A stretch of 64,000 bases of DNA, taken from positions 3,410,001-3,474,000 of the forward strand of contig NZ_CP045118.1 of NCBI RefSeq assembly GCF_009189165.1, written 5' to 3'. The DNA is from Pseudomonas sp. SCB32 (GTDB taxonomy: Bacteria; Pseudomonadota; Gammaproteobacteria; Pseudomonadales; Pseudomonadaceae). Below the pieces are notes generated by a model that was given only the letters and a program-made list of their open reading frames with translations, made no database searches and was not told the origin of the DNA. This document shows positions 1 through 64,000 of this stretch, piece by piece. The position numbers and the translations under genes were made by a program. Within the stretch, counting starts at the first letter, position 1; each line of letters begins with the position of its first letter.

Positions 1-1346
1 ACGTCGACAAGCTCGGCCTGGAAACCAAACCCTTCCCCAACCCGCTGACGCCCGCCTCCGGCAGCACCGTGGTGGACCTCGAAGGCACCAGCCACTACGC
101 CGAGAAGATGGCAGACCTGCCGGAAATCTTCCGCGAAGTGGCCCAGGCCTGGGCCGACGCCCTGGAAGACGGCGCACGCTTCTCCGAAATCCAGGACGCC
201 ATCCGCGAGCGCGACACCGTCAAGCTCAAGGCCCTGTGGGACGAGTTGGTGCCCAAGTGGGACGACCGCACCTTCTACGACTTCGTTGCCACCTCCAAGG
301 CCTTCTCCCGCCTCTCCTACCGCCACCGTGAAATCTTCGGCCAGGTCGGTTTCGGCACCGGCGGCTGGGACTCCGACTTCCCCAACTCCATGCTGGAAAT
401 CTTCCGCGTGGTGATGACCAACTGCGACGACCACCAGCACCTCGTTGTCGGCGGCGTCGAGCAGGTGCCGCGCGGCATCTGGAGCCACGTGCCGGAACAA
501 TGCGCGCACTGGCCGGCCGGCACTTCCCTCGCCACGCTGCACAATGGCGCACCGCGTCCGGGCGTGAAGAAGATCGCCCGCGCCGCCGACGGCACCTTTG
601 CCGTCACCGACTACTGGGGCGATACCCGCCACTACGCCGCCGTTCTGGCGACCTGCCAGACCTGGCTGCTGACCACCCAGATCGAGTGCGAAGAAGCGCT
701 GTTCTCGCAGAAGATGTGGATGGCCCTGGACCGTACCCGCTACATGCAGTCGTCGAAGACCTTCGTGATGGTCGACCGCCCGTTCTGGAAGGACAAGGAT
801 CCGGAAACCGGCCGCGACGTGATGAGCATGACCCTCACCGACCGCCTCACCCGCGGCACTTACCTGTTCGATAACGGCGACGACAAGCCGGGCGTGATCT
901 GCCTGTCCTACTCCTGGATGAGCGACGCCATGAAGATGCTGCCGCACCCGGTGGAGAAGCGCGTGCAACTGGCCCTGGACGCGCTGAAGAAGGTCTACCC
1001 GAAGGTCGACATCGCCAGCCACGTCATCGGCAACCCCATCACCGTCTCCTGGGAAGCCGACCCGCACTTCCTCGGCGCCTTCAAGGGCGCGCTGCCGGGT
1101 CACTACCGCTACAACCAGCGCATGTACGCGCACTTCATGCAGGACGACATGCCGGCCGAACAGCGCGGCATCTTCATCGCCGGTGACGACGTGTCCTGGA
1201 CCCCGGCCTGGGTGGAAGGCGCGGTGCAGACCTCGCTCAACGCCGTGTGGGGCATCATGAAGCACTTCGGCGGCGCCACCCATCCGCAGAACCCCGGCCC
1301 GGGCGACCGCTTCGCCGAACTCGGCCCGATGGAGCTGCCTGACTGA
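1..1346 (+). CDS. Flavin monoamine oxidase / L-amino acid monooxygenase (DavB-like), 3' part
   Basis: The frame is open at the left edge, so the N-terminal FAD-binding part lies outside; 447 residues are visible. The C-terminus carries the amine-oxidase FAD-closing motif GDDVSWTPAWVEGAVQTSLN, followed by GIMKHFGG. The family oxidises an amino acid or amine with FAD. Bacterial tryptophan and lysine 2-monooxygenases of this type decarboxylate oxidatively to an amide, and the next gene is an amidase, as in the DavB-DavA lysine pathway of P. putida. Lysine as substrate is inferred from that pairing; tryptophan or arginine are possible. The GTG at 69 is internal, because coding continues upstream of it. 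Confidence 0.85.
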   Translation, partial: VDKLGLETKPFPNPLTPASGSTVVDLEGTSHYAEKMADLPEIFREVAQAWADALEDGARFSEIQDAIRERDTVKLKALWDELVPKWDDRTFYDFVATSKAFSRLSYRHREIFGQVGFGTGGWDSDFPNSMLEIFRVVMTNCDDHQHLVVGGVEQVPRGIWSHVPEQCAHWPAGTSLATLHNGAPRPGVKKIARAADGTFAVTDYWGDTRHYAAVLATCQTWLLTTQIECEEALFSQKMWMALDRTRYMQSSKTFVMVDRPFWKDKDPETGRDVMSMTLTDRLTRGTYLFDNGDDKPGVICLSYSWMSDAMKMLPHPVEKRVQLALDALKKVYPKVDIASHVIGNPITVSWEADPHFLGAFKGALPGHYRYNQRMYAHFMQDDMPAEQRGIFIAGDDVSWTPAWVEGAVQTSLNAVWGIMKHFGGATHPQNPGPGDRFAELGPMELPD

Positions 1347-1386
1347 GCCCCCGGCTTCCAAAGACGGTTACCCAAGCCTGACTCGC

Positions 1387-1424
1387 GCGGGATCGGAAGA
1401 AAGCGCACACTTTCCCGATCCCGC
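1387..1424 (+). other. Perfect 10-bp hairpin between the amine oxidase and amidase genes
   Basis: Arms GCGGGATCGG (1387-1396) and CCGATCCCGC (1415-1424) pair perfectly around an 18-nt loop. It lies in the 102-nt gap of the presumed operon and ends 24 nt before the amidase ATG. There is no T-run, so an mRNA-stabilising or attenuating structure is more likely than a plain terminator. Confidence 0.5.
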
Positions 1425-1448
1425 CTGCGCTCATTCGAGGAGATCACC

Positions 1449-2237
1449 ATGTACCTGGCCCTATACCAGTGCCCACCCGGCCCCGACGACGTCGCCGGCA
1501 ACCTGCGCCGCCTCGAGCAGGCCGCCCGGCAGGCGGTGCAGAGCGGCGCGGATCTGCTGGTCCTGCCGGAAATGTTCCTCAGCGGCTACAACATCGGCGC
1601 CAAACGCGTTGCCGAACTGGCTGAAGCCAGCGACGGCCCCTCGGCGGCACGCATCGCCGAAGTCGCCCGCCAGCACAGGATCGGCATTCTCTACGGCTAC
1701 CCGGAGCGTGATGCCGGCGGCGCCATCTTCAACAGCGTGCAGCTGATCGACCGCCAGGGCGAACGGCGCGCCAACTACCGCAAGACCCATCTCTACGGCG
1801 ACCTCGACCGCACCCAGTTCAGCGCCTCCGACACGCCGCCGGCGATCTTCGAGCTGGACGGCTGGAAGATCGGCCTGCTGATCTGCTTCGACGTCGAATT
1901 CCCCGAGGCCGTGCGCACCCTGGCACTGGCCGGCGCCGACCTGGTGCTGGTACCCACCGCCAACATGCGCCCCTACGAGTTCGTCGCCCAGGTGCTGGTG
2001 CCCACCCGCGCCTACGAGAACCAGGTGTTCCTCGCCTACGCCAACTACGCGGGCCCTGAAGGCGAACTGGAGTACTGCGGCCTGAGCTGCATCGTCGCGC
2101 CGGATGGCCAGGTGATGACCCAGGCCAAGCACGGCGAGGAACTGCTGGTGGCCGAGCTGGACCCGCAACGCATCGCCCTGGCGCGCGAAGGCTACAGCTA
2201 CGTGCACCTGCGCCGGCCGGTGCTGTACCGGTCGTAA
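1449..2237 (+). CDS. Carbon-nitrogen hydrolase, DavA-like amidase
   Basis: A 262-residue nitrilase-superfamily protein. The catalytic triad is visible: Glu41 in LPEMFLSGYN, Lys112 in NYRKTHLYG and Cys146 in GLLICFDVEFPE. These enzymes hydrolyse amides to acid plus ammonia in the cytoplasm. Length and motifs resemble 5-aminovaleramidase DavA (about 264 aa in P. putida), and the upstream flavin monooxygenase would supply the amide. The start is the ATG at 1449 behind CGAGGAG. It shares a transcription direction and probably an mRNA with the upstream gene, and ends before a bidirectional terminator. Substrate is inferred from context; other short amides are possible. Confidence 0.88.
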   Translation: MYLALYQCPPGPDDVAGNLRRLEQAARQAVQSGADLLVLPEMFLSGYNIGAKRVAELAEASDGPSAARIAEVARQHRIGILYGYPERDAGGAIFNSVQLIDRQGERRANYRKTHLYGDLDRTQFSASDTPPAIFELDGWKIGLLICFDVEFPEAVRTLALAGADLVLVPTANMRPYEFVAQVLVPTRAYENQVFLAYANYAGPEGELEYCGLSCIVAPDGQVMTQAKHGEELLVAELDPQRIALAREGYSYVHLRRPVLYRS

Positions 2238-2318
2238 GCGATCAGCGCATTCGCACCCGGAAAAGTATCGCGGGCATGGCCCGCGATCAGATTCAGCCCC
2301 GCCTGAAGCCCCCCACAA

Positions 2319-2350
2319 TGAACAACGGCGCCCGCAGGCGCCGTTGTTCA
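2319..2350. terminator. Bidirectional rho-independent terminator
   Basis: Perfect 14-bp stem, TGAACAACGGCGCC (2319-2332) against GGCGCCGTTGTTCA (2337-2350), with loop CGCA. It sits between the convergent amidase and EF-G genes and probably serves both. Confidence 0.8.
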
Positions 2351-2361
2351 TTCAGCCACGA

Positions 2362-4470
2362 TCACCCATTGGCCTTCTTGATGATTGCCTCGGCGATATT
2401 CGCCGGCGCCTCGGCGTACTTGGTGAACTCCATCGAGTAGCTCGCCCGCCCCTGGGACATCGACCGCACGTCCGTGGCATAGCCGAACATCTCGCCCAGC
2501 GGCACCTCGGCGCGGATCACCTTGCCCGCAGGGGTGTCTTCCATGCCCTGGATCAGGCCGCGCCGGCGGTTGAGGTCGCCCATCACATCGCCCATGTATT
2601 CCTCCGGCGTCACCACCTCGACCTTCATCACCGGCTCCAGCAGCACCGCGCCGCCCTTCTGCGAGAGCTGCTTGGTGGCCATGGAGGCGGCGATCTTGAA
2701 CGCCATCTCGCTGGAGTCCACGTCGTGGTAGGAGCCGTCGAACACCGAGGCTTTCAGGCCGATCAGCGGGTAGCCGGCGAGCACGCCGTTCTGCATCTGC
2801 TCCTCGATACCCTTCTGGATCGCCGGGATGAACTCGCGGGGGATCACGCCGCCCACCACTTCATTGACGAACTCCAGGCCATCCTTGCCTGCCTCGCCCG
2901 GTTCGAAGCGAATCCAGCAGTGACCGAACTGGCCGCGACCGCCGGACTGGCGGACGAACTTGCCCTCGATCTCGCACTTCCTGCGGATCGCCTCGCGGTA
3001 GGCCACCTGCGGCTTGCCGATGTTGGCCTCGACGTTGAACTCGCGGCGCATGCGGTCGACGATGATGTCCAGGTGCAGCTCGCCCATCCCGGAGATGATG
3101 GTCTGCCCGGTCTCCTCGTCGGTCTTCACACGGAATGACGGGTCTTCCTGGGCCAGCTTGGACAGGGCGATACCCATCTTCTCCTGGTCGGCCTTGGTCT
3201 TGGGCTCCACGGCCACCGAGATCACCGGGTCCGGGAAGTCCATGCGCTCGAGGATGATCGGCTTGTCGATGGCGCACAGGGTGTCGCCGGTGGTGACGTC
3301 CTTCATGCCGATCAGCGCGGCGATGTCACCGGCACGGCATTCCTTGATCTCCTCGCGCTGGTTGGCGTGCATCTGCACCATCCGCCCGACGCGCTCCTTC
3401 TTGCCCTTCACCGAGTTGAGCACGGCGTCGCCGCTGGAGAGCACGCCGGAATAGACGCGGGTGAACGTAAGGGTGCCGACGAAGGGGTCGGTGGCGATCT
3501 TGAAGGCCAGTGACGAGAACGGCTCGCTGTCGTCAGCGTGGCGCTCGTCGTGCTTCTCCTCGTCGTCCGGGTGGGTGCCCTTGATCGCCGGGATTTCCGA
3601 CGGCGCCGGCAGGTAATCGATCACCGCATCGAGCACCAGCGGCACGCCCTTGTTCTTGAACGAGGAGCCCAGCACCGCCGGGACGATCTCGTTGGCCAGG
3701 GTGCGTTGGCGCAGGCCGGCCTTGATCTCCTCGACGCTCAGCTCCTCGCCTTCGAGGTACTTGTTCATCAGCTCCTCGTTGGCCTCGGCGGCGGCTTCGA
3801 TCATGTGCGCGCGCCACTCTTCGGCCAGGGCCTGGAGTTCGGCGGGAATCGGTTCCTCGATGTAGCTGGTGCCCTGGTCGGCGTCGTTCCAGACGATGGC
3901 CTTCATCTTCACCAGGTCGATCTGCCCGGCGAAGGTTTCCTCGGAGCCAATGGCCAGCTGGATCGGCACCGGGTTGTGCCCCAGGCGTTGCTGGATCTGC
4001 TTGACCACCCGCAGGAAGTCGGCGCCCTGGCGGTCCATCTTGTTCACGTAGGCCAGGCGCGGCACGTGGTACTTGTTGGCCTGCCGCCAGACCGTCTCGG
4101 ACTGCGGCTCGACACCGTCGGCGCCGCTGAACACCACCACCGCGCCATCGAGCACACGCAGGGAGCGCTCCACCTCGATGGTGAAGTCGACGTGACCGGG
4201 GGTGTCGATGATGTTGAAGCGGAACTTGTGGCCGTACTGCTTGGCGGAACCCTGCCAGAAGGCCGTGGTCGCCGCCGAGGTGATGGTGATGCCGCGCTCC
4301 TGCTCCTGCACCATCCAGTCCATGGTCGCCGCGCCGTCGTGTACCTCACCCATCTTGTGGTTCACCCCGGTGTAAAACAGGATGCGCTCGGTGGTGGTGG
4401 TCTTGCCGGCGTCGACGTGGGCGACGATGCCGATATTGCGGTAAAGCTCGATGGGCGTGGTGCGAGCCAT
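2362..4470 (-). CDS. fusA: Elongation factor G (stand-alone copy, likely FusA2)
   Basis: A 702-residue translational GTPase that drives ribosomal translocation and recycling. Visible G motifs: AHVDAGKT (17-24), RGITIT (59-64), DTPGH (89-93) and NKMD (about 143). C-terminal motifs such as GYPLIGLKA and [13 protein letters not shown] are intact. The start is the ATG at 4470, preceded by CGGAG and matching the family N-terminus MARTTPI; an open frame extends to 4602 but reads as non-family sequence. The gene is monocistronic with no rpsL, rpsG or tuf beside it, so it is probably the second EF-G that many pseudomonads carry. It looks fully functional. Confidence 0.95.
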
Positions 4471-5130
4471 GGCGTGCTCCGTATCTACTGGTTGACTGCC
4501 GGGCCTGCAGCTGCAGATCCGTTGCCTGCGCGGGACGGCGGGAAGCGGTGCGTCGGAAAAATCTACGCACAACAGGGTCAAGGTAGCGCGTCTTCGTGGC
4601 AATTCCAGTAGCGCAACGTTGCCGTCATGACCGTCCGACCGATTGCGTCGGCGGGCGCGGATAGCGTCGACTGACAGGCGTTTGCAGCGGACATGCAGGG
4701 TCGTTCGGCGCCCTGGTCCTCAGCTGTCCCGATGTTCTTCGCAAGCAGAAGCGGCAGCCCTGGGAACAGCCTGCGCCGGCCGAGACACCGCCGCCGCAAG
4801 CCTCCCACAACCAGACGAATACAAATATTTTAAATATCAACTACTTATAGATATAACTTAATCCATAAAATTACTATCATCCTGGAAAAACAATCCTCCC
4901 CACAGCCCTGGAAAGCCCGCATCCCTAGGCGTGCAGACCTAGGGCAGGCGCCAGACTGTCGCGACAGTTAAAGTAATTTCTAGAATATATTAATCGTTAC
5001 ATATCAATGTTTTATGGAATATTCAGAGAAATTACATAAGAAACGACCCAGCCTGACAACTCCGCTACTGGATTCGAACACCCTTCCGGGTCCATCCTTG
5101 AGCCACGCCCATTTGCCGGAGATCGCCACC
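4471..5130. other. 660-bp intergenic region with an AT-rich core
   Basis: Between divergent EF-G and DsbA-like genes. Roughly 4805-5040 is markedly AT-rich compared with the window (runs such as AAATATTTTAAATAT), the usual look of a promoter or nucleoid-protein-bound region here. Short frames at 4578-4808 and 4643-4861 lack ribosome sites and protein-like composition. An in-frame upstream ATG at 5014 exists for the DsbA-like gene, but family alignment starts at 5131. Confidence 0.5.
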
Positions 5131-5790
5131 ATGAGCGATAGCATCACCATTGATTTCGTCTCCGACGTGGTCTGCCCCTGGTGCGCCATTGGCCTGAACG
5201 GCCTGCTGGAAGCCATGCGCCGCGTGGACGACGAACTGACTGTCGAGCTGCGCATCAAGCCCTTCGAACTCAACGCGGACATGCCCGCCGAGGGCGAGGA
5301 CCTGGTGGAGCACCTGCAGCGCAAGTACGGCAGCAGCGCCGAGGAGATCGCCCGCAATCAGGAACACCTGCGCGCCATGGGCGAGGAAGTCGGAGTGCAC
5401 TTCGACCTGAAGAAGCGCAACCGCATCTACAACACCTTCGATGCCCACCGCCTGCTGCACTGGGCGGCGGAGTCGCACCGAGACGTAGCCCTCAAGCAGG
5501 CCCTGCTGCACGCCTACTTCGGCGAAGGGCGAGACCCGAGCGATGCTGAAGTGCTGCTGGACGTAGCGGTCAGCGTCGGCCTGGATGCAGTGCGGGCGCG
5601 GGAAATCCTCGACAGCGACGCCTATGCCGACGAGGTGGTGAGCGAAGAGGACTTCTACACCAGCCACGGCATCCGTGCCGTGCCGGCGGTGATCCTCAAC
5701 GGTCGCCAGCTGATTTCCGGCGCGCAGAGCGTGGATTACTACGAACAGGCGCTGCGCCAGGTAGCGCGCAAGCAGCCGCTGCCGGAGTGA
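5131..5790 (+). CDS. DsbA family oxidoreductase (FrnE-like)
   Basis: A 219-residue thioredoxin-fold protein with active-site CPWC (Cys15-Cys18) directly after the first strand (ITIDFVSDVVCPWC), and a cis-Pro loop near HGIRAVPAVILNG. There is no signal peptide, so it is cytosolic, like FrnE or 2-hydroxychromene isomerase relatives, and unlike periplasmic DsbA. Such proteins act as disulfide oxidoreductases, some in oxidative-stress tolerance. ATG 5131 is preceded by CCGGAG at a longish spacing. It appears monocistronic, with an AT-rich promoter region upstream. Its physiological partner is unknown. Confidence 0.9.
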   Translation: MSDSITIDFVSDVVCPWCAIGLNGLLEAMRRVDDELTVELRIKPFELNADMPAEGEDLVEHLQRKYGSSAEEIARNQEHLRAMGEEVGVHFDLKKRNRIYNTFDAHRLLHWAAESHRDVALKQALLHAYFGEGRDPSDAEVLLDVAVSVGLDAVRAREILDSDAYADEVVSEEDFYTSHGIRAVPAVILNGRQLISGAQSVDYYEQALRQVARKQPLPE

Positions 5791-6130
5791 CGGCCGGCTC
5801 GCAGACCTGGGCGATTGGCCATACAGGCTTCATAGCGCCGCTACGGTAGCTTTCCCGAAGCGGGGTACAGCGCCGCCTGAGACTTGGCGGCAGCGTCATG
5901 GGCGGCGGCCGAACCTGGCGAATCCCTCCAGCAACACCATGATCGGCCTACCACCCTGGCCGCCAATCCGCTCATCGCAGATGGGCGCCTGCCTGACCGG
6001 CAAGGCCATCCCGGTCGCTGGCTGCTTCGTCCTGCCCCCCGGTCGGCGGGCCCTTCGGCGTGGGTGGTGTCTGCTAGCGTTATTAATGAGGGCAGTATCC
6101 GCTTCAGATCAATCAATGAGGAGGTGCGCC
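5791..6130. other. 340-bp intergenic region upstream of the DUF1326/DUF2182 pair
   Basis: No supported gene. Short frames on both strands (5841-6116 minus, 5884-6144 plus) have no convincing start signals. The segment around 6068-6120 is less GC-rich and precedes an excellent GAGGAGG ribosome site, so the promoter is probably there. Confidence 0.4.
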
Positions 6131-6766
6131 ATGGCGATGGCTGACTGGCGCCTCGAAGGCGTCGAGTTCGTGTCCTGTAACTGCAACTGGGGTTGCCCGT
6201 GCCAATTCAGCTCCCCGCCGACCCACGGCAAGTGCGAAGCAGTGGTGAGCATGCGAATCGACAAGGGGCATTTCGAGAACCAGGTGCTCGACGGGCTCTG
6301 CTGGGTCGGCACTTTTGCCTGGCCTGGCGCCATTCATGAAGGCAATGGTCGCTGCCAGGTCTTCATCGAAGAGCGCGCCACCCCGGAGCAACGCGCGGCC
6401 CTGCTGACCATTCTGTCGGGTGCGGAAACCGTGCCGGGCGCTACGGTGTTCCAGGTATTCAGCACCACCCTCTCCGAAGTCCTCGAGCCTTGCTTTGTCC
6501 CTATCGAATTCACGATCGACATCGATGAGCGCAACGCGCACACCCGCATTCCAGACGTACTCGAGGTCAAGGGCGAACCGATTCGCAATCCCGTGACCGG
6601 TGAGCCGCAGCGGGCCCGCCTGACGTTGCCGGATGGCTTCGAGTTCACCGACGCAGAAATGGCCAGCGGCAGCTTCAATGCGCAGGGCGGCATCAGAATC
6701 AGCTCGCAAGGCAGCCACGGGCACTTCGCCCGCTTGCGCTTCACGGGACAGGGCGTGGTGCGCTGA
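6131..6766 (+). CDS. DUF1326 domain-containing protein
   Basis: A 211-residue cytosolic protein. The N-terminus has a compact cysteine cluster, SCNCNWGCPCQ (Cys16, 18, 22, 24), plus Cys in THGKC, typical of DUF1326 and suggestive of metal binding. The start at 6131 follows GAGGAGGTGCGCC. The next gene begins 2 nt after the stop, so the two are translationally linked. DUF1326 proteins frequently neighbour DUF2182 membrane proteins, as here, but the pair's role is not established. Metal handling is only a guess from the cysteines and the partner's His/Met/Cys-rich membrane segments. Confidence 0.85.
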   Translation: MAMADWRLEGVEFVSCNCNWGCPCQFSSPPTHGKCEAVVSMRIDKGHFENQVLDGLCWVGTFAWPGAIHEGNGRCQVFIEERATPEQRAALLTILSGAETVPGATVFQVFSTTLSEVLEPCFVPIEFTIDIDERNAHTRIPDVLEVKGEPIRNPVTGEPQRARLTLPDGFEFTDAEMASGSFNAQGGIRISSQGSHGHFARLRFTGQGVVR

Positions 6767-6768
6767 CG

Positions 6769-7566
6769 GTGTCGGAGCCCGGCTCCGGCCCCCGTGCGGC
6801 GTCCAGGTGGTTGAGCCGGCAATCGGCATTGCTGGTGATGTTGCTGTCCGTCCTGACCATGGTCGCATGGGTATTTCTGCTGGACCTTGCACGGCGCATG
6901 GCCGCTCCCGGGAGCATGCTGGAGATGGCCATGGAAGGCATGCCGATGCCATGGACACTGCGCGACGCCCTGCTGATGTTCGCCATGTGGAGCATCATGA
7001 TGGTCGGCATGATGCTCCCCAGCGCGGCACCGATGTTCCTGCTTTATCAGCACACCCTCCGCCAGCGGCTCCCCGCCGACCAGCGAAACCTGGCGCTGCT
7101 GCTCTTCTGCGGCGCCTACGTGCTGGTCTGGGGCGGTTTCAGCCTGGTCGCCACGCTCCTGCAATGGCTGCTGGACCAGCGGGCGCTGCTCAGTATGGAG
7201 ATGCGCAGCCAGAACCCATGGCTGGGAGCGGCCTTTCTGCTGGGCGCCGGCCTCTATCAGTTCCTGCCCGCCAAAGGCGCTTGCCTGCACCATTGCCAGT
7301 CTCCGCTGCAATTCCTGCTGGCCTACTGGCGGCCCGGCCCGTCCGGTGCGTGGCACATGGGGCTGGCCCATGGGCTGTATTGCCTGGGTTGCTGCTGGGC
7401 GTTGATGGGAGTGCTGTTCGTCGTGGGCTTGATGAACCTGCTCTGGGTCGCCCTGATTGGCGCCTATGTGCTGCTGGAAAAGTATCTGCCAGTGGGTGCC
7501 TGGCTCAGCCGCACGTCGGGGCTACTGCTGGTGTTGTGGGGCCTCCTGCTGCTGCACGGCGGCTAG
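6769..7566 (+). CDS. DUF2182 predicted metal-binding integral membrane protein
   Basis: A 265-residue multi-spanning membrane protein with five to seven predicted helices. One (about residues 21-42) begins near LVMLLSVLTMVAWVF. A methionine-rich stretch, MLEMAMEGMPMP, and FAMWSIMMVGMMLPSAAP follow, which is the DUF2182 signature. GACLHHCQSP and HGLYCLGCCWALM add Cys and His near the membrane. It starts with GTG at 6769, 2 nt after the DUF1326 stop, so the two are co-translated. Function is unknown; metal binding is inferred from composition. Confidence 0.85.
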   Translation: MSEPGSGPRAASRWLSRQSALLVMLLSVLTMVAWVFLLDLARRMAAPGSMLEMAMEGMPMPWTLRDALLMFAMWSIMMVGMMLPSAAPMFLLYQHTLRQRLPADQRNLALLLFCGAYVLVWGGFSLVATLLQWLLDQRALLSMEMRSQNPWLGAAFLLGAGLYQFLPAKGACLHHCQSPLQFLLAYWRPGPSGAWHMGLAHGLYCLGCCWALMGVLFVVGLMNLLWVALIGAYVLLEKYLPVGAWLSRTSGLLLVLWGLLLLHGG

Positions 7567-7593
7567 TCACGACGTTTCCATGCTCCAGAAACA

Positions 7594-7622
7594 CCAACGC
7601 CCCGAACCTGTCGGGGCGTTGG
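7594..7622. terminator. Hairpin terminator after the DUF2182 gene
   Basis: CCAACGCCCCGA (7594-7605) pairs with TCGGGGCGTTGG (7611-7622) around a 5-nt loop. It lies between convergent genes and may end both transcripts. Confidence 0.75.
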
Positions 7623-7689
7623 CTGAGCCTGCAGTCAGTGCACGCTCACGCGGCCTGCTGAAGCACCGCTCTCATGACGCATCGGCCGC

Positions 7690-8025
7690 TCAGAGCGCCG
7701 ACCAGCCATCCAGCTGGCCGCCCAGGTCGGCGGAGTGCTCGGACAGCAGCGCGGCGTAGCCGCTGATGTGCTCGTGGCTGAGCTCCATCACCGGGTAGGC
7801 CAGGACCTGCCAGGGCAGCTGGTCGTTACCGTCGTACTCCGAGTAGGCCACTTTCTGGCCGTTCTGCAGCAGCATGATGGCGAAGTCCAGGGCGGACTGT
7901 TCGTCCGGGAAGATCACCGCGAACTCTACCTCGTGCTCGACGGAGAGGTCCTCACCGTCCTCCTGCAGGGCCCACAGGGCGTCGCCGATTTCGTCGTCCG
8001 GGAAAAGCTGCTTGTCGCGGCTCAT
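7690..8025 (-). CDS. RraB-like ribonuclease E inhibitor family protein
   Basis: A 111-residue acidic cytosolic protein of the RraB (DUF1260) type. It starts MSRDKQLFPDDEIGDALW, with EHEVEFAVIFPDEQSALDFA and YDGNDQLPWQVLAYPVMELSHEHI further on. In E. coli, RraB binds RNase E and modulates its cleavage; that role here is by family only. The start at 8025 fits the family N-terminus; the frame stays open upstream to 8148 but reads as non-family sequence. The gene faces the DUF2182 gene across a shared terminator. Confidence 0.8.
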   Translation of the reverse strand: MSRDKQLFPDDEIGDALWALQEDGEDLSVEHEVEFAVIFPDEQSALDFAIMLLQNGQKVAYSEYDGNDQLPWQVLAYPVMELSHEHISGYAALLSEHSADLGGQLDGWSAL

Positions 8026-8230
8026 GTCACTGCTCCAGTTGTAAGTCAGCGTGGCCGTCTGGACACGCGTGCGCAGGATACCCGTCCTGCATGACAAGTG
8101 CCGGAAAATCTCGCCGGCACCATCGTCAGCCGTGATGTTCATCATCACGCCTATTCACTTCAACCCTAGCCCAGTCGGCGAGATTATTCAGCAATCGGGC
8201 CTGTGGCCCTCCCACATCGAGTTGCCGATC

Positions 8231-8422
8231 ATGAACCGCATCGACGAGGCCTACCGGATCACCTACGTCACCCTGGACGAGCTGCAGCTGCAGTTCGAAA
8301 CCCAGATCGCGGTCACCGAAGCCGACGGCAGCCTCGCCCTGCACCGTGCGGCAACCCTGCCGGACGAACGCCGGGCCCTGCGCGAGCTGATCCGCCAGGA
8401 ACCGCTGAATTCCGCCGCCTGA
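8231..8422 (+). CDS. Small hypothetical protein (63 aa)
   Basis: It reads MNRIDEAYRITYVTLDELQLQFETQIAV... and ends RELIRQEPLNSAA. It is hydrophilic with no signal peptide, membrane segment or cysteine. The ATG at 8231 fits the point where protein-like composition begins; there is no strong Shine-Dalgarno. I do not recognise the family. It lies alone, divergent from the RraB-like gene and followed by a palindromic repeat. Confidence 0.6.
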   Translation: MNRIDEAYRITYVTLDELQLQFETQIAVTEADGSLALHRAATLPDERRALRELIRQEPLNSAA

Positions 8423-8449
8423 GAACCCGACAACCACTTTTGCCTGTAG

Positions 8450-8477
8450 GGCGTACAACCATTCGCGGTTGTACGCC
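8450..8477. repeat. Palindromic repeat, GGCGTACAACC family
   Basis: GGCGTACAACC (8450-8460) and GGTTGTACGCC (8467-8477) form an 11-bp perfect stem. Related elements lie at 32799-32827 and 32892-32919, so this is a dispersed family and not just a terminator. Confidence 0.7.
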
Positions 8478-8586
8478 GAACACCCAGCCTGCCCTCGCTT
8501 CTACCGCCAAGCCCGCACTGCCCTGAACCAAAGGGCGGATAACGTCAAAGGTCATCCGCCCCCCTCCCGCTCCAGCCAGTCCCGAC

Positions 8587-10833
8587 TCACACCTGCAGCT
8601 GAATGCCGATCGGCAGGCTGCGAATGCGCTTGCCCGTAGCGGCGAACAGCGCGTTGGCCAGTGCCGGCGCCAAGGGCGGCACGCCGGGTTCGCCGACGCC
8701 GGTGGGCGGTACCGCCGAAGGCACGATATGCACCTCCACCGCGGGCATCTCGTTGATGCGCAGGACCTGGAAGTCATGGAAGTTGGACTGGTCCACCTTC
8801 CCGTCCGTGAGGGTGATGGCGCTGTGCAACGCCGCCGACAGCGCGAAGCCGATACCGCCTTCCATCTGCGCCTTGATCACGTCCGGGTTGATCGCCAGGC
8901 CACAGTCCACCGCGCAGACCACGCGGTCCACCTTGAAGCTGTGGTCCGCCTTGACCGTCACCTCCACCACCTGGGCCACAAAGCTGCCGAATGACTCATG
9001 CACGGCGATGCCCCGGCCACGCTGCTCGCCCTCGGCGCCCTTGGTCAGCGGCGCCTGCCAGTTGGCCCGTTGTGCCGCCAGCTCCAGTACGCCGCGATGC
9101 CGGGGATGATCCTTCAGCAACGCATGGCGGAACGCGTACGGGTCCTTGCCTGCGGCGATGGCGGCCTCGTCGATCAGCGTCTCGGTGGAGAACGCCGTAT
9201 GGGTATGCCCTACCGAGCGCCACCACTGGGTCGGTACCGTGACGTTCTGGGCCAGGGCCTGCTCGATGCGCAGGTTGGGTACGGCGTACGGCAGGTCATC
9301 CGCACCTTCCACGGCGATCTTGTCGATACCGTCCTTCACCATGACCTTCTCGAAGGGGGTACCGACGATGAAGGACTGCCCGACCAGCCGTTGTTCCCAC
9401 CCCACCAGGTTGCCCGAGGCATCCAGCGCCAGCCGCGCGCGATGCAGGAACGCCGGACGGTAGTAGCCGCCGCGCATGTCGTCCTCGCGGGTCCAGACCA
9501 TTTTCACCGGGGCCTTGATGCCCTGCTCGCGGGCTGCCTTGGCGATGGCCGCCGCCTCCAGCACGTAGTCCGAGTGAGGATTGGCGCGCCGGCCGAAGCT
9601 GCCGCCGGCATACAACTGGGTGATCGACACCTGCTCCGGCGCAACGCCCAGCAACTGCGCCACTGCCGCCTGGTCGGCGGTCTGCCACTGCTCGCCATTC
9701 CAGATCTGGCAACCGCCGTCGTCCTTGAGCTGGACCACGCAGTTCAACGGTTCCATCGCCGCGTGCGCCAGGAACGGAAACTCGTACTCCGCCTCGATGA
9801 CCTTGGCCGGCGGCTGCTTCAGGACCTTGTCGACATCCCCCTCACTGCGCGCCACCAGGCCGGGCTTGCCGGCCATCTCGCGGTACTGGGCGAAGATTTC
9901 CTTGCTGCCCATCCTGAAGGCCTTGCTCTCGTCCCACTCGACCTGCAAGGCATCGCGGCCCTGGCGCGCCGCCCAGGTGTTCTTCGCCAGCACCGCGACA
10001 CCGGCGAAGCGCCGCTCGCTGCCGGGGAACTGCACCACCGCGACCACACCCGGCACCGCCTTGGCCTTGCTCGCATCGACCTTGGCCGGCACCCCGCCGA
10101 AACGCGGTGGGTGGGCGACGACCGCCACCAGCAGGTCCGGCAGCTGGATGTCCTGGGTGAACAGCGCCGAACCGTCGGTCTTGCCGTGGCTGTCGATGCG
10201 CGCCAGCTTCGCCTGGCCGATCAGCTTGAAGTCCTTCGGCTCCTTCAGCTTCACCTCGGCGGACACCGGTTGCCTGGCCGCCGCCTCAGCCAGTTCGCCG
10301 AAGCTGGCCTTGTGCCCGGAGGCAGCGTGGGTCACCACGCCGTCATGCACGTCGATCTGCGCGGCGGGTACCTGCCACTGTTCGGCGGCGGCGCCCACCA
10401 GCATGGCGCGGGCGCTGGCGCCGGCCTTGCGCAGTTGTTCGAAGGAGTTGGCCAGCGCTGTGCTGCCGCCAGTGCCCTGGATGCCGAAGGCCAGGTTGGC
10501 GTAACGCTTGGCGTCAACCGGCGCGCCCTCCACGCGCACCTGGGCCCAGTCGGCATCCAGCTCCTCGGCCACCAGCGTGGCAAGACCGGTGTAGCTGCCC
10601 TGCCCCATTTCCACGTGCTTGGCGATCACCGTCACCGTGCCGTCCGGGGCAATGCGTACAAACGCGTCGGGTTCGAAGTCGCCGGCCGCTTGCGCATCGC
10701 CGATGCGCGCGAGCAACGGCGCGAAATAAATGCCCAGGGCCAGGCCGCCGGCGCCACGAAGGAAATGCCGGCGGCTGAGGTTGAGGATGCCGCGCGACTG
10801 CGCCTCATCCTGATCGATGCGGGTATCGAGCAT
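8587..10833 (-). CDS. Molybdopterin-dependent hydroxylase large subunit (IorB-like)
   Basis: A 748-residue xanthine-dehydrogenase-family subunit of the isoquinoline 1-oxidoreductase beta type. Twin-arginine signal [10 protein letters not shown] (Arg21-Arg22) predicts folded export to the periplasm. Family motifs include [30 protein letters not shown] and C-terminal [12 protein letters not shown], which holds the catalytic glutamate. These enzymes hydroxylate N-heterocycles or oxidise aldehydes at a Mo centre, passing electrons to the [2Fe-2S] subunit encoded 11 nt upstream. Start 10833 is chosen because the frame further upstream is the shadow of that subunit. No haem subunit or cofactor-maturation gene follows, so the electron acceptor and substrate are unknown. 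Confidence 0.9.
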
Positions 10834-10844
10834 GTCGGTGCTCC

Positions 10845-11303
10845 TCAGGCCAGGGTCTTGGCGGCGTCGTGGATGGCGGCGCGAATCCGCGCATAGGTGC
10901 CGCAGCGACAGATGTTGCCGCTCATGGCGGTATCGATGTCGGCGTCGCTGGGCGCCTTGTTGGCGGCCAGCAGCGCGGTGGCCGACATGATCTGCCCGGA
11001 CTGGCAGTAACCGCACTGCACCACGTCCAGCCGCCGCCAGGCATCCTGGACGGCCTTGCCGGCGGGCTGTTCGCTCACCGCTTCGATGGTGGTGACCTTC
11101 TTGCCCGTCACCGCCGACAACGGCGTGACGCAGGAGCGTGTCGGCTGGCCATCGATGTGCACCGTGCAGGCGCCGCACAACGCCATGCCGCAGCCGTACT
11201 TGGTGCCAGTCAGCCCGGCGACATCGCGCAGGGCCCAGAGCAGCGGCATCTCGCCAGGCGCATCGAATTCATGGTCCTTGCCATTGAGGTTCAGGGTAAT
11301 CAT
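10845..11303 (-). CDS. [2Fe-2S] subunit of molybdenum hydroxylase (IorA-like)
   Basis: A 152-residue two-cluster ferredoxin-like subunit. Plant-type cluster ligands are Cys38, Cys43, Cys46 and Cys58 ([16 protein letters not shown]); the second cluster uses Cys97, Cys100, Cys132 and Cys134 ([16 protein letters not shown]). It relays electrons from the molybdenum subunit encoded 11 nt downstream. It has no export signal itself; such subunits are usually carried out by the Tat signal of the partner. ATG 11303 with AGAGG upstream is preferred to the GTG at 11315, which sits directly on the Shine-Dalgarno. Confidence 0.92.
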
Positions 11304-11475
11304 CGGCGACTTCACCTCTTCCGCGGGTGATGGAGTGGCCGGCGCCTGCTGGCCCCGGCACGGATCGATTCAGCCTAGGCGCTTAGCCCGGCACGCGCCG
11401 CGACGATACGCGAACAATGCGCCAAGCGGTTTGCCTGGTCCTGCGCAGGCTTGCCTGAAACTGCCGGCGCTTGAA

Positions 11476-14259
11476 TCAGACCGTGCCGGAATCCGCGCGC
11501 TCGCCCAGTGCCAGCGGCTCCCGCGGGTGCGTCCGCTCGCTGCGATCCCAGCCGTAGCGCCGTGCAAACCAGCCCTTCACGGCCTGGGTCAGCACCATGT
11601 ACCCCAGCAGGATGCCCACCAGCCACGGCCAATAGGCCAGCGGCAAGGCCTGCATGCGGAACGAATGAGCCAGTGGTCCCATGGGCAGGAACAGCGCCAA
11701 GGCAACGATCGCCAGGGTCATCCCCAGCAGCGGCCAGGCCGCGCGGCTCTGCAGGAAGGGAATGCGCCGCGTGCGGATCATGTGAACCACCAGCAGCTGC
11801 GAGATCAGCCCCTCGACGAACCAGCCCGACTGGAACAGCGCCTGGTGCTGGGGTGCATTGGCATCCAGGGCGAACCACAGGACCAGGAAGGTGGCAATGT
11901 CGAACAGCGAGCTGATCGGCCCGAAGAACACCATGAAGCGCCCCAGCCCTCCTGGGTTCCACTGCTGGGGGCGGCGCAGCTGCTCGTCATCGACGTTGTC
12001 GAAGGGAATGGCGATCTGCGACAGGTCGTACAGCAGATTCTGCACCAGCAGTTGCAACGGCAGCATCGGCAGGAAAGGAATGAAGGCGCTGGCCACCAGC
12101 ACGCTGAAGACGTTGCCGAAATTGGAGCTGGCGGTCATGCGGATGTACTTGAGCATGTTGGCGAAGGTCCGGCGGCCTTCGATCACCCCCTCTTCCAGTA
12201 CCAGCAGGCTCTTTTCCAGCAGGATCAGGTCGGCGGCTTCCTTGGCGATGTCCACCGCCGAGTCCACCGAGATACCGATGTCCGCCGTACGCAGCGCCGG
12301 GGCGTCGTTGATGCCATCGCCAAGGAAACCCACCACGTGCCCGCGCTCGCGCAGCACGCGCACCAGGCGCTCCTTGTGGCCAGGGGTGAGCTTGGCGAAC
12401 AGCGTGGCGTGCTCGGCCAGCTCGCCCAGCGTCACGTCGTCCAGGCTGTCCAGCTGGGGGCCAAGGAGCACGCCCTGCACCGGCAGGCCAACGTCGCGGC
12501 AGACCTTCAGGCTGACCCGCTCGTTGTCGCCGGTCAGCACTTTCACTGCCACGCCGTTTTCCGCCAGCGCACGCAGCGCTGGCGCGGTAGTTTCCTTCGG
12601 AGGATCGAGGAAGGCGATGTAGCCGGCCAGGCACAGCCCCGTCTCGTCGACCACGCCATAGCCATCACGCTCCGGCGGCAGCTCGCGGGTCGCCACCGCC
12701 ACCACGCGCAGGCCCTCCTGGTTCAGGGCCTCGGCCACCGCACGGATGCTGGCCAGGCGCTCGCCGTCCAGCGGCACTACGGAGTCGCCCGCTTCCACCG
12801 AGACGCAGACGTCCAGTACCTCCTCCAGCGCGCCCTTGCAGATCAGCAGGTGGTAATCGTCAGGCTCGCGGACCACCACCGACATGCGCCGGCGAGCGAA
12901 GTCGAAGGGAATCTCGTCGACCTTGCGGTAGCGGCTGTCCACCCGCAACGCACGGCGCAACTCGACATGCTCGAGCACGGCCACGTCCAGCAGGTTCTTC
13001 AGCCCCGTCTGGTGGTGGCTGTTGAGGAAGGCCAGTTGCAGGACGCGGTCCTGGACCTGGCCGAAGGCGTCGGTGTGACGCTCCAGCACGACGCGGTCCT
13101 GGGTCAGGGTGCCGGTCTTGTCGGTGCAGAGGATGTCCATCGCACCGAAGTTCTGGATGGCGTCCAGGCGCTTGACGATGACCTTGCGCCGGCTCAGCGC
13201 CACCGCGCCCTTGGCCAGGGTCGAGGTGACGATCATCGGAAGCATTTCCGGAGTCAGGCCCACCGCCACGGACAGTGCGAACAGCGCCGCCTGCAGCCAG
13301 TCGCCCTTGGTAAAGCCGTTGATCAGCAGCACCAGCGGTGCCATCACCAGCATGAAGCGGATCAGCAACCAGCTGATCCTGTTCACCCCGGTCTGGAATG
13401 CGGTGGTCGCCGGCGCCGCCGCGATCACCCGCTCGGCCAACGAACCGAAGTAGGTCCGCGTCCCGGTGCCCACCACCACGGCCTGCGCCGAGCCGCTGAT
13501 GACGTTGGTCCCCATGAAGCAGAGATTGTCGCGCTCCAGGGGATTGCCCTGACGGGCATCGCGCAGTTGGGCGAACTTCTCCACCGGCAGCGATTCGCCG
13601 GTGAGCGTCGCCTGGCCGACGAACAGGTCCTTGGCGCTGAGCAGCCGGACATCCGCCGGCACCATGTCGCCAGCCGAGAGCCACAGTACATCCCCGGGCA
13701 CCAGCTGGCGGATCGGCACTTCCTCGCGGCGCGGCAGGCCTTCGCCATCCGGGCTGCGAAACACCGTGGCGGTGTTACTGACCATCGCCTTGAGCCGCTC
13801 GGCGGCGCGGTTCGAGCGCTTTTCCTGGACGAAGCGCAGCAAGGTGGAAATCACCACCATGCTGCCGATCACCACGGCGGCCTCGGCGTCCTCGGTCAGC
13901 CAGGAGATCGCCGCCAATACGCTCAGCAGCAGGTTGAAGGGGTTGCAGTAGCAATACCAGAGGTGCAGCCAGGCGCCGATCGGGCGCTCCTGTTCCACCT
14001 CGTTCAACCCCTCGCGCAGGCGTCGCTCCTCGGCCTCCGTCTCGCTGAGACCTTCACGGCGGCTGCCCAGGCGATCGAGCGCGGACTGGGGCTCCAGTAC
14101 CGACCACTCGAGCAGGCTCCTGGCCACCGGCGCGGAAGCCTGTCGCCCCGCTGCGGCCCCACGCAGCAGGTCGCGCGCGGCGGGACGGCGCAACTGTCGG
14201 GCCGGAAAGCCCTTGTTGATGAATTCCAGCAAGTGTGTCCTGAAGCGATCCAGGCGCAT
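11476..14259 (-). CDS. mgtA: Magnesium-translocating P-type ATPase
   Basis: A 927-residue P3-type ATPase. The phosphorylated aspartate is Asp380 in CTDKTGTLTQ. TLTGESLPVEK (actuator domain), VKVLTGDNERV and FLGDGINDAPAL (hinge) are intact. About ten membrane helices are expected, the last group between YIRMTASSNFGN and the C-terminus. It imports Mg2+ at the inner membrane under magnesium limitation. ATG 14259 follows GGGGAG. A 216-nt gap separates it from tamB upstream. No clear Mg2+-sensing leader could be recognised by eye in that gap. Confidence 0.95.
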   Translation of the reverse strand: MRLDRFRTHLLEFINKGFPARQLRRPAARDLLRGAAAGRQASAPVARSLLEWSVLEPQSALDRLGSRREGLSETEAEERRLREGLNEVEQERPIGAWLHLWYCYCNPFNLLLSVLAAISWLTEDAEAAVVIGSMVVISTLLRFVQEKRSNRAAERLKAMVSNTATVFRSPDGEGLPRREEVPIRQLVPGDVLWLSAGDMVPADVRLLSAKDLFVGQATLTGESLPVEKFAQLRDARQGNPLERDNLCFMGTNVISGSAQAVVVGTGTRTYFGSLAERVIAAAPATTAFQTGVNRISWLLIRFMLVMAPLVLLINGFTKGDWLQAALFALSVAVGLTPEMLPMIVTSTLAKGAVALSRRKVIVKRLDAIQNFGAMDILCTDKTGTLTQDRVVLERHTDAFGQVQDRVLQLAFLNSHHQTGLKNLLDVAVLEHVELRRALRVDSRYRKVDEIPFDFARRRMSVVVREPDDYHLLICKGALEEVLDVCVSVEAGDSVVPLDGERLASIRAVAEALNQEGLRVVAVATRELPPERDGYGVVDETGLCLAGYIAFLDPPKETTAPALRALAENGVAVKVLTGDNERVSLKVCRDVGLPVQGVLLGPQLDSLDDVTLGELAEHATLFAKLTPGHKERLVRVLRERGHVVGFLGDGINDAPALRTADIGISVDSAVDIAKEAADLILLEKSLLVLEEGVIEGRRTFANMLKYIRMTASSNFGNVFSVLVASAFIPFLPMLPLQLLVQNLLYDLSQIAIPFDNVDDEQLRRPQQWNPGGLGRFMVFFGPISSLFDIATFLVLWFALDANAPQHQALFQSGWFVEGLISQLLVVHMIRTRRIPFLQSRAAWPLLGMTLAIVALALFLPMGPLAHSFRMQALPLAYWPWLVGILLGYMVLTQAVKGWFARRYGWDRSERTHPREPLALGERADSGTV

Positions 14260-14436
14260 GTTGACTCCCCAGTCCCGCCGGGCAATCGGCGGCAAAGGAA
14301 GTCTGTAGGGCCATTCTTAAGGACCAATGAAGACCGGCGGCGAGCCCTTGCCGTGCGTGGCCCTCAGGGTTACGGAGGGGGCTGCCGGCAAGCCAGCCCC
14401 GCCCAGACTCATCCTGCCTGCACGACGTCTGGCGCC

Positions 14437-17400
14437 TCAGAAATCGCGCTTGTAGAAGATATCCAGCGAACTGGCCAACCCGCTGGCCGCCTCCAGATAG
14501 ACTTTCTTGCTCAGCAGGTAGCGCAAGGCGATGGTATTCGCCGGCTCAAACACCCCTACGCCATAGCGCAGGCTGAGCTTGTCGGAGAGCTGGCCGCTGG
14601 CGACCACGCTGGTACTGTTGCCGGTGCCTTCGGTATCCAGCTGGAAGTCCTGGATACCCAGCTTCTGCGCGACCTCGCCAGTGAGCGGCGCGCTACCGGC
14701 AAGACCCAGGGCCAGTGCCGCCTCGCCCATCATGTTGCTGTCCTCGCCGGTACTCATCGGCCGGCCCAGCACCAGGTAGGACAGGGCCTGCTGCTGGCTC
14801 ATTGCAGGCTCCGAGAACACCTCGCTGCGCGGCTGGTCGGCACTGCCGGTGAGGCGCAGACCGGCGATCACGTCATCGACCTTGCGGATCGCCTCGATGT
14901 CCAGGTACGGCTGGTCAATGGGACCGGCGAACAACAAGCGGGCACGGCGGATCGTCAGTTTCTGTCCGTAGGCGCGATAGCGACCCTTGTTCAGGCGCAG
15001 CTCGCCACGGGTATCCAGGTTGTCGCCCACGTGCACCTGGCCAGCCAGCTCCGCGTTCAGGCCAAAGCCGGAAAAGGTCAGCTTGTCCTCGCCGACGACC
15101 ACATCGACGTCCATGTGCAGCGAGGTGGCGGCCTTCTGCTCCTGCTTCTGACCGACGATCACGGTGTCGTCCGAGACCTTCACCGTCGACGGCGGTAGTT
15201 GGCGGATGGTGATCGCGCCACGGGGCACCTGTACCTTGCCGGAAATGGCCAGGCCCTCGCCTGCCATACGGATCGCCAGGTCAGGCTCAACCTCCAGCTC
15301 GGCGTACGGCTCGACCGTCACTGGCAGACGGTTGCCGCGTACGTTCAGGTCCACTTTCAGCGCCTCATTCCAGGCGATCCGCCCGGACAGGTTGCCGTTG
15401 CCTTGCTTCCCCGCCGTCCAGTGGCCGCTCAGGTCGACCTGCTCGCCGGCGATGCGTGCCTGCACCTGCAACTGCTCCAGGCGGGTCGGCAGATCGCCAC
15501 CGGACACCTCGCCATCGACCAGACGCAACTCGCCGTCCACGCGGGGCGCCAACAGCCCGCCGGAAATCCGTCCATTACCGTGGAGCCGCCCCTTGAGGGT
15601 TTCCACCGCCGAGACGAAAGGCCGCGCAATGGACAGGTCCAGCCCGTCGAGGCTGAAGCTGCCGGTCAGGGGCTTGGATTTTGGTCGTGGGTCAAGCTGT
15701 ACCTGGGCATCCAGGGTGCCCAGCTTCTCGCCATGGAACTGCAGGCTGGTATCGATGCGCCGGGGCGTCAGGCGGCTTTCCAGTTGCAGGCTCTGGTAGG
15801 GGAAGTCGACCCAGTCGTCCTGCTCCTTCAGGCGCAGCGTACCGCTGCCGGCATTGAGCAGGATCGAACCATTGGGGCCGCTGGCCGGCAGGTCCAGTTG
15901 CACGTCGCCATCCAGCTGGCCGCGCCAGGCGAAGTCCTCGGGCAGCCAGCGCGCCAGGCTGTCCAGCGGGAACTGGCGCAGGTGCAGGCGCAGGCGCGGG
16001 TCAGGCATCAGGCGCTGGTCTTCGGCACACAGGCTGGCCGGGCCCGACGCCCAGCAATGCGCGCCCAGGTTCAGCCGGCCATCGGCCAGCCGCTCCAGCT
16101 TCGCCGGCTGCTGCAGGCGCCAGTCCTGCCCACCGCTCTGGATGTCGCCTTGCGCCAGTCGGCCGCGCCAGTCGCGACCGTTCCAGGTGCCGTCCAGGCC
16201 CAATTCGAGAACCAACGGTTTGCCTTGCAGGTTCAGCGTGAGCTGTTGGCGCTGGCGGTCGCCGCTGCCTTCGAGCTTGAGCGTGCCCAGACGCGTGTCG
16301 CCGCTGCGCAGGCCCTGTACCTGCACGTCCAGACGGCCACGCTGGGCGGCGTCCAGTTTCGCCTCCGCGACCAGGGTGCGCAGGCTCTGGCCGCCATAGG
16401 CAACGCGCTGACCATTCAACGCCAGCTGGCCTTGCGGCGTCTGCAAGGTGCCCGCCAGGTCGAGCCGCCCACCCAGCTGGCCCGCCAACTGCGGCCATAG
16501 CTGCCCCAGCTGATTGAGGGCGAGATCCAGCCGCCCGGAGAGACGCTGGTCCAGTGCAGCCTGGCCGGTGATGCGGTTGTCGCCCAGTTGCAGGGTCAGC
16601 TCGTCCGCCTTCCAGGCCTGCCCGGCGCCCTCGGCGCGGGCCTTGAGCAGCGCCGGCTGGCCGCGCAGGCGCCCTTGCAGGTCGAGGTTCGCGGACAGGT
16701 TCAGGCTGCCGCCCTTGAGCGAGCCCTGGCTGCGCAGCGGACCACCCAAGCGGCCCGGCATTTCCTTCAGCCAGTAGGCGGGATCGAAGTCGCGCAGGTC
16801 CAGTGCGGCATCCCAGCTGACAGTGTCGGTAAAGCCGACTTTCACATGCCCCTCCGCCTTGCCCTGCCCCGCCACCAGCTGCAGCGACGGCAGGAAGACT
16901 TCCGAGAGATTGCCGGAAACCGGGCTGGCCAGGGTGAACGCACCCGCCGGGCCGTTCAGCGCGGCGTCAAAGTTGCCCAGGTAGGCACCGTCGCGGTACT
17001 GCACTTCAGCCTTGAGGCTGTGCACGCTCACCGGCGGCTCCTCGATGGCCGGGTACAGGCGCCGCCAGGGGAAATCCAGCCAGTCGAGCGTGGCGTCAGC
17101 GGCAAAGCCGTCCTGCCAGTCGAGCCGCCCCTGCACACCCAGCCGCTGCGCCTGTGCGGCGCTCAGGTCGAGTGCGGCGATATCCGCACCCTGGGCATCA
17201 ACGCGGCCGCGCAGGGTCAGTACCACCGGACTGTCTTCGGCCGGCAGCAGGGCAGCGCCGGCGATCTGGTAGCCATTCTTCAAGTCGCCACCGGCATCCA
17301 GGCGGACCTGATTCAGCGTCAGCGTATCGGGTAGCGAGGCATCCGCCTTGAACCCATCGGCCAGCACCTGGGCCTTGGCCGGCAGGTTCTCCGCCAACGG

Positions 17401-18120
17401 TTGCAGATCGCCTTCCAGCGTGCCGTTGAGGTAACCGCTGCTCTGCGCCTGCAATTTCAGATGGCCCTGCAGCTCACCCTCGACCTGCAGCTGCAACGAC
17501 CAGGGCTTGCCGCCCACGGCCGGAAGATCGAGGCTGCCCTGTGCCTGCAACGGCCAGCCGCGGGTGGGCTTGAGCAAGCCGGACAGCGACAGGTGCAGAT
17601 CGCCACGGGCCAGCTTCGCCGACTCGATATGCAGGCCCTCCTGATCCCAGTGCGCTACCAGGTTGGCGTCGCGCAGCTGCTCCTGGTCATCGAGCAGGAA
17701 ACGGCCAACGCGTACGTCGCCCAACTCCAGCGACAACGGCAGGTTAAGGCTCGGCAGTTGGACCGGGCCGGTAGACTCGCCCTTCTCGCTCGGCGGCAAG
17801 GTCAGCCGTATCTCACTAGCCGCCACGCGATTCAGGCACAGGGCCATGTGCAGCAAGCAGCCCGGCGACCAGGCGATGTCCGGCTCATCGAGCACCAGGC
17901 GGGTCGTGCCGTTGCTCCACTCCAGATGTTTCGCAGTGAAGGCGCCGGCCAGTCGGCCACTGAAGTCGTCTACCCTCAGTCCCGGTACCCGCTGCAGAGC
18001 CATCCGGCTGCCCGCTTCGGTGCCCAGCAACGCCGCCAGACCCGCGACCGCGAGCAGGATCAGGCCAAGCAGCACGCCCAGCAGCCAGCGCAGTGTGCGC
18101 ATCCACTCGGCGCGGCTCAT
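14437..18120 (-). CDS. tamB: TamB, inner-membrane component of the translocation and assembly module
   Basis: A 1227-residue AsmA/VPS13-like bridge protein with an N-terminal membrane anchor (about 10-30, LRWLLGVLLGLILLAVAGLAALLG). A long repetitive beta-helical body follows, and the conserved DUF490 C-terminus ends in KVYLEAASGLASSLDIFYKRDF. TamB spans the periplasm and works with TamA in outer-membrane protein insertion and in phospholipid transport. Its ATG overlaps the tamA stop (ATGA), so the two are translationally coupled. Length is typical of the family, with no disruption. Confidence 0.95.
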   Translation of the reverse strand: MSRAEWMRTLRWLLGVLLGLILLAVAGLAALLGTEAGSRMALQRVPGLRVDDFSGRLAGAFTAKHLEWSNGTTRLVLDEPDIAWSPGCLLHMALCLNRVAASEIRLTLPPSEKGESTGPVQLPSLNLPLSLELGDVRVGRFLLDDQEQLRDANLVAHWDQEGLHIESAKLARGDLHLSLSGLLKPTRGWPLQAQGSLDLPAVGGKPWSLQLQVEGELQGHLKLQAQSSGYLNGTLEGDLQPLAENLPAKAQVLADGFKADASLPDTLTLNQVRLDAGGDLKNGYQIAGAALLPAEDSPVVLTLRGRVDAQGADIAALDLSAAQAQRLGVQGRLDWQDGFAADATLDWLDFPWRRLYPAIEEPPVSVHSLKAEVQYRDGAYLGNFDAALNGPAGAFTLASPVSGNLSEVFLPSLQLVAGQGKAEGHVKVGFTDTVSWDAALDLRDFDPAYWLKEMPGRLGGPLRSQGSLKGGSLNLSANLDLQGRLRGQPALLKARAEGAGQAWKADELTLQLGDNRITGQAALDQRLSGRLDLALNQLGQLWPQLAGQLGGRLDLAGTLQTPQGQLALNGQRVAYGGQSLRTLVAEAKLDAAQRGRLDVQVQGLRSGDTRLGTLKLEGSGDRQRQQLTLNLQGKPLVLELGLDGTWNGRDWRGRLAQGDIQSGGQDWRLQQPAKLERLADGRLNLGAHCWASGPASLCAEDQRLMPDPRLRLHLRQFPLDSLARWLPEDFAWRGQLDGDVQLDLPASGPNGSILLNAGSGTLRLKEQDDWVDFPYQSLQLESRLTPRRIDTSLQFHGEKLGTLDAQVQLDPRPKSKPLTGSFSLDGLDLSIARPFVSAVETLKGRLHGNGRISGGLLAPRVDGELRLVDGEVSGGDLPTRLEQLQVQARIAGEQVDLSGHWTAGKQGNGNLSGRIAWNEALKVDLNVRGNRLPVTVEPYAELEVEPDLAIRMAGEGLAISGKVQVPRGAITIRQLPPSTVKVSDDTVIVGQKQEQKAATSLHMDVDVVVGEDKLTFSGFGLNAELAGQVHVGDNLDTRGELRLNKGRYRAYGQKLTIRRARLLFAGPIDQPYLDIEAIRKVDDVIAGLRLTGSADQPRSEVFSEPAMSQQQALSYLVLGRPMSTGEDSNMMGEAALALGLAGSAPLTGEVAQKLGIQDFQLDTEGTGNSTSVVASGQLSDKLSLRYGVGVFEPANTIALRYLLSKKVYLEAASGLASSLDIFYKRDF

Positions 18121-19847
18121 AGCTCAGGCCCCATGGAGAAGTGAATGCGGAGGCCGCCGTCCTCGTCGAGGCCGTCGGCCAGGTCCAGACGCAACGGCCC
18201 GACCGGGGACACCCAGCGGATGCCGATGCCCACACCGGTCTTGATTGAAGGGAAGTCCAGCGAGTTGAAGGCGTTGCCCTGGTCGACGAAGGCCGCCAGC
18301 CGCCAGCGCTCCGCAATCGGGTACTGGTATTCGACGCTACCGGCGACCATGTAGCGTCCACCGATGCGGTCGCCTTCGGAGTTCTTCGGCGACAGTGTCT
18401 GGTAGTCATAACCGCGAACGCTCTGGTCACCGCCGGCGAAGAAGCGCAGCGACGGCGGGATCGAGGAGTAGTCGTTGGTGGCGATGCCGCCCAGCTGGAT
18501 ACGCCCGAGCAGGCGCTGGCCGCCCCAGAAGCTGGTCAGCCCCTTGGCCAGCGCGTTGACATGGGCGACGTCGGCGTCCGCCAGGAAGCCCTGCTTGGCG
18601 CCCTTTACATCGAACTGCAGGCGATAGCCGTGGCTGGGGTCGACCTTGTTGTCCGCCTCCAGGATCGAGTACCCGATCCCCGGCATGAGGAAACTGCTCA
18701 GGCCCGAGTCATCGCCCAGTTTGTATTCTTCGCGCTGCCAGTTCAGCGACACCACCCGCTGCCAGCCGCTGTCGAGCTTGTGCTGCCATTCGCTGCCCAG
18801 CGTGAGCAGCTTGCTCTGGGTGTCCACCAGGTCTTCGTTCTGATAACCACTGGTGAAGCGCAACTTGTCGGTCAGCGGCGGGTCCAGCGGGATCTCGTAC
18901 CAGGCGCCGACGTTCTGCCGGGGCGCGGACACTTCCGACTCGAAGCCCAGGCTGTGGCCCTGCGGGTTGACCCAGTGGCGCGTCCAGTTCGCCTTGGCGC
19001 GCGGCCCGACGTCGGTGGAGAAGCCCAGGCCCAGGCCCATGGTCCTGGGCTTGCGCACCTGCAGGTGGACATTGACCGGAATCACGTCGGAATCGGCCTT
19101 GGCCTGCGGCGCCGCGTCCACACGCACCCCGTCGAAGTAGCCGGAGGACTGCAACGCCTGATTGAGATCGGCGATCAGCTCGGAGTCATAGGGCGTGCCG
19201 TCCTTGAACGGCACCATGCGTTGCATGAGCTCGTCGTCGAACGGATAGTCGCCACTGAATTCGACCTTGCCGAGTGTCGAGCGCGGTCCGCTGACATATA
19301 CCAGCTCGATGTCGGCAGCACCGGCCACCGGATCGATCCGCAACTGCTGCTGGCTGAATTGCCCGCGAAAGAATCCGAAGCGCGACGCCTGGTTCTGGAT
19401 CAGCCGCTTGGCGTCCTCGTAGGCACCGTGATTGAGCTGCGCACCGGGTTTGAGTGCATCGCCACCGGGCACGCGGAAGCTCTTGAGCTGGGCCGCCGGC
19501 CCCTCCACCCGGATGGTGACGTTGCGCAGGCGCACCGGCTCGCCGGGTGTCACGTTCAGGCGCAGGGTCGCAGGCTCCCCGTCACTCACCCGGCTGCGAA
19601 TGCGCGCCTGGTAGTAGCCCAGTGCCTGCGCGGCCTTCTGTGCCTGTTCCTCGGCCGTGCGCCGCATGCGCCGCAATGCCGCCTGATCACGCTCGCCAAG
19701 GCTGCCCACATAGGCCTCGATATTGGCCTTGAGCGCAGGGGTGGCAGGCGTGATGCGAACGTCGAGATGGGCTTCGGCCGCCAGCGCCCTCTGCAAGCAG
19801 AACGCCATTAACAGCAGCAGCCCAAGCAATCCTTGGACAAATCTCAT
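18117..19847 (-). CDS. tamA: TamA, outer-membrane Omp85-family assembly protein
   Basis: A 576-residue Omp85 protein. The signal peptide is MRFVQGLLGLLLLMAFCLQRALA. POTRA-like periplasmic domains cover about 25-265, then a 16-strand barrel with RFFAGGDQSVRGYDYQTLSPKN, the lid-lock type motif of the family. The protein ends HFSMGPEL. Start 19847 is chosen because it places the signal peptide correctly; a GTG 18 nt upstream is possible. It partners TamB, encoded immediately downstream with overlapping codons. Confidence 0.95.
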   Translation of the reverse strand: MRFVQGLLGLLLLMAFCLQRALAAEAHLDVRITPATPALKANIEAYVGSLGERDQAALRRMRRTAEEQAQKAAQALGYYQARIRSRVSDGEPATLRLNVTPGEPVRLRNVTIRVEGPAAQLKSFRVPGGDALKPGAQLNHGAYEDAKRLIQNQASRFGFFRGQFSQQQLRIDPVAGAADIELVYVSGPRSTLGKVEFSGDYPFDDELMQRMVPFKDGTPYDSELIADLNQALQSSGYFDGVRVDAAPQAKADSDVIPVNVHLQVRKPRTMGLGLGFSTDVGPRAKANWTRHWVNPQGHSLGFESEVSAPRQNVGAWYEIPLDPPLTDKLRFTSGYQNEDLVDTQSKLLTLGSEWQHKLDSGWQRVVSLNWQREEYKLGDDSGLSSFLMPGIGYSILEADNKVDPSHGYRLQFDVKGAKQGFLADADVAHVNALAKGLTSFWGGQRLLGRIQLGGIATNDYSSIPPSLRFFAGGDQSVRGYDYQTLSPKNSEGDRIGGRYMVAGSVEYQYPIAERWRLAAFVDQGNAFNSLDFPSIKTGVGIGIRWVSPVGPLRLDLADGLDEDGGLRIHFSMGPEL

Positions 19848-19915
19848 GGCGCGGAATGCTAGCACGGGAAGTGGCGATCAAGCCGTATCCCAGAGCGCCG
19901 GAGTCCTCAAAAGCA

Positions 19916-20566
19916 CTAGCCGCCCTGGCTGGCCAGCTGGCTTTCCGGTCTCGGATTGGGATGGAACAGCACGTGCTCGCGGATCGGCCCCAAGGCCACC
20001 TCACCCAACTCCTCGTAGCCGTGACGGCGGTAGAAATCCAGGTAGCGCGCGTTACCCGTGTCGAGCACCAGGCCCTGGGAACTGCCCTCCTCCGCGCACC
20101 AGGCATGCAGCGCATCGAGCAACTGCTCACCCAGGTGCTTGCCCTGGAATTCCGGGTGAATGCCAATCAGCGGCAGGATGTGGTACGGCCCTGGCGGCAG
20201 ACAACCAAGCACGGCGGCGTGGTAGTCCAGGTAACGACGGGTGCAGCGAAAGCCGGTGGTGAGCAGCATGCGCATGCGCCACGCCCAGCTCTCGGTGATG
20301 TCCAGGCGCTGCTGGGGCGGCGCGATCAGCGCCACACCCACCAGGCGGTCCTCGCGCAGCAGGCCAATGGCCGGAAGCTCTTCGAGGAAGTGCTGGTTGG
20401 TCAGCTCGCGCACCGTGGCGCGCACGCGCTGGTCGAAGCCTGGGCGGTCGGCTTCGAACAGATAGGCGAAGGTGGGTTCGTGGCGGTAAGCGTGGTACAG
20501 CAGCGAGCGGACTTCGCGGCTATAGCCGCTGTCGAGCAGGCGCACTTCGGCGATCGAGTCAGGCAT
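19916..20566 (-). CDS. GNAT family N-acetyltransferase
   Basis: A 216-residue protein with the acetyl-CoA binding pattern near LPLIGIHPEFQGKHLGEQLLDALHAWC and a typical C-terminal LDTGNARYLDFYRRHGYEELGE. The substrate cannot be predicted. ATG 20566 follows AGAGG. It is transcribed in the same direction as tamA, with a 68-nt gap between its stop and the tamA start; tamA lies downstream, so co-transcription with tamAB is possible but unproven. It is divergent from the exonuclease gene. Confidence 0.88.
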   Translation of the reverse strand: MPDSIAEVRLLDSGYSREVRSLLYHAYRHEPTFAYLFEADRPGFDQRVRATVRELTNQHFLEELPAIGLLREDRLVGVALIAPPQQRLDITESWAWRMRMLLTTGFRCTRRYLDYHAAVLGCLPPGPYHILPLIGIHPEFQGKHLGEQLLDALHAWCAEEGSSQGLVLDTGNARYLDFYRRHGYEELGEVALGPIREHVLFHPNPRPESQLASQGG

Positions 20567-20696
20567 GCGGACGCCTCTTCTTGTGGTCGCTTCTTATGGT
20601 TGTCGGGCCCAGCCACGAAACACTAGCAGCGGCTCGCCAGGGTCGCCAGAATCGGCCTCATTGGGCTAGCATCATGCTTTTGCCAGGACGTCCAGG

Positions 20697-21509
20697 ATGA
20701 AAATCGTCTCCTTCAATATCAACGGCTTGCGCGCACGTCCCCATCAACTGCAAGCCATCATCGAGCGCCATCAGCCGGATGTGATCGGCCTGCAGGAAAC
20801 CAAGGTCGCCGACGACCAGTTCCCGCGCGAGGAAGTCGAAGCCCTCGGCTACCACGTGCACTACCACGGGCAGAAAGGCCACTACGGTGTCGCTTTGCTC
20901 TCCCGCCAGGAGCCACTGGAACTGCAGCGCGGCTTCCCCGGCGATGGCGAAGACGCACAACGCCGCTTCATCTGGGGCACCTTCAAGGATGCCCAGGGCA
21001 ATCCCGTCACCGTGATGAACGGCTACTTCCCGCAGGGCGAAAGCCGCGAGCACCCGGTGAAATTCCCCGCCAAGCAGCGCTTCTACGCCGACCTGCAGGA
21101 CCTGCTGGAAACCCGCTTCCAACCCAGCCAGCCGCTGGTGGTCATGGGCGACATCAACATCTCGCCGGAAGACTGCGACATTGGCATCGGCGAGGATAAC
21201 CGTAAGCGCTGGCTGAAGACCGGCAAGTGCAGCTTCCTGCCGGAAGAGCGCGAGTGGCTGGCGCGCCTGAAGGGCTGGGGCCTGGTGGACAGCTTCCGCC
21301 TGCAGAACCCGGAGGTGAGCGACCGCTTCAGCTGGTTCGACTACCGCAGCCGCGGTTTCGAGGACGAGCCCAAGCGCGGCCTGCGCATCGACGTCATCCT
21401 CGCCTCCGAAGCGCTGCGCGAGCGCATCGCCGACACCGGCGTGGACTACGACATCCGGGGCATGGAAAAGCCCTCGGACCACGCGCCGATCTGGCTGCAA
21501 CTGAAGTAA
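20697..21509 (+). CDS. xthA: Exodeoxyribonuclease III
   Basis: A 270-residue AP-endonuclease/exonuclease of the EEP fold. Key motifs: FNINGLRAR (Asn of the metal site), GLQETKV (catalytic Glu), [16 protein letters not shown] (catalytic Asp/Asn) and C-terminal SDHAPIWL (Asp-His). It repairs abasic sites and 3'-blocked ends in DNA. The ATG at 20697 follows CAGGA closely and is monocistronic, ending in a strong terminator. Length and motifs are normal. Confidence 0.96.
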
Positions 21510-21519
21510 CCCGGACAAA

Positions 21520-21550
21520 CGACAAAGCCCGGTATCACCGGGCTTTGTCG
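21520..21550. terminator. Terminator between xthA and the coiled-coil gene
   Basis: CGACAAAGCCCGG (21520-21532) and CCGGGCTTTGTCG (21538-21550) make a perfect 13-bp stem with a 5-nt loop between convergent genes. The A/T-rich stem ends are typical of bidirectional terminators. Confidence 0.8.
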
Positions 21551-21581
21551 TCCTTCACTCCGACCTCGGCATTACGCCGGA

Positions 21582-22793
21582 TCAGGACTCATCCCCAACC
21601 GTGCCAACGCTCTTGCTGATAGCGCTGTAGGTGGTATTGAACCGCACGGTCTCGTTGAAGCCCTTGACGATTGCACCGAAGCGTTCCTTGGCGTCGAGCA
21701 GTTGCTTGAAGCGTGCGGCCAGGTCGGCGCCCTGGCGCTGCAGGCCGACTTCGCGGTCATCCAGCTCCTGTGCCCGAGCGCGTACCTGGCTCAGCTGACG
21801 CTCGATGCTCTGCTGTTCCTGCTGCAGGACGTCCGCACGCTTGGACGTTGCACGGTCACGACTTTCCACGGATTCCGCCAGGGCCTGAAGCGCACTGCTA
21901 CGTTCGGCGAGGATCGCCGCGTTCTGCTCAGCCACACGCTCGATGCTGTGCTTTTCCTCCTGCAGACGCTGCTCCTGCTGGCACAGGCGCTCCTCCCGTT
22001 CGGCCAGCTGGCGCTCACGTTCCAGCGCTGCGGTGCGGCGTTCTTCGAGCGCCTCGCGCATATTCACCAGCTCCAGCTTCTGCTGCGACAGGCCTTGGGC
22101 CATACCCGCCAGCGAGTCGAGGGTGGATTGCACATCGTGCAGGACGCCATCGGTTTCCATCTCCGGCGACTGGAATGCCGCCGCAACGGACTCCACCGAC
22201 GCCCGAGCAATGGCGGCATCAGTGCTGACATGTTCCTGCTGGAATTGAGCTTGGGCATTCATGGCGGAAAATTCCTTTGGGGAGAATTGGGGAAGAGTCT
22301 GGCTGGAAAGGAGAGTGGTTGCGGCGTCAGCCGAGAAGCTTTCGGATTCGGATATCTCCACGTCGGACGGCCCCTGGCAGATGACATCGGCCGCCGTACC
22401 GGAATGCCCGCTGGACGGCTGATCCGAAGCCCCCAGGCCCGAGCAGGCCGATTCGAGCTCGGCCAGGTCCTTTTCAAGCAATTCGAAGGCATCGACGACC
22501 TGCGCTGCGGGAGGCATATGCTCGACGGCGTTCTCCGTAGTGGTACACAACGAATCGATCGACATGTCCGACTCCTCTGCGCGAATAGAGATGTGGCCCG
22601 CCGAAAGAGATGGGCGAGGCGCATCCTGGGTACGAAGGGCCACGGAATGCACGAGAAGGGATTGAGTACTGCTTTCCTCCCCGCCCATGCCGGATGAGTG
22701 AGATACGGCGGTCTGTGCGGACGGCTGGGAGATGGTGATGGCAGGGAAGCCTTGCTCCTCCTGTCCGTCGAACCGCTTCGCATGTGAAGTCAT
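21582..22793 (-). CDS. Coiled-coil protein, paralogue of the 24078-26675 gene
   Basis: 403 residues from ATG 22793 (TAGGAC upstream). Residues 1-177 are Ser/Ala/Glu-rich and probably disordered. Residues 178-403 form an almost continuous coiled coil (EERRTAALERERQLAEREERL...) ending in FNETVRFNTTYSAISK. Two further in-frame starts exist: ATG 22565 with strong AGAGGAG, and ATG 22262 with AAAGGA, which gives a 226-aa protein, exactly the length of the corresponding module in the paralogue. No signal peptide or membrane segment. I do not recognise a named family; a structural or scaffold role is only suggested by the coil. Confidence 0.7.
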   Translation of the reverse strand: MTSHAKRFDGQEEQGFPAITISQPSAQTAVSHSSGMGGEESSTQSLLVHSVALRTQDAPRPSLSAGHISIRAEESDMSIDSLCTTTENAVEHMPPAAQVVDAFELLEKDLAELESACSGLGASDQPSSGHSGTAADVICQGPSDVEISESESFSADAATTLLSSQTLPQFSPKEFSAMNAQAQFQQEHVSTDAAIARASVESVAAAFQSPEMETDGVLHDVQSTLDSLAGMAQGLSQQKLELVNMREALEERRTAALERERQLAEREERLCQQEQRLQEEKHSIERVAEQNAAILAERSSALQALAESVESRDRATSKRADVLQQEQQSIERQLSQVRARAQELDDREVGLQRQGADLAARFKQLLDAKERFGAIVKGFNETVRFNTTYSAISKSVGTVGDES

Positions 22794-23202
22794 GAAACGT
22801 CCTACCCTCAGGGTGATCGACCGCACCCCAGCCTTCGCACCGGTCGATGTTCCGATCAGTGCCTCTGGCCAGGTGGTGATTGCGCCTCGTCGCAGGTCTC
22901 CAGTCGAAGGGCAATCAGGCCGATGAGAAGAGTCGATGGGCTGCCACGCTCATCCGGTGATTGGGACGTGCAAGGCAGGTTGCAGGACGAATTCTTACAA
23001 CTGCGCCTCATGAGGAATGTCAGAGGACTCCTGCATCGATGAAGGAAAACTATGCAAGGCTCCTTGGCTACCCCATCAAATGACAGGCAGGAAACTGCAT
23101 CCGCTGGCGGCCGGTGGCGTGAGCGGCGGCGAACCGCCGAGCCACTTGCGGGAAATAAGGCCCCGTACGATCAGTTCCGGAGAGAGGCTGGAGGAGCCGC
23201 TG
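22794..23202. other. 409-bp intergenic region between the coiled-coil and regulator genes
   Basis: No supported gene. A GC hairpin (CGGCGG-CGAA-CCGCCG, near 23122-23138, flanked by pairing GTGGC/GCCAC) follows the regulator stop on the minus strand and may terminate it. The rest should hold the promoter of the downstream coiled-coil gene. Confidence 0.4.
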
Positions 23203-23826
23203 CTATAGCAGGCCGATCTCTTCACTGATACGAAACAGCTCGTCCAGTGTGTTGGCCGAAAGCTTCCGCATCAGTTGCCGCTTGTGCTGCCCAATGCTGG
23301 CTCCCGAGAGCGCAAGCAGCTCTGCCAGCGACGACACAGAATTTCCGCGATGCAGGCCATGCAGCACGGCAACCAGATGGGTGGGGAACACCAGCGCAGA
23401 TTTCAGCCTGGGATCGTCCCCGATTGACAGGCGCGCATGCTCGGGAAAGATAGTCCCCCCGGACAGAACGGTCTCGATGGCACGTCCGATCAAGGCCGGA
23501 CGATCATCCATCCGCAGGAAGCCAGACACACCTGTTCGAATGGCACGCTGAATGTTCAGCGATGTGCCGAGACTTGAGCACACCAGGACTGGGGTAGACG
23601 CTTCGAGCTGACCACCACGACGGAGCATCGAGACCAGCTCCATGCCATGAATATCGGGCAACTCCAGCGTCACCACCAGCAGGTCGCAATCACCCATCTT
23701 CAATTGACTCAGCGCCTGCCGAGCAAGCTTGAAATGGAGCTCGCACTGGTGGCCGCAGGCCTGCAAGAACCGACGGATTGCGATGAATTCGCGCCGTGAC
23801 GGTTCGATGATTACGATTCGGGCCAT
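23203..23826 (-). CDS. Response-regulator-like protein with degenerate receiver and LuxR-type HTH
   Basis: 207 residues. Residues 1-125 look like a receiver (ARIVIIEPSRREF, then DCDLLVVTLELPDIHGMEL), but the phospho-acceptor position is Thr53, the acidic pocket is Glu8-Pro9, and the usual Lys near GFLRMD is missing. Residues about 145-205 resemble a LuxR/GerE helix-turn-helix (LAELLALSGASIGQHKRQLMRKL). ATG 23826 has an ideal AAGGAG. It probably binds DNA independently of phosphorylation. No histidine kinase is nearby. It sits between two paralogous coiled-coil genes on the same strand, so it may control them; this is inference. Confidence 0.8.
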   Translation of the reverse strand: MARIVIIEPSRREFIAIRRFLQACGHQCELHFKLARQALSQLKMGDCDLLVVTLELPDIHGMELVSMLRRGGQLEASTPVLVCSSLGTSLNIQRAIRTGVSGFLRMDDRPALIGRAIETVLSGGTIFPEHARLSIGDDPRLKSALVFPTHLVAVLHGLHRGNSVSSLAELLALSGASIGQHKRQLMRKLSANTLDELFRISEEIGLL

Positions 23827-24077
23827 ATTGCTCCTTGTTGCGAAGGCCTCGATTCGCTGACCACAGGTGGGGCCTGACTCGGTGCAGCAAAGGCTCTCAC
23901 TGTACCGGCCGGCCCCACAGGGTTCCGTTGAGCATTCTGCAAACGACGATGAACGCAACCTGGGACCCGATGGTTTAGGACATTCCCTTGTCCCGGGCAC
24001 CATCTATCGCATCTGCGCTAGCACATCAGCCGATAAGAACGGTCAATACGTCTCCCCTTACGCATTGGCCCGCAAAT

Positions 24078-26675
24078 TCACTCAACTACGGTTTTCGAAA
24101 TGGCGGACAAGGTGCTGTTGAACTGCACCGTCTCGTTGAAGCTCTTGACGATGGTGCTGAACTTGTCCTTCGCACTCTGCAGTTGCTTGAGCCGTACTCC
24201 GAGCTCCTCGCTCTTGCGCTTGAGCGAACTTTCACGCTCGTCCAGCTCGCTTGCGCGCGCGCGCAAATTGGCCGACTGCTCGTCGATACGTTGCTGTTCG
24301 ATCTGGATAGACTCGGCTCGCTTTGCCGTTGCCTTGTCACGCAGATCGACGGTCTGGGCCAGATCCTTGAGCGCTTCACTCCGCTCAGCCAGCAAACGAG
24401 TGTTCTCGGACGCCATGCGATCCAGATTGGCCTTGGCCTCCTTCAGATGGCTCTCCAATTGCAGCAGATGCTCCTCCTTGTCGCCGGCCAGGCGCTCGCG
24501 TTCCAGCAACTGATTGCTCCACTCGTCCAGCTCTTCCTGCAGGCGCCCTGCTGCCTGCTTTTGCTGGCTCAACCCCTGGGCCATGCCCGCAAGCGAGTTG
24601 AGCGTGCTCTGGACGTCGGAAAGGACATCATCCGGATCGGCATCGAGCTGAGGCACGCTCAGTGCGGCAGCCACTTCCTGCAACTCCGCCGAGGTGATCG
24701 GAACGGAGGCGCCCGGCGGCATATCAGTTTCAGGTAACACGTCATGCAGTTCTGTCATTGCAGATTCCTTATGGATCAAGATTCCTTGAAGCACCGCCGC
24801 TTCAAGGTTGCTGTTGGCTGCCTCCCAGCCGTCCTGGGTTCGCGCAGCGGGCGCGAATGCCGGCTCGTCCGATGCATGCGCCGCAGCTGTATCGATTACT
24901 GTTGCGTGGCTCGCCTCTGCGAGGCTCGATGCAAGCGCCTCAAGGAGCTCATACGCACTCGCTGCGTCCGCATCGGGAATTGAGCCCTGAGCCTGATCGA
25001 GTGCGACGGGCTCGGTCATCTCCAATTCCTTCACTTGATCCTGCTCTGCGATCACGCATTGCAAGTCGATACTCGGCACGTCCACCTCTCGCGGCTGGGC
25101 GAACGCCATCGCTGCAGGTGCTGGAAGTTCCTGTGCTTCCGATACGGACTGCTCAACAACGCCCTCGGATATCGGCTCATCCAGCACCACAACACTCGGC
25201 ACTTCAGCCTGTTGATGCGGGGAGATCTCCATCGAAACGGGCTGATCAACAACGTCCGCAGCTACGGGCTCATCCATCAACGCGGTGGCTGGCTCCGCTG
25301 CCACTTGCGGCTCGGCGACTGCCATCGATTCCGCCGCAGGCAGCTCAACAACACCCGCAGATGCCGCTTCATCCGTCACCGCAACGACCGGCACCTCCTC
25401 CTCTTGCGGCACAGACAGTTCCATCGCTTGCGAGGCGGGTTGTTCACTGTCCGCAGCTACCGGCTCGTCCATCAACACTGTGGCTGGCTCCTCTGCCACT
25501 TGCGGCTCGGCGATTGCCATCGATTCCGCCGCTGGCAGCTCAACAACACCCGCAGATGCCGCTTCATCCGTCACCGCAACGACCGGCACCTCCTCCTCTT
25601 GCGGCGCAGACCGTTCCATCGCTTGCGAGGTGGGTTGTTCAACGTCCGCGGCTACCGGCTCGTCCATCAACACTGTGGCTGGCTTCTCTGCCACTTGCGG
25701 CTCGGCGATCGCCATCGACTCCACCGCTGGCAGCTCAACAACACCCGCAGACGCCGTTTCGCCCATGGCCACAGCGACCGGCACTTCCGTCTCTTGTGGC
25801 ACAGACCGTTCCATCGCTTGCGATACGGGCTGTTCAACAACGTCCGCAGCAACCGCCCCATCCAGCAGCACTTCGGTCGACATCTCCGCTTCTTGCCGCT
25901 GGATGAGTTCCACGCCTTCCGACACGGGCTGTTCAGCCGTGTCCGCGGTGACCAGATCAGCCGTCACAACAAGGGATGGCACTGCTGCCCCGCGTGTCTC
26001 GTGGAATGCCTTCGCTTGCGCTACGAGCTGCTCGACCGGTTCCGCTGCTGTGGCGGGTGATTTGACCAGCCCTACCAGCCCGGGCAGTTCAGGCTCGGCC
26101 GGCACCTTCCCAGCGTCGCTGGATGCGTTGGCCAAGTGGTGTTGCAGGAAGTCCAGATCCACGGAGTCGGGGGGCACGGTATCCGGCAGCCCGAGCTCAA
26201 CCGGCTCATTCAAGTCAGTCTCCGAAGCCACGCTGGGCACCTCCTGGTCCTGGCCGGAGTCATCCGACGTCTCGCCGGAGTGAGCTTCCGCCTGCTCATC
26301 CGCGACTCTTTGCCGCGACAATCGGGCAACCTGGGCAAAGTCCAGAATCATCTCGGTGCACAGCTCGAATCCCAGGCCTGCGATCGTCGGGGATGCGTCC
26401 GGTTCCTCTGGTTTTATCAGCGTGCTAACGGCGGCAGGCCGCCTGAACATCAAACCGGTCTTCGCCAGCAGATGCAGCCACGACCGCAGAGCCTGTGGCG
26501 GTAGTCTTATGCCTTTGAAAGTCAACTCTCGCGTTGCAGGCAAACTCAGCGCGCGCCTGCGCCAGGGACGTCCCCAGCACGTGGCCGAGGCATGGTGTAC
26601 TGCCAGCGGAATCAGCTTGACGCGATGACCGGGGCCAGACGGGAGTGGCCTGGAAGCGATATGGGATTGGGTCAT
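24078..26675 (-). CDS. Large acidic repeat and coiled-coil protein
   Basis: 865 residues. Residues 1-130 are a basic/mixed region (LTFKGIRLPPQALRSWLHLLAKTGLMFRR follows MTQSHIAS...). About 130-560 is a Glu/Pro/Val/Ala-rich acidic region containing about three 65-residue tandem repeats. Residues 640-865 are a coiled coil ending SFNETVQFNSTLSAISKTVVE. The last 179 residues align without gaps to the paralogue at 21582-22793. No signal peptide, membrane helix or cysteine-rich motif. The start at 26675 has GGAAGG; an internal in-frame ATG at 24758 also has AAGGA and would give 226 aa. The architecture suggests a long extensible scaffold. Function is unknown. Confidence 0.8.
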   Translation of the reverse strand: MTQSHIASRPLPSGPGHRVKLIPLAVHHASATCWGRPWRRRALSLPATRELTFKGIRLPPQALRSWLHLLAKTGLMFRRPAAVSTLIKPEEPDASPTIAGLGFELCTEMILDFAQVARLSRQRVADEQAEAHSGETSDDSGQDQEVPSVASETDLNEPVELGLPDTVPPDSVDLDFLQHHLANASSDAGKVPAEPELPGLVGLVKSPATAAEPVEQLVAQAKAFHETRGAAVPSLVVTADLVTADTAEQPVSEGVELIQRQEAEMSTEVLLDGAVAADVVEQPVSQAMERSVPQETEVPVAVAMGETASAGVVELPAVESMAIAEPQVAEKPATVLMDEPVAADVEQPTSQAMERSAPQEEEVPVVAVTDEAASAGVVELPAAESMAIAEPQVAEEPATVLMDEPVAADSEQPASQAMELSVPQEEEVPVVAVTDEAASAGVVELPAAESMAVAEPQVAAEPATALMDEPVAADVVDQPVSMEISPHQQAEVPSVVVLDEPISEGVVEQSVSEAQELPAPAAMAFAQPREVDVPSIDLQCVIAEQDQVKELEMTEPVALDQAQGSIPDADAASAYELLEALASSLAEASHATVIDTAAAHASDEPAFAPAARTQDGWEAANSNLEAAVLQGILIHKESAMTELHDVLPETDMPPGASVPITSAELQEVAAALSVPQLDADPDDVLSDVQSTLNSLAGMAQGLSQQKQAAGRLQEELDEWSNQLLERERLAGDKEEHLLQLESHLKEAKANLDRMASENTRLLAERSEALKDLAQTVDLRDKATAKRAESIQIEQQRIDEQSANLRARASELDERESSLKRKSEELGVRLKQLQSAKDKFSTIVKSFNETVQFNSTLSAISKTVVE
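25250..25850 (-). repeat. 195-bp in-frame tandem repeats within the acidic coiled-coil gene
   Basis: The 14-mer CAGCTCAACAACAC recurs at 25341, 25536 and 25731, exactly 195 bp apart, and the surrounding sequence is nearly identical over most of each unit. The unit encodes 65 residues (motifs VPVVAVTDEAASAGVVELPA and MAIAEPQVAEEPATVLMDEP). Degenerate partial copies flank the three good ones. Confidence 0.85.
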
Positions 26676-26810
26676 GATTACCTTCCAGCGAGGCGTGGAA
26701 ACGGCGCAAGTGTCGCTCGGTCAATTGGCTGGCGTTATCAGGCTTTCCTGAAGCGCCCCGGGATTTTTCCGATCACCCCACCAACCTCCTGTCGCCACAC
26801 CCGAGCAGGC

Positions 26811-27224
26811 TCAGCCACGTCGGGGCTGGCGCGTTTGCTTCGACTGAAAGTTGCCCGTCGAACGACCTCGGAGGATGCCTGCCAGATCCAGCAACGTCGT
26901 CAGCACGAACAACGGCACGATGAGCATGAGCATTGACGGCACCAATGCTGCGGCCCTATCCGGTAGTACGATCAATGAACCAGCCACCAGCATGATCGCC
27001 AGGATGATCACCAGCTTCATCAGCACCGACGCGAAATCGACGATCTCGTCCATCACGATCTCCACAACTCCCATCACAGACGCTTGTATAGCTGCGCCCG
27101 AAAGGAGCAGAAATCGGAAACTTCCGACAATCCACCGGTCATGTCCGAAGGCTGCGCCAACGGCTCTGCAATGAAGCAAAGCGTCATATCGATGCAATGA
27201 TTCCGACTTAATCTGCCGCGCCAT
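26811..27224 (-). CDS. Small membrane protein, unknown function
   Basis: 137 residues from ATG 27224, which has TTGAGG upstream. Two clear hydrophobic spans near the C-terminal half (VLMKLVIILAIMLVAGSLIVL and LVPSMLMLIVPLFVLTTLLDL) are followed by a basic tail ending QTRQPRRG. An internal ATG at 27074 would give an 87-aa protein containing both spans, but has no clear ribosome site. It is upstream of the large coiled-coil gene on the same strand, and only 25 nt separate its start from the divergent PstS-OmpA gene. No family recognised. Confidence 0.6.
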   Translation of the reverse strand: MARQIKSESLHRYDALLHCRAVGAAFGHDRWIVGSFRFLLLSGAAIQASVMGVVEIVMDEIVDFASVLMKLVIILAIMLVAGSLIVLPDRAAALVPSMLMLIVPLFVLTTLLDLAGILRGRSTGNFQSKQTRQPRRG

Positions 27225-27249
27225 CGATGCCTCAAATGGAAATTGCTCA

Positions 27250-28632
27250 ATGTCGTACAAGCCGAGCGCCAGCGATGCCCAAGCCTGGCCAGTCACCATC
27301 GCCTGGCTCATCATCGGATTCATCTGTTACGCATTCCCCTGGCAAGCGTTCGCTGCCCTGCCCTCATCCCATGGCGGCGAACCGGTGTTGCGCATCCAGG
27401 GCTCCAACACCATCGGTGCCCATCTGCTCCCGGAACTGGTCAAGGGGCTGCTGGCCAGCGAGGGTTATGCCAGCGTCAGCGCCCAGCCGGGCAAGGCTGA
27501 AAACGAACAGCGCATCGTTGGTCGCAGCGCTGACGGCAAGGAAGCCATCGTCGACCTGGCGGCCCACGGCTCCAGCACCGGCTTCGTCGCCCTCAAGGAC
27601 AACACCGCCGAACTGGCGGCAGCCTCGCGACCGATCAAGGATGCGGAAGCGACTGGCCTCTCGGCGTCGGGAAACCTGCGTAGCGCCAAGGCCGAGCAGG
27701 TAATCGGCATCGATGGCCTGGCGATCATCGTCAATCCGGCGAACGCCCTGGACGAACTGACCACCGACAATCTGGCGCGCATCTTCTCCGGCGAAGTGAA
27801 AACCTGGGAGGAGCTCGGCGGCCGCGGCGGTGCGATCCACCTTTACGCCCGCGACGACAACTCCGGCACCTTCGACACCTTCAAGGAGCTGGTACTGGCC
27901 AGCCACGGCAAGGCGCTGGCCAGCGGTGCACAGCGCTACGAATCCAGCGACCAGCTTTCCACCGAGGTGAGCAAGGACCCGCAAGGCATCGGTTTCGTCG
28001 GCCTGTCGTCGATCCAGAAAGCCAAGGCGCTGCGCATCGCCGATGGCAACTCCCAGGCGATGCCGCCGTCGGCCACGTTGATCGCAACCGAGGACTATCC
28101 TCTCTCGCGCCGGCTGTTCCTCTACATGAAACCCGAGGAGTCCAACCGCTGGGCCCACGCGCTGCTGCAGTTTGCCCAGGGTGACCAGGGCCAGGCGCTG
28201 GTCAGCGCCAGCGGCTTCGTCGGCCAGCGCGTGCAAGCGGTGAAAATGACGCCCAGAGCAGGCATGCCCGAGGCGTACCAGACCCTGGCGCGCGACGCCC
28301 AGCGCCTGTCGGTGAATTTCCGATTCCGCGAAGGCAGCGCCACCCTCGATAACAAGGCCCAGCGCGACGTGGACCGTCTGCTGGCGTACCTGCAGCAGAA
28401 CGGCAAGATGAACAAGCAGGCTGTGCTGGTCGGCTTTGGCGATCCGAAGCAGGACCCCGCTCGCGCCGAACTGCTCTCCAAGCTTCGCGCCATGGCGGTG
28501 CGCCGTGAGCTGGCGAAGGACGGTGTGATGTTCCGCGAGATCAGCGGCATGGGCGATGCCCTGCCGGTTGCGGCCAACAACGACGATGACGGCCGGGTCA
28601 AGAACCGCCGCGTCGAAGTCTGGGTTTACTGA
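27250..28632 (+). CDS. PstS-like substrate-binding domain fused to OmpA domain
   Basis: 460 residues. The N-terminal hydrophobic segment (about 13-35, VTIAWLIIGFICYAFPWQAFA) is a signal peptide or anchor. Residues about 45-335 form a phosphate-binding-protein-like domain: LRIQGSNTIG, GIDGLAIIVNPAN, ARDDNSGTFDTFKELVL. Residues about 350-460 are an OmpA-type peptidoglycan-binding domain ending GRVKNRRVEVWVY. No Pst permease genes are adjacent, so it is probably not a transport component but a periplasmic sensor or anchor that binds phosphate or another anion near the cell wall. It ends in a hairpin terminator. Confidence 0.85.
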   Translation: MSYKPSASDAQAWPVTIAWLIIGFICYAFPWQAFAALPSSHGGEPVLRIQGSNTIGAHLLPELVKGLLASEGYASVSAQPGKAENEQRIVGRSADGKEAIVDLAAHGSSTGFVALKDNTAELAAASRPIKDAEATGLSASGNLRSAKAEQVIGIDGLAIIVNPANALDELTTDNLARIFSGEVKTWEELGGRGGAIHLYARDDNSGTFDTFKELVLASHGKALASGAQRYESSDQLSTEVSKDPQGIGFVGLSSIQKAKALRIADGNSQAMPPSATLIATEDYPLSRRLFLYMKPEESNRWAHALLQFAQGDQGQALVSASGFVGQRVQAVKMTPRAGMPEAYQTLARDAQRLSVNFRFREGSATLDNKAQRDVDRLLAYLQQNGKMNKQAVLVGFGDPKQDPARAELLSKLRAMAVRRELAKDGVMFREISGMGDALPVAANNDDDGRVKNRRVEVWVY

Positions 28633-28640
28633 CCGTAACT

Positions 28641-28676
28641 GCGATCGGCGCCTGGACTTTTTCAGGTGCTGATCGC
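28641..28676 (+). terminator. Hairpin after the PstS-OmpA gene
   Basis: GCGATCGGCGCCTG (28641-28654) pairs with CAGGTGCTGATCGC (28663-28676) with two G-U pairs. The T-rich stretch is in the loop, not after the stem, so termination strength is uncertain. Confidence 0.55.
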
Positions 28677-28830
28677 CCGGTCTGTGCGGATGTAGGAACT
28701 TGTTACGTTCCTTCGCTTGCCTACAGCCGGCGCTCTGCTATTTTTCCGCCAGTGACGCCGGGCCCCTCTGACGGTTGCCAACCGCCATGTCGGAGTCACT
28801 TTTCGACAACGACACTAAGGGAGGGGCCAC

Positions 28831-29874
28831 ATGACAGCTCTGCACGCTTTTTTGACCGAACCATTCCTCGGAACCGCCACCTGGTTCTGGCTGGCCTTCC
28901 TGGCCATCGTGATTCTTCTGCTCGTACTCGATCTGGGCGTTCTGCAACGCGATCACCATGAGATCGGCGTGCGCGAAAGCCTGGTGCTTTCCGCCGGTTA
29001 CTTCGCCTGCGGCCTGGCCTTCGGTGGCTGGGTCTGGTTCGAGTTCGGCGCTACCCGCGCGGTGGAGTACTACACCGGTTTCCTCGTCGAACAGTCGCTC
29101 TCGATGGACAACGTGTTCGTCATGGCGATGATCTTCGGCTTCTTCGGCATCCCCCGCCGCTACCAGCACCAGGTCCTGTTCTGGGGCATCCTCGGCGCCA
29201 TCGTCATGCGCGCGCTGATGATCGGCCTGGGCGCCGCGCTGGTGAAGGAGTTCGAGTGGATCATGTATGTGTTCGGCGCCTTCCTGCTGTTCAGCGGCGT
29301 GAAGATGCTGTTCTCCAAGCATGAGGACGAGCCGGACCTGGCCAACAATCCGGTGCTCAGGTTCCTGCGCAAGCGCATCCGCATGACCGACACCATCCAC
29401 GAGCATCACTTCTTCGTACGGATGCCGGACGCCTCGGGCAAACTGGTGCGCTACGCCACCCCGCTGTTCCTGGCGCTGATCCTGATCGAACTGGCCGACC
29501 TGGTGTTCGCGGTGGACAGCGTGCCGGCGATCTTCGCCATCACTCAGGACCCGTTCATCGTCTACACCTCGAACATCTTCGCCATCCTCGGCCTGCGCGC
29601 CCTGTACTTCTCGCTGGCGGCGATGATCCACCGCTTCGTCTACCTGAAGTACGCCCTGGCCCTGGTGCTGGTGTTCATTGGCACAAAGATTTTCCTGCAC
29701 GGCTTCATCGGCAAGATTCCCGCGGCCCTGTCGCTTGGCGTAACCTTCGGTCTGCTCGCCGGTGGCATCCTGCTATCGTTGATCAAGACCCGCAGCACCG
29801 GCGAGGAGCCGCTGGAAATCGTGAGCCAGGAGACTGTGCATGCAAGCACTGGAGGTGAGGATCGAAGCCGTTGA
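28831..29874 (+). CDS. TerC/Alx family integral membrane protein
   Basis: A 347-residue polytopic protein with about eight or nine membrane helices. Family motifs: LLLVLDLGVLQRD, EQSLSMDNVFVMAMIFGFFGIP and ELADLVFAVDSVPAIFAIT; the acidic residues within helices are the presumed metal path. TerC/Alx proteins are linked to Mn2+ export and alkaline or metal stress. ATG 28831 follows AGGGAGGGGCC. The 200-nt leader might carry regulation, but I could not match the Mn2+ yybP-ykoY riboswitch that precedes alx elsewhere. A small gene overlaps its 3' end. Confidence 0.92.
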   Translation: MTALHAFLTEPFLGTATWFWLAFLAIVILLLVLDLGVLQRDHHEIGVRESLVLSAGYFACGLAFGGWVWFEFGATRAVEYYTGFLVEQSLSMDNVFVMAMIFGFFGIPRRYQHQVLFWGILGAIVMRALMIGLGAALVKEFEWIMYVFGAFLLFSGVKMLFSKHEDEPDLANNPVLRFLRKRIRMTDTIHEHHFFVRMPDASGKLVRYATPLFLALILIELADLVFAVDSVPAIFAITQDPFIVYTSNIFAILGLRALYFSLAAMIHRFVYLKYALALVLVFIGTKIFLHGFIGKIPAALSLGVTFGLLAGGILLSLIKTRSTGEEPLEIVSQETVHASTGGEDRSR

Positions 29875-30034
29875 GTTTCGCGGCCGGGCCTATTGGCAGG
29901 TCCGCCTCGGCCGCCGCGCGCTGCGCTTCCCCCATGAGGCCGCCGCGCGCGCCTTCGCCGCCCAGTTGCATACGCGGCGGGAATGGTGGCTCGAACAGGC
30001 CAGGACCGACACGTCGGAGCCCTCAGAGCCGTAA
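29840..30034 (+). CDS. Small protein overlapping the TerC gene end
   Basis: 64 residues, MQALEVRIEAVEFRGRAYWQ... ending TDTSEPSEP, rich in Arg and aromatic residues with no membrane segment. It starts inside the TerC gene, 35 nt before its stop, in another frame and behind CAGGAG, suggesting translational coupling. I do not recognise a family, but the ribosome site and the amphipathic helical middle (HEAAARAFAAQLHTRREWW) favour a real gene. Confidence 0.6.
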   Translation: MQALEVRIEAVEFRGRAYWQVRLGRRALRFPHEAAARAFAAQLHTRREWWLEQARTDTSEPSEP

Positions 30035-30040
30035 CCTCGC

Positions 30041-30162
30041 CTGTAGGAGAAGATTTGTCCTCGATGCTTCAGCGCAAGGGCTGTCGCAGGCATGGCCAGC
30101 TCCTACAACAGCCTGTGAACCCAGCGTTCCCCTGTAGGAGCGGGCCATGCCCGCGATTGCGC
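30041..30162. repeat. REP elements, degenerate inverted pair plus one good copy
   Basis: A CTGTAGGAG...CTCCTACAAC inverted pair spans about 30041-30111 (diverged). A clean copy, TGTAGGAGCGGGCCATGCC, starts at 30133. These are Pseudomonas-type extragenic palindromes; the same core recurs at 32629, 37871, 46241, 46355 and 47113. Confidence 0.7.
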
Positions 30163-30186
30163 CCAGAGGGCGCCGCTGAAAAAGAA

Positions 30187-30214
30187 AAAGGCCCGCATCA
30201 GCGGGCCTTTTTCA
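30187..30214 (-). terminator. Rho-independent terminator of the acyl-CoA dehydrogenase gene
   Basis: AAAAAGGCCCGC (30187-30198) pairs with GCGGGCCTTTTT (30203-30214) around ATCA. On the minus strand it gives a GC stem followed by a T-run directly after the dehydrogenase stop; it is also symmetrical enough to work on the plus strand. Confidence 0.85.
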
Positions 30215-30227
30215 TGACTGCCGGGGA

Positions 30228-31457
<1,230 letters not shown>

Positions 31458-31626
31458 GGGGGGCTACCTTCTGGCGGCGAGTTGTTTGTCGTGGTGATGA
31501 TGCTAGAACAGCGACGAGGATTTACCCAGTCTATTATCCGAATCAATGAACATTCATAACCCATATGGACCTGTGCGCCGGTTCGGGTATGATCGGCCTC
31601 AGAACAAATACAAGCGGAGCCCTGGA

Positions 31627-32559
31627 ATGAACCTCAGCAAGGTCGACCTGAACCTGTTCATTGTCTTCGACGCGATCTATACCGAAGCCAACCTGACGCG
31701 CGCCGGACAGATCGTCGGCATCACCCAGCCCGCTGTCTCCAATGCCCTCGCCCGCCTGCGCGAAACCTTCAATGACCCGCTGTTCGTGCGCACCGCACAG
31801 GGCATGGTGCCCACCCCCATGGCGCAGAACATCATCGGGCCGGTGCGCAACGCGCTGCAGCTACTGCGCATCTCGGTGCAGGAGAGCCGCACCTTCACGC
31901 CCACCCAGGCGAACAAGACCTATCGCATCAGCATGACCGACCTCACCGAGGCCGTGATCCTCCCGCCGCTGTTCCAGCGCCTGCGCCGCCAGGCGCCGAA
32001 CGTGCACATCGAGAGCTTCCTCTCCAAGCGCCGCGAGACCACCAAGGAGCTGGCCGCCGGCCGCCTGGACTTCGCCGTGGACGCGCCGCTGAACACCGAT
32101 CCGCAGGTACGTCACGTCAAGCTGATGGAAGATCGCTACGTCTGCGCCATGCGCCAGGGCCATCCACTGGCCAAGGACAAGCTGAACCTGGAAGAGTACC
32201 TGTCGGTGGCGCACATCCAGATTTCCAGCCGCCGCAGTGGCCTGGGCTACGTCGATCTGTCGCTGGGCAAGATGGGCCTGCAACGCAAGATCGCCCTGCG
32301 CTCGCAGCACTACCTGATGGCATCGACCGTGGTGCAGCAGACCGACATGGTGGTGACCGTGCCCGAGCGCTTCGCCCGCCACCACGGGCTGCACTTCGTC
32401 GACCTGCCGGTACACGATGTGCCCAAGCTGGAAACCCACCTCTACTGGCACGAAAGCACCGACCAGGACCCGGCCAACCGCTGGATGCGCGAGCAGATCA
32501 TCGAGCTGTGCCAGCAGGTGACGGCGCGTGAAGCGCGCGAGGCGGCGGAACGCGCGTGA
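31627..32559 (+). CDS. LysR family transcriptional regulator
   Basis: 310 residues. The N-terminal winged HTH is complete (LNLFIVFDAIYTEANLTRAGQIVGITQPAVSNALARLRETF), followed by a periplasmic-binding-like effector domain. ATG 31627 with GGAG is preferred over the open frame from 31546, since the family N-terminus begins at MNLSKVDLNLF. It is divergent from the acyl-CoA dehydrogenase at 30228-31457 and probably regulates it. By remembered synteny it corresponds to PA2551 of P. aeruginosa. The effector, perhaps an acyl-CoA or free acid, is unknown. Confidence 0.92.
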   Translation: MNLSKVDLNLFIVFDAIYTEANLTRAGQIVGITQPAVSNALARLRETFNDPLFVRTAQGMVPTPMAQNIIGPVRNALQLLRISVQESRTFTPTQANKTYRISMTDLTEAVILPPLFQRLRRQAPNVHIESFLSKRRETTKELAAGRLDFAVDAPLNTDPQVRHVKLMEDRYVCAMRQGHPLAKDKLNLEEYLSVAHIQISSRRSGLGYVDLSLGKMGLQRKIALRSQHYLMASTVVQQTDMVVTVPERFARHHGLHFVDLPVHDVPKLETHLYWHESTDQDPANRWMREQIIELCQQVTAREAREAAERA

Positions 32560-32580
32560 TGCATCGGGCGATGCCCGTCG

Positions 32581-32611
32581 ATGGGTATCGCTTCGCTCCA
32601 CGCCATCCTAC
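32581..32611. repeat. Dispersed intergenic repeat, ATGGGTATCGCTTCGCTCCA family
   Basis: The segment ATGGGTATCGCTTCGCTCCA followed by a CCATCCTAC-type end recurs at 47064-47094. It is distinct from REP elements but sits next to them in both places. Confidence 0.65.
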
Positions 32612-32628
32612 GCAGCACCTGAGCACCT

Positions 32629-32705
32629 TGTAGGAGCGAGCTTGCTCGCGAACCGCCCAGCTGGGAAATTCCCGGCGAGCATTGTTCGCGAGCAAGCTCG
32701 CTCCG
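32629..32705. repeat. REPIN: two REP elements in inverted orientation
   Basis: TGTAGGAGCGAGCTTGCTCG (from 32630) and its inverted partner TTCGCGAGCAAGCTCGCTCC (32685-32704) flank a short spacer. Such pairs are mobilised by RAYT transposases encoded elsewhere in the genome; none is in this window. Confidence 0.75.
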
Positions 32706-32798
32706 AAAGGGAAACTCCGCTGCATAAGCCACCCGTAGCCCCCGCCCTGCCGAAGTGCCTGCCCAACGAACAGGTCGGGGTCTGCCGGTGAACCCGTA

Positions 32799-32827
32799 CG
32801 GCGTATAACGCTCCGCGTTATACGCCG
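32799..32827. repeat. Palindromic repeat, GGCGTATAACGC variant
   Basis: CGGCGTATAACGC (32799-32811) and GCGTTATACGCCG (32815-32827) form a perfect 13-bp stem with a 3-nt loop. Same family as 8450-8477 with Y at the variable position. It lies in the 371-bp gap between the LysR and acyl-CoA dehydrogenase genes, which otherwise holds only repeats. Confidence 0.7.
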
Positions 32828-32891
32828 ATTGGCCTTGGCTTCAGAGCACCCCGGGCTTTGCCCCAGCGCTGGCGACAAGGCCAGGTGTACC

Positions 32892-32919
32892 GGCGTACAA
32901 CCGCAAACGGTTGTACGCC
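32892..32919. repeat. Palindromic repeat, GGCGTACAACCG copy
   Basis: GGCGTACAACCG (32892-32903) and CGGTTGTACGCC (32908-32919) pair perfectly over 12 bp. It ends 11 nt from the acyl-CoA dehydrogenase stop and may serve as its terminator. Confidence 0.7.
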
Positions 32920-32930
32920 CTTCCGCCCCG

Positions 32931-34058
32931 TTACAGGCTCCGCGCGATCACCAGCCGCTGCACGTCGCTGGTGCCTTCGTATATCTGGCACACGCGCACG
33001 TCGCGGTAGATGCGTTCCACCGGGTAGTCCTGCAGGTAGCCATAACCACCCAGGGTCTGGATCGCCGCGGAGCACACGCGCTCGGCCATTTCCGAGGCGA
33101 ACAGCTTGGCCATGGAGGCTTCGGTCAGGCACGGCAGGCCGGCTTCGCGCAGGCTGGCGGCGTGGTGGACCATCTGCCGGGCCACGGCAATCTCGGTGGC
33201 CATGTCGCTGAGGCGGAAGGCCACGGCCTGATGCTGGATGATCGGCTTGCCGAAGGTCTCACGCTCGTGGGCATAGTCGCGGGCGTACTCGAAGGCCGCG
33301 CGGGCCATGCCGACCGCTTGCGAGGCAATGCCGATGCGCCCGCCTTCCAGGTTCGCCAGGGCAATGGCGTAACCCTGCCCCTCCTCGCCCAACCGGTAGC
33401 TGGCCGGGATGCGCACGTCATCGAAGGCGATCTGGCAGGTATCCGAGGCGTGCTGGCCGAGCTTGTCCTCGACACGCACCACGCGGTAGCCGGGCGTGTC
33501 AGTGGGCACGATGAAGGCGCTGATGCCCTTCTTGCCCGCCGCCGCATCGGTCACCGCAAAGACGATCACCAGGCCGGCATGTTTGCCGGAGGTGATGAAC
33601 TGCTTGCTGCCGTTCAACACGTAGTGGTTGCCGTCGCGGCGCGCGCGGGTCTTCAGGAAGCTGGCGTCGGAGCCGGCCTGGGGCTCGGTCAGGGCGAAGG
33701 CGCCGATCATCTCGCCACGGGCCAGGGGCATCAGGAACTGGCGCTTCTGCTCGTCATTGCCGAACTTGGCGATGGGCATGCAGCCCACCGAGTTGTGCAC
33801 GCTCATGATGGTCGAGCAGGCGCCGTCACCGGCGGCGATCTCTTCCAGCGCCATGGCGTAGGCCAGGTGGCCGGTCTGCGCGCCGCCCCACTCCTCTGCC
33901 ACCAGCATGCCGAGGAAGCCGAGGTCGGCCATTTCCTTCAGCGCTTCGGCGGGAAAGCGGTGCTCACGATCCCATTCGGCGGCGAAGGGTTTCAGGCGCT
34001 CCTGGGCGAACTGGCGGGCAACGTCGCGGATCTGGATGTCTTCTTCACTGGGAATCAT
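32931..34058 (-). CDS. Short/branched-chain acyl-CoA dehydrogenase
   Basis: 375 residues. Motifs: [44 protein letters not shown] and [32 protein letters not shown]. The Glu in IYEGTSD is at the catalytic-base position of short-chain and glutaryl-type dehydrogenases. ATG 34058 with AAGGAG is preferred to the frame start at 34091. It lies 10 nt after the thiolase gene in the same operon (ligase, SDR, thiolase, dehydrogenase), which together could oxidise a short or branched acid to acetyl-CoA units. PA2552 equivalent by remembered synteny. Confidence 0.94.
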
Positions 34059-34068
34059 TCTTCGCTCC

Positions 34069-35253
34069 TTACGCCAGACGCTCGACCGCAATGGCCGTGG
34101 CTTCGCCGCCGCCGATGCACACCGCGGCCACGCCGCGCTTGAGGTCGTACTGTTTGAGCGCCGACAGCAGGGTCACGATGATCCGCGCACCGGAGGCGCC
34201 GATCGGGTGGCCCAAAGCGCAGGCGCCGCCGTGGACGTTGATCTTGTCGTGGGGGATGTCCAGCTCGCGCATGGCGGCCATGGCGACCACCGCGAAGGCT
34301 TCGTTGACCTCGAACAGGTCGACATCGTGCATCGCCCAGCCGTTGCGTTGCAGCAGGCGGTTCACCGCGCCCACCGGGGCGGTCGGGAACAGGTTCGGCG
34401 AATCGGCGAAGGACGCGTGTCCACGGATCGCCGCCAGCGGGGTGAGGCCGCGCTTCTCGGCTTCGGACAGGCGCATCAGCACCAGCGCGGCGGCGCCATC
34501 GGAGATGGAACTGGAGTTGGCCGCCGTCACGGTGCCGCCGTCGCGGAACGCCGGCTTCAGGGTCGGGATCTTGTCCAGCCTGGCCTTCGGCGGCTGCTCG
34601 TCTTCGCTGATGGCGCGCAGCTCCTTGCCGGACTTGACCGTCACTGCGACGACCTCGTCGGCGAAGCGGCCTTCGCTCATGGCCTTCTGCGCACGGGTCA
34701 GCGAGGCAATGGCGTAGTCGTCCTGCTGCTCGCGGGTGAAGCCGTATTTCTCGGCGCAGTCCTCGGCGAAGGTGCCCATCAGGCGGCCCCTGTCGTAGGC
34801 GTCTTCGAGGCCGTCGAGGAACATGTGGTCGAGCACCCTGCCGTGGCCCATGCGGTAGCCGCTGCGGGCGCGCTCCAGCAGATAGGGCGCGTTGGACATG
34901 CTCTCCATGCCCCCGGCCAGGGCCACGCGGGCGCTGCCGGCGAGCAGTGCGTCGTGCACCATCATCGTGGCTTTCATGCCCGAGCCGCACATCTTGTTCA
35001 CCGTGGAGCACGGCGTGCCACGCGCAAGGCCGGCGCCCAGCACCGCCTGGCGCGCCGGTGCCTGTCCCTGGCCGGCTGCGAGCACGCAGCCGAGCACGGC
35101 TTCGTCCACTTCTTCCGCGCCCAGGCGAGCGCGCTCGACGGCAGCGCGGATGGCGGCCGCGCCGAGGGTGGCGGCATTCACATCCTTGAAGTCGCCGAGG
35201 AAGCCGCCCATGGGGGTGCGGACGGCGCTGACGATGACGATGGGATCGTTCAT
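34069..35253 (-). CDS. Acetyl-CoA acetyltransferase (thiolase)
   Basis: 394 residues of the thiolase fold. The active-site Cys lies in [11 protein letters not shown], His in [17 protein letters not shown], and the second Cys in [11 protein letters not shown]. It cleaves 3-ketoacyl-CoA with CoA, or runs the condensation. ATG 35253 follows AGGAGGAG. Gaps of 16 nt to the SDR gene and 10 nt to the dehydrogenase gene indicate one transcript. All catalytic residues are present. Confidence 0.94.
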
Positions 35254-35269
35254 GGAATTCTCCTCCTGC

Positions 35270-36040
35270 TTACTTCGCGGCCATGCGGATGGCGCCGTCG
35301 AGGCGGATCACCTCGCCGTTGAGCATGCTGTTCTCGATGATGTGGCGGGCCAGGGCGGCGTATTCGTCCGGACGGCCCAGGCGCGGCGGGAACGGCACGC
35401 TGGCGCCGAGGGAATCGCGTACTTCCTGGGGCATGCCGGCCATCATCGGCGTCTCGAAGATGCCGGGGGCGATGGTCATCACGCGGATGCCCGAGCGTGC
35501 CAGTTCGCGGGCGATCGGCAGGGTCATGCCGACCACGGCGCTCTTGGAGGCGGAGTAAGCGGCCTGGCCGATCTGCCCGTCGAAGGCGGCCACCGAGGCG
35601 GTGTTGATGATGATGCCGCGCTCGCCACCGACGTCCGGCTCGTTGCGCGCCATGGCTTCGGCGGCCAGGCGCAGCATGTTGAAGGTGCCGATCAGGTTGA
35701 TATTGATAGTGCGGGTGAAGCTTTCCAGCGCGTGCACGCCGTTGCGGCCGATGATCTTCTCCGCCGGCGCGACGCCCGCGCAGTTGGCCAGGCCGTGCAG
35801 CGCGCCGAAGGCGTCCAGCGCGATTTGTACGGCGGCCTTGGCGTCGGCCTCGCTGCATACGTCGGTCCGCACGAAGCGCGCGTTGGCCTCGCCCAGTTCG
35901 GCAACCTGCGCGGCGCCGGCTTCGGCATTGATGTCCGCCAGCACTACCTTGGCCCCGGCGCCCACCAGGGTCTTCGCGGTGGCCGCGCCCAGGCCGGAGC
36001 CGCCGCCGGTGATCAGGAATACCTTGTTCTGGATCTGCAT
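35270..36040 (-). CDS. SDR family 3-hydroxyacyl-CoA dehydrogenase (HSD17B10-like)
   Basis: 256 residues, a short-chain dehydrogenase with NAD-binding [12 protein letters not shown] at the N-terminus and active-site [42 protein letters not shown] is typical of type II 3-hydroxyacyl-CoA dehydrogenases that act on short and 2-methyl-branched substrates. It would supply the 3-ketoacyl-CoA for the adjacent thiolase. ATG 36040 has GGAGAG. No enoyl-CoA hydratase is present in the cluster, so hydration must be done by an enzyme encoded elsewhere. Confidence 0.92.
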
Positions 36041-36058
36041 GGAATCTCTCCGCTGAAT

Positions 36059-37723
36059 TCAGTTGGCTGCCGAGCGTTCGGCCGCCTCGCGTTGCTTGGC
36101 GATCTCCTGGTTGCGCAGGAGGAACCGCTGGATCTTGCCGCTGGGGGTCTTGGGCAGTTCCTCGACGAACTCCACCTCCCGCGGGTAGCTGTGCGCCGAC
36201 AATCGCTTGCGCACGTACTGTTGTAGTTCCTCGGCGAGCTCCGCGCCCGGCCGGAAGGAAGAACCGAGCACCACAAAGGCTTTGACCAGTTCGGTGCGTT
36301 CCGGATCGGGTTTTCCGATCACCGCCGCCTCGATTACCGCCGGGTGCTCGATCAGCGCGCTTTCCACATCGAACGGACCGACCCGGTAGCCGGAGGTGGT
36401 GATCAGGTCGTCGGCGCGGCCGACGAAGCTGATGCTGCCGTCCTCGTTCAGCTCCACGGTGTCGCCACTCAGGTAGTAGTCGCCGACGAAGGCCTTGGTT
36501 TCCATGCCCTGGTAGCCGGCGAACCACATCAGGGGCGACTGGCGGCGATCCATGGCGAGGATGCCGGGTTGGCCGACGGGCAGTTCGGCGCCCTGCTCGT
36601 CCAGCACCACTACGCGATGGCCGGGGATCGAGAAGCCGGCGGCGCCCAGGCGTACCGGGTGTTCCAGCGCATGGTGGTTGGCCAGGACCATGCCCAGTTC
36701 AGTCTGGCCGTAGTGGTCGTGAATGGTCACGCCGAGCTGTTCGGCGAACCAGCGGATCACTTCCGGCGTCAGCGGTTCACCGGCGCTGCTCACAGCACGC
36801 AGGCAGCCCTTGAGCGGTTTGGACACAGCCTCGCCGGCGGCGATCAGCAGGCGGTACGCGGTGGGCGAACCGGCCAGGTTGGTGATGCTGTACTTGCGCA
36901 CGATGCGGCAGGTGCTTTCTACGCTGAAGGTGCCTTCGTAGAAAGTGATCGGGTGCCCCATGGCCAGCGGGCCGGTGACGCCGTAATACAGGCCATAGGC
37001 CCAGCCCGGATCGGCGAGGTTCCAGAACGAATCTTCCTCGCGCAGCCCCACTGCATCGCGCATGTAGCCGACGAAGGCGACGATGGCCTTGAGCGGCACG
37101 GCCAGCGGCTTGGCCAACCCGGTGGTGCCGGAGGTGAACATCAGCAGGAAGGGATCTTCACCACTGCGCAGCACCGGCTCGAATTCTGGCGAATGGCGTT
37201 CCAGTTCGGCCCAGAAGCTGTAGTCGCCGTGGCGGATGCCCTGGCCCTTCTGCCCGCCGACGGTGACCTGGGTCGGAGCGTCCGGCACGTCGTCGAGCTT
37301 GGCGCGGTTGGCGCCGTCGGTGACCACCACCTTGCTGCCGGCCAGCTTGACCCGGTGCTCGATGGCTTTCGGTCCGAAGGCGGTGAACAGCGGCTGGTAG
37401 ACCGCGCCCAGGCGCCAGGTGCCGAGCACGGTGATCAGCAGTTCCGGAGTGCGTGGCAGCATGCCGGAAACGACGTCGCCAGGACGCACACCGAGGCTGT
37501 GCAGGAAGCTGGCGAAACGACCGGAAAGCTCCTTGAGCTGGGTGAAGGTATAGGAGGCGCTGTCGCCATCCTTGCCCTCCCAGAACAGTGCGACACGGCC
37601 GGGAATGGCGTGGCGGTCGCAGCATTCGACGCAGGCGTTGAGGGCGTCGAGGTTGCCGGCCAGGGTGGCGTCGGCGGTGGCGCGGTAGTCGAACTCGGCC
37701 GTGGCGGCGGTATGGGAACGCAT
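36059..37723 (-). CDS. Acyl-CoA synthetase (AMP-forming)
   Basis: A 554-residue ANL-superfamily ligase. ATP-binding loop FTSGTTGLAKPLAVP, then GWAYGLYYG, HDHYGQTELGM and hinge SGDTVELNEDGSISFVGRADDLI. The C-terminal catalytic Lys lies in PKTPSGKIQRF. It resembles medium/short-chain acyl-CoA and acetyl-CoA synthetase-like members. It is the first gene of the ligase-SDR-thiolase-dehydrogenase operon and activates the acid that the others degrade. ATG 37723 follows CCAGGAG. The exact acid is not predictable. Confidence 0.92.
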   Translation of the reverse strand: MRSHTAATAEFDYRATADATLAGNLDALNACVECCDRHAIPGRVALFWEGKDGDSASYTFTQLKELSGRFASFLHSLGVRPGDVVSGMLPRTPELLITVLGTWRLGAVYQPLFTAFGPKAIEHRVKLAGSKVVVTDGANRAKLDDVPDAPTQVTVGGQKGQGIRHGDYSFWAELERHSPEFEPVLRSGEDPFLLMFTSGTTGLAKPLAVPLKAIVAFVGYMRDAVGLREEDSFWNLADPGWAYGLYYGVTGPLAMGHPITFYEGTFSVESTCRIVRKYSITNLAGSPTAYRLLIAAGEAVSKPLKGCLRAVSSAGEPLTPEVIRWFAEQLGVTIHDHYGQTELGMVLANHHALEHPVRLGAAGFSIPGHRVVVLDEQGAELPVGQPGILAMDRRQSPLMWFAGYQGMETKAFVGDYYLSGDTVELNEDGSISFVGRADDLITTSGYRVGPFDVESALIEHPAVIEAAVIGKPDPERTELVKAFVVLGSSFRPGAELAEELQQYVRKRLSAHSYPREVEFVEELPKTPSGKIQRFLLRNQEIAKQREAAERSAAN

Positions 37724-37870
37724 CGCGGAACTCCTGGGTTGTTCTTGTGTGGAGTCCCCTGATATTCCCGCCGCAGAGCGGCGCGGGCAATGTCGAAAGG
37801 CGCCAATCTGGATGAGCGGATTGGACAGCCCTGGTGGTGCACTGTGAGGTGGGTTACGTGGCGGGGTCTT

Positions 37871-37940
37871 CGTAGGAGTGGACTTCGTCCGCGATGGATG
37901 CGGAGCAAGCGGTGATCGCGGACGAAGTCCGCTCCTACGA
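37871..37940. repeat. REPIN: inverted REP pair
   Basis: CGTAGGAGTGGACTTCGTCC (37871-37890) and, inverted, GACGAAGTCCGCTCCTACGA (37921-37940). It lies between the acyl-CoA synthetase and chemoreceptor genes and ends 20 nt from the chemoreceptor stop. Confidence 0.8.
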
Positions 37941-37960
37941 GAGCATTGGACGCTCTGCGG

Positions 37961-40108
37961 TCAGACGCGGAACTGATCCATCAATCCCTGCTGATGATTG
38001 GCCAGCTTGTTCAGCGACTGGCTCACCTGCGCCGATTCCTGCGCCTGGCTGGACAGCGATTCGGTCACGTCGCGGATGCCGGCGACGTTACGGTTGATCT
38101 CCTCGGCCACCGCGCTCTGTTCCTCGGCGGCGCTGGCGATCTGCAGGTTCATGTCGGTGATCACGCCGACCGCCTCGCCGATGCGTTTCAGCGCGGCCAC
38201 GGCCTGCTCGACCTGGGACACGCTGTCCTGCGCCTGGCGGTGGCTGTTGTTCATCGCGCCGACCACGTCGCGGGTGCCGTTCTGCAACCCTTCGATGACC
38301 TGGCGGATTTCCTCCACCGAGTCCTGGGTACGCCGGGCCAGGTTGCGCACCTCGTCGGCGACCACGGCGAAACCACGCCCCGCCTCACCGGCGCGGGCGG
38401 CTTCGATGGCGGCGTTGAGGGCCAGCAGGTTGGTCTGCTCGGCGATGCCACGGATCACTTCCAGCACCGAACCGATCTGCTCGCTGCTCGCCGCCAGGCC
38501 TTCCACCTGGCTCATGGCGCTGCTCATGTCGCTGGCCAGCTCGTCGATCAGGCGGGTGGTGCTGTCGATCACGTTGAGACCGTCGCGGGTCGCGCCGTCG
38601 GCACCGCGCGCAGCATCGGCGGCCATCGCCGCGCTGTTGGCGACGTCGTGGGCGGTGGCGCTCATCTCTTGCGAGGCGGTAGCGACCTGGTCGACTTCGC
38701 GGAACTGCTGCTGCATGCCGGCGCTGGTCTGGCTGGCGATTTCCGAGGACTGGTCGGCGGTGGCGCGGGCATCCTGCACCGAGGATTTTACGTCGCGGAT
38801 GATCGGTTGCAGCTTGTCGAGGAAGCGGTTGAACCATCCGGCCAGTTCGCCCAGTTCGTCTTTGCCGGAATAGTCCAGACGCTTGGTCAGGTCGCCCTCG
38901 CCGCTGGCGATGTTGCGCAGCATGGCGGCGACCTTGAGGATCGGCCGGGTCACGCCACGGGCGGTGAGCCACACCAGCAGCAGGCCAACCACGGCTGCGA
39001 TCAGGCCGATGAGGCTCTGCCAGAGCGCACCACTGGAGCTGCGCTCATCCAGTTGTTTCTGCAGCTGCAGCGCCGGCGCCAGCAGGACATCCTGCGGCAC
39101 GTCGAGTACCACGGCCCAGGGCTTGGTGGCGTCCGGAGTCGGCAGCAGCGGTTCGACCACGCGCAGCTGGCCGTCCTTCTCCAACACCTGGGGCCGGCCG
39201 GCGTTCTGCACGCCGAGCAATTCGCTGGCCTGGCCGGGGAAGGCCTTTTCCAGCGGTTTGCCGAGCAGGCTTTCGTCGCGGCTATAACCAGCCAGCAGAC
39301 CGGCCGGGCTGACGATGCTGACGCTGCCGGCGCCGTCGTAGAGCTGGCGGTTGCCGTCGGCGCTGAGCTGCTGCAGGCGGCTGAGGCTGATATCGACGCC
39401 GATCACGGCGATGACCTTGCCCTGGTCCATCAGCGGGAAGGTCACGGTGGTCATCAGCACCGGCGAGCCGGAGGCGCTGTCGAAATAGGGGTTGAGCACG
39501 CAGGCCTTGCGCGTCTGCAGCGGGCACAGCTGCCAGGTGTTGAACGGGCTGCCGTCGAGCATGGGCGTGGTGTCGGCGATCATGTCTTCGTTCACCGCCA
39601 GGCTGCTCATCTCGCCGCCGGCTTTCTGCGCCCAGTAGGCGCCGAAGCGGCCCTTGTCGTTGCTGCCCGCCTCGGGCTGGTCGTGGAACAGCGCGTCCTG
39701 GCCGTCCAGCGCATTGGGCTCGAAGACCACGTAGAGGCTGAGCAGATTGGGGTTGCTCTTGAGCCCATCGCGCACCAGCAGGTTGAGGTCCTTGCGCACG
39801 CTCTCCGCGTCCGAGCCATGTTTGGTCGACTGCTCGCGCAGCTGGTTGACCTGGCGGGAGAACTGGTTGCCGAAGTGGTACACGTCGGTGAAGAAGCGCT
39901 GGATGATCTCCGCCTGCTGGTCGCTGCGCGCCTGCATCCGCAACTTGGCCGCGTCCTTGAGCATGTCGGCGTTGGCCGCCTTGATCAGCTGGGCGTCATG
40001 GTTCATCCGCAGCAACGAGAGGCCGACCAGCAGGCTGACGATGCACAGCAGGCAGAGTCCGGTCAGCAGCGTGATCTTCCACTGGATCGAGAGGCGGGAC
40101 AGGGGCAT
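37961..40108 (-). CDS. Methyl-accepting chemotaxis protein with dCache sensor
   Basis: 715 residues. The first membrane helix is about 13-33 ([20 protein letters not shown]). A large periplasmic dCache-type sensor follows (motif [21 protein letters not shown]), then a second membrane helix at about 365-385, HAMP, and signalling tip [38 protein letters not shown]. The ligand is unknown. It sits inside an acyl-CoA catabolic cluster, which suggests an organic acid attractant. ATG 40108 follows AAGGA. No CheR or CheB binding pentapeptide is seen at the C-terminus (ends LMDQFRV). Confidence 0.94.
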
Positions 40109-40189
40109 GGTTGGCGTCCTTGGGCAACAAGCAATTCTTTGAGGTTTTATCGGCTTGTAAGGCGGCTACTTGAGCCGGGGCCTTAAATT

Positions 40190-41206
40190 TCAGGGGTCCT
40201 GGCGCATCAGCGCGCGGTACTGCCCCGGCGTCGAGCCGGTCCATTTCCGGAAGGCCTTGTAGAAGGCGCTGGTGTCGGCGAAGCCCAGCTCCTCGGCCAG
40301 GTCGGCGAAGTTGCCATCGCCGCTGTCCAGCCGGGCGATGGCGAGATCCCGGCGCAACTGGTCCTTGAGTGCCTGGTAGGACTGCCCCTCGGCGGCCAGC
40401 TTGCGGCGCAGGGTCGAGGGCGCCATGTAGAAGTGCCCGGCGAGGGCGTCGAGGTCCGGCCAGCGCTCGAACTTCAGGCTGCGCAGGTAGGCCTTGGTGC
40501 GCGCCGCGAGGCTCTGCGGGTCACGGTAGCGCACCAGGATGTTGGCCGGCGCACCCGCCAGGAAGCGCCGCAGTTCGCGCTCGTCGCGGCGCACCGGCAG
40601 GTCCAGGGCCTCGGCGTTGAACAGCAGGCGCGACTGGCGGCGGGCGAAGAGCAGGTTCTCGGTGAACATCACCCGGTAGTCCGAGAGATAGTCCGGTTGC
40701 GGGCAGCGCAGTTCGATGGCGAGGATCGGGATGCGCCGGCCCACCAGCCAGCAGGCCAGGCCGTGCAGCATCAGCCACAGGGTGAAGTAGCAGAAGGCGC
40801 GCGGCGCCGGGCCGTCCGGCTCGTCGAGGGTGATCGCGGCGAGGCCGTCCTGGCGGGTCAGCTGTGGCGTGAAGTCGTCGAAGATCAGGCCGATGAAGCG
40901 CAGCGCGGCGTTCAGCGCCGCGTCCAGGGTCGGCTCGCGGATCGCCGCGGCGACCATGAAGTTGAAACTGCCCGATTTCATCCGCCGGGCGTTCATGCCG
41001 AAGAACTCGTCGTCCATCGCCCGCGCCAGGCGCCGCCAGAGCCGCGCATAGGCCTGGCTGGAAACACGCGCGTAGGGCTTGCCGAACAGCTCGGCGGAAA
41101 TGCCGGCGGCGACCAGCAACGGGCCCTCGTCCCCGCCGCAGCGACGAAACTCGGCCAGCGCCTCGGTTACCAGGCGGATGGAGATGGTGCCCTTCTCTAC
41201 GCCCAT
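40190..41206 (-). CDS. AraC family transcriptional regulator
   Basis: 338 residues. N-terminal Arabinose_bd-type domain (about 15-200), C-terminal AraC HTH at about 230-335 (LAGHFYMAPSTLRRKLAAEGQSYQALKDQLRRDLA, then ELGFADTSAFYKAFRKWTGSTPGQYR). Regulators of this shape control catabolic operons, often responding to fatty or alkanoic acids. It is flanked by an acyl-CoA ligase 39 nt upstream in the same direction, so the two may be co-transcribed and the ligase operon autoregulated. PA2556-like by remembered position. Confidence 0.9.
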   Translation of the reverse strand: MGVEKGTISIRLVTEALAEFRRCGGDEGPLLVAAGISAELFGKPYARVSSQAYARLWRRLARAMDDEFFGMNARRMKSGSFNFMVAAAIREPTLDAALNAALRFIGLIFDDFTPQLTRQDGLAAITLDEPDGPAPRAFCYFTLWLMLHGLACWLVGRRIPILAIELRCPQPDYLSDYRVMFTENLLFARRQSRLLFNAEALDLPVRRDERELRRFLAGAPANILVRYRDPQSLAARTKAYLRSLKFERWPDLDALAGHFYMAPSTLRRKLAAEGQSYQALKDQLRRDLAIARLDSGDGNFADLAEELGFADTSAFYKAFRKWTGSTPGQYRALMRQDP

Positions 41207-41245
41207 GCCGCCTCGCGGTCATGGGCGTGAGGGTGTGTCGGGCGA

Positions 41246-42925
41246 TCAGCCACGCTTGCTGCGCACCTCTTCGATGCTGATCTCGCGCATGCGGAACTTC
41301 TGGACCTTGCCAGTCACTGTCATCGGGAACTCGTCGCAGAAGCGGAAGTGGCGCGGCACCTTGAAGTGAGCGATGGCGGCCTTGCAGAAGGCGCGCAGCT
41401 CGTCCTCTCCGACGCTGTGGCCGGGGTGGAACTTGACCCAGGCCACCAGCTCCTCGCCGTACTTCTCGTCGGGAATGCCGATCACCTGGGCGTCGGCGAC
41501 GGCGTGGTGGGTATAGAGGAACTCTTCGATCTCGCGCGGATAGATGTTCTCGCCGCCCCGGATGATCATGTCCTTGCTGCGGCCGACGATTCGCACGTTG
41601 CCCGCCTCGTCCATCTCCGCCAGATCGCCGGTGAGCATCCAGCGCGCCGGGCTGATCGCCTCCATGGTGGCCTGCGGGTTGTTCCAGTAGCCGAGCATCA
41701 CGCTGTAGCCACGGGTGCACAGCTCGCCGATGGTGCCGCGCGGGACGATGCGGCCATCGGCGTCGATGATCTTGCTCTCCAGGTGCGGCTGGGTGCGGCC
41801 GACGGTGGTGACGCGGGTCTCCAGGTCATCCTCCGGGCCGGTCTGCAGCGACACCGGGCTGGTCTCAGTCATGCCGTAGGCGATCTGCACCTCGGCCATG
41901 TTCATCTCGTCGATCACCCGGCGCATCACTTCGATCGGGCAGGTGGCGCCGGCCATGATCCCGGTGCGCAAGGTCGAGAGGTCGAAGTCGCGGCGGCTGG
42001 GGTGGTCCAGCTCGGCGATGAACATGGTGGGCACGCCGTACAGCGCGGTGGCCTTTTCTTCCGCCACCGCCGCCAGGGTCGCCTCGGGTTCGAAGCTGGG
42101 CGCCGGGTAGATCATGGTAGAGCCGTGGGTCAGGCAGCCGAGATTGCCCATCACCATGCCGAAGCAGTGGTACAGCGGCACCGGGATCACCAGGCGATCG
42201 TGCTCGGTGAGGCCGAGGCTGTCACCGACCATCAGGCCGTTGTTGAGAATGTTGAAGTGGCTGAGCGTGGCGCCCTTGGGGAAGCCGGTGGTGCCGGAGG
42301 TGTACTGGATGTTGATCGGCTCGTCGAACTGCAGCAGCGCCTGGCGCTCGCTCAGCTCGGCGGCGGAAATCCCGGCGCCCAGCGGCGCCAGCTGGCTCCA
42401 GCGCAGGAAGCCGGCGGGAGCCTGGTCGGACAGGCTGATCACCCCGCGCAGCTCCGGCAGACGCTCGCTGGAGAGCTCGCCCGGACGGCCCTGCCCCAGT
42501 TCCGGCAACAGGCCGGCGAGCATGCCGTGGTAATCGGAGGTCTTGAACGCATCGGCGCACACCAGCCAGCGGCAGCCGGATTGCTTGAGCGCGTACTCCA
42601 GCTCGCTGCTGCGGTAGGCCGGGTTGATATTGACCAGCACGGCGCCGACCTTGGCGCTGGCGAATTGGGTGACGCACCACTGCGCACAGTTGGGCGCCCA
42701 GATCCCCAGGCGGTCACCGGGGCGCAGGCCCAGGGCGAGGAAGGCGCGGGCAATGCCATCGACCACCTCGGCCAGCTCAGTCCAGGTGTAGCGCAGGTCC
42801 TGGTGGCGGACGACCAGGGCCTCGCGCGGCCCGAAGCGCTCGACCGTGGCATCGAAGGCGTCGCCGACGGTCATGGCCAGCAGGGGTTTGTCCTGGCGGC
42901 CGCGGGTGTAACTCAGGTGGTTCAT
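41246..42925 (-). CDS. AMP-binding acyl-CoA ligase (ACSF2/FadD-like)
   Basis: A 559-residue ANL ligase. ATP loop [17 protein letters not shown], then [33 protein letters not shown] and [17 protein letters not shown]; catalytic Lys in [13 protein letters not shown]. The domain pattern fits medium-chain ligases of the ACSF2 type. ATG 42925 with AAGGGAAAG is preferred to the frame start 33 nt upstream. It heads the ligase-AraC unit. A perfect palindrome TTTACGTTAACGTAAA lies about 135 nt upstream. Confidence 0.93.
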
Positions 42926-43059
42926 GGCTTTCCCTTGTTGTGCTTGTTCTGGGATCAACGCTGAACGTTCGACCGGGGCGACGACGGCTGGCGTCTGTGG
43001 CCGGCCCTGCTTGCTGGCCGCCGGCCGGTCTGACTGGCCGGTCGCGGGTTGCGACCATG

Positions 43060-43075
43060 TTTACGTTAACGTAAA
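43060..43075. promoter_or_regulatory. 16-bp palindrome TTTACGTTAACGTAAA, candidate operator
   Basis: A perfect 8+8 palindrome in the 521-bp divergent region between the acyl-CoA ligase (42925) and the PBP7-like gene (43447). From memory it resembles the TTACG...CGTAA operators of MerR-family LiuR-type regulators of branched-chain acyl-CoA degradation. By chance alone about one such palindrome is expected per 64 kb, so position and motif carry the argument. The rest of the gap shows no gene. Confidence 0.45.
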
Positions 43076-43446
43076 GGTAAACGCAACCCCAGAACATCGT
43101 CGTCGATGCCGTACAGCCAATCCGTACATTGGAGGATAGCCAGTCACAAAACGTGCCATCAGATGGAAAGCCCATAGCTGGCGAGGGTTTGACACGTTTT
43201 TCAACTACCGGGGCCTATCCTTGGCCGGTTGCATTTCGCAACAGCTGGAACCCTGCCTGCCCCTGCGCTGGCACTGCCCCTCCGCGCACCTGCCCGATTG
43301 TCGAATCCGCTGTCTCAAGCGTCGCAAAGTGAAACAGCCGTATCCGTACGCCGCCAGGTGCGCTGGACCGGGGCATGAATTAGAATCCCGCGAAAATACC
43401 TACACGGATGTAGAAATTTTCCCACTCACGCCTGCGAATCACATCC

Positions 43447-44379
43447 ATGACTAGTCGCCGTTCGATACTGAGCCTGCTTCTTGCCTGCGCCGCTGTTGTC
43501 TGTACATCGAACTCCTTTGCCGCTACGCCCCCCAAGGCGACACAAGCCAATCAACTGGTCCTGGCCTCCGGCAGCGCGCTGGTGGTAGACCTGCAGACCG
43601 ACAAGGTCATCTATTCCAGCAACCCCAGCATGGTCGTACCCATCGCCTCGGTGACCAAGCTGATGACCGCGATGGTGACGCTGGACGCCAAGCTGCCGAT
43701 GAACGAGCTGGTTACCGTCGACATCTCCGAGACCGCCGAGATGAAGGGCGTGTTCTCCCGCGTGCACCTGGGCAGCCAGATCAGCCGCGAGAAGATGCTG
43801 CTGCTGGCCCTGATGTCCTCCGAGAACCGCGCCGCCGCCAGCCTCGCGCACAGCTATCCGGGCGGCTCCAAGGCCTTCGTCGCGGCGATGAACGCCAAGG
43901 CCAAGTCCCTGGGCATGAACCACACCCACTACGTGGAGCCCACCGGCCTGTCGATCCATAACACCTCCAACGCCCAGGACCTGATCCGCCTGGCCAAGGC
44001 CGCCTACACCTACCCGCAGATCCGCCAGATGAGCACCACGGCGACCAGCGACGCACGCTTCAGCAAGCCCGGCTACTCGCTGAGCTTCTTCAACACCAAC
44101 CCGCTGGTGCGTGGCGGCACGTGGGACATCCGTCTGACCAAGACCGGCTTCACCAACGACGCCGGCCACTGCCTGGTGATGATCACCGTGATGAACGGCC
44201 GTCCGGTCGCCCTGGCGCTGCTGGATGCCTTCGGCAAGCACACCCACGTTGCCGACGCTGGCCGTATCCGCCGCTGGGTGGAGACCGGCAAGGCCTCGCC
44301 GGTTCCCGCCGTCGCCCTGCAGTACAAGGCCCAGCGCAACCAGGCCCGCGCGGCCGGCGTCACCGCCACCGCCGAGTAA
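43447..44379 (+). CDS. pbpG: D-alanyl-D-alanine endopeptidase (PBP7-type)
   Basis: A 310-residue low-molecular-weight penicillin-binding protein. Signal peptide about 1-25 ([19 protein letters not shown]). Active-site motifs: SVTK (Ser68-Lys71), SEN (125-127) and KTG (232-234). It cleaves DD-crosslinks of peptidoglycan in the periplasm. ATG 43447 has a poor Shine-Dalgarno but is the only start that preserves the signal peptide. It stands alone. Confidence 0.93.
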
Positions 44380-44463
44380 CCCCTTCGGCTGGCGGAGTCC
44401 GCTCCGCCAGCCACCCTCTCGCTCCTCCTCTCCCTCGTCCCTGTCGCTTCCGCCCCACGGGAT

Positions 44464-44527
44464 GGCATATCCATCACTTATATGCCAACCGTCATTCAAT
44501 ACTAATATGACGATCATAATATGACGA
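44464..44527 (+). promoter_or_regulatory. Candidate operator/promoter region upstream of the thioesterase gene
   Basis: An AT-rich segment with GGCATAT (44464-44470) inverted as ATATGCC (44480-44486), and a direct repeat AATATGACGA (44504-44513 and 44518-44527) that also makes palindrome TATGACGATCATA (44506-44518). It is the kind of array expected for a TetR-type repressor site overlapping a promoter. Confidence 0.45.
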
Positions 44528-44543
44528 ACCGCCGGAGCCTGCG

Positions 44544-45077
44544 ATGAATGACATGAACCGTGAACGGAAGATCGCCGTCTGGGAGGCCGCCGCCGCCCAG
44601 ATGCGCCAGCGCCTGGGCGAACCCGGCGTGATCGAGCTGCAAGCGCTGCGCAGCTTCACCCCGCTGGCGTTCTTCGAGGGCATCGGCAACGGCGACCTGC
44701 CCTCGCCCCCCATGAATGACCTGATCGGTTTCGTGCCGGTGGAGTGGGCGCCCGGCCGCTTCATCTTCCAGGGCACCCCGGACTTGCGCCACTACAACCC
44801 GCTGGGCACCGTGCACGGGGGCTACGCCGCCACCCTGCTCGACTCGGCCATGGGCTGTGCGGTGCACACCAAACTGGAGCCCGGTCTTGGCTACACCACC
44901 ACCGACCTGCGCATCAGCTACATCCGCGCCCTGACCCGCGACACCGGGCCGATCCGCGCCGAAGGCACGCTGATCCATCTCGGCCGCTCGACCGCCCTGG
45001 CCGAGGGCCGCCTCTACGACGTGGATGGCCGGCTCTATGCCACCGGTTCCACTACCTGCCTGATCCTCGGACGCTGA
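44544..45077 (+). CDS. PaaI family acyl-CoA thioesterase
   Basis: A 177-residue hotdog-fold protein. Signature GTVHGGYAATLLDSAMGCAV, then TTTDLRISYIRALTRDTGPIRAEG. Family members hydrolyse aryl- or acyl-CoA thioesters and relieve CoA trapping. ATG 44544 follows CCGGAG. The thiolase gene starts 19 nt after its stop, so the two form an operon: thiolase plus thioesterase suggests turnover of a ketoacyl-CoA. Substrate unknown. Confidence 0.9.
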   Translation: MNDMNRERKIAVWEAAAAQMRQRLGEPGVIELQALRSFTPLAFFEGIGNGDLPSPPMNDLIGFVPVEWAPGRFIFQGTPDLRHYNPLGTVHGGYAATLLDSAMGCAVHTKLEPGLGYTTTDLRISYIRALTRDTGPIRAEGTLIHLGRSTALAEGRLYDVDGRLYATGSTTCLILGR

Positions 45078-45095
45078 CCCACCAGGAGATCGACC

Positions 45096-46229
45096 ATGAC
45101 TTCCGTCGTCATCGCGGGTTACGCCCGCTCCCCGTTCCACTTCGCCAGGAAGGGCGCGCTGATCGACGTGCGCCCGGACGATCTCGCCGCGCAGACGGTG
45201 AAGGGCCTCGTTGCGCGCAGCGCCCTGGATGCCCGACTGATCGAAGACCTGATCATGGGCTGCGCCTATCCCGAGGCCGAACAGGGCATGAACCTGGCGC
45301 GTATCACCGGCTTCCTCGCCGGGCTGCCGGAGTCCGTGGCCGGCGCCACGGTGAACCGCTTCTGCGGCTCGTCGATGACTGCCATCCACTTCGCCGCCGG
45401 GCAGATCCAGCTGGGCGCCGGCGACGCCTTCATCTGTGCGGGCGTGGAGTCCATGACCCGCGTGCCCATGGGTGGTTTCAATGTTTCGCCCAACCCGCGC
45501 CTGCTGGCGGACTTCCCCCAGGCCTACATGCCCATGGGGCAGACCGCGGAGATCGTCGCCGAACGCTTCGGCATTTCCCGCGACGACCAGGAAGCCATGG
45601 CCGTGGGCTCCCACGCCAAAGCTGCCCGTGCGCGTGAACAGGGTCTGCTGGCGGCGGAGATCGTGCCCATCGACACGCCCAATGGCGTGGTCGACGAAGA
45701 CGGCTGCATCCGCCCCGGCACCAGCCTGGAAGCCCTGGCTCAACTCAAGCCCGCGTTCGGCGGCAGCGTCACCGCCGGCACCGCTTCGCCGCTCACCGAC
45801 GGTGCGGCGGCGGTGCTGGTGTGTAGCGAAGGCTTCGCCCGTGAACACGGGTTGGACATCCTGGCGCGAATCAAGGCGGTATCCGTGGTCGGCTGCCCAC
45901 CGGAAATCATGGGCATGGGCCCGCTCCATGCCACCCGCAAACTGCTCGACCGCGCCGGACTGCGCATGGCCGACATCGACCTGGTGGAGATCAACGAAGC
46001 CTTCGCCAGCCAGGCCCTGGCGTGCCTGCGCGGGCTGGAGCTGGATATCGAGCGGGTGAACCTGCACGGCGGCGCCATGGCCATCGGGCATCCGCTGGGC
46101 GCCACCGGCGCGCGGATCACCGGCAAGGCGGCGGCACTGCTGAAGGAAACGGGTGGACACTATGCCATTGCCACCCAGTGCATTGGTGGTGGGCAAGGTG
46201 TGGCGACGCTACTGGAAGCCGTCCATTAA
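45096..46229 (+). CDS. Acetyl-CoA acyltransferase (thiolase family)
   Basis: 377 residues. Catalytic Cys in VNRFCGSSMTAIH, His in GGAMAIGHPLGATGARI and Cys in QCIGGGQGVATLLE. It is closest in style to FadA-like beta-ketothiolases. ATG 45096 has CCAGGAG. It is downstream of the PaaI-like thioesterase in one unit. This is the second thiolase of the window, distinct from 34069-35253. Confidence 0.93.
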   Translation: MTSVVIAGYARSPFHFARKGALIDVRPDDLAAQTVKGLVARSALDARLIEDLIMGCAYPEAEQGMNLARITGFLAGLPESVAGATVNRFCGSSMTAIHFAAGQIQLGAGDAFICAGVESMTRVPMGGFNVSPNPRLLADFPQAYMPMGQTAEIVAERFGISRDDQEAMAVGSHAKAARAREQGLLAAEIVPIDTPNGVVDEDGCIRPGTSLEALAQLKPAFGGSVTAGTASPLTDGAAAVLVCSEGFAREHGLDILARIKAVSVVGCPPEIMGMGPLHATRKLLDRAGLRMADIDLVEINEAFASQALACLRGLELDIERVNLHGGAMAIGHPLGATGARITGKAAALLKETGGHYAIATQCIGGGQGVATLLEAVH

Positions 46230-46240
46230 GCACGGAATCC

Positions 46241-46380
46241 TGTAGGAGCGCGCCATGCGCGCGAATCGCGGGCATGGCCCGCCCCTACAGGGAGAGTCCC
46301 CAGTTTGGGCGAAGACATCGCGGATGAAGTCCGCTCCTACGCGGTCGAGTAGATAGTAGGAGCGGACTTCGTCCGCGATC
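46241..46380. repeat. Cluster of REP elements
   Basis: TGTAGGAGCGCGCCATGCGC (46241-46260) with an inverted partner ending 46290, then an inverted copy at about 46315-46340 and AGTAGGAGCGGACTTCGTCC (46355-46374). At least four REP units of two sequence types lie in the gap between the thiolase and TetR genes. Confidence 0.75.
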
Positions 46381-46480
46381 GTCTTTCAACACATGCCATG
46401 TCTGCCCTGAATCACCACCCCTCGCCCACCCTGCGTTAGAATGATACTCAGCATCCCATGATCCGCAGGAGACCCCGGTC

Positions 46481-47047
46481 ATGCGTTATTCCGAAGACCA
46501 CAAGGCCCAGACCCGAGAGCGCATCATCAACGAGGCGGCACAGCGCTTCCGCAGCGAAGGCGTCGACGCCACCGGCCTGCAGACGCTGATGAAGGCGCTG
46601 GGCCTGACCCATGGCGGTTTCTACGCACACTTCAAGTCCAAGGACGAGCTGGTGGAAATCGCCCTGCAGCAGGCCGCCGAGCAGCTGCGCCCGGTCGTCG
46701 ACCAGCAGTTCGAAAAGACCGATCCGCTTCCCGGCTTCATCGACCAGTACCTGTCCCCCGGCCACCGCAATACGCCCGGCAAGGGCTGCCCGCTGCCGAC
46801 CATCTCGGCTGAACTGGGTGCGCGCGGCCATGCCAGCGCCACCACCGACGCCATCGTCCAGGCGCGAATCGATGCCATCGAGAAGGCGCTGCCCAGCGAG
46901 CATGCCGAGGACGAGAGTGTCGCCCTGCTCGCCACCCTGATCGGCGCGTTGGTGCTGTCGCGCAGCGTGTCCGATCCGGAGATGTCCGACCGCATCCTGG
47001 AAAGCACCCGACGGCATCTGAAGCGGGAGATTGGCGCGACGGAGTGA
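46481..47047 (+). CDS. TetR/AcrR family transcriptional regulator
   Basis: 188 residues. N-terminal HTH about 10-50 (RERIINEAAQRFRSEGVDATGLQTLMKALGLTHGGFYAHFKSKDELV), then a ligand-binding helical domain. ATG 46481 has GCAGGAG. It is convergent with the SDR gene at 47274 and downstream of the thioesterase-thiolase pair. The palindromic sites upstream of either unit (44464-44527, 48191-48210) are possible targets. The ligand is unknown. Confidence 0.92.
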   Translation: MRYSEDHKAQTRERIINEAAQRFRSEGVDATGLQTLMKALGLTHGGFYAHFKSKDELVEIALQQAAEQLRPVVDQQFEKTDPLPGFIDQYLSPGHRNTPGKGCPLPTISAELGARGHASATTDAIVQARIDAIEKALPSEHAEDESVALLATLIGALVLSRSVSDPEMSDRILESTRRHLKREIGATE

Positions 47048-47063
47048 TCCTGCGGCCGGGCAG

Positions 47064-47207
47064 CATGGGTATCGCTTCGCTCCACCCATCCTACAAGCCG
47101 AGGAACTCTCCATTGTAGGAGTGGGCCATGCCCGCGATCGCGCGCATGGCGCGCTCCTGCACCAGATCCGCAGCGGAGTTTATTCGCGAGCACACGCGCT
47201 CCCACAA
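47064..47207. repeat. Composite repeat block: ATGGGTATCG repeat plus REPs
   Basis: ATGGGTATCGCTTCGCTCCA (47065-47084) repeats the element at 32581. It is followed by REP TTGTAGGAGTGGGCCATGCC (47113-47132) with an inverted partner near 47145-47160, and a further REP arm at about 47183-47207. Confidence 0.65.
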
Positions 47208-47227
47208 AAAACTCCACGCATAAAAAA

Positions 47228-47248
47228 GCCCCGGCACCAGGCCGGGGC
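47228..47248 (-). terminator. Terminator of the SDR gene
   Basis: GCCCCGGC (47228-47235) pairs with GCCGGGGC (47241-47248). On the minus strand the stem is followed by a run of six T, directly after the SDR stop codon. Confidence 0.8.
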
Positions 47249-47273
47249 AAGCTTTCGCCACTCAACGATTCAC

Positions 47274-48080
47274 TCAGTCGACCGCGATGCCATAGCGCTG
47301 CGCCGGGGCGCTGCGGGACAGGTTCGGCGCCATCTTCAGCCGCGCTGCGGTGAAGGCTTCGAACTCGCCGGCATCCGGCAGCGCCGGCAGGGTCACCACT
47401 TCACCCTGGGCAAGGCCTGCCAGCGCGGCGTCCACCATGTGGTTCACGTCCATCAGCATTTCCGGCGGCAGTGCGGATATCTCGGTACCGGCGCGCTCCC
47501 AGATTTCGGTGCGGGTGGCGCCCGGCAGCACGGCCTGGATGCGCAGGCCCAGCGGCGCCAGTTCCTGCTGCATGGACAGGGTCAGGTTGAGCACGAAGGC
47601 CTTGGTGGCGCTGTAGCTGCCGTTGAACAACTCCGGCGCCAGGGCCAGTACCGAAGCGACGTTGATGATGGTGCCGCGACCGCGCCCGGCAAAGGCCTTG
47701 GCGGCGCTGCCGGCCAGGCGCGCGATGGCGGTGACGTTCAGCTCGATCATGCTTTCCAGGCGGTCAAGATCGGTTTCCAGCAGGGTGCCGTTGATCGCCA
47801 CCCCGGCATTGTTCAGCAGCAGGCTGATGCTCTCGTCCTCACGCAGGCGGGCCTCGACGCGGGCGCGGTCTTCCTTGCGGGTAAGGTCGGCCTTCAGCAC
47901 CTGCACCGAGACGCCGTACTGCTCGCCCAGGCCGGCAGCCAATGCATCCAGGCGCTGCTGGTCGCGGGCCACCAGCAGCAGGTCATACCCCTGGGCGGCA
48001 AGGCGCTGGGCATAGGTCGCGCCGATGCCGGAGGAAGCACCGGTGATCAGTGCGCGGCCCAGTTCGGATTTGGCATTCAT
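47274..48080 (-). CDS. SDR family oxidoreductase
   Basis: A 268-residue short-chain dehydrogenase. NADP-binding ITGASSGIGATYAQRLA, then LLNNAGVA and active-site YSATKAFVLNLTLSMQQEL. The sequence style (VARDQQRLDALAAGLG) resembles DltE/YbbO-type reductases with broad carbonyl substrates. ATG 48080 follows CTGGAGAA. A compact AT-rich inverted repeat about 110-130 nt upstream could be its operator. Substrate unknown. Confidence 0.9.
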   Translation of the reverse strand: MNAKSELGRALITGASSGIGATYAQRLAAQGYDLLLVARDQQRLDALAAGLGEQYGVSVQVLKADLTRKEDRARVEARLREDESISLLLNNAGVAINGTLLETDLDRLESMIELNVTAIARLAGSAAKAFAGRGRGTIINVASVLALAPELFNGSYSATKAFVLNLTLSMQQELAPLGLRIQAVLPGATRTEIWERAGTEISALPPEMLMDVNHMVDAALAGLAQGEVVTLPALPDAGEFEAFTAARLKMAPNLSRSAPAQRYGIAVD

Positions 48081-48190
48081 GGTTTTTCTCCAGAGGCGCA
48101 ATGCGCGCCGCATGCAAGGGGGATCAGGGCCCGAGGGGGCCGTCTGGAATGTCCGGCCCGCAATTGAATTACAGCCGTCATCTGAAGATT

Positions 48191-48210
48191 AATATTATGC
48201 AAGTAATATT
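48191..48210 (-). promoter_or_regulatory. AT-rich inverted repeat upstream of the SDR gene
   Basis: AATATTA (48191-48197) and TAATATT (48204-48210) are separated by TGCAAG. It is the only AT-rich stretch in the 381-bp region between the SDR and HlyD-type genes, so it is a likely promoter/operator. No gene is supported in the rest of the gap. Confidence 0.45.
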
Positions 48211-48427
48211 ATCTGTCAACAGCCTTGCAAACGCGTGAGGGCGACAAGGAGATCAAAGGAGTACAGCACTCCGACGTCAGTCAGCGGAGCGTGCGGAACA
48301 GAAGGTTGGAATCAGACCGGGCGACACCCGAAGCGAATGCCGCCCCTCCCCGGTGCCGCCTTAACGGGAGGACGGCATCACCGCAGGCTCGCCCTGCCGC
48401 CCCATTGCGGGCCGGCAGCCAGCACCG

Positions 48428-48452
48428 CAGGCGTCAGCAAGGCTGACGCCTG
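48428..48452 (-). terminator. Hairpin ending the glycosyltransferase operon
   Basis: CAGGCGTCAGC (48428-48438) pairs with GCTGACGCCTG (48442-48452) around AAG. It lies 9 nt beyond the stop of the HlyD-type gene on the minus strand. No T-run follows. Confidence 0.65.
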
Positions 48453-48461
48453 GCAGGTGTA

Positions 48462-49502
48462 TTACTCCTGGACCGCCCAGCGGTTGAGCCAGTGCCAGCG
48501 ATGCGGGAAACGCGCCTTCAGGCCCAGGCGGTCGACACGCCAGAACGCCGGCCATTCGCCCTTGACCCGCGCCAGCAGGCGCAGGTTGCGGTTCGGCGCG
48601 CTGAAGGCCTCGCGCAATTCCACCGGTACCGGGGCGGCATCTTCCACCATGCGCACCACCTCCGCCGGCAGCCACGTCCCGTCCGGCAGGCGCACGCGGA
48701 ACGGCTGGCCGGGCGATGCGTACTCGGCAAAGCGCGGATCGAGGTAGATCCAGATCTCGGCCTCGCCGAGACGCTGCAGGCGCATCAGCAAGGTGCCAGG
48801 GCCGACGTTCTCGCCCTCGCCGACCAGGACTTCGCTGATGACGCCCGAATCGTTGGCCTTCAGCTCCAGCCCCTGCAGGCGCGACTGCAGCCAGTCGCTC
48901 TCCAGTCGACGCTGACGATCCAGGGTGTCATCCCCCGGTTGAGCTTCGCGGCGGTCGAACTCCACCAGGTCGCGCTGGCGACGGTCACGCTCGTCCTGGG
49001 CCTGCAGCACTTCCCCTCGGGTCGCCGCACCGGCGGCGAGCAGGCCACGCAGTTGTTGCAGGCGGCTTTCCGCGCTGCTCAACAGGCGCACAAGAGGCGC
49101 GCGTTCGCTTTCGCTGAGGGTCCGGCGCCCAGGTGCCACGGGTGCGGCCTTCGAGGGGTCGGACAGCAGCGCCAGGCGAGCACGCCATTCGGGGTTGTCC
49201 ATGCTCATCAGCAGCTGGCCAGCCGTTACCTTGTCGCCGGGGCGGACCAGCACCTGTGCCACCTGCCCGGCCTCACGGGCCCGCAGCTCGCTGGATGGCA
49301 GGTGCAGTTGCGCGGGCGCCTCGATCAGCCAGAGGCCGAGCATTTCGCGCCCCACCAGGAACAGCAGCGGGCTGGTCACCACCAGCAGGATCAGATACCA
49401 GCGCAGCTTGAACGCCATGCGCTTGCCCGGCGCGTAAAGCACCTTGAGGCCCTGGTCCTGAGTGGGCTGTTGTTCCTTGGGGCTGGAGAATCGAATCTTC
49501 AT
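48462..49502 (-). CDS. HlyD-family periplasmic adaptor of the glycan export operon
   Basis: 346 residues. One inner-membrane helix at about 33-53 (WYLILLVVTSPLLFLVG). A lipoyl/barrel-sandwich half follows (HLPSSELRAREAGQVAQVLVRPGDKVTAGQLL), then a coiled hairpin (about 110-190), the second half (SGVISEVLVGEGENVGPGTLL) and a C-terminal beta domain. It would bridge the inner-membrane glycosyltransferase and the TolC-type protein encoded 7 nt upstream. No ABC or RND transporter is present, unlike normal HlyD systems; Alg44 in alginate export is a comparable adaptor. ATG 49502 is chosen because the upstream frame is the shadow of the TolC gene. Confidence 0.85.
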   Translation of the reverse strand: MKIRFSSPKEQQPTQDQGLKVLYAPGKRMAFKLRWYLILLVVTSPLLFLVGREMLGLWLIEAPAQLHLPSSELRAREAGQVAQVLVRPGDKVTAGQLLMSMDNPEWRARLALLSDPSKAAPVAPGRRTLSESERAPLVRLLSSAESRLQQLRGLLAAGAATRGEVLQAQDERDRRQRDLVEFDRREAQPGDDTLDRQRRLESDWLQSRLQGLELKANDSGVISEVLVGEGENVGPGTLLMRLQRLGEAEIWIYLDPRFAEYASPGQPFRVRLPDGTWLPAEVVRMVEDAAPVPVELREAFSAPNRNLRLLARVKGEWPAFWRVDRLGLKARFPHRWHWLNRWAVQE

Positions 49503-49509
49503 GGGATGC

Positions 49510-51597
49510 TCAATGCGGGAAATGGGACCAGTCCTGCCAGTCGATTCCGGAAACCCCGGCCGCCTGCAGACGCGTACGCCAGCGCTCCACCTGCTGCTGC
49601 AGCTGGACGCGCGACGCCCCGGCCCAGGACTCTTCGGCCGACAATTGCGGCTCGACACTCTGCGCCAGTCGGAAACGCAGCGCCGGCCAACGCCGGGCAA
49701 TGGACTCCGCAAGCTCCGCGCTGCGTTCGGGATTGCGGGTGTAGATCATCAGGCTGACCTGCTTGACACCGCGCTTGGGCAAGGCGCAAGGCACGCAGGG
49801 GCCGCCAGTGGACTCGGCGAACCAGCGCGGGTGGCTGGACAGCTCCAGCGGCCAGTAATCGAGCTGGCCGACGGCACCCACGGTATCCAGCCAGTCCTGC
49901 AGGCGACTGTCGGGCACCGGCCAGCCGAGCTGCTCGACCTCCAGATCCAGGTGCACGGCGTCGAAGCGGATGTCGCGAAGCTGGCCGAGCAGCGCCAGCA
50001 GGTCCTTTCGCCCGCTGGCGGACAGCCAGGCCGGGTCGCCCAGCAGCAGGACGACCTGCATGCCCTGGGCACGGGCGTCGGCCAGGGTCAGCTGGAGCTG
50101 CCCGCGCAGGGTCGGCATATCCGCGACCTGGCGTGCATCGAGTCCGACGTAGAGACGCTGCATGCCGGCGCTGCGCAGTGCCTTCAGTTCGGCGCTGCGG
50201 CTCGTAGGTTGCAGCAGGGCCTGGCTCTTCCACAGGTAGGCCCCCTGGTTCCAGGCCGCGCTCTGGGAGGGGCTGGCCTTCGCCTGCGCCTGCGTACCTG
50301 CCGGCGGCTGCCAACTGAGGTCCTGCACGCCGAGCAGCGGGCTCAATGCCTGGTCATCGTCGACGAACAGGCGCAAGGCGGCTTCGCGCAACCAGACCGC
50401 ATGCCACGCGGCGATCAGGCGCAGGCCGCTGTCATAGCGTTCCAGCTCCACGGCCTGCTCTTCGCTGGGGCCGTCGGACGTTGCACGTTCCGAACGCAGG
50501 CGCTGCTCGCGCAGGGCCACAGCCGAGACGGCGAACTGCTCGCGCTCGCGCTCCAGGCCGTCCACGGCCTGCTGCTGGCCCTGCAGGGCCCTGGCCAGGT
50601 CCTGCAGCAACTTCTGGCGCTCGGCCTTCAACTGGGCCTGGGCCGCCCGTTGGCGCGCCTCCCCTTCCCGCCCACGGGCCTGACCGTATGACAACAGGTC
50701 GAAGGGTGCGGAGAAGTTCAGGCTGGCGACCAGGCCATTCCCGGTGCTGCTGGCCCCGTTACGGTCCTCGAGGCTCTGCGCAACGCTGAAACTGGAATCG
50801 ATGCTGTCATACCAGGGCGACTTCCGGTTCCGCTCCGCATCGCGCAATTCATCCTGGCGCTCCTGCAGGCGCGGATGGCCTTCCAGCGCCTGGCGCCAGC
50901 TGGTCAGCGGCTGGACCCGCGCCGCCAGCGATTCCGCCTGCGCCTGCTGGCTGGGGGAGATATCCAGGCCGGAGAGTTCGGCGAGGCTGGAACGGGTATC
51001 GTCAAGCAGTCGCGCGCTGGTCTCGCAGCGGCGCTGCAGGGACTGCCACTGGCCGTCCAGCAGCTTCGCCTGGGACGGCAGCAACCAGCCCTGGCGCTGC
51101 CGCAAGGCCAGCCGCTCGCGGGCGCCCGACGCGGCGGGCAGCAGGGTCTGGCACCAACGGTTTTCCTCTTCCGCGCGCCACCAGTCGGCGTAGGCGCTGC
51201 GCAGCGCCAGCCGCTGTTCGGCCTTTTGCAGCAGGCGGCGGGATTGCTGCCGCTGCTGTTCGAGCTCGACGGCGGAGACCGCCTGCACTTGTCGCCGCAG
51301 GCTGCCCAGCAAGGGATGGCGCAAACCCAGCGCCATGTTCCGCCCGTAGTAGGTATCGATCACGCTCTCGGTCACCAGCTCGCGATAGTGGCCCGCGCTG
51401 GCCGCGCCGAACCACTCCCAGCCCGCTTCGGCCTCGCGCTGCTCCTTGAGTGCATCCAGGGCATGCAGGTTGGCGGCATTGGCTTGCAGGACGGCGCTGT
51501 CGTCGGCGCTTTCGAGGACCCGCGACAACGGCAGCACGTCGGCCTGGGAGAAGCCGGCGGCCAGCAGCAGGGAGCCAAGGAGCAGGTGACGCATCAT
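49510..51597 (-). CDS. TolC-family outer-membrane protein fused to a C-terminal barrel-like domain
   Basis: 695 residues. Signal peptide MMRHLLLGSLLLAAGFSQA. Residues about 20-435 are TolC-like: two long helical repeats (VELEQQRQQSRRLLQKAEQRL and REGEARQRAAQAQLKAERQKLL regions), giving an outer-membrane channel. Residues about 447-695 are unlike TolC: AYLWKSQALL, LYVGLDARQVADMP, MQVVLLLGDPAWL, FDAVHLDLEVEQLGWP and VKQVSLMIYTRN read like successive strands of a TIM barrel. The DLEVE near 548 sits where glycosidase-type barrels keep acids. This fusion suggests a glycan-processing channel. The start at 51597 has AGAGG upstream; ATG 51594 is an alternative. It begins 4 nt after the GT stop. Confidence 0.8.
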   Translation of the reverse strand: MMRHLLLGSLLLAAGFSQADVLPLSRVLESADDSAVLQANAANLHALDALKEQREAEAGWEWFGAASAGHYRELVTESVIDTYYGRNMALGLRHPLLGSLRRQVQAVSAVELEQQRQQSRRLLQKAEQRLALRSAYADWWRAEEENRWCQTLLPAASGARERLALRQRQGWLLPSQAKLLDGQWQSLQRRCETSARLLDDTRSSLAELSGLDISPSQQAQAESLAARVQPLTSWRQALEGHPRLQERQDELRDAERNRKSPWYDSIDSSFSVAQSLEDRNGASSTGNGLVASLNFSAPFDLLSYGQARGREGEARQRAAQAQLKAERQKLLQDLARALQGQQQAVDGLEREREQFAVSAVALREQRLRSERATSDGPSEEQAVELERYDSGLRLIAAWHAVWLREAALRLFVDDDQALSPLLGVQDLSWQPPAGTQAQAKASPSQSAAWNQGAYLWKSQALLQPTSRSAELKALRSAGMQRLYVGLDARQVADMPTLRGQLQLTLADARAQGMQVVLLLGDPAWLSASGRKDLLALLGQLRDIRFDAVHLDLEVEQLGWPVPDSRLQDWLDTVGAVGQLDYWPLELSSHPRWFAESTGGPCVPCALPKRGVKQVSLMIYTRNPERSAELAESIARRWPALRFRLAQSVEPQLSAEESWAGASRVQLQQQVERWRTRLQAAGVSGIDWQDWSHFPH

Positions 51598-51601
51598 CAG
51601 A

Positions 51602-52930
51602 TCAGAACCTCTTTGCCTTACGCAGCACCCACCAGGGCGCCATGCTGGTTTCTTCATGGCCGCGGCGCAGGGCCTCGTTGAGCATGGCCACGGCGCTCCA
51701 CAGGCGCATGACCAGCATGAACAGGGGGAAGACGAAGACCACCGGGAACAGTTTCAGGTCCTTGCGCGGACGCTCCGAAACCAGGACCAGCATGGCCAGG
51801 TACAACAGCAGGGTCATGCCCAGGTAGACCAGGTAGATGAGCGACGCCAGGGCAAGGAAGCGCGGCAAGGGCACGACCAGGGGACCGATCACGCAGTAGC
51901 CGAAGATGATGAACGGCAGCACCAGCTGGAAGAAGAAGCCGGTGATCAGCGTCATCAGAAAATTGGACCAGCCCAGCAGGCGCGGATTGAAGCTGTGGCG
52001 ATGCTTGCGGATGTAGAGGAAGTACAGGTCGCCATCCCAGCGCAGCCGCTGCTGGAGGAACTGGAGGAACTTCACCGGCGCATCGGTATGCCCGATGGCG
52101 CCGGGCTCGAAGGGGATGCGCAAGGGCTTGCGGCCGAAGTAGTTCTTGATCCGCAGGGTGAGGTCCAGGTCTTCCGCCGTGTGGGTGTCCCAGCCGCCGA
52201 TCTTGTCGAGGAAGCTGCGGCGGAAAGCACCGAAGGCCCCGGAGACGTTGTTCACCAGATTCCACTCGCTCAGGCCGATCTTGGCCATGTGGATCGACAA
52301 CTGGTACTCCAGCGCCTGCATCGCCGTGGTCAGCGAAGCCCAGGCATTGCGCACCCGCAGGCTGCCGGCCACCGCCGGCACGTCGGGATCGGCGAAATGC
52401 CGGACGATCCGACTGACCATGTCGTTGTCGAAGGAGGTGTCGCCGTCCAGCGCCATGATGATCTCGCCGGTGCAATGCGCGAGGCCGGCGTTGAGCGACG
52501 ACACCCGGCCGCCGCGCTGCCATTTGGCGATGGGTCGCAGCAGACGTCGCGGATACAGCGTCGAATCGACGCGGAAGTCCCGCACCGCCTGCATGGTGGG
52601 CTTGTTGACCGCCGCGCCATCGACCACAGGGATCATCTCGATGTAGCCCGGATAAGTCTGCTCGCACAGGCTCAGCAAGGTCTTCTGCACATCCAGACCT
52701 TCGCTGTAGCAGGTGATGATGCAGGACACCCGCGGGCGGTACCCGTTGTCCTTGGGCAGCTCGAAAGGCTTGCGCATGAACCAGCGCAGCACGCCGATCA
52801 GCACCATCAGGTTGAGCGGCACTTCCAGGAGCAGGAAGGCCGGCAGCAACTTGAAGGCCGCCTGGAAGAACCCGTCGCTACGGGCCAACTCCGCGATCAG
52901 CAGCAGCCATTGTTCGATGAAGGCTTCCAT
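51602..52930 (-). CDS. Membrane glycosyltransferase family 2 (synthase-like)
   Basis: 442 residues. N-terminal helix about 27-49 (FKLLPAFLLLEVPLNLMVLIGVL). The GT-A domain has SCIITCYSEG, ALDGDTSFD (DxD-type), TAEDLDLTLR and QQRLRWDGD (QxxRW motif of processive synthases). At least three C-terminal helices follow (FLMTLITGFFFQLVLPFIIFG onwards). This resembles polysaccharide synthases such as hyaluronan, Alg8 or BcsA that polymerise and translocate a glycan. There is no C-terminal PilZ domain. It starts 3 nt after the upstream stop. The sugar is unknown. Confidence 0.92.
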   Translation of the reverse strand: MEAFIEQWLLLIAELARSDGFFQAAFKLLPAFLLLEVPLNLMVLIGVLRWFMRKPFELPKDNGYRPRVSCIITCYSEGLDVQKTLLSLCEQTYPGYIEMIPVVDGAAVNKPTMQAVRDFRVDSTLYPRRLLRPIAKWQRGGRVSSLNAGLAHCTGEIIMALDGDTSFDNDMVSRIVRHFADPDVPAVAGSLRVRNAWASLTTAMQALEYQLSIHMAKIGLSEWNLVNNVSGAFGAFRRSFLDKIGGWDTHTAEDLDLTLRIKNYFGRKPLRIPFEPGAIGHTDAPVKFLQFLQQRLRWDGDLYFLYIRKHRHSFNPRLLGWSNFLMTLITGFFFQLVLPFIIFGYCVIGPLVVPLPRFLALASLIYLVYLGMTLLLYLAMLVLVSERPRKDLKLFPVVFVFPLFMLVMRLWSAVAMLNEALRRGHEETSMAPWWVLRKAKRF

Positions 52931-52933
52931 GCG

Positions 52934-54328
52934 TCAGCCGAGTTGTCCGCCCAGCCTGGCCAGCAGCAAGGCGGCGTCTTCCTGCTCCAACTGGTCGTCC
53001 GGCGCGGTGAAACCGGCAAGGCGGACCTCGATGCGCGTCGCCCGTTCCTGGGTCAGGCGCTCGGCGCCCTTGGCCAGGCGCTGGCGCACAACTTCCAACC
53101 CGGCGGCGTCGGTTTGCGGCATGAGCACCCAGAGCACTTCCTCGCTCATGCGCGAGCAGCGATCTGTCTCGCGCACGGCTTCCTGCAGGCGCTCCACCAG
53201 GCCATCGACCAGGGCGTGGCCACGCATCTCGCCCAGCTCGGAGAGGGTTTCCAGCAGATTGACGAAGCGCAGGCCAAGCAGGGAGAACGGCGGATTGCGG
53301 TGTCGCGTGGTCAGTTGCAACTGCCAGGTGAGCAGTTCCAGGAACGCCTGGCGCGGCAGCAGGCTGAGGCTGCCGAACCGTTCCATGTTCGCCGAGGTTG
53401 CGGCGAAGCCCTCGCGGCAGCGCAGGCGCCCCGCCTCGGCAATGCGGAAGTGGCGCACCTCGCGCACCCGCAACTTGTCCGGCTCATGATTCTGCCCGCA
53501 ATCCAGGCAACGCGCCTCCACGGCGGCGTCGACGAAGAACGCCTGGCAGCTGCGGCAACGGTAGTTCTCAAGGGGGCGGTCGTAGTCACTGCCGATGTGG
53601 CGCAGACGCGTCAGGCAGTTCGGACACAACAGCAAGCCATCCTTGAGGAAGTGCTCCTGGGGTCCGACGTGGCCGCAGGTGAAGCAGTGCAGCGACGGCT
53701 GGCGACCGATGTCCAGGGCCTGGCACTCCGGGCACACGTCCACGTAGTTCAGGCGCCCCGAGCCGCAGCCGGTGCACAGGCGCAGACGGTCCAGCAATTC
53801 GCCCTCTTCGAGCCAGCCCTGCTGCCCCATCAGTTGCAGCCAGGAGAACGGGTTGATCTCCTCGCTGTCGCTCAGGGCTTCGAGAATCGGGTAGCGGTAA
53901 TGCTGGGGCACGGCGGTGTCACGTACAGCGTGCACATCCCCGCGCGAGCGCAGCCAGAGCCAGGCCAGTACGCGCTCCTCGAAGCGAGCCGGAGCCTGCC
54001 CGCGATTGAACAGGCTGAAGCGCTCGCGCCACAGGCGCCAGAGCGGCGTGATTGCGCCCGCCTCGGCCGGCGGCGCACCGTCACCCAGCGCAATGCACCA
54101 GGGGTCAAGATCCTGGCAGCAATAGATCAGGGCAAAGCGATAGCGAGAGTCCTGACGCAGACTGCGGAGCATCTGCCCAGCCTGGAACCCGGGCAGGTCG
54201 ATGATCAGCACATCGTAGGTCGATGCCGACTGCAGGGCGGCCAGATCAGCGTAATGATCCAGTTCACTGCCACGGTAGCGGGAGGAAGCGGTGCCAATGA
54301 CTGCGGCCAGGGGTGACGCGGTATTCAT
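52934..54328 (-). CDS. Zinc-ribbon (TackOD1-like) protein with receiver-like and degenerate GGDEF-like ends
   Basis: 464 residues, no membrane segment. Residues about 20-80 resemble a receiver fold (YDVLIIDLPGFQAGQML). Residues about 195-300 carry five CxxC-type pairs (CTGCGSG, CPEC, CFTCGH, CPNC, CRSC, CLDCG), i.e. tandem zinc ribbons like the TackOD1 output domain. Residues about 340-455 align by eye with GGDEF domains (PPFSLLGLRFVNLLETLSEL, then DRCSRMSEEVLWVLMP), with the GGDEF signature replaced by MSEEV. It is the first gene of the operon, so a c-di-GMP-related regulator is inferred. ATG 54328 has only a weak AGAG. Confidence 0.8.
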   Translation of the reverse strand: MNTASPLAAVIGTASSRYRGSELDHYADLAALQSASTYDVLIIDLPGFQAGQMLRSLRQDSRYRFALIYCCQDLDPWCIALGDGAPPAEAGAITPLWRLWRERFSLFNRGQAPARFEERVLAWLWLRSRGDVHAVRDTAVPQHYRYPILEALSDSEEINPFSWLQLMGQQGWLEEGELLDRLRLCTGCGSGRLNYVDVCPECQALDIGRQPSLHCFTCGHVGPQEHFLKDGLLLCPNCLTRLRHIGSDYDRPLENYRCRSCQAFFVDAAVEARCLDCGQNHEPDKLRVREVRHFRIAEAGRLRCREGFAATSANMERFGSLSLLPRQAFLELLTWQLQLTTRHRNPPFSLLGLRFVNLLETLSELGEMRGHALVDGLVERLQEAVRETDRCSRMSEEVLWVLMPQTDAAGLEVVRQRLAKGAERLTQERATRIEVRLAGFTAPDDQLEQEDAALLLARLGGQLG

Positions 54329-54395
54329 GGAAAATCTCTGCGAGTTGTCCTTAACCTGATGGTCAATCATAGCAAAAAAGCATCAAAAATGCGGC

Positions 54396-54450
54396 GTTAA
54401 TTTGTCGCAGCAATTAACAATTGATAACTTTTCGTCAATTTGTTGACGAA
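54396..54450 (-). promoter_or_regulatory. AT-rich promoter region with a FleQ-box-like palindrome
   Basis: Within an AT-rich island (about 54365-54465) are GTTAATT/AATTAAC (54396-54402, 54412-54418) and TTCGTCAA/TTGACGAA (54431-54438, 54443-54450). The latter contains GTCAATTTGTTGAC, which matches the remembered FleQ consensus GTCaNTAAAtTGAC at 11 of 14 positions, including both conserved ends. It lies about 105-120 nt before the zinc-ribbon gene start. Confidence 0.5.
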
Positions 54451-54670
54451 TAAGCGCCACCAGAAACTGCGCCTCCTGAACGCTGTCACCTGATACGACA
54501 CGCCTTTCGAGGCCTCATGGAGGCGGCTGCCGGAGACCATCCAGCACATTAGATTGTCCATTCTAGACGGCCAGCGCGAGGCTTCCACCCGTCTCCGTAC
54601 AAGAATAAGCCAGGAGCGTCACCTGCACTTTCTGCCTGTCTACGAACCGGAACGATCCGGAGGAGGACAT

Positions 54671-54823
54671 ATGCGATTGCGCTGCTTTTTCCTGGGATGC
54701 CTGTGGGATGACGGGAATCTGACCAAAGTCGGCCACGTGCCAATGCTCTGCCAGCGCTGTGCGCGCTGCGGTGCGCAGCGTTACCTGGCAGCCAAAGCCG
54801 TGAGCCCGGAAGCGGAGATCTGA
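54671..54823 (+). CDS. Small cysteine-rich protein (PSPA7_2676-like)
   Basis: 50 residues, MRLRCFFLGCLWDDGNLTK... with Cys5, Cys10 and a C-terminal CQRCARCGAQRY cluster, which looks like a small zinc knuckle. It has an outstanding GGAGGAGGACAT ribosome site at 54658-54670. The pattern (CFFxGCLW, CxRCG) resembles the small Cys-rich family that I recall being named after PSPA7_2676 in Pseudomonas. Function unknown. It is divergent from the zinc-ribbon operon and ends before a terminator. Confidence 0.8.
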   Translation: MRLRCFFLGCLWDDGNLTKVGHVPMLCQRCARCGAQRYLAAKAVSPEAEI

Positions 54824-54838
54824 AGCCCGCCCAAAAGA

Positions 54839-54870
54839 AATGCCCGGAGCACGCAAGTGCTCCGGGCATT
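54839..54870. terminator. Terminator between the small Cys-rich gene and qhpB
   Basis: AATGCCCGGAGCAC (54839-54852) pairs with GTGCTCCGGGCATT (54857-54870), a perfect 14-bp stem with loop GCAA, between convergent genes. On the minus strand TTCTTTT follows. Confidence 0.85.
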
Positions 54871-54890
54871 GGGGTGTCACCGGGCAACGA

Positions 54891-56024
54891 TCAGTTGGCT
54901 ACGAAAGCCTGGCTGGTGGTGATCGCCATGTCGCCGCCGGGCAGCTTCAGATCGCCGAGGCGCTCCAGGCTGTTGGCGTCGAAGATCGCCACGTCGTTGA
55001 AGGTACCGGAGAGGTAAAGCTTGGTGCCGGCCTTGTTGACGGTCAGGCAGTAGTAGGAGTGGTCGAGGTTCGCCGCCTTGACCAGCTTCTGCTCCTTGAT
55101 GTCGTACTTGGTCAGGCGGTTGAGCACACCGTAGATGACGTTGCGGTCGGTCGGCGAGCGCATGCCGCTGAAGTACACCTCGGTGACCGGGCCGAAGTCG
55201 ACGGTCTCGGTCTTGCCGGTGGCCAGGTCGATGTTGAAGAAGCCGTACAGGGCGTCGGCGGTGGCCGGGTCCTGCTTGGCGTCCTTGAACCTGGCGGCGG
55301 TGTAGAACAGCGAGAAATCACGCGAGTAGGTCTGCTGGTTCCACACGTAGAGCACATCCGGCGGCGAGTAGTTCGGGCGCTTCCAGTTGCGGCTGGGGAT
55401 AGCCACATCGAACTTGCCGGTCTTCACATCCACCTTGTAGATGTCCGGGCCCGCCACGTAGAGGGTGCCGTCGTCACCGGTCTGCATGATGGTCAGCTGA
55501 CGTGGCGCCGGGAAGGTGCGCACGGGCTTGGCCTCCATGCCGTCGGCCACCGAGTAGACCTGCAGGCGCGGCTGCTGCACCTCGTAATGCTCAGCGAGGA
55601 TCTGCGTCGGGTTGGCGATGGCATAGATCTCCTTGCCGTCATGGCTGACGGTCATGGAGAACATCGCCCGCGCGTTTTCACCCGGCTTCTGCGCGATGGT
55701 GGCGTGGAACACCGGCTTGCAGTCGCTGAGCTGCAGGCCGTAGATGTCCGCGTAGTGGTTGGTCAGGATGTAGACCACCTTGCGATCCGGCGACAGCTGG
55801 GTCATGCCCGGGCCGTAGGCGCCGGGGATGGTGCAGGTCTTGAACAGCTTGTCGGTCTGCATGTCGATGACGTGCAGGTTGTTCGGGTAGTTGGTGCTGA
55901 TCAGGTACTCGTGGCCACTTTCCAGCGCCTTGCTCTTGTCGGCGTCGGCATCAGCGGCGACGGCTTGCAGCGCGCAGGCCAACGAGAGGCCGCCGAGCGC
56001 GGCGGCGAATGCTTTTCTGGACAT
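54891..56024 (-). CDS. qhpB: Quinohemoprotein amine dehydrogenase, beta subunit
   Basis: 377 residues. Signal peptide about 1-23 (KAFAAALGGLSLACALQAVAA). The mature part is a seven-bladed beta-propeller with repeating short motifs (NNLHVIDMQTDKLFKTCTIPG, GLQLSDCKP, LYVAGPDIYKVDVKTGK). It forms the periplasmic amine dehydrogenase with the di-haem alpha and CTQ-bearing gamma subunits encoded upstream. ATG 56024 with AGAGGAAAA preserves the signal peptide; the frame further upstream is a shadow of qhpC. It is the last gene of the operon. Confidence 0.93.
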   Translation of the reverse strand: MSRKAFAAALGGLSLACALQAVAADADADKSKALESGHEYLISTNYPNNLHVIDMQTDKLFKTCTIPGAYGPGMTQLSPDRKVVYILTNHYADIYGLQLSDCKPVFHATIAQKPGENARAMFSMTVSHDGKEIYAIANPTQILAEHYEVQQPRLQVYSVADGMEAKPVRTFPAPRQLTIMQTGDDGTLYVAGPDIYKVDVKTGKFDVAIPSRNWKRPNYSPPDVLYVWNQQTYSRDFSLFYTAARFKDAKQDPATADALYGFFNIDLATGKTETVDFGPVTEVYFSGMRSPTDRNVIYGVLNRLTKYDIKEQKLVKAANLDHSYYCLTVNKAGTKLYLSGTFNDVAIFDANSLERLGDLKLPGGDMAITTSQAFVAN

Positions 56025-56053
56025 GCAGGTTTTCCTCTTGTTCTTCTGTCCGC

Positions 56054-56377
56054 TTATTTGTCGTCCGGGAATACGGTGCCGAGGTTGCGCCAGTTCTCGG
56101 CCGAGGCCTGCGCATCCTTGTTCCAGTCGGGGTAGGTACTCATCATGTCCGGCACCTGGGCCGGCCACCAGCAAGGGTCGGAGCAGCCGTAGAGGTCCGC
56201 TTCCATCGGCTGGCAGAGCGAGGACACACCGCCGAACACGTCGATTTCCCAGCCCGGGTCGGTGGTCGAGGCGCAACCTGCCACGGAGTTCATCGCCACC
56301 ACGTCCTCGATGCGATCCTCGGCGGCGGCCTGTTCAAGCTTCTGTGCTTTGTTGTTGATGGCTTTCAGATGTTTCAT
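56054..56377 (-). CDS. qhpC: Quinohemoprotein amine dehydrogenase, gamma subunit (CTQ-bearing)
   Basis: A 107-residue precursor of the catalytic gamma chain. With a 28-residue leader, every cross-link known from the family is present. Thioethers Cys35-Glu44, Cys55-Asp61 and Cys69-Asp77 correspond to mature 7-16, 27-33 and 41-49. Cys65 with Trp71 forms the cysteine tryptophylquinone (mature 37 and 43). The N-terminal leader [16 protein letters not shown] is the recognition part for the radical-SAM enzyme encoded 1 nt upstream. It oxidises primary amines in the periplasm. The gene is intact. Confidence 0.97.
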
Positions 56378-56378
56378 G

Positions 56379-57809
56379 TCAGTGCGCCTTCCGCGGAGTG
56401 ATGTGGCGGTCGATGAAGCCGGGGTTGGAAGCCATGATCCGGCTGTAGACCTCGATGCCGAAGTCGACCCAGTCCCTCATCAGTTCGCAGTAGTGGTAAG
56501 TGGGATGCGCCGGATCGCCGTAGCGCGCGTAGCTCTCGTGGTAGCAGCCGCCGGAGCAGAGGTTGCGGATGCGGCAGCTGGCGCAGCCGGTGTCGGTGCG
56601 GTCCAGGCGCTGCGACAGGAAGTCGTTCAGCTCGGCCTGCTTCACCCCTTCATGCACGTTGCCGAAGGTCGGCAAGGATGAGCCGGTGAAGCGGTGGCAG
56701 AGGTTCAGCTCGCCCTTGTGATCCACCGCCAGCATCTTCAGGCCGGCACCGCACGGCAGGGCCTTCTTCTGCCCTTCGTGGATGTCGGTGATCAGCTGGT
56801 GCAGGTTGGAGAAGCCGATGTTGCGCCCTTCCAGCGCCTCGTCCAGGTACCGCCGGCCGAGTGCCTTCATGTTGGCGAACACCTGCTTGAGCTCCTCCCC
56901 GGTGAGGTTGAAGCTGCTGATGTCGCCTGAGGTGACCGGCGCGAAACCGACCTCGGCAAAGCCCATCTCGTTGAACAGGTGGTCCCAGATGGTCTCGACG
57001 TCGGTGACGCCGGTGGTCAGGGTCACCCGCGCCCCAACCGGCCGCGAGGTATAGCGCGAAAGCAGCATGTCGGCCTTGCGCCGCACCACGTCATAGGTGC
57101 CCTGCCCGCCCACGGTGATGCGGTTGCGGTCGTGCACCGTCTTCGGCCCGTCGATGCTGATCGACAGACCGAAGCGATGTGCGTTGAGCCAGTCGATGAT
57201 CTCTTCGGTGAGCAGCGTGGCGTTGGTGGTCATGACGAAGTCCACCGTCTTGCCCAGCTCGCCGAAGCGACGCTCGCAATAGGCGACCATGTGCTCGATC
57301 AGCGGGCGGTTGGACAGCGGCTCGCCACCGAAGAACACCACAGTGTAGCGCTGCTCGTCCGGCGACTCCTTGATCAGCATTTCCACCGAAGCCTCGGCGG
57401 TCTCCGCGCCCATCTTCTTGCCGGCGGAGGGCTTGTCCAGGTCTTCCTTGTAGCAGTAGGTGCAGCTCAGGTTGCAGCCGGTATTGACGTTCAGCACCAC
57501 GGTGTTGAGCGCAGTGCGGTCAACCTTCTTGATGCCGATTTCAGGGGTCAGCGGCGACCCATCGCTGACCAGCTCCAGCGCGATCAGCTCGCGCAGGGTC
57601 TCATCGATTTCCTCGGCGGCAAAACGCCCGCCCAGGCGTTGGGTCAGCTCGTCCGGCGAGCAGGCATGCCCGCGCAGCGCGTCGATGATCCCACCGGTCA
57701 GCTCGTCGCTGGCGAACAGCGAGGAGCTGGGGATGTGGAACAACAGGCGGTCGTCGTCCACCCGCACTTCGTGCAGGTTGCGTTCGACCAGATTCAAGAT
57801 GGCGCCCAT
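56379..57809 (-). CDS. qhpD: Radical SAM/SPASM maturase of quinohemoprotein amine dehydrogenase
   Basis: 476 residues. Radical-SAM cluster Cys112-x3-Cys116-x2-Cys119 (GCNLSCTYC). SPASM/twitch auxiliary-cluster cysteines follow in [28 protein letters not shown] and YHYCELM. This enzyme forms the three Cys-to-acid thioether bonds in the gamma subunit in the cytoplasm before export. ATG 57809 has GGGAGG. Its stop is separated from qhpC by one nucleotide, giving tight coupling of enzyme and substrate. Confidence 0.95.
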
Positions 57810-57885
57810 GGCGACCTCCCGGAACTCTCAGGATGTGCCCGCCCGAAGGCGGGACTCACGCGTTCAGTTCATCCGATTCCGACTG

Positions 57886-59454
57886 TTATGGGATCGGCGG
57901 GTTGTTCCAACGCTGCACGGTCACGATCATGTGCCCTTCGCCCTTGTGCGACTGGCCCGCGTCGTCCACCGCGGCAATCACCTTCAGGTTGCCGGCGTTG
58001 TTGGTCATCATCTTGCGTGCCGGGTTCGGACCGGCGTCGCCCGGGGTGAAGATACCGGTGTCGGCATCCATCTCACCGGCGAACTTCACGTCCTGGTCTT
58101 CCTTGGCGCGGTCATCGAAGGGCTCAACCGACCACTGCGCGGGGAACACGCCGATGCGGAACGGCTTGCCGTCGGCGCCCTTGCCCCAGGCCTCGGCGTC
58201 GAAGCTGCCCTGGACCTTGGGCGTGGAGCCGCCGTTGCCGCCGATGCGGGCGACGGAAAACTCCGGCACCACCTTCACTTCGGCGATGTCCTTGTACACG
58301 GCCAGGTTGCCGCCCTTGGCGGTGCCGACGGTGACATCGTGCTCACCGAGCGCCGCCGCATCGCCGGCCTTGACCTTGACGGTCACGCGCTCAGGGGTCT
58401 GCGATACCACCGAGACCACATCCACGCCCTTGCCGAACGAAGGCTTGCCCTTCAGGCCGGTACCGACCACGGTGACCTCGGTCTCCGCGCCTGCCTTGAT
58501 GTACGCCGGCTGAACGCCCAGCACGTGGCTGGTGCCGCTCTTGGCCGCGACGAAGTCCAGACCGCGTTCGTCGTGGGCCTTGTCGAACATGCGGCCCTGC
58601 ATCTGGCCATTGAGAGCAGCGAACACCTGACGCATGCTCAGGTCACCCACGGTGACGTTGCCGCGCCACTCGTAGCCGTTGTACAGCACCGCGCTGCCTT
58701 CACCCTCGAACGCCTCGCCATCGGCGTACTGGCCCTTCACGCTGACCTTGAACGCATCGTCGCCGCTCTTGGCCACGCTCATGGTGCCGGCGAGGTCGCC
58801 CTTGCCCGGCATGTGCCCGGCGAAGCTCCACTCACCCGCCAGCGAATCGGCCTTCGGCCGGTGCTGCTTCCAGTCGCTCCAGGCCTGGCTGTCCAGCGGA
58901 TAACGCTTGGCCAGTTCCGGAACCATGTCCTTCTTCGCCAGATCGAACCAGTCGCGATCGCGGGCCAGCGCCTGGTATTCCAGCGATGGCCAGCGGCCGA
59001 GGTGGAAGTTCACCAGCTTCTCCCACTCCGCCGCCGGGCGGCGCTGCAGGGCAATGCGCGCACCCGAGTGGCAGCGGGCGCACATCTGCTCGAAGTTGGT
59101 ATCGAATTTCTCGACGGTGTTCAGCCGGCGTTCCAGGGCGTAGCGCACGCCGTCGGTTTCGCTGGGCGCCAGGCCCTGCTTGTCGGCAAGGAACTTGACC
59201 ACCGAGCGACGCTCGTCATCGGTGATCTTCAGGCCGTACATCACCTGCATCCGCCCAATGCTCATCAGCCAGCCCTCGGGGGTCTTGCGCTGGTGGCTGA
59301 TGCGGCTCAGGGAATTGTTGCCTTCGGGCGTGTGGCACGCCTGGCACTTGGCGTTGATGATCGCCTGGCCATCGGCGGCGTTGGCCGGCTGGTGCAGCGC
59401 TAGGGCCAGAGCGGCCAGGGTTCCGGCACCCAGACAGTGCCGAAGTCGTGTCAT
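57886..59454 (-). CDS. qhpA: Quinohemoprotein amine dehydrogenase, alpha subunit (di-haem)
   Basis: 522 residues. Signal peptide about 1-26. Two c-type haem motifs, CQACH (37-41) and CARCH (125-129), are followed by beta-sandwich domains. It takes electrons from the CTQ subunit and passes them to a soluble acceptor such as azurin or cytochrome c. ATG 59454 is preferred because it places the signal peptide at the N-terminus; the GTG at 59502 would add an unrelated leader. It is the first gene of qhpA-D-C-B, and a candidate sigma-54 promoter lies about 95-110 nt upstream. Confidence 0.95.
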   Translation of the reverse strand: MTRLRHCLGAGTLAALALALHQPANAADGQAIINAKCQACHTPEGNNSLSRISHQRKTPEGWLMSIGRMQVMYGLKITDDERRSVVKFLADKQGLAPSETDGVRYALERRLNTVEKFDTNFEQMCARCHSGARIALQRRPAAEWEKLVNFHLGRWPSLEYQALARDRDWFDLAKKDMVPELAKRYPLDSQAWSDWKQHRPKADSLAGEWSFAGHMPGKGDLAGTMSVAKSGDDAFKVSVKGQYADGEAFEGEGSAVLYNGYEWRGNVTVGDLSMRQVFAALNGQMQGRMFDKAHDERGLDFVAAKSGTSHVLGVQPAYIKAGAETEVTVVGTGLKGKPSFGKGVDVVSVVSQTPERVTVKVKAGDAAALGEHDVTVGTAKGGNLAVYKDIAEVKVVPEFSVARIGGNGGSTPKVQGSFDAEAWGKGADGKPFRIGVFPAQWSVEPFDDRAKEDQDVKFAGEMDADTGIFTPGDAGPNPARKMMTNNAGNLKVIAAVDDAGQSHKGEGHMIVTVQRWNNPPIP

Positions 59455-59545
59455 CTTCAAGGTCAGGCCTCCTCGGTATTCTTGTTGGTTATTCGTGCCC
59501 ACCGATGGGCTAAGCGCGATGGTGTCGAACGCTTGCTAGCGATTT

Positions 59546-59561
59546 AGCAGTTTGTGTGCCA
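59546..59561 (-). promoter_or_regulatory. Candidate sigma-54 (-24/-12) promoter for the qhp operon
   Basis: On the minus strand the sequence reads TGGCACACAAACTGCT. GG and GC are 12 nt apart as in the TGGCAC-N5-TTGCA consensus, and only one T of the -12 element is missing. Transcription would start near 59535, giving an 80-nt leader before qhpA. Confidence 0.55.
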
Positions 59562-59563
59562 CT

Positions 59564-59598
59564 CCTCTGCAGGCCCCGTCGTATCTGACCTGCAGAGG
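59564..59598. promoter_or_regulatory. 10-bp inverted repeat directly upstream of the sigma-54-like promoter
   Basis: CCTCTGCAGG (59564-59573) and CCTGCAGAGG (59589-59598) are perfect inverted arms, 15 nt apart. It may bind a regulator of qhp, or be a hairpin after the CcmF-like gene, whose stop lies at 59661. Confidence 0.45.
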
Positions 59599-59660
59599 GA
59601 TTTCGAGGAACTCCTGGCAATTTCGCGCAGGTCCGATGCGTCTAATTTCGCGATTGCTGT

Positions 59661-61835
59661 CTAACTCTGAGACACGGCCTCTGCGACGCCGTCCGAAGCA
59701 GTATGGCCGCGCTTTCGCAAAGCGCCGCCCGCCGGCAGCAACAGGGCGCCGAACAGCATGGTCAGCAGGCCGACCCAGACGAACGAGAGGAACGGGTAGC
59801 GACGGACCACCACCACGCTCTCGATATCGTCCCCCGGCTGCTTCAGCAGGCGCGCCGAGGCCGGCACCCAGACCTGCAGGTCACCGCTCCAGCCGCGCAC
59901 GATGAACGGATGCAGCACGTAGCCACGGTCCGAGGCGAAGCGCGCGTAGTGGTAATCGAGAATCTCGCACAGCTGGCGTACCGGGCCCTGGTAGGCCGGC
60001 GGGTTGCCACGGCTGTCCTGGAACAGCGCGTGACCGGCGAGCGTGTGCTCGCCATCGCGCAGCTCCACCTTCGCCACCGCGTGATAGCCGGAGAAATCCG
60101 GGCGACTGGAATCGGGCGAGACGCGCATCTGCATGCCACCGATCACCGCGTGCCACTGTTCGAACGAAGTGCCGGGCGGAATGCTGATCTGCTGGTAGGT
60201 ATTCAGCGCCGTGGCCGCCAGCCCGCCCACCAGAGCGATCACCGCACCGCCGTGCACCAGGGCCACCCCGCCGCTGTAGCGCAGGTTGCCCAGGCGTCGA
60301 CTGCGCCACAGGCTCAGCGCGCCCCAGAACAGGCAGCAGCCCATCAGGAAGCCACCGCCGAGCAGCGCCGCGTCCAGCCAGGGCAGCACCGCCACCACGC
60401 TTTGCGAGAGCATGCCCTCTCCGTTGTAGCCGCCGCTCAGCCAGCCACCGCGCCAGCCGACCCAGAGCATCACGCCGACCATCGCCAGGGTGGCCAGCAG
60501 CGCCAGCCGGGGCCGGACGCTGCGGCGCAGGAAGCTGTAGCCGCCGATCAACCCGAGCAGCCCCAGCAGCGGCAGCAGCCCATTTGCCAGGCCGTAGCCA
60601 TTGACGTCCCACTGGTCGAAGGCGCGGCGCAGGCTGTCCATCTCCTGGGTGGTGGCCCAGGCGGTCAGCGTCTCGAAGAACGGCTTCAGCTCGCTCGGCC
60701 GCTCCAGCCTCAGCCACTCGTAGAGATGCGCCTGGAGCAGCGCGCCGAGGGCCAGCAGCCCGGTACCGGCGAACAGGTAGATGGCCACGTCCAGGGTCCA
60801 GTCCGACGCCCCGCGTCGGCGCCCTGCCCCGGCTTGCGCGCGTCTTCCGGCAACCAGGTAGAACGCCGCGAGGATCAGCAGGATCAAGGCCAGCGCCAGG
60901 TGACTGAGCCATGAGGTGGTGCCGATGTAGCGGTGCGAGCTGGCCAGCACCGTACTGCGGGTCACCGCCATCGCCACGCAGGCCATGGCCGCCGCCAGCA
61001 GGCTGAGCAGCGGTAGCAGGCGGCGATTGGCGCCATCGGCGCGCCAGCGCCGGGCTCCGTGCAGCACCGCGCCGAGCAGCGCCCAGATGACGAAGGCCGA
61101 GGTCTGTACCGGGTCCCAGTGCCAGAGCTGGCCGAAGGTGAAGTCCTCCATCGCCCAGGCCATGCCCGCGCCGATGCCGGCGGTGAGCACCAGCCAGGCG
61201 CGGCGGCTGTAGCGCGGCATCACCCAGGCGTAGGCGCTACTGCCCTGCCCCAGCGCGCCGAGAGCGGCACCCGCCGGCGCCAGGGCCCAGGCGTAGGCAC
61301 ACAGGATCAGCGGCGCATGGAAGGACATCCAGAAGGTCTGCAGGTGCGCGTTCATGCCCTGGCTGGGCTGGTGTGCCAGCCACTCGCCGGGCGTGGCGCC
61401 GAAAGGCCCGAGCCAGGCGGCGGTGGCCGTGTACCAGGCGGCGATCAGCGCCATCCCGCGTCCGGCCCAGCCGTCCAGCTGGCGGCCGCTGAGGGCGGCG
61501 ACCATGCAGAAGGTCGCCAGCAGCAGCACCGTGCCTTCATCGCCGCCCCAGAGGTTGGAGAATTTCAGGTAGGCCGGCAGCGCCGCGCTGCTGTAGAGCC
61601 ACGCGTAGCGCAGCTGGAAGTGATCGGCCATGAGGTGCAGCGCCAGCGCGAGGCAGGCTCCGCACAGCACCCCCAGCGCCAGCGGCCAGGCCGGCAGGCG
61701 CAGGTTCGGGCGCAGCGCCCCCAGCGCGATCAGCACGGCAACCGCCCAGAGCGCGGCGTTGCCGAGCGACGGCAATGACCAGAGCAGTGCGCACCCAACG
61801 AACGCGGCGCACAACCCGACAAGCAATGACGACAT
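59661..61835 (-). CDS. CcmF/CcsA-like haem lyase (divergent)
   Basis: A 724-residue polytopic protein with about 14-16 helices. It holds the tryptophan-rich haem-handling motif FGQLWHWDPVQTSAFVIW (compare WWD of CcmF), KFSNLWGGDEGTVLLL near the N-terminus, and a periplasmic domain near the C-terminus (YQQISIPPGTSFEQWHAVIGGM). CcmF-type proteins ligate haem to CxxCH. No other ccm genes accompany it; it lies directly upstream of qhpA, a di-haem protein, on the same strand. ATG 61835 sits right after AGAGG; a TTG at 61844 with GGGAGG at good spacing is an alternative start. Confidence 0.85.
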   Translation of the reverse strand: MSSLLVGLCAAFVGCALLWSLPSLGNAALWAVAVLIALGALRPNLRLPAWPLALGVLCGACLALALHLMADHFQLRYAWLYSSAALPAYLKFSNLWGGDEGTVLLLATFCMVAALSGRQLDGWAGRGMALIAAWYTATAAWLGPFGATPGEWLAHQPSQGMNAHLQTFWMSFHAPLILCAYAWALAPAGAALGALGQGSSAYAWVMPRYSRRAWLVLTAGIGAGMAWAMEDFTFGQLWHWDPVQTSAFVIWALLGAVLHGARRWRADGANRRLLPLLSLLAAAMACVAMAVTRSTVLASSHRYIGTTSWLSHLALALILLILAAFYLVAGRRAQAGAGRRRGASDWTLDVAIYLFAGTGLLALGALLQAHLYEWLRLERPSELKPFFETLTAWATTQEMDSLRRAFDQWDVNGYGLANGLLPLLGLLGLIGGYSFLRRSVRPRLALLATLAMVGVMLWVGWRGGWLSGGYNGEGMLSQSVVAVLPWLDAALLGGGFLMGCCLFWGALSLWRSRRLGNLRYSGGVALVHGGAVIALVGGLAATALNTYQQISIPPGTSFEQWHAVIGGMQMRVSPDSSRPDFSGYHAVAKVELRDGEHTLAGHALFQDSRGNPPAYQGPVRQLCEILDYHYARFASDRGYVLHPFIVRGWSGDLQVWVPASARLLKQPGDDIESVVVVRRYPFLSFVWVGLLTMLFGALLLPAGGALRKRGHTASDGVAEAVSQS

Positions 61836-62325
61836 CCTCTTCAAGCGAACCTCCCTTCTGACGGCGCCTGGTACGGCAGGCGTGTGGAGCCCTGCCCCTC
61901 TCACATTGCGTGCCAGCGGCAAAAACCCTTGGGAAACAATCCATTGGCCCATGCACCGGGGCGCGGGGCCGTGGCAATTCGCGACGGCTGTATCAGCCTG
62001 AGACATCCCGGACAGTTTTAGACGATGGACGATCGAGGTGGGCGCGAACCCCGTTGGCCATGGCTGGAAAAAAACGCCAGCCGCAATATCCGACTCCGTG
62101 CGTCGGAAATAGCGCGCTCACCCGCACCTGCCGGGGGTTTGCCGGTGCCGGCGGTGGATATCTGGGCGCTGCCGGTTATGCTTTTTTAAGACCTTGCCGC
62201 ATCGCAAGGCCGCCTGTTTTCACGCTTCTCGCAATCCGTATGACGATGGCATCAGCCCCAGGGCCTGAGTGCGGCAACGGCAAGAAGGGACTCCGGCCTT
62301 TCACAGGAACAAGACGGAGAAGAAC
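61836..62325. other. 490-bp divergent intergenic region
   Basis: Holds the promoters of the haem lyase (minus) and symporter (plus) genes. Visible structures are a short hairpin GGCTGG-N9-CCAGCC (62062-62082) and CCTTGC-CGCATC-GCAAGG (about 62193-62210). No supported gene. Confidence 0.4.

Positions 62326-64000
<1,675 letters not shown>

Follow-up and report, generated by a model that had tools for sequence, protein, structure and literature searches.

A Pseudomonas operon related to Mxd carries a TolC–TIM-barrel fusion as a candidate exit for exopolysaccharide

A four-gene operon on the minus strand of a 64,000-nucleotide stretch of Pseudomonas sp. SCB32 DNA (hereafter, the window) is a relative of the mxd operon of Shewanella oneidensis and is of the synthase-dependent export type. 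Its new part is gene C, which encodes a TolC-barrel fusion. Together, genes A to D appear to make a sugar polymer, turn its synthesis on and export it, and the operon is probably an Mxd-type, synthase-dependent exopolysaccharide machine with its own outer-membrane exit. The mxd operon is a characterised c-di-GMP-linked biofilm operon (PMC3691769 of 2013; PMC7666153 of 2020), and its export route is unexplained in the accessible parts of the published work.

Organization and recurrence of the operon

Gene A (52934..54328; 464 aa) encodes an MxdA homologue with a TackOD1 domain and a degenerate GGDEF domain, predicted to be a c-di-GMP receptor. It is followed by gene B (51602..52930; 442 aa) for an MxdB homologue, a processive-type GT2 synthase, by gene C (49510..51597; 695 aa) for a TolC-type outer-membrane duct with a TIM-barrel, glycoside-hydrolase-like domain, and by gene D (48462..49502; 346 aa) for an MxdC homologue, an HlyD/MFP periplasmic adaptor. 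The intergenic gaps are 3, 4 and 7 nt for the start codons adopted. The earlier note on this DNA had described such an operon of a GT2, a TolC-type, an HlyD-type and a fourth protein; its coordinates, gaps and all four families were verified, with Pfam matches for each protein. The same note considered the operon undescribed, with no named system of this composition, and regarded publication under another name as evidence against this view. Such publication exists for three of the four genes, via Mxd, and the homology of A, B and D to MxdA, MxdB and MxdC rules out an undescribed system.

Eighty best named loci were collected by the GT2 alone and then examined for the other three families. All four genes are clustered in 74 of these 80 loci, indicating that the grouping is more than chance; the co-occurrence that the earlier note had proposed to look for is thus found. 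The whole locus comparison covers the window, 12 class loci, the 80 named loci and 16 order loci. Three loci (L031, L033 and L035) share their contigs with L046, L062 and L058 and were removed before the conservation counts for A, the D tip and C, and these counts omit A proteins below 200 bits, D proteins below 130 bits and C proteins shorter than 600 aa.

Gene A as a candidate c-di-GMP receptor

Protein A matches the Pfam families TackOD1 (E 6.9e-65) and GGDEF (E 2.3e-7), and BLASTP aligns it with S. oneidensis MxdA at 35% identity over 422 aa (E 7e-78). MxdA itself matches TackOD1 at 4.7e-71 and GGDEF at 1.1e-4, the latter just under the cut-off. The TackOD1 zinc-ribbon-type domain of A spans residues 113–296 (53441..53992, minus; PF18551, 218.6 bits), and 12 Cys columns in it are each kept by 99 or more of the 103 A proteins. 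The degenerate GGDEF domain spans residues 324–428 (53045..53359, minus; PF00990, 31.1 bits). The GG[DE]EF signature occurs in none of the 103 A proteins. The I-site RETD (RxxD; 53162..53173, minus) is preserved, with R in 96 and D in 101 of the 103 proteins, and we take it to have the c-di-GMP-binding role described in the GGDEF literature. A thus retains the I-site and has lost GG[DE]EF, as degenerate-GGDEF receptors of c-di-GMP do, and its sequence makes it a candidate c-di-GMP receptor. A weak match to Pfam PelD_GGDEF was also obtained (E 0.018). The "Zn-ribbon regulator" of the earlier note therefore holds as regards the zinc-ribbon-type domain, but the protein is better named a TackOD1–GGDEF protein. 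The degenerate GGDEF domain of A and the TIM-barrel nature of the extra domain of C had both been missed. Binding of c-di-GMP has been published only for MxdA (PMC7666153 and PMC11395469, in the parts accessible).

Gene C fuses a TolC duct to a TIM barrel

Protein C matches Pfam OEP/TolC (E 3.2e-8), and its approximately 250 C-terminal residues match no model. The AlphaFold model of C (pLDDT 89.7, pTM 0.61) places a TolC half at residues 22–419 (50341..51534, minus) and a TIM-barrel domain at residues 445–695 (49513..50265, minus), so that the extra domain mentioned in the earlier note is present and is predicted to be a TIM barrel. The TolC fold is complete in the model: it has four barrel strands, and its helices are about 70 residues long.

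Conservation points to putative catalytic residues at two strand ends of the TIM barrel. D551-x-E553 lies where barrel strand 4 ends (49939..49947, minus), and each of its two acidic residues is kept in 71 of the 72 locus C proteins (window included) and in all 120 database homologues. The third residue, E649, lies where strand 7 ends (49651..49653, minus) and is kept in 70 of 72 and 120 of 120, respectively. A TIM barrel with conserved acidic residues ending strand 4 is a GH18-like feature, and the alignment partners of the barrel include GH18 and the GH domain of PgaB. Pfam GH18 stays below the cut-off in the C barrel (best E 0.012, in one of 20 members), and no Pfam GH family is recognised in the barrel domain of the window C. 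When the barrel alone was searched with Foldseek, TM-scores reached only about 0.5, and GH18 shared its ranks with many TIM barrels that are not hydrolases. A fold common to glycoside hydrolases proves no activity, and the hydrolase role of the modelled barrel is putative. The barrel is not tied strictly to the operon, because 10 of 48 barrel-bearing genomes of the window's family have no TackOD1 gene. The barrel gene adjoins a polysaccharide deacetylase gene in two scanned relatives, and in L206 and L207 the barrel is a separate protein and the TolC half is absent.

Coupling between the adaptor tip and the TolC half

Protein D matches Pfam HlyD_3 (E 1.4e-11) and aligns with MxdC at 27.5% identity over 374 aligned columns (BLASTP, E 4e-26). 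Its hairpin-tip motif GAATRGE at residues 158–164 (49011..49031, minus), the predicted TolC-docking tip, tracks the TolC half. Among 76 adaptors adjoining a C gene, the tip is AAT in 70 and SA[TNS] in six; the pattern [AS]A[TNS] was broadened after inspection of the data, and the strict AAT count is 70 of 76. Neither form occurs in the 23 adaptors without a TolC half, namely 21 without C plus L206 and L207. L060, with the tip AAT, was excluded from this count because its contig ends where C would stand.

On the GT2 tree, tip and TolC half undergo three changes each and agree in 98 of 98 rows; L037, L038, L158, L060 and both PgaC rows were left out of this mapping. On well-supported branches, both of the two change pairs go in the same direction (sign test, p 0.5). 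The coupling comprises only three independent changes, one of them within a single genus, and significance is out of reach for the sign test. In that genus (g332), two genomes with a separate barrel have lost the TolC half and carry the tip AVS, and three with the TolC half carry AAT. Four of 64 near-invariant adaptor columns are changed in both genomes that lack the TolC half, and of these four only tip residues 160–161 are strictly invariant in the other 36. Since the tip changes together with the TolC half, these sequences support a conduit from GT2 through adaptor to TolC, and, indirectly, the suggestion of the earlier note that the GT2 may stand in the pump's place and an HlyD–TolC conduit may carry the glycan.

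C and D could also serve as a scaffold in the periplasm by which the hydrolase domain is brought to the glycan, the latter leaving by another outer-membrane protein and not by TolC. The separate barrel protein of L206 and L207, where the TolC half is missing, fits such a scaffold, as do the Shewanella-order clusters, in which the C profile finds no C gene. We nevertheless consider it unlikely, because the modelled TolC fold is complete and the adaptor tip varies with the TolC half and not with the hydrolase barrel.

Search for a pump gene

No ABC or RND gene was found in the window operon run, and a motif and length screen of the 80 loci found none inside the cluster. A pump partner encoded in the cluster is thereby rejected, and the earlier observation of an operon with neither pump stands. 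ABC-motif ORFs of 544–656 aa lie within 4 kb of the cluster in L084, L085, L097 and L105, all on the opposite strand, and from their length they are taken for ABC-F/EttA-like proteins. The recurrent flanking families, named by eye, are chemoreceptor/kinase-like (13 loci), EttA-like (12) and GalE-like (8). The sole transporter-like flanking family recognised by eye is RND-like and lies within 6 kb in three loci (L034, L078 and L084). Neither the clusters of Legionellales relatives nor those of Shewanella and its relatives within the same order contain C. In the subclass of L037, L038 and L158, a protein of 673–699 aa takes the position of C; in the two that were scanned, no Pfam family exceeds the cut-off.

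These data bear on the idea that C and D make up one half of a conventional efflux or type I pump with its ABC or RND partner elsewhere, A and B serving a separate surface glycan. HlyD and TolC families usually work with pumps, D finds its best NCBIfam matches among RND and type I adaptors, and the RND-like flanking genes would suit this idea. We judge it improbable, however, given the pump-free cluster, the persistence of B and D together where C is missing, and the biofilm and aggregation defects that are the published mxd phenotypes in the accessible parts of PMC3691769 and PMC7666153.

The synthase and its polymer

Protein B matches Pfam GT2 families (best E 3.8e-19) and is 51% identical to MxdB over 430 aa (BLASTP). 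Sequence and alignment identify its DxD motif as DGD (52439..52447, minus) and its QxxRW motif as QQRLRW (52037..52054, minus). The window GT2 and MxdB share one 17-row clade with an SH-aLRT value of 99 in the GT2 tree, from which L039, L113 and L153 had been removed beforehand. Matches of the B profile in the PDB include hyaluronan synthase and cellulose synthase. The best curated GT2 match is PgaC/IcaA, at 118.6 bits against a PgaC cut-off of 422.3. B lies so far under this cut-off that the polymer cannot be inferred from the GT2, and a HexNAc-containing glycan is our best guess.

A plain poly-GlcNAc (Pga-like) or cellulose (Xcs-like) system in a different gene order, to which this top match, the alignment of the barrel with PgaB and the neighbouring deacetylase genes might point, is very doubtful: the B score is too low, the two PgaC rows stand apart from the window GT2 in the tree, and no Pfam match to the PgaA barrel, the PgaB deacetylase or PilZ was found in the four window proteins. 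Pga membership is rejected on these grounds, and Xcs membership on the absence of PilZ.

Upstream region

A terminator-like hairpin with a 14-pair stem and a T-rich tail (54839..54870, minus) lies between the upstream amine-dehydrogenase genes and A; the terminator-like scan overall gave four sites, with 3.4 expected. A FleQ-box-like site, GTCAACAAATTGAC (54434..54447, minus), is located 119 nt before A and has one mismatch to the FleQ-box consensus, which was not found in the literature searched. Within the window's family, sites with up to two mismatches occur in four of 37 upstream regions, against a mean of 0.075 after shuffling, and are missing from the other 33. Because just four regions have the box, it is not counted as evidence. 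The sigma-54 pattern gave five matches, with 7.2 expected, and none in the promoter region.

Proposed export mechanism

In the mechanism that we propose, A would sense c-di-GMP at the I-site of its dead GGDEF domain and switch the synthase on. B, as its family suggests, would polymerise sugar nucleotides and drive the chain across the inner membrane, which would make an ABC or RND pump unnecessary. D would connect the synthase with the TolC half of C by docking through its GAAT hairpin tip, as their coupled evolution suggests. The glycan would then exit via the TolC barrel of C, and the periplasmic TIM-barrel domain may trim or release it. The hydrolase domains of PgaB, BcsZ and PelA are thought to do so in other systems. 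The Shewanella-order and Legionellales clusters without C presumably use another, borrowed TolC.

Comparison with known systems

In the Pel system, PelD carries a degenerate GGDEF domain with an I-site as its c-di-GMP receptor, like A. PelD lies in the membrane and contains a GAF domain, whereas A has TackOD1. The C barrel differs from the PgaB GH domain in being fused to TolC and in lacking a deacetylase domain, and BLASTP finds no meaningful similarity between C and PgaB.

The earlier note held that GT2 synthases are not paired with TolC plus HlyD. This was too strong, since such a route (Xcs) has been proposed for cyanobacterial cellulose (PMC12430437, reviewing Maeda et al. 2018), and Alg44 and BgsB, partners of GT2 synthases, have MFP/HlyD-like domains (PMC3815931, PMC9495663), as far as the accessible text of these sources goes. 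The alginate system Alg8–Alg44–AlgK–AlgE resembles the window operon in its GT2, its MexA-like MFP partner and its c-di-GMP control (PMC3815931, in part). Its c-di-GMP sensor, however, is the PilZ domain on Alg44 and its exit is the porin AlgE, not TolC; D has no PilZ match and so does not combine PilZ and MFP in one protein as Alg44 does. In the rhizobial BgsBA system for mixed-linkage beta-glucan, a protein containing an HlyD-like domain likewise precedes the GT2, but the BgsA C-terminus binds c-di-GMP and the accessible description of this two-gene operon names no TolC gene (PMC9495663). Xcs of Thermosynechococcus comprises the GT2 XcsA, the HlyD-like XcsB and TolC, with the endoglucanase XcsC in the set (PMC12430437, in part). 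The window operon shares the HlyD-like adaptor and TolC-like duct of this proposed glycan route. In contrast, XcsA is a cellulose synthase with a PilZ domain, the Xcs genes are scattered in that species, and the accessible description mentions no TolC-fused hydrolase like C (PMC12430437).

The mxdABCD operon of S. oneidensis MR-1 encodes the c-di-GMP effector MxdA, the GT2 MxdB, the "efflux pump" homologue MxdC and the hypothetical protein MxdD. Except for the inserted C, genes A, B and D keep the mxd order, and the TackOD1–degenerate GGDEF architecture is common to both, whereas the mxd cluster has no C-like gene and its adaptor tip is VVP instead of AAT. The 122-aa ORF taken as MxdD by its position has no BLASTP match among the window proteins A to D. 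The next ORF of at least 100 aa in other Shewanella loci is on the opposite strand (L149) or is 181 aa long and 284 nt away (L153), and because these ORFs differ, MxdD may not define the Mxd family. No demonstration of glycan passage through TolC was found for Mxd in the accessible parts of the literature searched. On balance we lean towards the view that tripartite glycan exporters without a pump, gated by c-di-GMP, form a widespread class in which the GT2 replaces the pump and TolC is fused to a glycan-processing enzyme; the Shewanella Mxd would be a derived form that lost the duct, re-tuned the tip and borrowed a TolC. MxdA is now seen with a named domain, TackOD1, that is common to several phyla, and the relatives of the window operon suggest TolC as a candidate exit for Mxd, along with a candidate processing enzyme. 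With the adaptor tip as the predicted docking site, the question of whether a synthase feeds an adaptor–TolC conduit becomes directly testable.

Operon organization

The operon is real and widely conserved. It belongs with the Mxd systems, and its new element is a TolC protein of its own that is fused to an enzyme-like domain. Its four genes lie on the minus strand of the window: gene A (54328-52934; TackOD1 and GGDEF by Pfam), gene B (52930-51602; GT2), gene C (51597-49510; OEP), which encodes a TolC half and a glycoside-hydrolase-like TIM barrel, and gene D (49502-48462; HlyD). These coordinates, the Pfam families and the intergenic gaps of 3, 4 and 7 nt (A/B, B/C and C/D) agree with the layout described in an earlier note on this DNA. 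A hairpin resembling a terminator, its stem 14 pairs long (54870-54839), separates A from the upstream quinohemoprotein amine dehydrogenase genes. Because the gaps are short and this hairpin lies upstream of A, A-B-C-D plausibly form a single operon. Among named homologues of C, the closest occur in Pseudomonas, e.g. P. nitroreducens (86%), and the window's family is accordingly referred to as Pseudomonadaceae.

Among the products of the amine dehydrogenase genes (54891-59502, minus strand), Pfam identifies the alpha subunit, the gamma subunit and a radical SAM protein; the beta subunit has no Pfam match and was assigned from its position only. A palindrome resembling the FleQ box is located 119 nt upstream of A (54434-54447, minus strand). 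Comparable sites are present at -117 to -125 in three further genomes, and none with two or fewer mismatches was found in the remaining 33 of 37 upstream regions.

Relationship to the mxd operon

A published mxd promoter primer matches exactly in one (G619) of 129 genomes of genus g227, which was recognised as Shewanella because a protein of one member matches the solved OmcA structure 4lmh, which we take to be from that genus, at 1054 bits. All five primer parts tried in G619 map ahead of three consecutive genes encoding 462, 442 and 362 aa, and these were taken as mxdABC of the S. oneidensis biofilm operon. A matches MxdA at 35% over 422 aa, B matches MxdB at 51% over 430 aa, compared with 29% for E. 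coli PgaC, and D matches MxdC at 27.5% over 374 columns. In MxdA, Pfam detects TackOD1 and a GGDEF slightly below cut-off. The GT2 tree places the window, L030 and 15 further rows including MxdB in one 17-row clade (SH-aLRT 99), with two PgaC rows outside. The homology of A, B and D to MxdA, MxdB and MxdC contradicts the earlier proposal that the system is undescribed. The term TackOD1 is absent from the Mxd papers in the literature searched and was met there in a single paper, on archaeal two-component systems.

The I-site RxxD of A is conserved (R in 96 and D in 101 of 103 proteins), GG[DE]EF occurs in none of the 103, and 12 cysteine columns are kept in at least 99 of them. TackOD1 is described with 11 conserved cysteines and an obscure function (PMC5847659), and MxdA is reported to be a c-di-GMP receptor (PMC7666153, PMC11395469). 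Because the I-site is kept and GG[DE]EF is lost, A looks like a c-di-GMP receptor similar to MxdA.

Conservation and gene order

Of 274 genomes scanned in the window's class, 14 have a TackOD1 match over the Pfam threshold; 12 of these matches are strong, the window's own included. A B-related GT2 adjoins A in 10 of the 11 other strong loci, being fragmented in L039; the exception, L032, carries a TackOD1-GGDEF protein (8624-10015) without a related GT2 alongside. When named genome contigs were searched with the GT2 alignment, 308 relatives were confirmed; the best 80 were kept, and they are top matches rather than a random sample. Among these best 80 of 308, the order is A-B-C-D in 62 and C-D-A-B in 12, so that all four genes, the composition first proposed, are present in 74; C is absent in two, both Legionellales loci, and four have three of the genes on contigs that end within the cluster. 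Record titles and NCBI ranks place the loci in Pseudomonadota, Thermodesulfobacteriota, Myxococcota, Synergistota, Planctomycetota and others, although many are metagenome bins whose labels may be wrong.

In the order of G139, taken as Enterobacterales (GTDB sense) on the basis of SeqA, 16 of 295 genomes have a GT2 match at E <=1e-60. The C profile detects no C in 15 of these 16 loci (GT2 E <=1.7e-166), whose gene set is A-B-D. In locus L144 (1027-6634), a pga-type cluster adjoins the A-B-D cluster; Pfam identifies its PgaA barrel, and other ORFs resemble PgaB and PgaC on visual inspection and from a weak GT2 profile match. The sixteenth locus of the order, L158 (2290-8035), belongs to a divergent subclass with L037 (6324-12098) and L038 (3923-9703), ordered as a 673-699 aa protein, an HlyD-like adaptor, TackOD1-GGDEF and GT2. 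The two 673-699 aa proteins scanned have no Pfam family over cut-off.

Adaptor tip and TolC half

The hairpin tip of D (GAATRGE, residues 158-164) corresponds to YISKQE in AcrA, whose tip docks on TolC, and is a predicted TolC-docking site. Beside a C gene, the tip reads AAT in 70 and SA[TNS] in 6 of 76 adaptors. Without C, AAT occurs in one of 22, L060, whose contig is cut at the expected position of C. All 36 adaptors of Pseudomonadaceae operons with C (the window, L030 and 34 more, including G699, where a contig end cuts the C frame) have AAT.

The adaptors of G797 and G911 have AVS, and their operons retain only a separate barrel protein without a TolC half, which begins with a signal-peptide-like stretch and is encoded between GT2 and adaptor (L206 3504-4358, L207 4785-5684). 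Three genomes of the same genus code with the TolC half have AAT. Four of 64 near-invariant adaptor columns are altered in both G797 and G911; only two of the four show no variation at all in the other 36, namely tip residues 160-161. In this within-genus case the hydrolase domain persists without the TolC half, which tells the two apart and suggests that the tip follows the TolC half. Across a 100-row GT2 tree, TolC half and tip are concordant in all 98 rows with both traits and change three times each; both independent pairs on well-supported branches change in the same direction, three events being too few for significance.

Loci lacking TackOD1 and the glycan

In the window's family, the TackOD1 gene is present in 38 of 248 genomes (E 1e-20) and the barrel in 48 (E 1e-15), including all 38. 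All ten barrel genomes without TackOD1 were inspected. In two, a TolC-barrel gene adjoins a gene resembling a deacetylase, as judged by Pfam for the copy in L209, with A, B and D not nearby (L209 7709-9736, L210 7527-9557). In six (L208, L213-L217), a 354-aa ORF starts with a GT2-tail remnant, followed in the L208 copy by a signal-peptide-like stretch as well, and ends with the barrel, adjoining a 621-aa gene. In another, a 327-aa barrel ORF adjoins a gene of this kind, and L212 yielded no assigned arrangement. The 621-aa gene of L208 and a 650-aa gene, the two scanned, are both polysaccharide deacetylases by Pfam. Most of these loci look like decayed clusters.

Because of the deacetylase-adjoining loci, and because PgaC is the nearest curated model of B, far below cut-off, there is a hint that the polymer is an N-acetylated glycan. 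Epimerase-like genes, GalE-like by eye, adjoin the cluster in L062, L065, L067, L095, L098, L118, L119 and L124, and likewise in L206 and L207; their recurrence hints at the donor sugar.

Proposed mechanism and known systems

From the directly observed sequence and fold relations, we infer binding, transport and hydrolysis. The best reading is that B would synthesize the glycan under c-di-GMP gating, D would hand it over to the TolC half of C for exit, and the barrel of C would trim it. The earlier idea of a GT2 feeding an HlyD-TolC conduit holds up, with transport itself putative.

Among the listed papers and passages covered by the literature search, mostly outside subscription journals, none connects mxd with TolC or reports a TolC-hydrolase fusion. 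Alg44 (PMC3815931) and BgsB (PMC9495663), both MFP/HlyD-like, are known to partner GT2 synthases, and a GT2-HlyD-TolC path was proposed earlier for cyanobacterial cellulose, Xcs (PMC12430437), a route like that proposed here for B, D and C.
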